From positions 1 through 34,567 of the IMG/VR virus record IMGVR_UViG_3300034168_000549: 34,567 nt of DNA, one strand, 5' to 3'. Of this stretch, positions 1-34,567 are shown piece after piece; positions within the stretch are counted from its first letter, which is position 1, and every line of letters begins with the position of its first letter. Below the pieces are notes generated by a model. That model was not told the DNA's origin, did no database searches, and saw nothing but the letters and a program-made list of their open reading frames with translations. This stretch comes from a virus. Made by a program: the position numbers and the translations under genes.

Positions 1-3000
1 CTGTGTCATGAGATCTTTGAGATACTCGTGTGCCACGTCCATCTCTTCAGCAGTCGTCTGCTTGCCGTAGAGGTCACCGAATACTTCCAGCAGTTGACTC
101 TTGGCGAACGAATCAGCGGCATCTTCAGCAGTCTGTGCCGATATGATCTCAGCCTCATAGCGTGCCGCCTCTTTGACCGTGTCATCAGCCGAAAGGCTTG
201 CCATGTCGATGATCGTGTTCAGTTCGTCCTGCACGGTGACGATGAACTTGGATTTCGGAATCTCGCCGGCCTTGCCTTTTACAGCAGCAGATTCCAGCAT
301 CTTGTCGATGCGTTCGCCATACTCCTTCTTCAGGTATCGCTCGACCGCTTTTTCCATTTTCGGAATGCGCTCCTCGATAAACTTGAGACGTGCCTCGTCG
401 GAAGACAGTTTCACCAATGTTGATATGCTGCCAATAGTGCCGCGAATCTCGGTGGGCATCGATGACACAATTGCATCGTGAAGCTGGATCCACCCATTGA
501 GTTTATCCTTCAGCATCGCCGCCTTCGCCTGCTCTGGAGTCGTCTCTTTTTCGAGCGACTTCTTGACCCAGTCAGGAGTCTTGTCGGTGACCTTGCCGAG
601 CTTTGCAATTCGGCTTGCCTCCATCTCCGCGAGTTTGCGCTTTGCAGCACCTGGGCGACCAACATTGTAGAGTGCCTCACCTGAGATCGCTTGAGCACGC
701 TTCAACGCCATCATGCCAATCTTGAGCTTGGCATCAGGTGATCCCTCAAATAGCGGACGCAGTGACTGTTCTATTCGTCCGGTGAAGTCTGATCGGGAGA
801 TTGAGAAAGTTGGGCTAGTCGAAGAATATCTTCCCCGTCCTGTGCCAACAGAAGCGAGTCCATCACCTCCGCGAGTAATGTTTCCAATTCGTTTGGTGAG
901 TTGGTTTCCAGTGAGTCCATTTTTGAGTTCTTTCCTTGTTAGCGGTTTTGATTCCAGTTTCTTTAAATAGGCACCGTAGCTTTCGGGCGTTTCACCTGAC
1001 TTCACAATCGAATAAGCCCAGAGCGCGGCTTGAACCTGCGATGGACTCCATCCGATTTCATTGGCTATCTTTGTGAGTATCTTCTCAGCCTTATCATATT
1101 GAGACTTGCTTGGAGTGTCCACACCGAAAAGCAATCTTGCGATGTGCCGGTCAACGACCACTCTCGACAAATCACCTTCATTGGCAGCAGTGTAGTTTGC
1201 AATCTTGCGACCATTGGCAACAAGGTTATTTTTGACCGCATTGAGATTTGAAATCACCGCTGGCAGATAACCGCTCTTCTCTTCACCTCGCAGCTTCCCG
1301 TCAAATTCTTCGCCGCGCATCAGTTGCCCGAATGCTTTCAATGCCAGTCCGACATTTGCCTTCACACTTGAGGCTTGAGACGTGACCGACAAGATCTTCT
1401 GGAACAACTCAGCCGAGTCGCCAAAGAATTCATCAAGAGTCTCTTTGTGCTCAGAATACCAGTCCTTCCACGAGGCTTGAGCAAGAGCAGCATCAGTGAG
1501 TGCTTTTTTAGTGAGCAGGACACGCAGGGAGTTCTTGCGATTAGCCTTCTCCATTGAGAAGGTTGTGCCTTCAAACTCTGGAGTCTCACCATTTGCCCAC
1601 TGTGTCAGCAGTCCATTCACCTTGCCCCACTTGCTTCCGTTCAACTGCATGGATGAGCGATTATTTGCATCATCTTCAAGGTCAACGTACGCACCATCAG
1701 CAGATGTCACGATTGATTTTAAAACAGATGCTTGGGCCGAGGTAATCTTTGCGCGGCTGTGCATGGAAATCATACCGCTGTTTGCGTCGATCCTGACTGC
1801 GCCGAGACGTAGAAACCCAACCATTCGCTCCCAATTCTCTTTGTAATCAGGCATGTCTTGCCACTCAATTTCTCGATGATCCATGCCGCGCTGATCCTTC
1901 ATCCAGTCGCGAACACCTGCCTTGATTCGGAATACGCCATCTTCGCCACGTTGGTAGTCTCCAACCTGTGACTTGCCAGAAAAGTCCAGCATCGTCCCAT
2001 CTGGCAGGACGTATCCTGCCTCATAGATTGAGCGAGTTACTCCGTGGTTCTTTTTGACTTCGGCAAAGATGTCAGCAGCAGGTTTCCCATTGATGGATGG
2101 CGCGACCTTGTTTTCTGGCGTGATGCGCTCTTCTTCTAAGACAGGTGAGATGGAGAAGGTTTGGCCTTCCTGTAGACGGTTAGCCTCAATTTTTGCAAGT
2201 ATCGCATCACGCTCTTTGGCGGTAAGACCTAAAGCCGCTAACCGTGCTGCATTAGCGGCTGCAAGCTCGGCAACAATGGAATCACCGCCTCTGGGAATTG
2301 ATCCTCGATATCCTCCAACATTCCCTGAAGCACCGGCACCGTCAGTTCCGCCTGACTCGTATTGAGCATTGCCGCCAGCAGGTTTTCCTGATTTTGCCCT
2401 AGCATTGCTAATCTCTCCTCTGGCCATGCTTCCCGCATCCTCTCCTTCAAGTCTTTCGGGAGAGGCGGAAATTTGATTTGTGTTGAGTCCTTCATACTTC
2501 ATTACTAACTCCGTTGGCTTTGGATGTCTAGCTTTATCCCAACCCATTGAAGTCCAATCCGCCTCTTGGTTCTCGTTAGCCGCAGAAGAAATTTCTGACT
2601 CAGATTCAATTTTCCAACCGTGATTAGCAAACAGGGAAGCAAGAACTCCAGAAGGCTTTTTATCAGTAATGACGTTGGTTATTTTGGTAATGTTTGCGCC
2701 TTCTGATAATGCCTTATGCATCATCACATTCATTGCGCCTTTCAATGCAAGTTCGTTTGAGATTGCGTTGAACATTTCCATTGTTCCGTCTGCGTTCTTT
2801 TTGATCGCAAAGAAAATGGCAAACTTGGGCAATCTGTAAATTTTTAAAGTTTTACTTTTGAGCGCCGCATTAATTTCAGACTCTGTCATTGACACCAAAT
2901 TGGATGTCGCCACAGAATTATTTACTGCACGTATATAGTCTGCAATGTTTTTTGCCTTAGCCTTTTGAGCTACTTCCCATTGATCATTTAAAGCAGAAAT

Positions 3001-6000
3001 CATCATCAATGCACGATTTCGAGGAATGCTAAGTTTCTGCACATCGTTAATCGCATTGAAGACTTTTGGAGTCAATTTCTGCAACTTCACACTCTCTGGA
3101 AGCTTTGCTTGCATGAGATAGGTTGGACTGCTTTTTGGTGAAGCCTCCTTCATCTCCCTGACCATATCAGGGAAAGCTACATTCATTGGCACTGGTTGAC
3201 GCAGGTGCGTTACGATTTCACCTGGGAGAACTGTGTCATATGATAAGTGCTCAGGCACTCCAAAGTCTGATGCATTCAACGTGTTGTCACGCAGGCCAGT
3301 GCGTAGCCGAGTAACATCAACCTTGATCACATTAAGCATACTGCCTCCAGTGATCATGTCATATGAATCATCGCGACCCTGTCTGATCGCAGTTTCAACA
3401 TCAGGCAAACCAAGAGCAACTCCATCTTGCTTCTTCAGCCGATTCATAACGTCTGCGCGTTCTGGATAAATCAGCGTCTTGACATAGTCTTCCATCTCCT
3501 GAGCAGTCCATTGCTCTGGGAAATTCATCAGACGATTCTCGGTTGGTTCTTCTGGCTTTTTTGGTTCTTCGTATTTATCAAGAGGTCTGAGTGGTTTATA
3601 CTTTTTCCCAGCTTGATCTGCTTTTTCTTTTCTGACTGCCTCAAGTGCGCTGCGATCTTCTGCTTTTTCTAAATACTTGGCTTTTGATTTTTCCTTCTTT
3701 TCTTCCCAACTAGGCAAGGTTTCTTCATTGTATTTTTTAATAGCTTCATTGAGAGCATTCTGACCTGTTGCTCTCATCATTTTAGCAAGAGCAAGCTTCT
3801 GCGCGTCTGTTGGGTTTGAGTTCTCAACCGCATGCATGAATGACATGAACATATTGTTGTTACTCTGGTGAGCATCTTGACTCATCGCGAATACAGCAAC
3901 CAATGCCCACTCATGACCATCAGTGTCTTTCCACACTCCACCACGCTTGTCTAGGTATCCAAGAATGCCGGCAATGGCACCACGCGCAGATCGCCATGCT
4001 ACGTCAGTACCGTAGTGCAGAAGCGGATGAATCGGCCCACCTTCCCATGGCACACCAACTCCAGTGCCGCCAGCCATAAGATCTGCCATGATTGGCAGGA
4101 TTACTCGGTTTAGATATTCGCGACCTATTGTGGATGAGATGCCCAACCTGTCAGCAAGGTCGTTTGCTGCCTCTTTTGTATAAGTGCCAAGAGAGAACGA
4201 AGTCTGCCCTTCGTCAAAAGGCTGTGCGCTACCCATGCTGAAATTGATGTCTGGCGATGCTTGGTTAAACCGTTGGCTGAGAGGGATGACTTGGCCGGAC
4301 TCGTCGTAGGTTATTGGGCCGGCGGATTTTGAAGTTCTCGCCAGAACCATGTCTTTGCCTTTTTTAACAAAGCCGAGTGACTCGTAGTAACTTTCTTGAC
4401 TACCTCCTAGCGGCGTAAGTCTGAGGTCAAACAAATCCGAGATTCCTATCAAAACATCCGCAACAGTCCGTTTTGGCGCTGTTTTATTCTCAATCCATGA
4501 AATGTAAAGTTCCCCATTTTTCACCTCGTCCGTTACAATTTCAAAACCATAAGGATCTCCCTCAGTTGTTAATGAATCCCCCTCACGCAATACCGCAGCA
4601 AAATCATTTACAATCTTTCCAATGCGAGGGCCATGCTTCGCTAAAATAGCCGCCTCGTCCACCATGCGCTGGGCCTTCGCCAAGTCGCCCGCCTTAGCAG
4701 CAGCGAGATACTCAGCGTCTTGCTCTGGCGAGACACGTCCCATCGACATCGTCACGCCGGCATCCGCAGCAATGCCAGCAGCAGTGTCAACAACGGCATC
4801 TGCGTTGCGGTTGGATACATTCAGACCAACGCTCTTTTCAAGCGCAGCGACGAAGTCCTGGTTGAGTCCGTTCGCATCGTGGATCGCTTTCAATTGAGCA
4901 GCGCGATAGAGAATGTTGAGCGTCTTCTCACCGACGAGATCTATGGCATCCTTCAATTCCATGCCAGCAATGCTTGACTGGAGACTGCCAAGGTAAAGAT
5001 TGAGCGGCATGTCCGAAGTGAAGGTCGGACGCTCAACGGCCTTGGCTGTCTGCACGTAATACGACTTCGCAATGTGCGAGAATGCTTCAATGATTTCCAT
5101 ATTGGAAACCTGATTGTCGTCGCCGGTAGCGATGAGAGGCATGTGCCTCTGCCCCATCTGCATCGCCCTCTCTTTCATCTTCGCTTCGACATCTCTGATT
5201 TGCAGAATCAGTTTTGTGCGGCTCGTCGGATCACTCATTAAACGCTTCACTCCGACTTCTGCGCTTTCCTCGATGAGGTCGAGAAGACTGCCTCCTTTGT
5301 AAAGCGTGATGACTCCAACAGAGATTCCTTCGCGTTGCTCTATTGAGTTAGTGCCGAGGATCCGGTAGTTCTTATTGTCGTTTGCTTCAGACTCGAGGGT
5401 TGCATTCTCAAGCGATACATCTTCAACTGCTCCATCAATTTGATCTGTCAGTTTGATGCGCTCCTCGACTTGAGCCGCAGTCGATGGGAACAATTCACTG
5501 AAAGTCTTGGTGAACATATCAAAATCCATCAAGGTAATGTCAAGTCCCTGCTTCTCTTCAAGGCTGGCATTCATTGATGTAATGAACTGCTGTTCTGCTT
5601 TTCTTATACTAGCTTGCCTATTCTTTAAATGAAGTCTTTGAGCTTCATCCGCTTCACTGAGTGAATTGAACTGTGCGCTAATACCTGGATCAATGATTTC
5701 ACCTTTTGCATCCTTCAGAATAGGAGTTGTGAACTGATACTTTCCACCTCCAATATTTGCAACAGTTCCAAGTCCGTAATCTTTTCTGAGTTTATTGTAA
5801 AACTCAAGTGTGGCAGATGCTTTAACATTTAGCTTTGCTTCAGCTTCCTTGATCTGCTCTAGCGTAGCTTTGTTGCCTTTATCAAATCCTTTGCGGAACA
5901 ACTCATCGACATTGTTGTAGTTCCCACTCAAACCTTGAACCGTGATTTGATTTGCTAATTCAGGAGCAATTCCGCTGGCGATCATCGTGTCAGGCGATGA

Positions 6001-7575
6001 CATAAACGAGCGGGCATTCTTCACATCAACAATAGACAGTCTGCCTGCCATCAGGAAGGAGACAATCAATGCAGGGCCAAATGTTTGTTTGGCAATGTCT
6101 ATTTTTTTGGGCATGCGCTCATCCCAGTCAGATTTCGAAATGCCACTTTCGATTGACCAGTATGTTTGCCATTCAGAAAGAGCGTCCTGAAATGCCAATG
6201 GCGTTACTGTCTGCATGATCTCTTCTGAGATCTCTGTAGCAGTCCCAATTGCAGATCGGGTAGCAATGCGAATCGCTGCATTCTTGATGCTGCTGGTTGG
6301 TGCCTTCAGCCATTTATCGATGAATGGAATTTTGATCTTTCCCAATGGGATCGCATTGGAAAGAAACTCTTGCGCTGCCATAATTGGAGCAGATGCAAAT
6401 GCAACCATCTCAGCATTCTCAATCGATGCGCCGGCATTCACCGCTTCAATAGTTGCCTCATCCCTGAACTGACCGGTCATGATAGCAATCGACACTGGAC
6501 TATTGATGAACGTCGCCGCCATAATCGGAGCCATACGAGCAACACCGATGCCGGTTTCTTCCCACCAATTATTCCCAACAATTGGGCTGATCTTATTGTG
6601 TGCCATCATTTTGACCTGGCCTGCCAAGATTTGGAGTTCTCGACGCTTTCCTGCATATTGAGCAGTCGCCTTTGCTACCTCTGGCACATTCATGGAAGAC
6701 ATCTCAATGCCAGCACCAGAATAGAAAATGGATTCCGCCAAGTTAACTGTTCCGCTAACTGCTTTTTCAGCCTCGCGATCCATTGCTGTTGCCAGTTTCT
6801 GGAGATATGACTGCTTCTCTTTTGGTGTCGCAGCACCGACTTCACCGATGGCATTGATCACAAGCAGACGCTCTTTTGGTGGCAATGGCAACAGACTCTC
6901 TGCCACCTTTGCAAACGTATCAGAAACGCCTTCAGCCTTTGCGTCGTAACCTTCAATGGTCTTTGCCGCCTGATCAATAATGGTGCGGTATGGAGCAAGC
7001 TTTTGCGTGTATTCAAAGTGCAGATCTCCAATCGATTGATGATAATCTTTGATGCGACCTGCCACCGGTGAACCGGTCAATCCAACATTGAATTCATTGA
7101 TTGCGCTATCGGCTGTGAGATCTCGTGCCGCTGCATTGAATGCAAGATTGTGAGCATTGTCACTGGCTTTGTAATCTTCACTGACAAGTTGGTAGAACTC
7201 ATCATCGGTGACGCTCTTCTTCGGTGACTTGAAATACTGTTGGGCGTATGTGTCTTGATATGCCGGCAATGTCAGATTGAAATGATCGACAGGCTTTTTC
7301 TCGCGACGAGCAAGCCAGGCAGTATTGGCGGCACCACGCTTGACGCTTGTGATCTCTTCAGGAGAAGTTCCATAGCCGGCCATGATGTTGTCATCAATCT
7401 TCACGCCTTCGACTGTCGGGGTCGAGAATGCCGTTTTGATGCTTTTATCAATCTTGAAATCTTCAGCCTTGAAGTATTCATCAAGCGCAGTTGCCATCTT
7501 GAATTTCTCACCATCAGGAACCTGTGGATCTTCAATACTTACTGCGAATTCTTTTGCCTTAGTTTCGTCAATCAT
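1..7575 (-). CDS. Giant polyvalent ejected virion protein, C-terminus beyond window (partial)
   Basis: The frame is open from the ATG at 7575 to the left edge, giving 2525 codons with the C-terminus missing. It is the last gene of the tail module, the position of T7 gp16, so I infer a virion protein ejected into the cell. Residues about 330-475 (NNWWEETGIGVARMAPIMAA onward) are Ala/Gly-rich hydrophobic helices like the membrane-active part of phage polyvalent proteins. Residues about 985-1113 end with ITYDESGQVIPLSQRFNQ, a linker typical of those proteins; YYESLGF just before it resembles a GNAT C-terminus. Residues about 1731-1764 are a Gly/Ser-rich linker. Residues about 1846-1972 (YVLPDGTMLDFSG, DHREIEW, AYVDLED) match a large-polyvalent-protein domain, and about 2069-2186 (VVVDRHIARLLFG, QVQAALWAY) a DUF7178-like domain. 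Charged helices follow. No lytic transglycosylase motif was seen. The leader has no Shine-Dalgarno site. Confidence 0.85.
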   Translation of the reverse strand, partial: MIDETKAKEFAVSIEDPQVPDGEKFKMATALDEYFKAEDFKIDKSIKTAFSTPTVEGVKIDDNIMAGYGTSPEEITSVKRGAANTAWLARREKKPVDHFNLTLPAYQDTYAQQYFKSPKKSVTDDEFYQLVSEDYKASDNAHNLAFNAAARDLTADSAINEFNVGLTGSPVAGRIKDYHQSIGDLHFEYTQKLAPYRTIIDQAAKTIEGYDAKAEGVSDTFAKVAESLLPLPPKERLLVINAIGEVGAATPKEKQSYLQKLATAMDREAEKAVSGTVNLAESIFYSGAGIEMSSMNVPEVAKATAQYAGKRRELQILAGQVKMMAHNKISPIVGNNWWEETGIGVARMAPIMAATFINSPVSIAIMTGQFRDEATIEAVNAGASIENAEMVAFASAPIMAAQEFLSNAIPLGKIKIPFIDKWLKAPTSSIKNAAIRIATRSAIGTATEISEEIMQTVTPLAFQDALSEWQTYWSIESGISKSDWDERMPKKIDIAKQTFGPALIVSFLMAGRLSIVDVKNARSFMSSPDTMIASGIAPELANQITVQGLSGNYNNVDELFRKGFDKGNKATLEQIKEAEAKLNVKASATLEFYNKLRKDYGLGTVANIGGGKYQFTTPILKDAKGEIIDPGISAQFNSLSEADEAQRLHLKNRQASIRKAEQQFITSMNASLEEKQGLDITLMDFDMFTKTFSELFPSTAAQVEERIKLTDQIDGAVEDVSLENATLESEANDNKNYRILGTNSIEQREGISVGVITLYKGGSLLDLIEESAEVGVKRLMSDPTSRTKLILQIRDVEAKMKERAMQMGQRHMPLIATGDDNQVSNMEIIEAFSHIAKSYYVQTAKAVERPTFTSDMPLNLYLGSLQSSIAGMELKDAIDLVGEKTLNILYRAAQLKAIHDANGLNQDFVAALEKSVGLNVSNRNADAVVDTAAGIAADAGVTMSMGRVSPEQDAEYLAAAKAGDLAKAQRMVDEAAILAKHGPRIGKIVNDFAAVLREGDSLTTEGDPYGFEIVTDEVKNGELYISWIENKTAPKRTVADVLIGISDLFDLRLTPLGGSQESYYESLGFVKKGKDMVLARTSKSAGPITYDESGQVIPLSQRFNQASPDINFSMGSAQPFDEGQTSFSLGTYTKEAANDLADRLGISSTIGREYLNRVILPIMADLMAGGTGVGVPWEGGPIHPLLHYGTDVAWRSARGAIAGILGYLDKRGGVWKDTDGHEWALVAVFAMSQDAHQSNNNMFMSFMHAVENSNPTDAQKLALAKMMRATGQNALNEAIKKYNEETLPSWEEKKEKSKAKYLEKAEDRSALEAVRKEKADQAGKKYKPLRPLDKYEEPKKPEEPTENRLMNFPEQWTAQEMEDYVKTLIYPERADVMNRLKKQDGVALGLPDVETAIRQGRDDSYDMITGGSMLNVIKVDVTRLRTGLRDNTLNASDFGVPEHLSYDTVLPGEIVTHLRQPVPMNVAFPDMVREMKEASPKSSPTYLMQAKLPESVKLQKLTPKVFNAINDVQKLSIPRNRALMMISALNDQWEVAQKAKAKNIADYIRAVNNSVATSNLVSMTESEINAALKSKTLKIYRLPKFAIFFAIKKNADGTMEMFNAISNELALKGAMNVMMHKALSEGANITKITNVITDKKPSGVLASLFANHGWKIESESEISSAANENQEADWTSMGWDKARHPKPTELVMKYEGLNTNQISASPERLEGEDAGSMARGEISNARAKSGKPAGGNAQYESGGTDGAGASGNVGGYRGSIPRGGDSIVAELAAANAARLAALGLTAKERDAILAKIEANRLQEGQTFSISPVLEEERITPENKVAPSINGKPAADIFAEVKKNHGVTRSIYEAGYVLPDGTMLDFSGKSQVGDYQRGEDGVFRIKAGVRDWMKDQRGMDHREIEWQDMPDYKENWERMVGFLRLGAVRIDANSGMISMHSRAKITSAQASVLKSIVTSADGAYVDLEDDANNRSSMQLNGSKWGKVNGLLTQWANGETPEFEGTTFSMEKANRKNSLRVLLTKKALTDAALAQASWKDWYSEHKETLDEFFGDSAELFQKILSVTSQASSVKANVGLALKAFGQLMRGEEFDGKLRGEEKSGYLPAVISNLNAVKNNLVANGRKIANYTAANEGDLSRVVVDRHIARLLFGVDTPSKSQYDKAEKILTKIANEIGWSPSQVQAALWAYSIVKSGETPESYGAYLKKLESKPLTRKELKNGLTGNQLTKRIGNITRGGDGLASVGTGRGRYSSTSPTFSISRSDFTGRIEQSLRPLFEGSPDAKLKIGMMALKRAQAISGEALYNVGRPGAAKRKLAEMEASRIAKLGKVTDKTPDWVKKSLEKETTPEQAKAAMLKDKLNGWIQLHDAIVSSMPTEIRGTIGSISTLVKLSSDEARLKFIEERIPKMEKAVERYLKKEYGERIDKMLESAAVKGKAGEIPKSKFIVTVQDELNTIIDMASLSADDTVKEAARYEAEIISAQTAEDAADSFAKSQLLEVFGDLYGKQTTAEEMDVAHEYLKDLMTQ

Positions 7576-7595
7576 TTGGATTCAGTCTGTTTGTT

Positions 7596-9155
7596 TTATT
7601 TTTTCTGCTCGTTGAGAATGCTTTGAACTCGTGATTGAGTATTCTCCCAATTTACTCTTGGCAGAAGTGGATTTACTGATCCTGCACCCGACAGTTTTAA
7701 AATGCTTTTGAATGATGAATTCATTAACTTTTTCAATGACTCAAAGTTTTGCTGTTCCTTTGGCAATTTATTGAATTCATCTTTAATTTGAGATTCAAGA
7801 GTCTGTTGAGCCATTAAGGCTTTCACTCTTTTGGGTGAGTCCTTGTCATCTTTCTCATCACCAAGATCACCGAAGTGTCCGCTGCGGTAAAGTTCATTGA
7901 ATATGGTGTGTGTCTCAGATGAGAATTCAGAGAATCCAGTGGGCTTGCCGTCTTTGATTCTCTTTTCAAATTCAAATTTAAGACCATCAGCCATATCTGG
8001 TCGATATTTCCTCATGCTTGAAATTGATTTGGCGATCTGCGCTCTGGTGGCACTATCGACATCTTTTTCAGAATCGTAATTCTTAATCAATGCCATTGTG
8101 TCTTGATTGAGCTTTAACGCCTGATCTTCACTCGATGGGCCAGGGTTTCTAAACATCTTCTCAATCTCTAATTTCTGCGAAGTATCGCTCCATTTGAAAA
8201 GAGGTTTTGCCTCTTCAAAGGTTTTTACCTGCCCATCAATTGCAAGATTGACAACTGCTTCTGCTTCTGAGCTTTGATATCTTTTGAGTGTATTTTGAGA
8301 TTGAATAATCAATGAGGCGCGATCATCAGAATTTAACCACGGAAGATAATTTTTGTCAGCTTGTAACTTGTTTGCATTGCCAATTGGATCTTCGTTTCTA
8401 TGATCAGAATCAATAGCCAATTGCTTCTGCTTATCAGCAGAATCATTGATTAGTTTGTAGTTCTCTTCAGAGATATGATTTTTGGCAAACATTTCATTCG
8501 CCATTACACTTATTTGATCGGCTGCATCAGCAGTCCCTTCTTTTCTTAACGCTCCAACGGTATTGCTGAAATCGTTCAAGATTTGTGTTCTTTCTGATTC
8601 ATTGATATCGTTGGAAAGTCGGTCTATTTGCCAAGATGGAAGAATTGATTTGGCAGCAGTTATGGCGGAGCGTCCAGCATCCCATTGTCTTGCTGATTTT
8701 GCTGAATCTATAGCAGACAACACACGGTTTTCAGACTGCTTAAACACATCAGCCTGGACACGAATCGAACCATTTGTGCTCCAGTTGGAAACCTTGCTTT
8801 CAAGATGAAGACGAGCCTCTGGCGTGAGTGCCATTGTCTTCACATCATCACCAACCTTGGCTGAGATCTCAGCCCATTTCTTGCCCCAATTGGCATCATC
8901 ATTCATGCCTTCAGGCGACTGCTGATATGTGATGAAGTCCTTGTGCGCCTTGTCCATCGACAGAGTGGCAGCGGTGACATTAGTGATATCATCCGCCTTC
9001 TTCTTCATCTCGATCATCTTCATTCCAGCCTGACCAAGATTCATCAACCCTTCACCAATGGCAGCATTTGTTGCCGCTGGAAGATTCGGCGTTTGAATCG
9101 TTGCGTTGCCAGTAGCCTGTGGCGTTGGACTTTGTAAGATTGGTATGCGTGCCAT
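7596..9155 (-). CDS. Internal virion protein (gp15-like position)
   Basis: A 519-residue, mostly helical, charged protein with a Pro/Thr/Ala-rich N-terminus (MARIPILQSPTPQATGNA) followed by long heptad-like stretches such as GLMNLGQAGMKMIEMKKKAD. I see no catalytic motif, signal peptide or membrane segment. It sits between a gp14-like protein and the giant ejected protein, with gaps of 3 and 20 bases. That is the place of T7 gp15, the middle protein of the internal core that forms the DNA-ejection conduit. The role comes from position and composition, not from a clear sequence match. The leader (GGATTATAATTTATG) has only a weak GGA. Confidence 0.65.
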   Translation of the reverse strand: MARIPILQSPTPQATGNATIQTPNLPAATNAAIGEGLMNLGQAGMKMIEMKKKADDITNVTAATLSMDKAHKDFITYQQSPEGMNDDANWGKKWAEISAKVGDDVKTMALTPEARLHLESKVSNWSTNGSIRVQADVFKQSENRVLSAIDSAKSARQWDAGRSAITAAKSILPSWQIDRLSNDINESERTQILNDFSNTVGALRKEGTADAADQISVMANEMFAKNHISEENYKLINDSADKQKQLAIDSDHRNEDPIGNANKLQADKNYLPWLNSDDRASLIIQSQNTLKRYQSSEAEAVVNLAIDGQVKTFEEAKPLFKWSDTSQKLEIEKMFRNPGPSSEDQALKLNQDTMALIKNYDSEKDVDSATRAQIAKSISSMRKYRPDMADGLKFEFEKRIKDGKPTGFSEFSSETHTIFNELYRSGHFGDLGDEKDDKDSPKRVKALMAQQTLESQIKDEFNKLPKEQQNFESLKKLMNSSFKSILKLSGAGSVNPLLPRVNWENTQSRVQSILNEQKK

Positions 9156-9158
9156 AAA

Positions 9159-9809
9159 TTATAATCCAGATGGTCTGGCTGATACGGGTTTTGGAGTATA
9201 TCCTGAAGGGACTGTCGATCCTCCGGTTTTCTGTGGTCGAGTGCTGTATCCTTGATAAGCCTGGCCGGCGATGTTTCCGATGTCAGAAATCAATTTTGCG
9301 GTGCCTTGAGCTTTGATTGCTGAGGATTGCTGTTGTCCCATTGCTAAGAGCGACTGCCCCTCATAGGACAGTTGACGCTGAGACAGATCAGCCATGTGCT
9401 GCTGGTCGCTCAATTCAGTCTGTTGCTTTGCCCATGTGTCTGCTTCTAACGCTAGGCTTGTGCCTGTTCCGATAGTTGCTCCACTTGCAGCCATTGCTGC
9501 TGTCTGCTGCGCTCTAAACCTTGCCTGCTCGGTTACTGCTCGACGTTGGTTCTCTTCATTCTGTTGAGCTTGTCGGATTTGCTCCTGACCGATGGCTTTG
9601 TTCTGCGCTTCGGCATTCAGTTCAGCCTGCTTTGCAGCAGTTTTGGATGCATCATACGAAATATATGCGCCCGCTGCGCCAGTCGCCGCTGATACCCCTA
9701 ACCCGATGAGCGCAATCGTTGTAGGCTCATTGCAGGGCGGAACATTTAACCATCCGAAATTGGCGCAGTGTAATGGGAAGAAATCAAGGCAATCTTGGTG
9801 TGATCTCAT
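9159..9809 (-). CDS. Internal virion protein (gp14-like)
   Basis: 216 residues. Residues 26-54 (PCNEPTTIALIGLGVSAATG, then an AYISY segment) resemble the Cys-Glu-Pro plus hydrophobic Ala/Gly helix that opens podoviral gp14-like internal core proteins. A long Gln/Ala-rich coiled coil (residues about 55-170) and a Pro/Ser/Thr-rich tail follow. Proteins of this kind are ejected early and help form a channel in the outer membrane. Relatives usually begin right at the Cys-Glu-Pro motif, but here no in-frame ATG, GTG or TTG lies between it and the ATG at 9809. That gives about 25 extra N-terminal residues and a 26-base overlap with the upstream gene. The start is therefore forced rather than supported by a ribosome site. 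Confidence 0.65.
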   Translation of the reverse strand: MRSHQDCLDFFPLHCANFGWLNVPPCNEPTTIALIGLGVSAATGAAGAYISYDASKTAAKQAELNAEAQNKAIGQEQIRQAQQNEENQRRAVTEQARFRAQQTAAMAASGATIGTGTSLALEADTWAKQQTELSDQQHMADLSQRQLSYEGQSLLAMGQQQSSAIKAQGTAKLISDIGNIAGQAYQGYSTRPQKTGGSTVPSGYTPKPVSARPSGL

Positions 9810-10212
9810 AGGTGATCTGGTTGCTGGTGGTTGTTGCTACATGCCATCCATCGCTCTTGGCAAAGCGAGCGAGCGGTGTTTTGCAATGGGTTCTGACAAA
9901 TTGATACTGCATTGGTTGTCCTTCGCAATTCACGAGATTCTCCAAAAATGATCTGATGGTCGACCACATGATGCGCCATGCCGATCTCGATGTCTTCATG
10001 CTCGTGTTTGGCCTGGTGATGAAATTATCCACCATTGCAATTGGAACGTCGAACACGAGGTAAACCCACGAAACGGCACATGGTTCACCGGCATCATCTG
10101 TGACAATGAATCCATTTTTGCTAAGGAACGCAGGATGGAAGGCTATATCCCGCGCTTTTGCCCAGGAGGCGACCAAATCAAAGTCATCTGATGTGTATGC
10201 TCTGATGTTCAT
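9784..10212 (-). CDS. GNAT-like acetyltransferase fold protein in tail module
   Basis: 142 residues from the ATG at 10212, two bases past the nozzle stop and preceded by GGAAG at a workable distance. A longer form from 10251 would run into the nozzle gene. The pattern MNIRAYTSDDFDLVASWAKA, then FLSKNGFIVTDDAGEPCAVSWVYL, is that of small phage GNAT-fold proteins found among tail genes. A clean acetyl-CoA-binding R/Q-x-x-G-x-G/A signature is not obvious, so activity is uncertain. In T7 the equivalent slot holds gp13, a small internal virion protein. Whether this one modifies a virion or host protein or is only structural cannot be told from the sequence. Confidence 0.6.
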   Translation of the reverse strand: MNIRAYTSDDFDLVASWAKARDIAFHPAFLSKNGFIVTDDAGEPCAVSWVYLVFDVPIAMVDNFITRPNTSMKTSRSAWRIMWSTIRSFLENLVNCEGQPMQYQFVRTHCKTPLARFAKSDGWHVATTTSNQITYEITPRLP

Positions 10213-10213
10213 A

Positions 10214-13213
10214 TTATCTTCCAGCCCCCGATGTGCCGTCGATCTCGACATCCAGTATCATGCCGGTGAGATTAAATGGCAGAGGATGCTTCGATGCGAT
10301 CACGATATCCAAGCAGTTTCCCCAGTCGTGGTTCACAGCGTCAGGCAATGTCTGACCGGTGACATAACCAGTGGTGGTCGCAGTGAGTGATGGTGATACT
10401 GGGAACGCATCGATGTTGTCGATATTGATGCGAGTGCTGTAGGTGTAGTCTGCACCTGACAATCTATTCCAGACCTGACCGTAGAATGAGCGAAACAGTC
10501 GGAATGCTGCACGAGCCACTCTCCATCTCCTCATCTGAGCGGTGCCGTCACGAAGCTGGATCTCGACTCTGTTCGGAATGATGTATGCAACATAAGGAAG
10601 ACCGACATTCATTGGTGCTGCCACAGAAGACAGAGCAAACGTCACTGTACTTGCGCCGGCGGTAGCTTCGATTGGTGCTCCGGTAGTAGTCACTGACGAT
10701 GTGCCGAGAATGAGTGATCGGCTCGTTAGATTGGCATTGCCTGACACAGTGAACACCGATGTGGTTGTCCCTGTCGAAGTCAGTATGCTGTAGCAATCGC
10801 AAAAGAATCCTGCTTTGCCTGTTGAATGTTGCGTGTCTGATGCTGATTGATAGTTCACATCTGATGACGTAACTGCAGCTATCATGATGGAACCATCAAT
10901 GGACTCAAGATTGATGGTTCCGCTTTTGCGGTTTGTCAGGAAGATGAGCGAATCTGCTGCGGTCGAGGATGAGTAGAGCGTGCAAAGGGACAGAATCTTA
11001 TCTCCGGTAAATGTCCGGTGCGAATGCCAGGCTGTGACCGAGTTCTCGCGATCGTAGGTGAATCCGCTCCATGAACCGTCAGAATGCACGAGCCAGACAA
11101 TCGGGTCAGGTGACTGCGAGTAAGTTATGTATTCAACTGTTGATCTGCTTGGGATGTGTTCCGCGAGCAGCATCATGTCTGGCGCAGAGTAACCATCCTT
11201 CTCAAAGACGTAGGCAAACTCACGCAAACGGTCGTCTCGTGTCAACCACAGCAGGGAGTCGCCTGAAAGGACAGGTTGATGGTGTGACGACCCGTATCGA
11301 CTCCACCTGCGAAGTCTGATGTTCGCCGGCGTTAAGGCCGAATCGGTGTCGCCGGTGTCCAACGTCCACTCCTCGCCGCTCGTGCCGATGACCATCGTGC
11401 GCTTGAATGATGCCAACCACTGGATTTCATTTGCCTGAGTAGCCGCAAGCGTCATATCGATCGCGCTCGTGTCGAGAGCACCGGTCAGGAATGTGTAGAA
11501 GTCATCAGTCTGGCTCCCCCAAATGCGTGTTGGCTCAGTTGTCGTCGATGCAAAGAACAGCCGCTGATCGTGGAATGCCAACGTGCGAGGATACCCACGA
11601 GAGGCAGAGAATGCCGCCTTCTGCCAGATGGCGAAATCGCTTCCAAGCACTTCGTTCGGAATCAATGAATTCACTGCGAGTTTTGGAACTCCGATGAATT
11701 GATATGGTGTCGAGTATGAACTGATCAAAAACGGTATCTTTAGAGCACCATTAACAGGCTCAATAGTCATCTGTGAACCAGTTGCAGAAGCAGCACGAAT
11801 TGATACCATTCTGTACCAACCACCAGTGTTTGGGGCAGTGCCTGAATAGGATATTGTCCCTTCATAGGCGTGGTTAATAGTCCACTCACGCAGCGAAGTA
11901 TAGTTGACTTGATCAAGAGATTCTTCAATGCGAATCTGAGTTGTTGTTGGTGCAAGACTAGATTGCCAAGTTGTCCGAAATATGAATTCATTCTGAATAA
12001 ATACAGATGAACTTGTTGTGTAAGTTGAAGCGATATTGCCAATAATTTCAAAAGCAGTTCTTTTTGTTGAGCTTGGTGAAAGTAACCAGTTTGCGCCTAT
12101 TTCATCGCTTCCTGATGTTATACTAGAACTACTAATCAGCCTGTAATCAGTAATCTGAAGACCACTGCTTTTGTAGTTTACGCGAACCCATGCTGGAGCA
12201 GTGCCATCAGGTGCATTCGCTAAGGTTGCAGCACCTGCTGTGATGCACACATAATTACTTGCTTTGTATTCAGCGATTGCACCAAAGGCATAAGTTGTCC
12301 CAAGATTCCACGATGACATGTATGTCGCTTCAGTCCAATCAGCGGTTTTGAATATGGCAGCGGTTGATGTCGTTGCCGATTCATAGACAAAAGTGCGGAT
12401 GTAGTCAGAACTCGTGGTGACGTAGAATGCTCCTGTTGCAGCACCATAGGTGCCAGTTAAGGTGCTGGCAGAACCAACAAGATCAAAACTGTTAGTTAAT
12501 ACCCCTGAGATGACCCATGTTCCAAGCGCACTCGTCACAGCGACTCCGTAAATTGTCACAGTGTCTCCATTACTCAGCCCATGCGCGTTAGCAGTAACTC
12601 GGTGAAGAGTGCCAGATGTTGTGATACCTGTAATTGCCTGCGTGAATGGCAGCGTGACGATGTTCCCTTTGGTGTAGGTTGAACTCGTGTTCCAGTCGTC
12701 TGCGTTATACAACAAACGCATCGTCGTCGCATCCTTTGGCGCATCGAGCACAGGCGCGAAATCAAATGGCACATCGACGAATGTCCACGTTCCATCACTG
12801 TTCCTCGTCAAACGCTTTGGATGCTTGGTCGAGCAGGTGAAGAACATCACGTCATTAAGCTGGACGTAGTGCAGCAATGGGATCTCGGTTGATGTGTAAT
12901 CGGTCGTGACGGTGGTCACCGAGGTGAATGCACCGCCGGTGTAGGAGTACACCACAATTGAGTTCACCTTGAAGGCGAGCACAAAGTTCACATCAGTGCT
13001 GCGCCTAAACGGGATGACTCTCAAGATACCGCTGTCTGTCACTCCAAACCTTGTGCCTGGACGTTTGAACGCTCCACCGTAGGAACGCACCATGAAGTTT
13101 TCCAGCATGCGACATCCGGTTGCATACTTCTCAGAATCTGTCCTCCCATCCATGATCGGTGACATTTCGCCACCGTTGAAGACCGCTTTGATCGTTTGAA
13201 TCTGTGAACTCAT
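10214..13213 (-). CDS. Tail tube nozzle protein (T7 gp12-like)
   Basis: 999 residues. The N-terminus (FNGGEMSPIMDGRTDSEKYA, GCRMLENFMVRSYGGAFKRPGT) carries the pattern shared by podoviral gp12-like tail tubular B/nozzle proteins: F-x-G-G-E-x-S-P, then R-x-D, K-Y, a leaf-like L-E-N-F, and R-P-G-T. The rest is beta-rich with Ser/Thr-rich segments, as expected for the nozzle that forms the distal tail and holds the fibres. It overlaps the gatekeeper gene by ATGA (13210-13213) and also has a strong ribosome site, GGAGGTTATTCACTATG. At 999 residues it is longer than T7 gp12. The Ser/Thr-rich part at residues about 200-480 probably represents inserted beta domains. Confidence 0.85.
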   Translation of the reverse strand: MSSQIQTIKAVFNGGEMSPIMDGRTDSEKYATGCRMLENFMVRSYGGAFKRPGTRFGVTDSGILRVIPFRRSTDVNFVLAFKVNSIVVYSYTGGAFTSVTTVTTDYTSTEIPLLHYVQLNDVMFFTCSTKHPKRLTRNSDGTWTFVDVPFDFAPVLDAPKDATTMRLLYNADDWNTSSTYTKGNIVTLPFTQAITGITTSGTLHRVTANAHGLSNGDTVTIYGVAVTSALGTWVISGVLTNSFDLVGSASTLTGTYGAATGAFYVTTSSDYIRTFVYESATTSTAAIFKTADWTEATYMSSWNLGTTYAFGAIAEYKASNYVCITAGAATLANAPDGTAPAWVRVNYKSSGLQITDYRLISSSSITSGSDEIGANWLLSPSSTKRTAFEIIGNIASTYTTSSSVFIQNEFIFRTTWQSSLAPTTTQIRIEESLDQVNYTSLREWTINHAYEGTISYSGTAPNTGGWYRMVSIRAASATGSQMTIEPVNGALKIPFLISSYSTPYQFIGVPKLAVNSLIPNEVLGSDFAIWQKAAFSASRGYPRTLAFHDQRLFFASTTTEPTRIWGSQTDDFYTFLTGALDTSAIDMTLAATQANEIQWLASFKRTMVIGTSGEEWTLDTGDTDSALTPANIRLRRWSRYGSSHHQPVLSGDSLLWLTRDDRLREFAYVFEKDGYSAPDMMLLAEHIPSRSTVEYITYSQSPDPIVWLVHSDGSWSGFTYDRENSVTAWHSHRTFTGDKILSLCTLYSSSTAADSLIFLTNRKSGTINLESIDGSIMIAAVTSSDVNYQSASDTQHSTGKAGFFCDCYSILTSTGTTTSVFTVSGNANLTSRSLILGTSSVTTTGAPIEATAGASTVTFALSSVAAPMNVGLPYVAYIIPNRVEIQLRDGTAQMRRWRVARAAFRLFRSFYGQVWNRLSGADYTYSTRINIDNIDAFPVSPSLTATTTGYVTGQTLPDAVNHDWGNCLDIVIASKHPLPFNLTGMILDVEIDGTSGAGR

Positions 13214-14061
13214 AGTGAATAACCTCCGCGAGAAAGGACAACCTGAGAGTCATCAAACGGAGTGATGCGCCGGCCTTTTCCCTCGTTGGCATCTCGTGAC
13301 TTCACAGGTGGTGCTGCTGCCTTCGTAAAGAACTGGTGAAGCTCAGTTGCTCGACCACTGCTGCCGGCGGTGTCTGAAGCGATGTATGAGGCAAGCAAAT
13401 AACTGAATGCGGTTACGAAGTCGGCTGGATAATCAGTAATATCAGTGATGCGCTGGATGTATTTCAGGTTGATCGTCTCGTCATCGCAGAGGATCACGCC
13501 TTTTTCGAGCAGGAAGTCGGATCCATCGTCTTCATTCTGCCCACCGTCAGCATTGATCGACAACGGTCGAAGGCAGTCTGCTGGAGGAGTGTGCTGGAAG
13601 TCATAGGCGAACTGAGGAATGCCGACGACGCTGCCTGTCGAATTTGTGTAAGTTCCGGCAAAGACCGAGTCGTCCAAAGTGAAATGGTTTCCATCGACGG
13701 TGACATACCACTGACCATTTGCAGCGGTAACGCCTTGCACGTCCTTCACATAAACACGATCTCCTGTGGCATAACCATGCCCAGGATGAGTGATCTTAAT
13801 CAACCCGCCTTCATTAGTCACGGCAGCGCCTGTGAGAGTGTGATAGGTAACGGTCTGTCTCTTTCGTGCCGTTGCAAAGTTCCACGGATGCATTCGCAGT
13901 GTCTCATCGAGCGCGGTGTAGACAGGCACAGTTTCTTCAGGATTCCACCATTTACGGAGGCTCACAGCCTGCTGTGTGCTGTCAGTTTTTAGTGCCATCA
14001 GTGCTCGTCCACCCAGGTGGGCAATTGCCAGATTCGCGATCTCGGTTGCTGTTGCTGCCAT
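13210..14061 (-). CDS. Tail tube gatekeeper protein (T7 gp11-like)
   Basis: 283 residues from the ATG at 14061. The start MAATATEIANLAIAHLGGRAL fits the usual beginning of gp11/gp4-type adaptor proteins, as does WWNPEETVPVYTALDETLRMHPWNFATARK a little later, where short helices pack against the portal. The middle (residues about 75-125, containing ITHPGHGYATGDRVYVKDV) is a small beta domain often seen inserted in phage tail proteins. An in-frame GTG at 14079 would add six residues but lies directly on the U-tract of a hairpin, so ATG is preferred. The gene is coupled to the nozzle gene by ATGA. The protein sits between portal and nozzle and closes the DNA channel. Confidence 0.8.
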   Translation of the reverse strand: MAATATEIANLAIAHLGGRALMALKTDSTQQAVSLRKWWNPEETVPVYTALDETLRMHPWNFATARKRQTVTYHTLTGAAVTNEGGLIKITHPGHGYATGDRVYVKDVQGVTAANGQWYVTVDGNHFTLDDSVFAGTYTNSTGSVVGIPQFAYDFQHTPPADCLRPLSINADGGQNEDDGSDFLLEKGVILCDDETINLKYIQRITDITDYPADFVTAFSYLLASYIASDTAGSSGRATELHQFFTKAAAPPVKSRDANEGKGRRITPFDDSQVVLSRGGYSL

Positions 14062-14079
14062 AGTAGTGGGATAATACAC

Positions 14080-14113
14080 AAAAAGCGGAGAAGTGCAACA
14101 GCACCGCTCCGCT
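14080..14113 (-). terminator. Rho-independent terminator-like hairpin before gatekeeper gene
   Basis: Read on the minus strand, AGCGGAG (14113-14107) pairs with CTCCGCT (14090-14084), and four T follow (14083-14080). The loop can pair further (GTGC with GCAC). It lies between the small virion protein and the gatekeeper, so it probably reduces rather than stops transcription into the tail genes. Confidence 0.65.
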
Positions 14114-14130
14114 CTTTGGTCGGTTTTGGA

Positions 14131-14598
14131 TTAGTTCCAGTCGATGTATGCAACGTCGAAGTAGAGCACAACAGAGGGTGTGACCGTATTAGCAGAGGCA
14201 ATGGTCACGATGACTGGGCTATTGGTGGTGGTGACAGTTGGTGCAAGGTCACCAACGGTTCCTGCAACGGTGGATCCGAATCGGATCGTTCCGCCACTGG
14301 TCACCACAATGCCGTCAGCGTAGAGGTCAGCGTTGGTTGAAGTTCCGATGTCGAGTGTCAGCGCGGTGCCAGTAGCAATCGAGGATACAGCCGAACTGCC
14401 ACGAACAAGAGATGCACCTTTGGGGAGATAGCACAAATTGAAGGTATCGTTCGCAGTCTCGCTGCCAGTGGTGGTGTAGGTGGCGCGGATGAACTTGAGA
14501 GTTCCACCGGTGGTTCCAGTCCGGTTAGGACGTTCGGATCCATCGAGCAGAGCAGTAGCTTGATTCGTGAAGAGTGTGGTATCGGTGAGTGCGGCCAT
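14131..14598 (-). CDS. Small virion protein, probable head decoration or fibre-like domain
   Basis: 155 residues, rich in Thr, Ser, Gly and Val, with the look of an all-beta structural protein (FIRATYTTTGSETANDTFNLC, LYADGIVVTSGGTIRFG). It has no recognised enzymatic motif. It lies directly after the capsid gene and is bracketed by two terminator hairpins, which suggests separately tuned and probably abundant expression. By position it is most likely a capsid decoration or stabilising protein. Its composition also resembles the protein at 34101-34567, so a fibre-type domain is possible. The start at 14598 (MAALTDTTLF) has a leader without Shine-Dalgarno (AATCAAATACCAATATG). Confidence 0.65.
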   Translation of the reverse strand: MAALTDTTLFTNQATALLDGSERPNRTGTTGGTLKFIRATYTTTGSETANDTFNLCYLPKGASLVRGSSAVSSIATGTALTLDIGTSTNADLYADGIVVTSGGTIRFGSTVAGTVGDLAPTVTTTNSPVIVTIASANTVTPSVVLYFDVAYIDWN

Positions 14599-14648
14599 AT
14601 TGGTATTTGATTGAGTTGTTGGACTTTATCGATTTGGTGAATTGTTAA

Positions 14649-14674
14649 GAAAGGGGCGGTTGTTACACCGCCCC
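14649..14674 (-). terminator. Terminator hairpin after major capsid gene
   Basis: On the minus strand GGGGCGG (14674-14668) pairs perfectly with CCGCCCC (14659-14653) over an 8-base loop, and TTTCTT follows. It starts 14 bases after the capsid stop. T7 also has a terminator just after its capsid gene, which lets the capsid be made in excess of the tail proteins. Confidence 0.8.
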
Positions 14675-14688
14675 AATCAGTTCAGATG

Positions 14689-15588
14689 TTACGGGGACTC
14701 ATCGCAATAGATACGAACAACCTTCTCATTCTCAGTGCGGACGGCACCAAGCATCATGGTCGAGCGAATCTGAAGCGCATGCCGGCGGGTAGGCAGAATG
14801 TCCATCTGCACCTTGCGGTCGGACATGGCGAACTTGATTGCGCTCTTGTGGAAGGCAAACACGGAGCGGATGTCAGCAACCGAGGAAACGGTGGCATTGA
14901 TGAGACGCTGCGAGGACAGGAACTTGAAACCGAGGAAGGTGTCGACCTGACCACTCACAAGTGCCTTGATGCTGTTGAAGTCTTCGCTGGTGACTTCCGT
15001 AGTGCGAAGAAGGTCTTGCACCTGTTGAGCACCACAGACGAGCATACGGTCAGAGTTTGGCACTTCAGCCAAATCCATCAGGTATTTGGCTCGACGAAGT
15101 TTGCCAATGGTCAGACCGCTCTGCGCGGCGGATCCGGTTTCAACATAGCTGGACGCGATGGAATAGCTGGAGTTGAAAGCATCCGAGGTCGTGCCGTCTT
15201 CGCCAATGTAGCGGGTAGCGTCAAAGGCATTGATGATCACGTCATCGATTGCACGGTTGAATGCCATCGCGTGAGACTGGACTTCGTCGCTCGTTGGGAG
15301 AACGATGGAACCGAGGAAGTGCTTGTCGAACTCATCGAAGACAGTGACTTTTTCCTTCGGACGCTGGGTGAGCCAGTATTTGGATCCGTCGAATTCACCG
15401 TCAGGCGTGTCACCTTTGCGAGTGAGAACGTCCTGAGCTTCGGAATCGTTGATGAGGTTGAACCATTTCTTCTTGCCGGTGAAATCGGCGCGAGTAACGG
15501 AATTGAGCAGGCGCGAATCCATCTGCTGGAGAGCCTGGGAGAAAGAGCGTTCGAACTCTGTTGGGTAGAATGTATCAATGGTAGCCAT
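14689..15588 (-). CDS. Major capsid protein
   Basis: 299 residues beginning MATIDTFYPTEFERSFSQAL. Features typical of this podoviral capsid group are an N-terminal helix, an early charged loop (TGKKKWFNLINDSEAQDVLT), and a long central helix region (DVIINAFDATRYIGEDGTTS) of the kind seen in HK97-fold proteins. The end (MLGAVRTENEKVVRIYCDES) is also typical of the group. Position between scaffold and tail-tube genes supports the call. The coding region is isolated: 774 non-coding bases upstream hold a possible promoter with two palindromic sites, and a terminator follows. The leader (CTCATCACACCAAAATCATG) has no Shine-Dalgarno site although this should be one of the most expressed genes, so initiation probably relies on an unstructured leader. 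Confidence 0.88.
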   Translation of the reverse strand: MATIDTFYPTEFERSFSQALQQMDSRLLNSVTRADFTGKKKWFNLINDSEAQDVLTRKGDTPDGEFDGSKYWLTQRPKEKVTVFDEFDKHFLGSIVLPTSDEVQSHAMAFNRAIDDVIINAFDATRYIGEDGTTSDAFNSSYSIASSYVETGSAAQSGLTIGKLRRAKYLMDLAEVPNSDRMLVCGAQQVQDLLRTTEVTSEDFNSIKALVSGQVDTFLGFKFLSSQRLINATVSSVADIRSVFAFHKSAIKFAMSDRKVQMDILPTRRHALQIRSTMMLGAVRTENEKVVRIYCDESP

Positions 15589-15615
15589 GATTTTGGTGTG
15601 ATGAGGTGAGATGAC

Positions 15616-15652
15616 CTGTCCGTTGTGGACAGTGTCGGAAGTCGTTGCTTCC
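15616..15652 (-). promoter_or_regulatory. Two hairpins in the capsid 5' leader
   Basis: CTGTCC (15616-15621) pairs with GGACAG (15627-15632) over a 5-base loop, and GGAAG (15637-15641) with CTTCC (15648-15652) over 6 bases. Both lie 28-65 bases upstream of the capsid ATG, followed by an unstructured A/C-rich stretch. A role in mRNA stability or in exposing the start codon is an inference. Confidence 0.5.
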
Positions 15653-15726
15653 AGTGCTCCTCGGTTGCCTTCGTTGAAGACCTCGTAGACCGGCTTTCAG
15701 CTTGTCCATTGCTGGGGCTGATTCAG

Positions 15727-15779
15727 GATATTCTCACAAATGAGAATCAAAGCAAGAACTTTTCTCATTTTTGAGAAAA
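15727..15779 (-). promoter_or_regulatory. Tandem TCTCA-N4-TGAGA palindromes with candidate capsid promoter
   Basis: Two perfect inverted repeats lie here: ATTCTCACAAATGAGAAT at 15730-15747 and TTTTCTCATTTTTGAGAAAA at 15760-15779. Their centres are 31 bp apart, close to three helical turns. On the minus strand a TTGCTT hexamer (15755-15750) lies between them, with AATATC (15732-15727) 17 bases further on, so the left palindrome would fall in the promoter spacer. The -10 match is poor, so the promoter call is tentative. The same palindrome core recurs upstream of the portal unit (19814-19849), which suggests operators for one regulator. No cognate regulator is identified. Confidence 0.55.
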
Positions 15780-15935
15780 AGGATCATTGCACATGAGCGG
15801 CACATAAGAATCAGGAGTTGTAGTGAAACACTGATTTAACTTGCAAGAAGCGACAAATGCTTCACCTTCAGGTCGAATTCAAATAGGTTTCCCTCTCTGA
15901 GAAAGAGTGATCCGACCCATTGGGGAAACCCGCCG

Positions 15936-15967
15936 AGGCCGACTTTTTCTCAGGAAGTCGGCCTTTT
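15936..15967 (+). terminator. Plus-strand terminator-like hairpin in the capsid-scaffold gap
   Basis: AGGCCGACTT (15936-15945) pairs over all ten bases with AAGTCGGCCT (15955-15964), and the plus strand continues TTT, giving a run of four T. On the minus strand no T-run follows the stem. It is the main sign of plus-strand transcription in the window. It could end a short RNA containing the hairpin at 15886-15930. It could instead be one stem of a larger RNA. Confidence 0.55.
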
Positions 15968-16269
15968 GCGTTCTGGGCATCTCCTGCCTGACATAGTTGG
16001 TAGCGTCCCTGAGTGGGCAACGTGGGCCAATGTTGGAGATTCGGCGCACGGTAGAAAGCAGATCAGCCGTGCAAAAGTCTTATCCGAAAGGATAGGCTGC
16101 CGCTTGAATCGTTTGACCCGTGTTTACTGAGACAGCCGAGCGGGAAGATTTAAGTGTGCGATGGTGTTCCTAATTCCCGACGAATGAGCAACTCACGCTA
16201 GCAGATTCCCAGCAATGGGACTGCTATGCTCCGATGAAACCATCAAACCCTCTGAATGAGTATGCAACG

Positions 16270-16299
16270 AAAAGGGCCAGGCCGATTAAGACCTGACCC
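16270..16299 (-). terminator. Minus-strand terminator-like hairpin downstream of scaffold
   Basis: On the minus strand GGGTCAGG (16299-16292) pairs with CCTGGCCC (16281-16274), with one G-T pair, followed by TTTT (16273-16270). It would be the second of two terminators after the scaffold gene. The hairpin is also nested inside the longer stem 16249-16260/16303-16314, so it may equally be part of a structured RNA. Confidence 0.55.
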
Positions 16300-16330
16300 C
16301 TGCTCATTCTGAGGACACTAGAGCTAGTGC

Positions 16331-16352
16331 AAAAACGCCGACACAACTCGGC
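16331..16352 (-). terminator. Short terminator hairpin just after scaffold gene
   Basis: On the minus strand GCCGA (16352-16348) pairs with TCGGC (16341-16337) over GTTGTG, then a G and five T (16335-16331). It begins 10 bases past the scaffold stop. The stem is only 5 bp, so alone it would be modest in strength. Confidence 0.55.
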
Positions 16353-16362
16353 ACCTCAAATC

Positions 16363-17187
16363 TTATGCGGTCGCAGCACCGTGCAAACGCTGAAGCTGAG
16401 ACAATGCAGCGGTTTGCTTCTCGATGCCATTCTTTCCTTGGTAATCGTCACTTTTGCGAATGCGATCAGCCTGCTCTTGGTAGGTAGCCGCGACATTGTC
16501 ACCGCTGACCAGGCCGGAATCTTCGCGCAGGAACTTATCCACAGCCAGTGAGGCGCGAATGAATTCAGGATCCGATGCCAGTTTGCTGGTCTTGATGTCG
16601 ATGCCGACTGCCAGTGCTCCACGAGCTGCACGCTGCCAGTTATTTGGAGCATCTGCGCCCCATTCAGTATTCAGCCCATCGATCACGCTCTGAATCTGTT
16701 GTGCCTGCAACTCAGCCGACTTGGTGACGATGCCACTCAAGTTATCATTGTTGAGGTCAATGAGTTTGTGCAGTGCTTCAGGTGGAATGCCATACTCTGC
16801 TGCAATTGCTGCGGCTTTGTTGGCAGTGTCAGCATTCCACTCAATGCCTTCAGGCAGGTTCTCTGGTGCCTTCAGACCGTAGTCTTCAGCTTTCTCAGGC
16901 GCACCGGTGATTTTCCTGACTTCAGCGCGATAAGCGGCGATCTGTTCAGGTGTTGCGTTGGCACCTGGGATCTTGATCTCGCGTTTCTCGCTGAATGCCT
17001 TTTCGAGCGACTGATATGATGCGCCGAGTTGATCAACCTTTGGCTCACCTTTGGCCTCATCCCAGAACTTGGCTGGAATGTAGTCAGGTCGAGTGACTGT
17101 TGATGGCGCAATGTCGGGAGTCGCCGGCGTTGGTGTGATCTGCGTTTCGAGCGCAGTCGTTTCTGTGGTCGTTGTTGTTGTGTCCAT
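16363..17187 (-). CDS. Capsid scaffolding protein
   Basis: 274 residues from the ATG at 17187; an upstream extension of the frame would overlap the previous gene and looks unlike a protein. The N-terminus is Thr/Pro-rich (MDTTTTTTETTALETQITPT), followed by YIPAKFWDEAKGEPKVDQLG, the usual pattern of phage scaffold proteins. A mostly charged helical body contains ITGAPEKAEDYGLKAPENLP, also common in this family. The acidic, helical, low-complexity make-up and the place between portal and capsid support the role: it guides prohead assembly and leaves before packaging. Two terminator-like hairpins follow at once, so it probably ends the portal-scaffold transcript. Confidence 0.82.
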   Translation of the reverse strand: MDTTTTTTETTALETQITPTPATPDIAPSTVTRPDYIPAKFWDEAKGEPKVDQLGASYQSLEKAFSEKREIKIPGANATPEQIAAYRAEVRKITGAPEKAEDYGLKAPENLPEGIEWNADTANKAAAIAAEYGIPPEALHKLIDLNNDNLSGIVTKSAELQAQQIQSVIDGLNTEWGADAPNNWQRAARGALAVGIDIKTSKLASDPEFIRASLAVDKFLREDSGLVSGDNVAATYQEQADRIRKSDDYQGKNGIEKQTAALSQLQRLHGAATA

Positions 17188-17191
17188 GATG

Positions 17192-17539
17192 TTATTTGAC
17201 GTTGATTTCTTTCCACGAGTTGAACTCGCTAGGGCCGTAAGTGTTGACGAATCGAAGCTGGAACTGCTGTGGATTCTCCCAGTAGTTACCGAATCCGCTG
17301 ATGTCCCAGCGCGAAGGTGGAGGAGGTAGCTTGACCGGTTCTTCAGCTTCGGCCGATGCAGGCTCGTCGAGCTTGGGATCAATGAGAGAAACCTTCAGAT
17401 TCGGGTTTGCCGCAACGTCTCGGATCTGTCCCAAGATGCGACCGCTGATCTTCTCACCGGCGATGATTGTGTCATTGACGATGCGACCGATGAACTCGTC
17501 ATCGCGCATCACTTTGTTGTCTTCTGTGATTGTGATCAT
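17192..17539 (-). CDS. Hypothetical protein between portal and scaffold
   Basis: 115 residues from the ATG at 17539 (MITITEDNKVMRDDEFIGRI); a longer form starting at 17662 would overlap the preceding gene by more than 100 bases. The protein is acidic, with a Pro-rich linker (VKLPPPPSRWD) and a C-terminal part rich in aromatic residues (GFGNYWENPQQFQLRFVNTY). I do not recognise the family. Its gaps of 4 bases on both sides mark it as part of the portal-scaffold operon, so a head-assembly accessory role is likely but unproven. Confidence 0.7.
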   Translation of the reverse strand: MITITEDNKVMRDDEFIGRIVNDTIIAGEKISGRILGQIRDVAANPNLKVSLIDPKLDEPASAEAEEPVKLPPPPSRWDISGFGNYWENPQQFQLRFVNTYGPSEFNSWKEINVK

Positions 17540-17543
17540 GTTG

Positions 17544-17831
17544 TTATAGCTGTTCTGTTGGTTTCTCTGGTTTATCGTCGTAACGGGAAAGGTATGTGTC
17601 GAGTAGCCACCTGACGTGCGCTTTGCTGCCATCTGACAAGCCGGCTTTGATCGCATCAGCACCGTTGGACTGCGTGAAAACGGTCGAGAACACGCCGCCG
17701 CATGTCTGATTCATCCACCGGAACACGAGTTGAAAGTCCTCGTTAGAGAACAGGCGAATGACAGCACCTTCGATTGATGCTTTTTCGTCACCGGTGAGAG
17801 GTGAGAGCAGTTGTGTTATTGGTGTTTCCAT
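17544..17831 (-). CDS. Hypothetical protein downstream of portal
   Basis: 95 residues (METPITQLLSPLTGDEKASI) with a predominantly helical pattern and no membrane segment. The C-terminal stretch ADAIKAGLSDGSKAHVRWLL is reminiscent of small proteins often found beside portal genes in T7-like podoviruses, whose function is mostly unknown. It starts 8 bases after the portal stop and ends 4 bases before the next gene, so it is translated from the same message. No function assigned. Confidence 0.7.
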   Translation of the reverse strand: METPITQLLSPLTGDEKASIEGAVIRLFSNEDFQLVFRWMNQTCGGVFSTVFTQSNGADAIKAGLSDGSKAHVRWLLDTYLSRYDDKPEKPTEQL

Positions 17832-17839
17832 TCAGTTGT

Positions 17840-19534
17840 TCACATCATTGCCTGGGCGACCTCTTTGGCTTTATCCACGCCTCCGATATCCTTTACGGCA
17901 CCTGCCATCTGTTGCGCCATTGCCATCTGTTGCTGAGCCTGCATTGCCTGAGCGCGGCCTTGACGAATTGCATCGACCTCCTCTTGAGGACGCAGGAAGG
18001 AAGGATCCACGCCGGCAAGCCTTGAGCTTTCACGAATGAACCATGACGGGTTGATTTCATCGATGATCTCAGGAAACACTGGAGCAAGTGATGCGATCTT
18101 CTGAACCATCGTGTCAGCAGCACGCAGCGACAGTCCACGCAGAGCGAGTGCCAGCCGATTTGTCATCGTGATCACAGGATTCGGCACCTGGACAAGATTC
18201 GGCCCGATCTGTTGCACAGCTTCAGCAGGAGGAGGAGGAAGCATTCCATTCTCAGCCCACGATTCAAATAAGCGAATCATCATTGGCTGGATCGTATCGG
18301 TCGTGTCGCGATCAAACGCAGGGCTGATGGCATCCAGCTTCTCACCGGCAAGTTGGTTTGCTTCAAATGCCGTCATTTCACGATTGTTCGCAGCGTTCAT
18401 GCTAAACATTTGGAACATGTCGAGATGGCATCGCCGGCGGATCATGTCCTGGCGCATTTTGACGCGCTCCATTGCCATCGACCAGTCGCCACTGACTGGC
18501 AGCGGATAGATGGAATCAGGATTCAAGCCTGCGCCATAGTAGTTCATGGCTCGTGCGGATGTCTTCAGCGTGCCTTCAAACGTGTCTGGCACCATCATTG
18601 GCGGGAACACTGACTTCTCAGCGTAAACATCCATCATCTTCTGCATGAAATTCAACTGACGTGACTCAGGCAGAATCGAGAATCCTGGGCCGTATCCCCA
18701 AACGTCACCAACGTCGAGAGCATCCCACTTCAGGAACCGTCCAACGTGGAACGGGAATGAGTCAAAGCCACCTTCCTGAACGATTTTTTGACTATCCTTT
18801 TCGACATAAGCAGAGACGAACGCTTTCTTCATGCCTGCTGCCATTCCGAGATCATTCCCGCGCTCACTGACTGGTCGAGGTTCGACGATATGAATGAAGG
18901 TGAACTTCTTGTCGGAGTTGTTGTCGCATGCCTCCCTGACTGCTAGTGGCAATTCATCTTTTCCGAACTTAGCTTCAGCCTGTCGAGCAGTCAGATCGAA
19001 CTCACGCATGACGCAGTTCGCCATGCCGTTGTGATCAGTGTCGAAGACATACGAGCCGATCTTGATCTTCTCAAACCGAGTCTGGTTGTCGGGCGTGACC
19101 TGCGAGAACAAGCAGGATGTTCCAAAGCCCCAAAGGTCAAAGAGCGACTCGTGCCGCTCAGCGTAAAAATTGCTGTTTGCGATGTATTCGGACGCGAGCA
19201 TCGAGCACTCACGCAGCCAGTTCTTGACGGCATCGTTATCGCGGAACTTGAGGATCGGCGTGAACTCCATCCACGGCTGCGTTTTGTCGGTCGTCCATGA
19301 CATGTAACCGGCAACTGCACGCTCGATGGCATCCATGCCGGTGATGTCGTAGAGTCGAGCATCACGTTGATTCGCAGGCGTGTAGTCTTTCTGTGTAACG
19401 CCAGCCTTTCGAGTAAAGATGTGCTCCGCAATCTCCTGCCAGGAAGTGTCCCAAATAGCACGAGCATCTCTCAGCGAGTTGTAACGCTTGAGCCACCTAG
19501 CAGTGCGATCATTGCCCTCGATGTAGTCGCTCAT
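17840..19534 (-). CDS. Portal (head-tail connector) protein
   Basis: 564 residues. The N-terminus (LKRYNSLRDARAIWDTSWQE, then IAEHIFTRKAGV) is the standard opening of the podoviral head-tail connector family, where R-x-x-W-x-x-x-W-x-E-I-A is typical. Other family features are YDITGMDAIERAVAGYMSW, which matches the usual 'D.T...A...LA....S.L' region, and the Gln/Met/Ala-rich C-terminus (QAMQAQQQMAMAQQMAGAV) that would form the barrel of the dodecameric ring. Terminase genes just upstream and the scaffold gene downstream fix the role: it is the vertex through which DNA is packaged and to which the tail attaches. No Shine-Dalgarno site is visible (CTAAATACTGACCACATG). Confidence 0.9.
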   Translation of the reverse strand: MSDYIEGNDRTARWLKRYNSLRDARAIWDTSWQEIAEHIFTRKAGVTQKDYTPANQRDARLYDITGMDAIERAVAGYMSWTTDKTQPWMEFTPILKFRDNDAVKNWLRECSMLASEYIANSNFYAERHESLFDLWGFGTSCLFSQVTPDNQTRFEKIKIGSYVFDTDHNGMANCVMREFDLTARQAEAKFGKDELPLAVREACDNNSDKKFTFIHIVEPRPVSERGNDLGMAAGMKKAFVSAYVEKDSQKIVQEGGFDSFPFHVGRFLKWDALDVGDVWGYGPGFSILPESRQLNFMQKMMDVYAEKSVFPPMMVPDTFEGTLKTSARAMNYYGAGLNPDSIYPLPVSGDWSMAMERVKMRQDMIRRRCHLDMFQMFSMNAANNREMTAFEANQLAGEKLDAISPAFDRDTTDTIQPMMIRLFESWAENGMLPPPPAEAVQQIGPNLVQVPNPVITMTNRLALALRGLSLRAADTMVQKIASLAPVFPEIIDEINPSWFIRESSRLAGVDPSFLRPQEEVDAIRQGRAQAMQAQQQMAMAQQMAGAVKDIGGVDKAKEVAQAMM

Positions 19535-19538
19535 GTGG

Positions 19539-19796
19539 TCAGTATTTAGCCTTCATGGTCTTCACAGGCGCCACCGGCATAACCGGATTAGGTTGCATCG
19601 CAGGAGGAGCGACAGCGCCGAGTCCAGCAGCGGATCCGAGTGCAGTCTGAGCACCAAGAGCGTTGGGTGATCGGGTAGATGCCAGACCTTTGCGACGACC
19701 AGCAGCGATCAATGCCTGCTCACCTTGAGCCGCATCAGCGCGAACAGGTGCCGCCGCAGCAGGTGGTGACGGTGGTGCTTTAGCTTTGCCGCCCAT
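19539..19796 (-). CDS. Small Ala/Pro-rich protein upstream of portal
   Basis: 85 residues, rich in Ala, Pro and Gly (MGGKAKAPPSPPAAAAPVRA), probably disordered, with a short basic tail (VKTMKAKY). Small proteins starting MGGK or MGGS in this position are frequent before podoviral portals; their function is not established. It has one of the best ribosome sites in the window (AAAGGAGGCATTCATG). It is the first gene after the operator-containing gap 19797-19861, so it probably opens the portal-scaffold transcript. Confidence 0.75.
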   Translation of the reverse strand: MGGKAKAPPSPPAAAAPVRADAAQGEQALIAAGRRKGLASTRSPNALGAQTALGSAAGLGAVAPPAMQPNPVMPVAPVKTMKAKY

Positions 19797-19813
19797 GAAT
19801 GCCTCCTTTGTGG

Positions 19814-19855
19814 TTTCTCATTTTTGATAATCATCTCAAAAGTGAGAAAGCGCAA
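19814..19855 (-). promoter_or_regulatory. Candidate promoter with paired TCTCA-N4-TGAGA operators before portal unit
   Basis: On the minus strand TTGCGC (19855-19850) and GATTAT (19832-19827) are 17 bases apart, a plausible sigma70-like promoter. The palindrome TCTCAAAAGTGAGA (19834-19847) lies in the spacer. An imperfect copy, TTTCTCATTTTTGATAA (19814-19830), covers the -10 and start region. Together they also form a 14-bp inverted repeat with one mismatch (19814-19827 with 19836-19849), which could fold as a hairpin. The TCTCA-N4-TGAGA core also occurs twice before the capsid gene. Confidence 0.55.
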
Positions 19856-19861
19856 GGCATT

Positions 19862-20203
19862 TCACATTCCCAGCCGAATTCTGAGCCGCTGATAGTCCAG
19901 CCAGTAGACGTGACCTTCGTTCTCTCGACAGTATCCAATCCACTTTCGACCGGTCGGATTTGGGTCAAGACGAGCCAGTTCAGCTAGATTCCCGACTGCC
20001 AGCACAACGAAATAAGCCAGATCTTGCCGCGACTCACCGAACTCACGATAGACATCATTGGCGATGATGAATGACTCGCTGTTGCTGTAAATGTAACCGC
20101 AATGTAACGCATCAGTAACGAGTTCCTCAAAGCACATTCCAAGGTCAGCGGCGACCTTTCGTGCGTAATCCGCCGGTGATGGGTCAGTTGGTGTCTTGCA
20201 CAT
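19862..20203 (-). CDS. Hypothetical protein downstream of terminase
   Basis: 113 residues. MCKTPTDPSPADYARKVAAD is followed by helical segments and ends WIGYCRENEGHVYWLDYQRL plus RIRLGM. I see no catalytic or membrane motif; the last third is rich in aromatic residues and Arg. It overlaps the end of the terminase gene by 20 bases and is the last gene before the operator gap, so it belongs to the replication-terminase transcript rather than to the portal unit. Family not recognised. Confidence 0.65.
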   Translation of the reverse strand: MCKTPTDPSPADYARKVAADLGMCFEELVTDALHCGYIYSNSESFIIANDVYREFGESRQDLAYFVVLAVGNLAELARLDPNPTGRKWIGYCRENEGHVYWLDYQRLRIRLGM

Positions 20204-21503
20204 CGCTGCGTCTACGGTTTGAGGTTGCCTGTCCTGGGCCGGCGTGAATCAGCCCCATCTTGTCAGCTTCAGCCATTGTCCTGATGCCATCAGCAACGTG
20301 TGAAGCCCAAGTATGCAGCGGCACATTACGGACGATGCCTGACGATGTATCTGATGCCATCTCGTATGCCTTGATCCCTTTGACCCCAGTCTCACAGGCA
20401 GGCAGTCGCCACTCAAAGCTGGGCATCAGTTCGCGGACGTAGCCAATACCCTGCCAATAATCGGGGATCACCGGCACAACGACCATCGACCGGAACCCAG
20501 CAGCAGCAGCATCAGACTCAAACGTGAACCCATTGCGCTGCGTTTGCCTTGCATCGTGAGGTAGGTAGTGCCGGCCATAGTTGTAGCCTTTGGCACTCAT
20601 GTGAGCGAATCGCTCAACGATTGTCAGATCAAGGCCGATGTCGCAATCGATCCAACGCCACCGGCCAAATGACAATCGTTGACCATACCACACCACCGTG
20701 TTGCGCGGCCCACCGAGATCCCAGAACGTATGCACCGGTGACCTTCCATCGACAGGGAATTCGCCAATGCGGTCTTCTGCCAATGCCTTGCTCATCTCGC
20801 GCCCATAGATCGCGTTCTCGTTGGAAACACTGAAATCGCAGTAGAATTCCTGTCTGATGAGTGCCTCGCTCATGCCTGATTTGCGCTCCTCGTCGATCTG
20901 TTCCAGCGAGATCGCGCCGGTATCCTCGACGGTCATCACCTGTGTCGACCATGCCGGATTTGCCTTGTTACACTTGAGCATGTCGTAGAAATGATTCTCG
21001 CCCCTCGGTGTGCCGTTGAACCAGGCAAAGCCACCGTTCTCAGCTAGAATTGGTCGAGTGTAGTCCCATGCGAGCGGGTTCTGGTTTTGATACTCCGAGA
21101 ACACAACGCCGTAGTAGTTACCGCCCACCACGTCGAGATTGTCAGTGCCGAGAATTTGGATTGTCGAACCATTGATCAGTTCGATCCGCATGTCAGTCTG
21201 GTTCGGTGGTTTAGCGAGCAGTTCTTTCGGGATGTGATCGATCACGCGCATGCCATTTGTGACGTCGACATTGAGCCACAACGCCTTTTTGCCCAGCGCA
21301 GCGGTCGGGAAGTAGTATGCGTAGTTCGCGCTCTTCTCAGCCGCTTTGCAGATCAATTTATTAAAGCACAGTTTGTCCTTTCCTGCTCGCCGGTGGAGCA
21401 CCATCATCACGCGATTCTTCTCGTCCATCTCACGCCATAACGGCAATTGATACGGCCTGGGTTTGAACCGGTGAGGAAGGTTGATTTCGATGGTGCGTGC
21501 CAC
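20184..21503 (-). CDS. Terminase large subunit
   Basis: 439 residues starting with GTG (MARTIEINLPHRFKPRPYQL). The ATPase domain has a Walker A-type HRRAGKDK (residues 37-44), a Walker B with catalytic Glu in VVFSE (133-137), and the coupling motif NGTPRG (163-168). The nuclease domain shows FWDLG (260-264) with its Asp, DIGLDL (288-293) and HYLPHDAR (312-319), the acidic set of the RNase H-like fold. It cuts concatemeric DNA and drives it into the prohead through the portal. The gene starts 4 bases after the small-subunit stop. At 439 residues it is on the short side. No in-frame ATG is available near the start, so GTG is accepted. Confidence 0.92.
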   Translation of the reverse strand: MARTIEINLPHRFKPRPYQLPLWREMDEKNRVMMVLHRRAGKDKLCFNKLICKAAEKSANYAYYFPTAALGKKALWLNVDVTNGMRVIDHIPKELLAKPPNQTDMRIELINGSTIQILGTDNLDVVGGNYYGVVFSEYQNQNPLAWDYTRPILAENGGFAWFNGTPRGENHFYDMLKCNKANPAWSTQVMTVEDTGAISLEQIDEERKSGMSEALIRQEFYCDFSVSNENAIYGREMSKALAEDRIGEFPVDGRSPVHTFWDLGGPRNTVVWYGQRLSFGRWRWIDCDIGLDLTIVERFAHMSAKGYNYGRHYLPHDARQTQRNGFTFESDAAAAGFRSMVVVPVIPDYWQGIGYVRELMPSFEWRLPACETGVKGIKAYEMASDTSSGIVRNVPLHTWASHVADGIRTMAEADKMGLIHAGPGQATSNRRRSDVQDTN

Positions 21504-21507
21504 TCTG

Positions 21508-21873
21508 TTATTGCTTTGTGATCGTGATCTTCACTTCACCGGTGACATCGGACTTGTCAGGCTCATTCCACCCATGCATGCGACCGAGCAGTTCAGCCGC
21601 ACGCAGTTGTTGAGGATCAGCCTTAATGTGTCCATCGACAACATCCCAAATAAATTTCACGAGTTCTTCCTTTTTACGCTCGCTCTTTTGTGCAGATATT
21701 TGCTTAATCTCATTGATGCGTTCCTTCATGCCATGAACTGCCATGTATTCATCAGCATGCACATTTGCATCCTTTGTCTTCCCAGTAGCCTGTCTCCATG
21801 CTTCGGACGCATTACCGCAAATGCAGTAATTCTGGGCAAACATCTCATGTTTTATGTTTTTCAGTGCTGGCAT
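21508..21873 (-). CDS. Terminase small subunit
   Basis: 121 residues (MPALKNIKHEMFAQNYCICG). The pattern H-E-x-F-A-x-x-Y-x-x-x-G-N-A-S-E-A-W-R-Q-A is the helix-turn-helix start of many small terminases (Terminase_2-like), and YMAVHGMKERINEIKQ is the usual oligomerisation helix. The end (LLGRMHGWNEPDKSDVTGEV) is the common terminal segment, with the typical D-x-x-G-E-V-x-I. It recognises the packaging site and hands the DNA to the large subunit next door. No Shine-Dalgarno site (TTACTATTTGAATTATG). Confidence 0.85.
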   Translation of the reverse strand: MPALKNIKHEMFAQNYCICGNASEAWRQATGKTKDANVHADEYMAVHGMKERINEIKQISAQKSERKKEELVKFIWDVVDGHIKADPQQLRAAELLGRMHGWNEPDKSDVTGEVKITITKQ

Positions 21874-21898
21874 AATTCAAATAGTAACTGTCGAAGCG

Positions 21899-22228
21899 TT
21901 ACATTTCAACCTCAGGTTTGGCGAGCACCCACCGCTTGAGTGTCGATTTCGTCTTGCCGAACGGAACGCCGGCATCGATTTCTTTGCCGATTTCATCGCG
22001 GAAGATTTCAGAGAATGCTTTGTTGGTTTCAAACGCTTCGCGACCGGTCATCGTTTTCTCTTCATTGAGATCTTGCTGGTTTGCGACGAGTTTGTAGCAG
22101 TGGACGGCATTGAGATAATCGACTGCTTTTTTGTTGTGCTTTTTTCTGAGCACCTTGGATCTGAGATTATCGCCAATGATTTTATCGGCTTGTCGGATTG
22201 CTGTGAAGTATGGGTTAATCGTTCTCAT
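21899..22228 (-). CDS. Hypothetical protein between dnaB-like and terminase genes
   Basis: 109 residues, basic N-terminal half (KIIGDNLRSKVLRKKHNKKA) and a C-terminal part with DAGVPFGKTKSTLKRWVLAK. I do not recognise the family; charge and helical content would suit a DNA-binding role, but no helix-turn-helix is convincing. It starts 6 bases after the helicase stop. The leader is AGGAATAACACAACATG, an example of the recurrent AACACAAC-ATG start; an AGGA lies unusually far upstream. Confidence 0.65.
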   Translation of the reverse strand: MRTINPYFTAIRQADKIIGDNLRSKVLRKKHNKKAVDYLNAVHCYKLVANQQDLNEEKTMTGREAFETNKAFSEIFRDEIGKEIDAGVPFGKTKSTLKRWVLAKPEVEM

Positions 22229-22234
22229 GTTGTG

Positions 22235-23509
22235 TTATTCCTGAATCTCTTTGAAGGTAAATGTCGCGCCAGAGAACGCAAGAGGCAACTGCCAGTGTCG
22301 TGACCCACCTCGGTTCTTATCGCACCACAAGTGCCTGAGCGCATCGTCAGTGCCACCATCTAGTTTCTCGACTTTGCTGATGATGAACACACCGTCAGCA
22401 TCCTGACCAATTGCCCGTGATTCGCGTAGTTTGCCGGCATCGTTAAGCTGGGAAGCGGTGAGGATGTGAGTGCCGGTGCGTTTCGCGACCTGCTTCATCC
22501 TGCGTGAGATGCGTGCGATAATCTCCTCACGAGTTGCACCTTTTCGCCCTTCGTCTTCCATGAGTTGGAGATAATCGACGACCGCAATGTCATAGCCACC
22601 ATGCTCGATGTCTGACAGGATATCGGATGCGCTTGCTGTGTCGGTATTGACCAGATCACAGCCCATGGCTGAGAGTTGTCTGATTGATCGTGAAAGCATG
22701 TCCTGCTGTCCTCGGCTCATTAAACCGCTGTAGAGCGCACCGTTATCGACTCCGCTGTCCTCACACAGGAGACGCATCGTCTGCTCGCTGGTGGGCATCT
22801 CTAGCGAATACCAGGCTACTCTGGCACCGGCGACCAGTGCATTTCTCGCGCAGTTCTGCATGATTGCCGATTTCCCGTCTGATGGTAAGCCGGCGAAGAC
22901 ACTGACCCTGCCTTTCTGCAATCCGCCGCATTTCTGGTCGATCATTGGGAATCCAGTAGTCCAACCTGGTATTGCGCCACCTCGTTTCATTCGCTCCTCG
23001 ATCTCATCCATCGTCTGGCTGATCGCGTCCTTGATCGTGATTCGGGACAGTTTGCGAACCACTACGTTATCGACCGCATCCAACGCTGCTTGTGCTTTTT
23101 CGATGGCATTCGCGATCGGTATGCTTTCGTCGGCAAACGCATCCAACGCTGCTTGGTGCGCTTCGATGTTTCGTCTGGCGAGGTATTTGTCTTCGACGAC
23201 TTGCTTGTATTGCAGGTAATTGCTGGAATGTGGGACAAAGCAGAACAGCTCAGAGATGTAGGCGGCACCTCCGACTGCCTCCAGTTCTCCCTTGTTGCGG
23301 AAGTGCTGAGTGAGCAGAGGCGCATCGATTGGGGATCCTGAATCATACAGTGCCACAAGTCCGGTAAAAACCTTCCTGTGAACGTCTGAATGGAATGCAG
23401 AGACATTCAGCGTGTTCCGAGCATCACCAATGCGTTCGACAGGGTCTTGGAGGAAGCAGGAGATGAGCGAACTTTCAGCTTCGTTGGAATGAGGAAGGTT
23501 TAGAGACAT
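22235..23509 (-). CDS. dnaB: Replicative DNA helicase, DnaB family
   Basis: 424 residues. Residues 1-105 form the DnaB N-terminal helical domain (NEAESSLISCFLQDPVERIG). A linker follows, then a RecA-like domain with GWTTGFPMIDQKCGGLQKG, Walker A GLPSDGKS (207-214), YSLEMPTSEQ (234-243), Walker B AVVDYLQLM (309-317), and ASQLNDAGKLRESRAIGQDA with the arginine region. It unwinds the phage origin or fork and probably works with host polymerase, since none is visible here. Slightly shorter than cellular DnaB (about 470). It overlaps the previous gene by 10 bases. Confidence 0.92.
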   Translation of the reverse strand: MSLNLPHSNEAESSLISCFLQDPVERIGDARNTLNVSAFHSDVHRKVFTGLVALYDSGSPIDAPLLTQHFRNKGELEAVGGAAYISELFCFVPHSSNYLQYKQVVEDKYLARRNIEAHQAALDAFADESIPIANAIEKAQAALDAVDNVVVRKLSRITIKDAISQTMDEIEERMKRGGAIPGWTTGFPMIDQKCGGLQKGRVSVFAGLPSDGKSAIMQNCARNALVAGARVAWYSLEMPTSEQTMRLLCEDSGVDNGALYSGLMSRGQQDMLSRSIRQLSAMGCDLVNTDTASASDILSDIEHGGYDIAVVDYLQLMEDEGRKGATREEIIARISRRMKQVAKRTGTHILTASQLNDAGKLRESRAIGQDADGVFIISKVEKLDGGTDDALRHLWCDKNRGGSRHWQLPLAFSGATFTFKEIQE

Positions 23510-24126
23510 GAAGGTGGTTGGAACTTGGGTTTGATGTTGAGCGGTCGTTCACATTTTGACAACCAGTTCTGGAAAAAGCGTCGAGTATTCTGCCGGCTAT
23601 TCTTTTGGCACCATTGGTGTGCTCTCTGAAATTCTGCTGTGATGTCGATTCCGGTGTAGTCTGGATTGGTTTTGAGTTGAGTCATCCACTCCTCATCTGG
23701 TATTTCATTCCTGACCTTCTTCTTAGAGTTCGAAGAACTCTTAATTGGTAACGGAGACGGAGACGGAGACGGAGAGCTATCGTTTGCCATACCTTCTGCT
23801 AATGGCAAAACGATGGGTGTGCTATGGTTGTGCCATCGTTTTTCTGCTCCAGCTTTTCCAGCTTTTGCCTTCTCGATTTTGTATTCTTCCTGTTTAGTTC
23901 GTTCATTCTCAAGCCTTTTGTTCATTCCGTCAGGGAACTTCTGTAACACATCAAGCGTTACATTTGTGCCGGCGATGCGATTCAATTTGTTTCGGTCACT
24001 GGGAATTTTTCCCTTTGACCACTGATAGCAAATCAAGCGAATATATGCTCCAACCTCCTTCGCTGAAAGATCACAAGTGCCGCCGATAAAGTCATCTGGG
24101 TAGAACTGGAATGCTGGTGGTTTCAT
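23500..24126 (-). CDS. DUF1376-type protein, probable replication accessory
   Basis: 208 residues. The start MKPPAFQFYPDDFIGGTCDL, then SAKEVGAYIRLICYQWSKGKIP, is the DUF1376 pattern (FYPxDF, MxxxExGAYxRLL) seen in phage proteins next to replicative helicases. A charged region, a Ser/Pro linker (SSPSPSPSPLPI) and a C-terminal part with DITAEFQRAHQWCQKNSR follow, the latter resembling the ends of phage helicase loaders or initiators. Its placement directly before dnaB, with ATGA coupling to the methyltransferase gene, supports a replication role. Helicase loading is an inference from order, not from a visible motif. Confidence 0.75.
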   Translation of the reverse strand: MKPPAFQFYPDDFIGGTCDLSAKEVGAYIRLICYQWSKGKIPSDRNKLNRIAGTNVTLDVLQKFPDGMNKRLENERTKQEEYKIEKAKAGKAGAEKRWHNHSTPIVLPLAEGMANDSSPSPSPSPLPIKSSSNSKKKVRNEIPDEEWMTQLKTNPDYTGIDITAEFQRAHQWCQKNSRQNTRRFFQNWLSKCERPLNIKPKFQPPSCL

Positions 24127-25265
24127 GATTCTAAGAATGCTTTGATGAACTCTGCCGCGACTTGCGGCACAATTGCATTGCCGTAGCCTTTGAGGAGTAT
24201 GGTTCGACCTAACTGCTTTTTGACGAGCGGGAACGGGTTGATTGCCGCTTCGATTTGCTCTTCAGTTGCACCAGCGTCCCGCACAGAGTCCACGAGAGTG
24301 GGAATCCCATCAGCCAGCCGGCGTGATTGGCATTCAATGCGCCTCGATTTTCCGTCTCGGCATGGGATGATGGCGTATTGATCCCAAAAACCTGTCGGCC
24401 CAGTTGATCGTTCCGATCTCTCTCCTCTGTGCAATTCCATTTCTGTGGGTCTGTGCTGTCCTTGTAGTCCCTGCTCGATGGGGTTGACCATCCCGCTGGG
24501 TCGATCAGCCTCACCTGTGATCCCAGCATCTCTTGCATCTTCGTCCCATGATTCCCTGCTGCATCCTCGTTTGCTGATGGAGTTAGCCAGCCCGATAGTT
24601 GCACCATCTGGCTCAATGGAACTCCTGTGTCCTGAGGTCTGGGTGGTGTTGATCCTCGGCTGTGATCCTGTGCCATCGGAGTCGGCCATCCTGCTAATTG
24701 CGCTGACCTTGCTAAACTTTGAAACGCTCCCGATTCCCTCGTCACGTTGCTGGAATCGTCCACTGTCGGAGTCGGCCATCCAGTAAAGTCGTTGCCTGAT
24801 GTGCGGTGCGCTGACGCTGTGTGCGCCAAATACTGTCGCCCCGCAGGCGTAACCTTCCGACTCCAGGTCTGACGATATTCCATCGAGCCAACCTTTCCCA
24901 ATTGCGCTTGCAACCTGCTCGCCAAAGACATGCTCAGGGCGGCACTGACGGATGAGATTGAAGAACACGGGCCAGAGATGTCGTTCGTCTGCTTGAGCGA
25001 GTCCTTTTCCTGCTGCGCTGAATGGCTGGCATGGACAAGAACCTGTCCAGACTGGTCGATCTGCGGGCCATCCTGCGAGTTGGAGAGCAAGACTCCATCC
25101 ACCGATGCCTGCAAAGAAGTGACACTGGGTATATTGGCGCAACTCGTTGGGTTGCACTTCGGTAATTGATCGCTCGTCCACATCTCCATTTGGAATAAGT
25201 CCGGCGTTGATGAGTTCGCGCAACCAGGCTGCGGCTTTTGTGTCGTGTTCATTGTAGTAGTTCAT
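24123..25265 (-). CDS. dcm: DNA (cytosine-5-) methyltransferase
   Basis: 380 residues from the ATG at 25265 (MNYYNEHDTKAAAWLRELIN). C5-methyltransferase motifs appear in order: I, FFAGIGGWSLAL (50-61) for S-adenosylmethionine; IV, GSCPCQPFSAAGKG (75-88) with catalytic Cys79; VI-like, EHVFGEQV (111-118), with GEQV in place of the usual ENV; VIII, HIRQRLYWM (155-163); and a late motif with GYGNAIVPQ. The central part is rich in MADSD/LANS-type repeats, matching the alternate-frame gene below. It probably modifies phage DNA against host restriction. The leader is AATAACACAACACAACATG, without Shine-Dalgarno. A palindrome at 25297-25318 precedes it. Confidence 0.9.
   Translation of the reverse strand: MNYYNEHDTKAAAWLRELINAGLIPNGDVDERSITEVQPNELRQYTQCHFFAGIGGWSLALQLAGWPADRPVWTGSCPCQPFSAAGKGLAQADERHLWPVFFNLIRQCRPEHVFGEQVASAIGKGWLDGISSDLESEGYACGATVFGAHSVSAPHIRQRLYWMADSDSGRFQQRDEGIGSVSKFSKVSAISRMADSDGTGSQPRINTTQTSGHRSSIEPDGATIGLANSISKRGCSRESWDEDARDAGITGEADRPSGMVNPIEQGLQGQHRPTEMELHRGERSERSTGPTGFWDQYAIIPCRDGKSRRIECQSRRLADGIPTLVDSVRDAGATEEQIEAAINPFPLVKKQLGRTILLKGYGNAIVPQVAAEFIKAFLES
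24209..25252 (-). CDS. GW-x-TP repeat protein encoded in another frame inside dcm
   Basis: A 347-codon frame, shifted +1 relative to dcm and contained wholly in it; random alternate frames rarely stay open this long. Its product looks like a protein: GWPTP (158-162), GWPTP (188-192), GWLTP (221-225), GWSTP (254-258), then NANHAGWLMGFPLSW (307-321) and a basic Ser-rich tail. The repeats correspond to MADSD, MADSD, LANSI and MVNPI in dcm. From memory, proteins with WPTP repeats and an N-(P/A)-x-x-x-WLMG-(F/L)-P ending are common in phage and metagenome data beside or within such methyltransferases. The ATG at 25252 overlaps dcm codon 5. Whether it is translated, and its function, are unknown. 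Confidence 0.55.
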   Translation of the reverse strand: MNTTQKPQPGCANSSTPDLFQMEMWTSDQLPKCNPTSCANIPSVTSLQASVDGVLLSNSQDGPQIDQSGQVLVHASHSAQQEKDSLKQTNDISGPCSSISSVSAALSMSLASRLQAQLGKVGSMEYRQTWSRKVTPAGRQYLAHTASAHRTSGNDFTGWPTPTVDDSSNVTRESGAFQSLARSAQLAGWPTPMAQDHSRGSTPPRPQDTGVPLSQMVQLSGWLTPSANEDAAGNHGTKMQEMLGSQVRLIDPAGWSTPSSRDYKDSTDPQKWNCTEERDRNDQLGRQVFGINTPSSHAETENRGALNANHAGWLMGFPLSWTLCGTLVQLKSKSKRQSTRSRSSKSS

Positions 25266-25296
25266 GTTGTGTTGTGTTATTTTTGAACGTGCGCTG

Positions 25297-25318
25297 CACC
25301 GAACGCTGAGCGTTGGTG
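25297..25318. repeat. Near-perfect inverted repeat upstream of dcm
   Basis: CACC-G-AACGCT (25297-25307) faces AGCGTT-GGTG (25309-25318) around one G, a 10-bp dyad interrupted by one bulged G. It sits in the short gap between the 77-residue gene and dcm. It could be an operator, a transcript-stabilising hairpin, or a weak terminator without a T-run. Confidence 0.5.
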
Positions 25319-25320
25319 AG

Positions 25321-25554
25321 CTATTTGTTCGGCAGAGAATTGATCGCACGGCGGAATTGCCGATGGGAGGTGTAGGCCGGATCAGGCGCGGGTTTCCCCA
25401 CACTCCATTCTGGCTCTACCCATTCCCGTTTGTGGTCATCGTAGATTTCGTCCGTGGCGAAAACGATTTCGCCCATCTCTAGCCTTCGGAATTGCCGAAC
25501 AAGGCGGTGATCAGAACCGCCCGAAGGCGTCTGTTGTGGTGGTGTAGTTTTCAT
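25321..25554 (-). CDS. Small phage hypothetical protein (GKPAPDP...YTSHR...RR type)
   Basis: 77 residues. The sequence FRRLEMGEIVFATDEIYDDH, then a spaced GKPAPDPAYTSHRQFRRAIN, follows a pattern seen in many small phage proteins: 'L..GE.....DE.Y......W........G......Y...RRP'. Their function is unknown. It is coupled to the preceding gene by ATGA (25551-25554). Nothing suggests catalysis or membrane insertion. Confidence 0.7.
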   Translation of the reverse strand: MKTTPPQQTPSGGSDHRLVRQFRRLEMGEIVFATDEIYDDHKREWVEPEWSVGKPAPDPAYTSHRQFRRAINSLPNK

Positions 25555-25829
25555 GATGGGCGGTCTGATACCTTGACGTTAGCCAGAATACAGGCCGCGT
25601 CGTGCGGTATGCCATTGTCGAGCATCCCTGCGCCAGACTCAGATTGGCAGTATGAGCAGATTCGGAAGTTGCTTCCCTCTACTCCATACGAGTCGATTTC
25701 CTGCGTGTTGATCTCAAGTTCTTCCTTTAGTTTGCAGTTCTCCCGTTCGAGTTTTGCGGCCAGTTTGTAGAGTTCTTCCTTCGCGTTCGGGCCGTTTGCA
25801 GCGGCGTCTGATTGTGGGCATGTGGTCAT
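25551..25829 (-). CDS. Coiled-coil protein with C-terminal Cys/His motif
   Basis: 92 residues. Residues 17-47 (KEELYKLAAKLERENCKLKE and on) form a coiled coil. The C-terminal part has a C-S-Y-C pair, then HDAAC, which together could bind one zinc ion (Cys58, Cys61, His76, Cys80). The order coiled coil plus zinc-like knuckle resembles many small phage early proteins of unknown role. It starts 3 bases after the upstream stop, with GGAA at about -10. Confidence 0.65.
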   Translation of the reverse strand: MTTCPQSDAAANGPNAKEELYKLAAKLERENCKLKEELEINTQEIDSYGVEGSNFRICSYCQSESGAGMLDNGIPHDAACILANVKVSDRPS

Positions 25830-25832
25830 AAG

Positions 25833-25982
25833 TTATTTCCAAAGATTGAGGGTTAGGCCGAAGGCTTCGGCACGTTGGGCTGCGGTTGCGTGCAGTATTG
25901 ATGTATCTTTTAATACTTCCGAAAGAAAGCTCCAATAGCTTAACCATTGCTCAGTCGTCAGCGCCTTCTCAGCCTCGTGCAT
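25833..25982 (-). CDS. Small 'NAMHEAE...AEAF' phage protein, start uncertain
   Basis: 49 residues from the ATG at 25982 (MHEAEKALTTEQWLSYWSFL) to TAAQRAEAFGLTLNLWK. The pattern DLNAMHEAE...T(A)AQRAEAF...L.LW is one I know from many small phage proteins of unknown function. In those, the segment before the Met (here YTPDLNA) is part of the protein. In this window that segment is in frame but has no ATG, GTG or TTG nearby, so either a farther start inside the upstream gene is used or the true N-terminus has been lost. It overlaps the upstream gene by 25 bases. Confidence 0.55.
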   Translation of the reverse strand: MHEAEKALTTEQWLSYWSFLSEVLKDTSILHATAAQRAEAFGLTLNLWK

Positions 25983-26962
25983 CGCGTTGAGGTCGGGGGT
26001 GTAGCGGAGTCCAGCGCGCCCTGTTTTTGGCTGCGCTCCGCGTTCTGTGAAAGCGCAGCGAGCACTATGCCGCGAGCAACTGTCACGTTGTCCATCATCG
26101 CGCCGTGACCAACATCCTCGATCAATGCAAGACATTCGTCAGCGGCTTCAAGGGCCTCCCTTTGCACATTTAGTCGGATTTCCAACTTGCGGCAAAAGTC
26201 CGAGTCAGCCTTTACGTTCGGCGGAAGAATTGCGGTCAGCACAGCCCTGATGGTGCGGATTTCCTGCGAGGTCAGTTCTCCGCAACGGAGCCTCAACCCC
26301 TCATCGCTCTGATCCCGCCAGTCGATCACGCGGCGTTGCGTCTGCATAGCTTCCGCCATCAGTGCCTCGCGACAGTCGCAGGCAAAGTGGTGTGTCACAC
26401 AACCCTCAACAAGATCGTGAGTGGGAAGAAGCTCCAATGCCTCTAGAAGCTCGGCATTCTCGCGCTCAAGATCACTGATCCTGTCCTCATAATTCTGCTC
26501 TTTGATCTCCTGTGCCTTTTCAGGGTTGCATCTCTCGCATCCGTCTCCGACGAGTCGAATCGCCAAGGGACACTGGCATACCTCACTCTTTGCCTTCGCG
26601 GCATTAAGCTCGCGTTCAAGTTGGCGGGCGAAGTCTGGAGCGATGCAAGGATCACCTTCTTTACAGGTGATGCTTTCGTTTGCATCTGTTCGTGGTGTTG
26701 GTGGCGGATGTGGAAACCATGAGTGCGATGTCAGCTTCACGTTTTTCTCCAATTCCTCAATCTTCGCGCCCATAACTATGATTTCCTCGCGCAGTGGTTT
26801 TTCAACCGCATCACGCACGGCTTGCGCGAATGCTTGGCGGGCGGGTTCGTCGGCAACCCATGATTGTGCTTGTTTTGATACGCTCAGGTATTTGTGCTTT
26901 GTGTCACTAGCAAATGCTGCGACTGCCCCAATGTCTGCCAGTTCTTTAAGTGTGCGTGTCAT
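25958..26962 (-). CDS. Large helical hypothetical protein with TPRTDA...ARQLEREL module
   Basis: 334 residues, mostly helical and charged. Residues 86-118 contain PPTPRTDANE and FARQLERELNAAKAKSE, a module found repeatedly in small phage proteins. A Cys-rich stretch (CQCPLAIRLVGDGCERC, about 128-144) may bind zinc, and a coiled coil follows (about 150-180). A further His/Cys cluster is CVTHHFACDC (about 188-197). The C-terminus (ALDSATPPTSTRCTRLRRR) looks like out-of-frame sequence of the next gene, so an ancestral frameshift or fusion near 26010 is possible. It is coupled to the upstream gene by ATGA (26959-26962). Function unknown. Confidence 0.65.
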   Translation of the reverse strand: MTRTLKELADIGAVAAFASDTKHKYLSVSKQAQSWVADEPARQAFAQAVRDAVEKPLREEIIVMGAKIEELEKNVKLTSHSWFPHPPPTPRTDANESITCKEGDPCIAPDFARQLERELNAAKAKSEVCQCPLAIRLVGDGCERCNPEKAQEIKEQNYEDRISDLERENAELLEALELLPTHDLVEGCVTHHFACDCREALMAEAMQTQRRVIDWRDQSDEGLRLRCGELTSQEIRTIRAVLTAILPPNVKADSDFCRKLEIRLNVQREALEAADECLALIEDVGHGAMMDNVTVARGIVLAALSQNAERSQKQGALDSATPPTSTRCTRLRRR

Positions 26963-27201
26963 TGTGTAGGTGCCTTATATTTTGAGAGTTTAGTGACCTT
27001 CAGTGGATATCCGAGATCAATCGCCCATTTACGCATGTCGTCGATATTGTATCCAACTCGACGTTCTGCTTTTGATCCTGGATATCCTGCCAGCAAGATT
27101 GCGTTTGCACGCTTCAAGATTCGCAGTTTGTCATCGTTTGTTAGTGCAGCATGCAGAGCATACTTCCTTCGACCTGCTTCGGTTCGTTCTGTTGTGTTCA
27201 T
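26959..27201 (-). CDS. Small hypothetical protein
   Basis: 80 residues from the ATG at 27201 (MNTTERTEAGRRKYALHAAL). A longer form in the same frame would run through the SSB gene. Basic, helical N-terminal half with LTNDDKLRILKRANAILLAG, and a C-terminal half (VGYNIDDMRKWAIDLGYPLK) that could be a small DNA-binding fold. I cannot name the family. It follows SSB by 22 bases and is coupled to the next gene by ATGA. The leader (GAAATAAAAACAATG) has no Shine-Dalgarno site. Confidence 0.65.
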   Translation of the reverse strand: MNTTERTEAGRRKYALHAALTNDDKLRILKRANAILLAGYPGSKAERRVGYNIDDMRKWAIDLGYPLKVTKLSKYKAPTQ

Positions 27202-27223
27202 TGTTTTTATTTCAAGGATAATA

Positions 27224-27655
27224 TCAGAAGGGCATGTCGTCTGTCGAATCAATTTCAGTCTCAATTTCAGGCTTTTGATAAACGATCTTGCGTGACGGCA
27301 ATTGATCTGATCGCTCTGGCATTGCTGGTTGAGCGGATCTTGCTTTGTCATTTGGCAGCAAGGTGAACTGGGTGACAACGAAGATGAGTTTGCGCTTTTC
27401 CTCACCGGTTGTCTTATCGTTCCACTTGTCCTCATCAAGCCTGGTTTCGAGAGCAATGACGTGACCTTTCTTCACAAAGTTAGCAAAAGTCTCAGCCGGC
27501 TTTTTCCAGATTTTGAAATCCAGAAACACGGTTTTCTTTTTGTCACCGAATCCAATGTCGAGTGCTCCGCTGAATTGAGCAACTGCTGACCCATCAGGAG
27601 TGTAACGGATGTCAGGATCACGAGTTAGGCGGACGATAAATTGTTGTGCGTTCAT
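27224..27655 (-). CDS. ssb: Single-stranded DNA-binding protein
   Basis: 143 residues from the ATG at 27655. The OB-fold pattern is visible: VRLTRDPDIRYTPDGSAVAQ, VFLDFKIWKKPAETFANFVK, KKGHVIALETRLDEDKWND and KRKLIFVVTQFTLL, in the usual order of bacterial-type SSB. The tail is acidic and ends DSTDDMPF, like the D-D-x-P-F tip that docks partner proteins. With RecT-like, RusA and nuclease genes upstream it completes a replication/recombination set. An N-terminal extension of the frame overlaps the HTH gene and is rejected. Confidence 0.92.
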   Translation of the reverse strand: MNAQQFIVRLTRDPDIRYTPDGSAVAQFSGALDIGFGDKKKTVFLDFKIWKKPAETFANFVKKGHVIALETRLDEDKWNDKTTGEEKRKLIFVVTQFTLLPNDKARSAQPAMPERSDQLPSRKIVYQKPEIETEIDSTDDMPF

Positions 27656-27659
27656 TTGG

Positions 27660-27950
27660 TTATTTCTTTTTAGGGTTGGTTGACTCTGACGTTGATGCTG
27701 CGTTCCACAATTTAGTGACGACATCTGGCGGAATGCAATGCGTTGAGCTACCACACAGCCAGTTGACGATTCGCGCCATTGGGATTTTAGATTTCTCCGA
27801 AAGTCGTTTGAGAGTGACCGCATTGCGGATCATCTCTGATCTAATTAGTTTGGAAAGATCACGAGACAAATTGTCTGCTTTGATTGTTTGCTGAGACGCA
27901 ATAACTCGTGATTGAGCGAGTGCTTTTCTCATGGGCTGGATACTATTCAT
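27660..27950 (-). CDS. Small helix-turn-helix-like protein
   Basis: 96 residues from the ATG at 27950, overlapping rusA by 8 bases (a second in-frame ATG is at 27932). Residues about 45-75 (LKRLSEKSKIPMARIVNWLC) look like an XRE-type helix-turn-helix, with L-x-x-L-S-x-x-S-x-I-P-x-x-x-I-x-x-W/L. The C-terminal part continues PPDVVTKLWNAA, another family-like element. It is the only convincing transcription-factor-like fold in the window, so it is a candidate reader of the palindromes before portal and capsid. That link is speculative: the gene lies in the DNA-metabolism operon. Confidence 0.6.
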   Translation of the reverse strand: MNSIQPMRKALAQSRVIASQQTIKADNLSRDLSKLIRSEMIRNAVTLKRLSEKSKIPMARIVNWLCGSSTHCIPPDVVTKLWNAASTSESTNPKKK

Positions 27951-28314
27951 TTTCTTTTGTGATCGTAATTTCGATGCGTGGATTGATTGAGTCTTTTGCG
28001 AAGACCGGACGCTCAGGCCAGAGTGCTCTGTCGTTGACGATAATGCCGGCATCAGCAATCCCATCTTCAGCAGCTTTCAGTGATGCCATGAAATTCGATG
28101 GATCAGGGAATGCTTTTGTCTTGAAAAATGCTTTGGCGTTGAGCTTTGCTTTTTTCCATTTTGGTTGCTGTTCATTTTTGAGAGCACAGAGCGATGCCGC
28201 CCAGGCGTGCATTCGATATTTCTTCACATGCTTCGCTTTCACAGCCCAGTGGCACCGAGCGTTTGGCGATAGCATGCGAGGAGGCAGGTCGAGCACTATT
28301 GTTATTTGTTCCAT
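27943..28314 (-). CDS. rusA: RusA-type Holliday junction resolvase
   Basis: 123 residues. The family core is clear: PPRMLSPNARCHWAVKAK near the N-terminus, then FPDPSNFMASLKAAEDGIAD and AGIIVNDRALW. Asp71 (PDPSN), Asp84 and Asp95 match the acidic catalytic set of RusA, and Lys80 the conserved Lys. It resolves branched DNA after recombination or before packaging. The preceding sequence AAGGGAACGCAGATG gives a reasonable ribosome site. It overlaps the upstream zinc-ribbon gene by 13 bases. Confidence 0.9.
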   Translation of the reverse strand: MEQITIVLDLPPRMLSPNARCHWAVKAKHVKKYRMHAWAASLCALKNEQQPKWKKAKLNAKAFFKTKAFPDPSNFMASLKAAEDGIADAGIIVNDRALWPERPVFAKDSINPRIEITITKENE

Positions 28315-28583
28315 CTGCGTTCCCTTTCTGCATCGTATGCCTGATCTGACTCGTGATCACATTTATCACAGTCTCCCCATTCGTTACCATGCTTGCAACA
28401 ATCTAGCGTGTAATGCTCAGGCTCGTATTGCTCAAATATGGACTCGGGATATTGATCGAAATCAGGGTCAATAGTTTTGCCACATAGCGTGCAAACGCAG
28501 GAACCGTCTTCCATCACGTCCATCATCTCATCGCAGCACTCTGGCACTTCAGGGTAGTCAGGTGGATCGTCTCGGTGACTCAT
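28302..28583 (-). CDS. Small acidic Cys-rich (zinc-ribbon-like) protein
   Basis: 93 residues, strongly acidic. Cysteines come in groups: CCDEM, then CVCTLCGK, then CCKHGNEWGDCDKC. C-x-C-x-x-C and C-x5-8-C-x-x-C spacing suggests one or two zinc sites of ribbon type. No other domain is visible. It lies between the Cas4/RecB-type nuclease and RusA, coupled to the former by ATGA, with a good ribosome site (GGAGGGCGCATCATG). Role unknown; an adaptor in the recombination set is possible. Confidence 0.65.
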   Translation of the reverse strand: MSHRDDPPDYPEVPECCDEMMDVMEDGSCVCTLCGKTIDPDFDQYPESIFEQYEPEHYTLDCCKHGNEWGDCDKCDHESDQAYDAERERRWNK

Positions 28584-29758
28584 GATGCGCCCTCCAGTGC
28601 GATGCCTTTGACGATCTCCATGCTGCCTTTGCTCGTCTCTGTGGCATCGTGCAAGACCTCATCGACCAGGTTATCGAGTGCCTTGCCTTTTGCTCCGGTG
28701 CCTTGCTTGATCAGAGTCTTCACGCTGCCGATTGGGATGGAGCATTCCGCAGCAAATGCGTCACCGGTAACTCCATGCGCTGAGAGACGACTAAAGACAG
28801 TGGTGACATCTGACACGCTGCGACGACCTTTCTTTTCGCGCAGAGAGTAACCATCGATCTCGCCGGCGGCGATGCGCTTGCGAAGCTCAAGGTCATGAGC
28901 GACGAGGAACCACTCCATGAATTTGCGACCGCCTTCCTGGATGCGGATCATCATCTCGTTGCTCATGGATGAGTGATCACCCATGCGAGAGAAAATCTGA
29001 GCCTTGACCTGCTCGTCAGTGCCAGAGATTGACTCCGCATTGATCGCGTCGGTAACTGATAACGCAGCGGACTGAAACGCTGGGCAATGCATCTTCGCCT
29101 TACACCACTTGCAGTGATCGCCGGCGACTGCGTCTGCGGATGTCGATATCTCCGCTTTGCTCAGTGTGCTGATCATCGTGTTTTGAGCTAGCATCAATGC
29201 CTCAGTGTCGTAATGCGCCACCGTTGGCTTGCCAGCCCAAGGCTGGATGATTGCAACTGCTGCTGTCTCAATCGGCCGATACATGGACACGAGTGCTGCC
29301 AGTGCCATCAGTTGGTAGTTGTCACCAGCATCAGCAGTTGTGCCGCGACCGGTTTTGTAGTCGAGGATCAGAGCAAATGTGCCATCAATGATGATCAAAT
29401 CAGCCTGACCGGTGAAGCGTAGAGCAATGCGAGCACCGTCTTTGACGACGACCACCCTGCCAAACTGCGTCAGACCAAGGCGGACTTCTTTCAGCGTCAG
29501 CACCTCTGGATTGCTGATATATTGAGCGATCAAGTCATCCGCATGGGCTTTGCACATATCGTGCGTCTGCTCCTCGTCGCTCGACAGAGTGCTCATCTCA
29601 GCCTCGCCAGCAAGCACCGCATGGATGCGTGTTCCTGACGCTGCCGCTGCGCTTTCGGTGTCCTCCATGCCCAAAGACATTTGGTGCGATGGAGGGCATG
29701 CTGAAAGCCTCTCAAATGCGCTTGCGCTGGGCAAGCCGTGACGTGGATCGGTGATCAT
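28580..29758 (-). CDS. PD-(D/E)XK nuclease, Cas4/RecB-like (DUF2800 type)
   Basis: 392 residues from the ATG at 29758, with the best ribosome site in the window (AAAGGAGGTAAGTAATATG). Nuclease motifs: GTRIH (42-46), the acidic GQAD (117-120) and LDYKTG (132-137), giving Asp120, Asp133 and Lys135. Cys21 together with Cys216, Cys219 and Cys225 (DHCKWCKAKMHCPAFQ) makes the four-Cys pattern of the AddB/Cas4 iron-sulfur cluster. The order next to a RecT-like protein suggests an exonuclease that makes single strands for annealing, in the way of other phage exonuclease-annealase pairs. The rest of the C-terminal region (about 240-392) is helical and unassigned. Confidence 0.85.
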   Translation of the reverse strand: MITDPRHGLPSASAFERLSACPPSHQMSLGMEDTESAAAASGTRIHAVLAGEAEMSTLSSDEEQTHDMCKAHADDLIAQYISNPEVLTLKEVRLGLTQFGRVVVVKDGARIALRFTGQADLIIIDGTFALILDYKTGRGTTADAGDNYQLMALAALVSMYRPIETAAVAIIQPWAGKPTVAHYDTEALMLAQNTMISTLSKAEISTSADAVAGDHCKWCKAKMHCPAFQSAALSVTDAINAESISGTDEQVKAQIFSRMGDHSSMSNEMMIRIQEGGRKFMEWFLVAHDLELRKRIAAGEIDGYSLREKKGRRSVSDVTTVFSRLSAHGVTGDAFAAECSIPIGSVKTLIKQGTGAKGKALDNLVDEVLHDATETSKGSMEIVKGIALEGAS

Positions 29759-29759
29759 A

Positions 29760-30692
29760 TTACTTACCTCCTTTCTTCGCAAGTTCAGCGAGTTGGACGA
29801 AATTGTCGTCGAGGAATTTGAGCAACTCGGATCCTGCCTCATTGATCGGGTAGTAATTCTCGCCACCTTCGCCGTTTGCCTGCAAAGTCTCCAGCATAGT
29901 TGACCAATGGATGCCGGCGGCATCAAGACGATCAATGATGCGATCGGTCAGGGACTTAACCGGTTGCGCCTTGTTTTCCTCTTCAGCCTCCAGCTTCGCG
30001 ATCTCAGCCTTGTAGACGGGAACATCTGGAACGTCTTTCGGTTCCTCCTTTTTTGGCTTTTCGATGAACAGTTTGCCGGCCTTTGCTGCGACCGGTGTGA
30101 CATCGCGCACAGCAGCATCTTGCGCTTCCTCTGCGGTAAGCATTCCCAGGGTGATGTCTGGCGCGTAGAGACGGGCAAAGAATGCGGCGGCGCGGTAGCG
30201 CAGCATCAGCTCAGGCATGGTAAGCCATTTCGACCCTGCCTTAGTGCTCCAGCCCTCGGCCTTAGCCATAGCGAGGGTGATCTTTGGCCCTTCCAGCACG
30301 GTGCCGTCATCTTTCGACTTTGCCCATGCAATGCAAGAGCGGTCACCGGTGCCTTCGGTGCCATCCATCTTAAATTGTAACGGCTCAAAGCGACCTGAGC
30401 TATTGACCATTGCGATCAAGAAGGTGGCTCTGAAACTGGGGCGACCGTGGATGATGTCCACGTTCTGAAGCACCATGAATGGGTCTGCGCCCAACCGCTT
30501 TGCGATGCCAATGCCGATCGCGCAATTGGCAATGTTGCCTTGAAATTCCTTTGGGACAAGCGAGCTGGATGCGAACATTTTGGCCTGACGTTGCAGCATG
30601 TCGAATGCTGCTGACTCCCGCTGAATTTGAACGTCTGTGATTTCCGTGGTGGTGATTTGTGTGCTCATTGTCGTTGTGTTTCGTTGGTTCAT
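29760..30692 (-). CDS. recT: RecT-like single-strand annealing protein
   Basis: 310 residues. Key part at 155-192: KWLTMPELMLRYRAAAFFAR, then LYAPDITLGMLTAEEAQD, which fits the phage RecT-type region 'W..mp..ml.kra...f.r...pd...Gmyt.EE..D'. Upstream blocks NIANCAIGIGIAKRLGADPF and NVDIIHGRPSFRATFLIAMV are also typical. It would anneal complementary single strands made by the nuclease gene that follows one base later. The start at 30692 is coupled by ATGA to the upstream gene; an alternative ATG at 30668 (leader GAAACACAACGACAATG) would shorten it by 8 residues. Residues about 200-250 are a Lys/Glu/Pro-rich linker. Confidence 0.8.
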   Translation of the reverse strand: MNQRNTTTMSTQITTTEITDVQIQRESAAFDMLQRQAKMFASSSLVPKEFQGNIANCAIGIGIAKRLGADPFMVLQNVDIIHGRPSFRATFLIAMVNSSGRFEPLQFKMDGTEGTGDRSCIAWAKSKDDGTVLEGPKITLAMAKAEGWSTKAGSKWLTMPELMLRYRAAAFFARLYAPDITLGMLTAEEAQDAAVRDVTPVAAKAGKLFIEKPKKEEPKDVPDVPVYKAEIAKLEAEEENKAQPVKSLTDRIIDRLDAAGIHWSTMLETLQANGEGGENYYPINEAGSELLKFLDDNFVQLAELAKKGGK

Positions 30693-31033
30693 TTCCCTGC
30701 CTTGATGTCTGCGCTATTTTGCGCGGACGCTGTTCTGCGTTCAGCGGTTTCGCTGACGTAAAGTTGTTCGGCCTGCTCTTCGCAAGCGTTCCATGTGGAC
30801 TGCGAAACGATCTCGCTGATGTCGGTGCCTCCTGCGAAGATGCCTTCGATGTTGCCTTTCTGGTGAGCGAAGAACACGCCTGGAACTCCGACCATTTCGG
30901 TCAGGTCACTTCCGTAGCGGATCTCAGGCGTTGTCGCGCAAATGTCTGTCAGTTCCAGCAGGCTGGCAATTGCCTTGGTGATCAGAGACAATTGCTCTGG
31001 GATAGTGCTGATATTGGTTCCGTTGATTTTCAT
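30689..31033 (-). CDS. Hypothetical early protein
   Basis: 114 residues (MKINGTNISTIPEQLSLITK) with a helical, mildly acidic composition and an Ala/Glu-rich C-terminus (EEQAEQLYVSETAERRTASA). No membrane segment or catalytic motif. Family not recognised. It lies between a one-TM protein and the RecT-like gene, and its TGA forms an ATGA overlap with the latter's start. The leader ends AACACACACAACATG, another example of the repeated AACACAAC-ATG start without Shine-Dalgarno. Confidence 0.6.
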   Translation of the reverse strand: MKINGTNISTIPEQLSLITKAIASLLELTDICATTPEIRYGSDLTEMVGVPGVFFAHQKGNIEGIFAGGTDISEIVSQSTWNACEEQAEQLYVSETAERRTASAQNSADIKAGK

Positions 31034-31048
31034 GTTGTGTGTGTTGAA

Positions 31049-31219
31049 TTATTCTGCCTGAAACTTTTTATCTTGGCAATCATTCCAACCCTTGTTGTAG
31101 CTGTTGCGGCGAATGTGACGAATCAAACGCTCGTCGAGACGTCCCTGCCTCCAGATGAAGCAGGTGAATAACATGGTTGCGGCTAATGAACCGCATAGGA
31201 ATGGAAGTAAGGTTGTCAT
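31049..31219 (-). CDS. Small single-TM protein, first gene of early operon
   Basis: 56 residues from the ATG at 31219 (MTTLLPFLCGSLAATMLFTC). The first 22 or so residues form one hydrophobic helix, after which a basic cytoplasmic-type tail follows (WRQGRLDERLIRHIRRNSYN). A longer start at 31264 is less likely, as it has no ribosome site. AGGAAA precedes the chosen ATG at a long spacing (AGGAAACAACAACACAATG). It is the first gene after the AT-rich promoter gap, so it is likely expressed early. Function unknown; small early membrane proteins often act on the host. Confidence 0.6.
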   Translation of the reverse strand: MTTLLPFLCGSLAATMLFTCFIWRQGRLDERLIRHIRRNSYNKGWNDCQDKKFQAE

Positions 31220-31309
31220 TGTTGTGTTGTTGTTTCCTAACAACGCAATCAAAGCACAGTCCACCTATACCCGTCAACAAATTTGTTTTATTTTGTCAAA
31301 AAAGTTAAA
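31220..31309 (-). promoter_or_regulatory. Candidate early promoter region
   Basis: This AT-rich gap separates the lysis genes from the DNA-metabolism genes. On the minus strand TTGACA (31299-31294) and TTGACG (31277-31272) are spaced 22 bp start to start. A perfect palindrome, AACAAATTTGTT, is at 31276-31287. A clear TATAAT is not found; TTTGAT (31253-31248), 18 bases after TTGACG, is the best candidate. Confidence 0.4.
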
Positions 31310-31516
31310 CTACCCGTGCCGACGCACCCATTTTGCGAGTGTCTCTGACAGGCTGGATGAGTCGCCATCGTTCAGGACGCAGGCGCATTTCTCGTGTTCA
31401 CAACATACCCACGTCACGCCAGGCTCGTGATGCACCTGCAAGGTTGCGACCTTCCTCTTTTTGCATTTAGCGGTGCTGCAAAAGTGTGCAGCGATGCGCT
31501 CAAATTCTGAAGTCAT
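31310..31516 (-). CDS. Small Cys/His-rich protein at end of lysis operon
   Basis: 68 residues. C-S-T-A-K-C (Cys13, Cys18), then W-V-C-C-E-H-E-K-C-A-C (38, 39, 44, 46), with His11, His29 and His30, suggest a zinc-binding fold. Residues 53-68 form a charged helix (SSSLSETLAKWVRRHG). It is coupled to the 50-residue gene by ATGA (31513-31516) and is the last gene before the early-promoter gap. Not recognised. Confidence 0.6.
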   Translation of the reverse strand: MTSEFERIAAHFCSTAKCKKRKVATLQVHHEPGVTWVCCEHEKCACVLNDGDSSSLSETLAKWVRRHG

Positions 31517-31665
31517 AATATTGAATTGTCAGGTGTTGAAATCCTGATCCGATCTTCAGGCAGATTGGCGCAATGACATGACGCAAGCATAATGGCATCT
31601 TCCATGCATTCGGCTTCGTCTATGGTTTCCCACACGCCGCATTCTTTCCCCTCGATGATAAACAT
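31513..31665 (-). CDS. 50-residue protein, coupled to next gene by ATGA
   Basis: Reads MFIIEGKECGVWETIDEAEC and on, ending TPDNSIL. Acidic with four Cys (9, 20, 30, 32). It fills the space between endolysin (8-base gap) and the 68-residue gene exactly, and its TGA overlaps the next ATG (31513-31516), which argues that it is real. No ribosome site; reinitiation after the endolysin stop is plausible. Family unknown. Confidence 0.55.
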   Translation of the reverse strand: MFIIEGKECGVWETIDEAECMEDAIMLASCHCANLPEDRIRISTPDNSIL

Positions 31666-31673
31666 GCACTTAA

Positions 31674-32297
31674 TCAGAACACGTCCTGATTCGATGCCTT
31701 ACGCGCACGCATCTCAGCGAGCATGACACTTTCATTCATGCCATTAGCCCATGCTGGACGAAGCTGGAAGTGCGGTTGATCTTGAATCAATGACCAATCG
31801 CCGCCCCATTCAAAACCGAGTGATTTGCCGAGTTGACCGACGATCTTATAGCTGGGCGATTCGTCGATGTATTTGCTGCCATCCGCCGAAAAAACACCGA
31901 CATCGAAAGCGACTCCGAAGTTGTGGTTGGAATATCCGCCGCGAGCATTGGTGACGATCTTGCCAGATGACGTTCGGCCTTGAGCATAGAGCGCATTCTG
32001 TTCGTCGTATGTTCGCAGTCCGCTGATGATTTTGATTTTGATTCCTGCTGATGCTGCACGTTGCACAAGCTGACGGGCTTTGTCGTGCAACCGTGGGTGG
32101 AGAGTCGAGATCACACGTTCGCTGCGCTCATCGACTTTATCACCGGTAAAAGTAACTACTGGCACAGGGTCTGGCTTTGCCTGCTCCTTTGGCGGCAAAA
32201 CCTTATCCAATGCAGCGAGAGTGATGCTGCCTGGGTTACCATCAGCAAACACGCCGAGACGGGTCTGCACAAGTTTAGCGAAGTCAGTTGTGTTCAT
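31674..32297 (-). CDS. Endolysin, M15-family L-alanyl-D-glutamate peptidase
   Basis: 207 residues. An N-terminal segment (1-45) resembles a short peptidoglycan-binding helix bundle (FAKLVQTRLGVFADGNPGSI). The peptidase follows: ISGLRTYDEQNALYAQGR (91-108), then GYSNHNFGVAFDVG (121-134), the S-x-H-x-x-G-x-A-x-D zinc motif with His125 and Asp132, and DQPHFQL (173-179) with His176. This is the VanY/Ply500-type set. It cuts the L-Ala-D-Glu bond of the peptide stem, releasing progeny once the holin opens the membrane. There is no signal peptide, so it depends on a holin. Coupled by ATGA to the 29-residue peptide. Confidence 0.92.
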   Translation of the reverse strand: MNTTDFAKLVQTRLGVFADGNPGSITLAALDKVLPPKEQAKPDPVPVVTFTGDKVDERSERVISTLHPRLHDKARQLVQRAASAGIKIKIISGLRTYDEQNALYAQGRTSSGKIVTNARGGYSNHNFGVAFDVGVFSADGSKYIDESPSYKIVGQLGKSLGFEWGGDWSLIQDQPHFQLRPAWANGMNESVMLAEMRARKASNQDVF

Positions 32298-32383
32298 AGT
32301 TTATACATTGCCATCATGCTAAAAATAGTCAGGGAAACAATCGCGACGATGATGCCGGCAGCATCTGCCAGAGTCGTGATCAT
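32294..32383 (-). CDS. 29-residue membrane peptide coupled to endolysin
   Basis: Reads MITTLADAAGIIVAIVSLTI then FSMMAMYKL. Residues about 6-26 form one hydrophobic helix. It sits 6 bases after the holin-like gene stop, and its TGA overlaps the endolysin ATG (ATGA, 32294-32297), so it is likely translated by coupling. A regulator of the holin, or a second holin component, is possible. It is very short, so confidence is moderate. Confidence 0.5.
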   Translation of the reverse strand: MITTLADAAGIIVAIVSLTIFSMMAMYKL

Positions 32384-32389
32384 GCGTTG

Positions 32390-32605
32390 TTAGCCGTGAT
32401 AGCTATTGTTGATCACACCATCATCAGCGAGATCAGCGATGCGGTTGGTCGTGTCTTTGATCAGCGATGCGCCGGCAAATGCGATTGCGGCATAGCCAGC
32501 ATATTGAGCGGGCAGCATTGCGACGATTGGTAGGGATGCTACACCAGTGCCGATTGATGCGGCTTTGGTGATGAGGGATAGCCAGAGGAGGAGTTTCTTT
32601 TTCAT
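32390..32605 (-). CDS. Holin-like small membrane protein
   Basis: 71 residues. A basic start (MKKKLLLWLSLITKAASIGT) is followed by two hydrophobic stretches (about 15-32 and 35-49, including QYAGYAAIAFAGASL) and a polar C-terminus (DTTNRIADLADDGVINNSYH). Size, topology and position two genes before the endolysin are those of a small phage holin, which forms holes in the inner membrane at the end of infection. Sequence alone does not place it in a holin family. The start lacks a Shine-Dalgarno site. Confidence 0.65.
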   Translation of the reverse strand: MKKKLLLWLSLITKAASIGTGVASLPIVAMLPAQYAGYAAIAFAGASLIKDTTNRIADLADDGVINNSYHG

Positions 32606-32608
32606 GGG

Positions 32609-32920
32609 TCAGTGGGTTTGTTGTTCGGGGTTAGGGTCAGTGCAGGGCGGAATGGATGCAGTTTGCAGTGTGCTGGCAGGAGGTGGGGTCTTGCTGATAT
32701 TCATGTGTCCCTTGATGCGGGAAACATCAAGAGCAGTGCTGTCTGCCTTAGTTTTAACTTCGACTAAACTTGCAGCGGCTTCAGTAACTCGCCACTCCAA
32801 TCTTGCACCCCATAGCACACCGCCACCAGCAGCAATCATGATCGATAGAGCAATCTTCCAGAGTTTTTCGACTCTACCTAATATTAAGTTACAATGATCG
32901 AGCAGTTCCACGGGGTTCAT
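32609..32920 (-). CDS. One-TM protein of lysis cassette
   Basis: 103 residues. Residues about 1-20 are polar (MNPVELLDHCNLILGRVEKL), about 21-39 a TM helix (WKIALSIMIAAGGGVLWGA), then a helical stalk with coiled-coil character (EWRVTEAAASLVEVKTKADS) and a Pro-rich end. A short N-terminal part, one TM and a helical stalk is the layout of phage inner-membrane spanins or of antiholin-like proteins, but no partner lipoprotein gene was found nested in it. It lies directly upstream of the holin-like gene with a 3-base gap. Role not settled. Confidence 0.6.
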   Translation of the reverse strand: MNPVELLDHCNLILGRVEKLWKIALSIMIAAGGGVLWGARLEWRVTEAAASLVEVKTKADSTALDVSRIKGHMNISKTPPPASTLQTASIPPCTDPNPEQQTH

Positions 32921-32923
32921 GGG

Positions 32924-33406
32924 TTATGATAAATCCAAGGTTTGAGCTGACAAGAAAAGTTGATCGATTTCGTCTGTGGTTTTTCCAACAGCAGATCCGA
33001 TTGCGGCAACATAAGGATTATTGCGATAAACAGTCATTGATGTTGTCCACCAGATTTGAGCTTTGAGCCTTTCTGTAGCATCAGGTATGCCGTTGATCGC
33101 AGCAACGACAGACTGATAGAGTCCAGCGTCGATTAAAGCGAGTCGGAGTGAGCGCATGGAGACTGCGACTGGAAAGGAGACTGGCTCAGGCTTTGGTGCA
33201 ATCGTCCAGCCGTTAGTCACGGTCTTCGTGGTGGTGTTGACCGTCTGTGCAGGCACAAGAATCTCTGTTGCTTCGTCGAAGACTGGTTTGGCGGCATTGA
33301 CTACCTGCATGATGAGGTATTCAGGTGACAGTCCAACTACATCCTCGTCATCGTCGCGGGGATAAGGTTGCAGTCGTTCGGTGAGTGTGTTGTAGAGCAG
33401 TTTCAT
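32924..33406 (-). CDS. Tail-associated hypothetical protein
   Basis: 160 residues. The middle segment (SFPVAVSMRSLRLALIDAGL then YQSVVAAINGIPD) has the 'v...R..LA...GL...V...I' pattern common in phage proteins downstream of fibre genes, some of which are called tail-fibre chaperones or assembly proteins. The part AKPVFDEATEILVPAQTVNTT precedes it. The start overlaps the LamG gene stop by one base (TAATG, 33404-33408), showing coupling. A chaperone role for the fibre is an inference from place and pattern. Confidence 0.6.
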   Translation of the reverse strand: MKLLYNTLTERLQPYPRDDDEDVVGLSPEYLIMQVVNAAKPVFDEATEILVPAQTVNTTTKTVTNGWTIAPKPEPVSFPVAVSMRSLRLALIDAGLYQSVVAAINGIPDATERLKAQIWWTTSMTVYRNNPYVAAIGSAVGKTTDEIDQLFLSAQTLDLS

Positions 33407-34104
33407 TATGAGTTAGGGAATGCCTCAGTTGGTGCGGTGAAATTGGCGGTGTATCGCGCCACTCCTTTTGTTATGCGAACATCATCAAGCCTGCCGTTAA
33501 GGGGGAAGATGTGTCCACCTGAATATGGCATACAGCCAAGTTCGAGTGGCAGGTTTGATCCGGTGATATTATCACTGCTTGTTGCTGTAGAACCAGATTG
33601 GGTGCCGTCCACAAATAGACGGAGGCTAGTGCCGCTGCGACAGGCAGCAATGTGATACCATACGCCGGTGGTGGGTGTCCATGATCCGCCAGTCGCAATC
33701 GTGGTGGCACCATTGAGCATATACAATGCACCGAGATACCACCGGAAAGTGAACCCATTGCCGTTGTATTGGCTGACAAAGGTGCCTGGATCAGATGTGT
33801 TTGTGGTCGATTTATACCAAAACTCGATGGTGAAATCTCCTGTCCCGAAATCCCAATCGGCGGAATCTGGTGCCTGGATGTAGTCACCGCTTCCGTCAAA
33901 TAATACTGCTGCTGTCCCAAATTTAGGTGATGTGTCGCTCAACTGAGCATTGCCATAGAAAGTAATAGAGTGCGCCGAATTGCTGTAGTCGGTTGCGCTT
34001 GTTGCTCCATTTGTCCCATCACAATGCAGAAGCAGCACAACGCTTGAGAAATACGGGTCAGTATTTCCAGCAGCAGCAAACCGATATGGATTCACAAGGT
34101 TCAT
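33406..34104 (-). CDS. LamG/concanavalin-like lectin-fold protein
   Basis: 232 residues. The pattern is that of a Laminin-G-type lectin domain: VVLLLHCDGTNGATSATDYS, then FGTAAVLFDGSGDYIQAPDS, DFTIEFWYKS, WYHIAACRSGTSLRLFVDG, and GRLDDVRITKGVARY near the end. These follow the order 'LL.H.DG', 'G....DG.....', 'tiE.W', 'WyHvA..R.g....lyvDG', 'g.iDevRiyngvArY'. Such domains bind surface glycans in phage tail fibres and tips. It follows the fibre-like gene through ATGA (34101-34104), so it is probably a second receptor-binding subunit. Confidence 0.85.
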   Translation of the reverse strand: MNLVNPYRFAAAGNTDPYFSSVVLLLHCDGTNGATSATDYSNSAHSITFYGNAQLSDTSPKFGTAAVLFDGSGDYIQAPDSADWDFGTGDFTIEFWYKSTTNTSDPGTFVSQYNGNGFTFRWYLGALYMLNGATTIATGGSWTPTTGVWYHIAACRSGTSLRLFVDGTQSGSTATSSDNITGSNLPLELGCMPYSGGHIFPLNGRLDDVRITKGVARYTANFTAPTEAFPNS

Positions 34105-34567
34105 GCGCGAGTTCCAATTAGGGTCACTTTCAGACCTGCTCCTGCAATTGTTGAGCCGATTTGATCCACATCAATAGTCATTTCAGAATCGTCTGCCAAA
34201 GCACTGTCTGAGATAACAGCAGCAGTTGCAGCAGTGACACTGGTTTTCTCGGTAGCATCAATGCTCAACTTAGTGCTCAAGACAGATGTTCCACCTTCGT
34301 TGAGGTCAACAACAAGAGTGCTGCCAGTTGGAGCAGTCGTAACGCTGGAACGGATTCCCGTCAGTGTCATAGCAAATGGCATTCGGAACGTCACTTTGGC
34401 AGTCCCTGTAGTCAGAGCAGTGCCTTCGTCTGAGCAAGCATAAGCAAGCTCAACAGGCATTCCAACGAAGCTACCACCTGCACGGTAAATCAAGTTGCCC
34501 TCGATGGTGACATTGCCTGCACTGCTGCGGGCCAAGGTAGTATCGGAAGCTGCGCCAAGCTCAATCG
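34101..34567 (-). CDS. Tail-fibre-like protein, C-terminal part (cut by window edge)
   Basis: At least 154 residues; the frame continues through the right edge. The first visible part reads IELGAASDTTLARSSAGNVT and then IEGN, a recurrent phage tail element ('ELG.asDTTlaRssaG...vEG'). The rest is beta-rich (FRMPFAMTLTGIRSSVTTAP, TLVVDLNEGGTSVLSTKLSI) and resembles C-terminal domains of phage tail or head fibres. A TTG at 34535 lies within the motif and should not be taken as a start. The N-terminus lies outside. ATGA coupling links it to the LamG gene. Confidence 0.75.
   Translation of the reverse strand, partial: IELGAASDTTLARSSAGNVTIEGNLIYRAGGSFVGMPVELAYACSDEGTALTTGTAKVTFRMPFAMTLTGIRSSVTTAPTGSTLVVDLNEGGTSVLSTKLSIDATEKTSVTAATAAVISDSALADDSEMTIDVDQIGSTIAGAGLKVTLIGTRA

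Follow-up and report, generated by a model that had tools for sequence, protein, structure and literature searches.

A virus record of 34,567 bases, analysed at its full length and hereafter called the window, carries large open reading frames (ORFs) that all lie on the minus strand. From sequence comparison, the 774-bp gap between its capsid gene and the neighbouring ORF appears to encode a plus-strand RNA of about 390 nt made of two modules, A (15874-15973) and B (ca. 15996-16250). That a conserved plus-strand RNA exists at this place is, in our judgement, close to certain; the RNA family is unrecognised by Rfam 15, and its function is inferred. The best overall explanation, which we hold with somewhat more confidence than doubt, is an RNA-gene cassette in which module A is a leader and module B the RNA.

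Searched with Rfam 15, the window had no match at the gathering score, and the gap region (15500-16450, up to E 5) returned four chance-level matches only (E 0.23 to 4.4). A scan of nine other loci up to E 1 also left the family unrecognised, as neither GOLLD nor ROOL. In a phage collection, the DNA query 15000-17500 had no match, 15860-16270 had chance-level matches only (2 records) and the L124 copy had none, while a DNA query of plasmids gave one chance-level match; the scope of these searches is limited to these DNA queries, which divergent copies could escape. Bacterial genomes were searched only with a pattern for module A, which matched 16 stretches, none of them followed by the hairpin. 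This RNA is undescribed in the literature titles and abstracts searched, most subscription journals being out of scope.

The 774-bp gap and its exchanged cassette

The RNA and its immediate surroundings comprise the following features:

15874-16262, plus strand: whole RNA, inferred from the module A covariance match and the module B alignment to 16262; 5' and 3' ends unmapped
15777-16264 (borders approximate), plus strand: cassette, ca. 490 bp of the 774-bp gap, absent from short-gap relatives
15731-15746 and 15762-15777, minus strand: two palindromes TTCTCA-N4-TGAGAA, in the conserved backbone ahead of the capsid gene and outside the RNA
16270-16299 (stem 16274-16281/16292-16299), minus strand: terminator-like hairpin and T-run after the scaffold ORF, in the backbone and outside the RNA

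The gap is real and separates the gene of the major head protein assigned by PHROGs (capsid, 14689-15588, minus strand) from an ORF named scaffold (16363-17382, minus strand). The latter name is by position only, the PHROGs match being a family of unknown function, with a weaker match to a 'protease' family. Other PHROGs assignments in the window include a head-tail adaptor (17840-19534), tail proteins, the terminase large subunit, a DnaB-like helicase, a RecT-like protein and an endolysin. The adaptor has a match in 187 phages; the 12 listed, which include Bordetella BPP-1, a Cobetia phage and Pelagibacter phages, have counterparts sharing 26.8-28.3% identity with it. A Shine-Dalgarno-like sequence was found upstream of only 3 of the 24 window genes checked, which hints at a host lineage using few such sites; the host is unidentified.

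A search of viral contigs with the capsid protein identified 46 loci. The end of the scaffold ORF could be placed in 42 relatives and in the window; upstream DNA was too short in L006, L019 and L024, and L043 was excluded from the gap comparison as its match begins within the gene. The lengths of the 43 gaps, which represent 30 distinct sequences with several near-identical copies, are bimodal, with 21 loci at 222-346 bases and 22, including the window, at 723-1436. In the short-gap loci L014-L018, positions 1-98 and 587-774 of the gap are almost contiguous, so that the middle part (ca. 15777-16264) can be delineated as a cassette; 21 of the 42 resolved relatives have nothing at this position. 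The original prediction had described the entire gap as structured. Structure beyond chance is indeed present, the plus-strand fold of 15874-16262 reaching z -3.69 with none of 100 shuffles as good. Only ca. 15777-16264 is part of the cassette, however: positions 15589-15776 are conserved backbone ahead of the capsid gene, also found in relatives without the cassette.

Among the 22 long gaps, 15 contain module A, and seven (L007, L036, L037, L021, L025, L042 and L046) are occupied by other DNA with open frames instead. Since L038 and L039 share near-identical flanks and differ in both module A and the cargo behind it, cassettes have been exchanged between phages. Such exchange would also fit a mobile intron or homing element that lost its nuclease gene in the window and survives there as a relic. 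Relatives hold HNH and helix-turn-helix ORFs at the same place, and the L038 ORF, although without a Pfam match, resembles by eye the HsdR_N-like ORF of L057. Yet in the contexts inspected the cassette lies between genes, Rfam scans covering the window and nine other loci revealed no group I or group II match, and the helices are retained in copies that have no nuclease gene. We thus give the relic hypothesis little credit.

The hairpin at 16270-16299 is retained in close short-gap relatives. A 12-base stem proposed at 16249-16260/16303-16314 did not survive comparison: its 3' arm lies in the scaffold flank, and the stem is read as a coincidence of the junction because the 3' end of the RNA adjoins other sequence in most aligned relatives.

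Pairs of the palindrome TTCTCA-N4-TGAGAA, with at most one mismatch each, occur ahead of the capsid gene (15731-15777) and at 19815-19848, upstream of the ORF preceding the head-tail adaptor. With up to two mismatches, the window has 8 matches against 2.65 expected (0 of 100 shuffles had as many), and similar palindromes were seen by eye upstream of module A in L051, L154 and L158. They are possible operators of a phage regulator. The scaffold-capsid gaps of L041 and L007 (and of L037, by eye) contain ORFs with weak helix-turn-helix matches, below the Pfam cut-off, which are antisense to the late operon and are candidates for the regulator of these palindromes.

Covarying helices of module B and the functional strand

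A pattern derived from the second half of the cassette matched 34 stretches, of which 20 were new and all had module B sequence around the pattern. Module A was recognised upstream of these 20, by script or by eye, except in L133, which starts 21 bases before the pattern. In L135, a second stretch of the L006 record, only 38 bases upstream are usable, and in this record module A is partial, with a run of N breaking it. A variant of the module B pattern allowing a longer gap had no matches.

Module B (ca. 15996-16250) is predicted to form 11 helices, seven of which have pairs changed on both sides:

15996-16031, plus strand: helices 1-3 (covariation, G-U/A-C counts)
16043-16225, plus strand: core, with helix 4 (16043-16045/16223-16225) around helices 5-11 (covariation; model R2)
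16046-16072, plus strand: helix 5, 16046-16055 with 16063-16072; 100% of cells paired, double changes in 5 of 9 pairs
16076-16098, plus strand: helix 6, with a GAAA tetraloop (16086-16089); double changes in 5 of 8 pairs
16104-16153, plus strand: helices 8 (16104-16110/16147-16153) and 9 (16117-16120/16141-16144) around the conserved CTGAGACAGCCGA
16208-16219, plus strand: helix 11, with a GCAA loop in some family members; pairs without double changes

Applied to 23 distinct module B sequences, RNAalifold predicted 50 pairs, 28 of which have at least one double-sided, pair-keeping change. Among 1150 pair cells, 98.0% are paired, compared with 82.0% in shuffled alignments and 27.6-41.7% when the structure is slid. 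Cells changed on both sides number 193 versus 49.8 in shuffles, and the covariation score is 0.525 versus 0.194; none of 500 shuffles reached the paired share, the double changes or the covariation score of module B. The number of further pair types is 70 versus 63.9 in shuffles, 14 of 500 being as high. The structure was derived from the same alignment that tests it, which favours the structure. Double changes occur in helices 1, 2, 3, 5, 6, 8 and 9, affecting 6 of 7 pairs in helix 8 and 3 of 4 in helix 9, and are absent from helices 4, 7, 10 and 11; helix 4 is uninformative because it is nearly invariant. A covariance model built on 16041-16161 (R2) scores 129.6 bits in the window.

Several individual elements had been proposed from the sequence alone. 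The GAAA at 16086-16089 proved to be a GNRA loop on a covarying helix, the cap being present in 21 of 23 sequences although the stem of helix 6 changes. For the GCAA at 16212-16215, the loop itself is supported in 13 of 23 sequences, while helix 11 offers no double changes. A 6-bp long-range stem (16160-16165/16239-16244) has its letters present in the window, but no double changes, and 3 of its 6 positions break, being paired in 7, 16 and 10 of the 23 sequences; it was abandoned. An outer helix suspected by eye at ca. 15978-15984/16034-16040 is ragged in the alignment and remains unclaimed.

G-U cells outnumber A-C cells by 113 to 4 in the pairs of module B across the 23 sequences, which identifies the plus strand of the window as the functional strand. 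This imbalance and the covariation, which is strong in both modules, support the earlier proposal of a stand-alone plus-strand phage RNA, whose transcription is inferred. The alternative raised with it was that the structure belongs to the minus strand, as a leader at the 5' end of the capsid mRNA. The gap does sit upstream of the capsid gene, and the helices also form on the minus strand, where 15874-16262 folds with z -2.52 and 1 of 100 shuffles is as good. The G-U/A-C imbalance argues otherwise, as does the absence of the cassette from the 21 relatives mentioned above; moreover, other phages carry the same RNA in different locations, and its reading direction points away from the capsid gene. 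A capsid mRNA leader thus fits poorly, and we attach next to no weight to it.

The longest listed plus-strand ORF overlapping the RNA has 54 aa (15966-16130). Insertions and deletions in the module B alignment do not preserve a frame, an observation with no formal coding test behind it. Since no frame is evidently conserved and the ORFs found downstream differ or are absent, module B most likely acts as RNA. A 3' motif resembling CCCTCTGAATAA recurs in other contexts and supports a 3' end of the RNA near 16262.

The pseudoknotted module A

Module A precedes module B in the window and has the following elements:

15874-15973, plus strand: module A, pseudoknotted leader with a terminator-like 3' hairpin (model R1, 79.1 bits)
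15886-15893 with 15923-15930, plus strand: helix P1, GGTTTCCC/GGGAAACC in the window
15897-15904, plus strand: pseudoknot arm CTGAGAAA, complementary to 15946-15953
15946-15953, plus strand: P3 loop region TTTCTCAG, complementary to the arm at 15897-15904
15935-15965, plus strand: terminator-like hairpin P3 (stem 15935-15945/15955-15965), with a T-run solely on the plus strand

Two of these elements had been anticipated: the 8-bp stem at 15886-15893/15923-15930 corresponds to P1, which is built with other letters in relatives (GGTTTCAC/GTGAAACC, GGTTTGCA/TGCAAACC and GGTTTACA/TGTAAACC), and the 10-bp terminator-like stem at 15936-15967 to P3. Members of the module A family share P1, the arm and a G+C-rich P3 with an arm-complementary loop, followed by a T-rich stretch.

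Module A was found through a motif taken from the aligned cassettes, which served for pattern scans of viral contigs. The first scan matched 22 stretches, 21 with the longer motif, L053 being truncated by the end of its contig (45.4 bits). Further scans added L095, L102/107/108/121, L103/119, L111 and L115 among chance matches, and a looser pattern gave chance matches only on the viral contigs.

Across 22 distinct loops (32 rows), the pairing between arm and loop has been rewritten in lockstep. Complementarity within a member spans 6-9 nt and sums to 163, a value that none of 10,000 permutations reached (maximum 117). Between different members, complementarity of at least 7 nt is found in 13 of 462 combinations, and in 87 of 11,000 shuffled loops. 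Because some distinct loops are only a single letter apart, the 22 cannot all be counted as independent events; L126 was omitted from this test.

A covariance model of 23 sequences (R1), restricted to P1 and P3 and thus blind to the arm-loop pairing, scores 51-100 bits on all 32 sources given. On 22 further loci, R1 detected a full module A in 8 and one more cut by the end of the locus; the remaining 13 were expected to lack module A or to hold no gap. The remaining R1 matches in 53 sources are at most 25.3 bits and mostly correspond to the P3 hairpin on the opposite strand. In L126, which has a different P1 region, R1 gives 18.7 bits, and an 8-nt arm-loop match, overlooked by the script that compared arms and loops, is kept by eye; we counted L126 as a member despite this score. 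The unfiltered R1 search found no second copy of module A in the window, the next-best matches being P3 on the opposite strand (20.9 bits) and chance (up to 9.7 bits). As the register of P1 is ragged in automatic alignments, the claim for module A rests on the arm-loop test and P3.

Of 31 distinct members, 17 have promoter-like hexamers (at least 9 of 12 positions) immediately before module A, versus 7.1% of mononucleotide shuffles. The promoter scan was negative for the upstream DNA of the window, where the best hexamers match 8 of 12 positions. It gave no correctly oriented promoter in L124 and L066, and its sole plus-strand match in L155 falls inside module A. A terminator scan finds the hairpin equivalent to P3 in L155, L124 and L066, and left the P3 of the window undetected.

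Reuse of the modules and proposed function

R1 reached at least 50 bits for module A in 21 of 24 virus records. A second set of 27 records yielded matches in 17, of which 16 again attained 50 bits, the exception being L126 with 18.7. R2 detected module B in 27 of 51 records (27 of 41 and 0 of 10), once in each, the match in G015 being cut by the end of the record. The records were chosen for holding a locus of interest, and these shares do not represent prevalence. All 27 records with module B also have a module A match, weak in the case of L126. Twelve capsid-family records are 34 kb or longer. Five of them (G000, G001, G002, G005 and G010) have module A in the scaffold-capsid gap, four (G006, G007, G009 and G011) carry it elsewhere, and in G003, G004 and G008 it was not found. 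Among the 13 shorter ones, which are fragments, it was found in G029, G041, G047 and G048 and not in the other 9. In L157 (record G002), module A is incomplete at positions 382-481, where a run of N interrupts it, perhaps an assembly artefact; a full module A lies at the other end of this record.

The genomic neighbourhood of the RNA varies. In L054, the whole RNA is flanked on one side by a head protein whose PHROGs family is that of the window protein and on the other by a scaffold-family ORF, and in L115 a scaffold-family ORF adjoins the RNA. A minus-strand gene of ca. 549 aa is near the RNA in 9 of the 26 contexts printed; it has no PHROGs match, and its designation as a terminase was dropped on that ground. 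In L111, a tRNA-Met gene separates modules A and B (ARAGORN, in agreement with the Rfam tRNA model); it is the only tRNA called by ARAGORN in 36 loci scanned, and there is none in the window. By eye, tRNA-like or long-hairpin sequences were seen between the modules or upstream in L102, L103 and L132, for which ARAGORN made no call.

Module A also occurs without module B. Small protein genes start 11-17 bases past the end of the model in L154, L155, L156 and L158, the last being a second, weaker copy of module A in the L038 record (31.1 bits). It also precedes other stretches, some with nuclease-like ORFs (L038, L047 and L051): behind module A, Pfam recognised an HNH domain above the cut-off in L047 and an HNH-like one below it in L051, and no nuclease match in L038, L041 and L103. 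Applied to the stretches behind module A in L012, L038, L041, L047, L051, L066 and L103, the module B model gave no convincing match, only one at E 1 in L038; these stretches, which replace module B, may represent further RNA families. L012 and L047 share one such stretch with 96% identity.

Recurrence with unrelated cargo would also be expected if module A were itself the product, a trans-acting small RNA of ca. 95 nt ending at P3, with module B a separate unit or a read-through passenger. Module A is compact and conserved, has promoter-like DNA in the 17 members noted above, and ends with a terminator-like hairpin. A trans-acting gene needs no coupling, whereas each of the 27 records with module B also has a module A match, and the contexts inspected show module B, an ORF or another conserved stretch behind module A in the same direction. 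The small-RNA hypothesis, although possible, seems unlikely to us.

Based on the promoter-like DNA upstream, the terminator-like hairpin and the reuse before unrelated cargo, module A is most likely a cis-acting leader setting read-through. Under the favoured explanation of an RNA-gene cassette, the gene would lie opposite the strand of the late operon, and transcription would start just upstream of module A, which would be a promoter-proximal leader. P3, which resembles an intrinsic terminator, would have its loop captured by the upstream arm, and the folding of module A would set read-through into the following unit by attenuation or anti-termination, the role of P3 being inferred. In the window phage, this unit would be module B, presumably a folded RNA of ca. 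260 nt rather than a message. Our confidence in module A as a transcription-regulating leader is evenly balanced; that module B is a free-standing RNA we consider rather likely, as an inference made in the absence of transcript data. Whether the arm-loop pairing helps or hinders termination is left undecided by the sequence. The negative promoter and terminator scans of the window count against this explanation, and efficient termination at P3 would imply that module B is made only by read-through. In addition, an ORF lies within a few bases downstream of some copies of module B (L057, L125, L126, L115 and L054), where module B could thus be a leader.

To our knowledge, few classes of large structured phage RNA have been described. 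The present family adds a compact, strongly covarying one, found beside different neighbouring genes, together with a leader that can be separated from it and is also found ahead of protein genes. Models of the R1/R2 type could be used for annotating other phages.

Some attenuators and riboswitches, for example the cobalamin class, use a kissing contact with the expression platform. Module A likewise combines a leader hairpin and a T-run with loop pairing to an upstream arm; in contrast to these systems, it has no Rfam riboswitch match and no competing anti-terminator was identified in it. A second comparison is with the putRNA of phage HK022, an RNA of ca. 70 nt with two hairpins near the early promoters, by which RNA polymerase reads through terminators (PMC9378689). 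Module A, with two main stem-loops, is similarly a short two-hairpin RNA ahead of different units, with promoter-like DNA before it in the 17 members noted above and none that convinces in the window. According to PMC9378689, put is composed of two stem-loops with a triplex in the first, and the term 'pseudoknot' is absent from the main text of that article; the arm of module A pairs with the loop of a T-run-flanked hairpin, and there are no RNA polymerase data for it. Module A resembles put in its inferred position near promoters and not evidently in anatomy.

GOLLD and ROOL are large phage RNAs to which no function has been assigned according to PMC12286853, where ROOL env-120 has 659 nt and many GOLLD RNAs exceed 800 nt, GOLLD forms a homo-oligomeric cage and its linker sometimes contains a tRNA. 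In the same source, a junction-loop kissing contact joins ROOL molecules. Modules A and B could be envisaged as a single ornate RNA of this type, in which arm and loop would form a kissing contact, either tertiary or intermolecular, and the U-run would be a linker only. Module B always occurs with module A, and the tRNA between the modules in L111 recalls the GOLLD linker. Module A is nevertheless not merely a domain of module B, as it stands directly ahead of protein genes without it, and the members shown in full have T-rich sequence behind P3. We consider the single-RNA hypothesis improbable, without dismissing it.

As a separate and speculative proposal, which we would not expect to hold, the RNA-gene cassette may be a two-part system, exchanged as a unit, with module A as an RNA-only switch and module B as an ornate RNA. 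The 6-9 nt arm-loop pairing would then decide read-through behind many phage promoters, and module B, with its GNRA-capped helices, would possibly self-assemble like GOLLD and ROOL. The window RNA differs from both in its size of ca. 390 nt and its internal terminator-like hairpin, without oligomer data and with no Rfam match to either model. It shares with them a large, complex, phage-encoded structure and, as predicted from sequence, kissing contacts; as in GOLLD, its 3' part is conserved and its 5' part varies more, and in L111 a tRNA separates the two. Module B, which matches neither model, resembles GOLLD and ROOL in kind.
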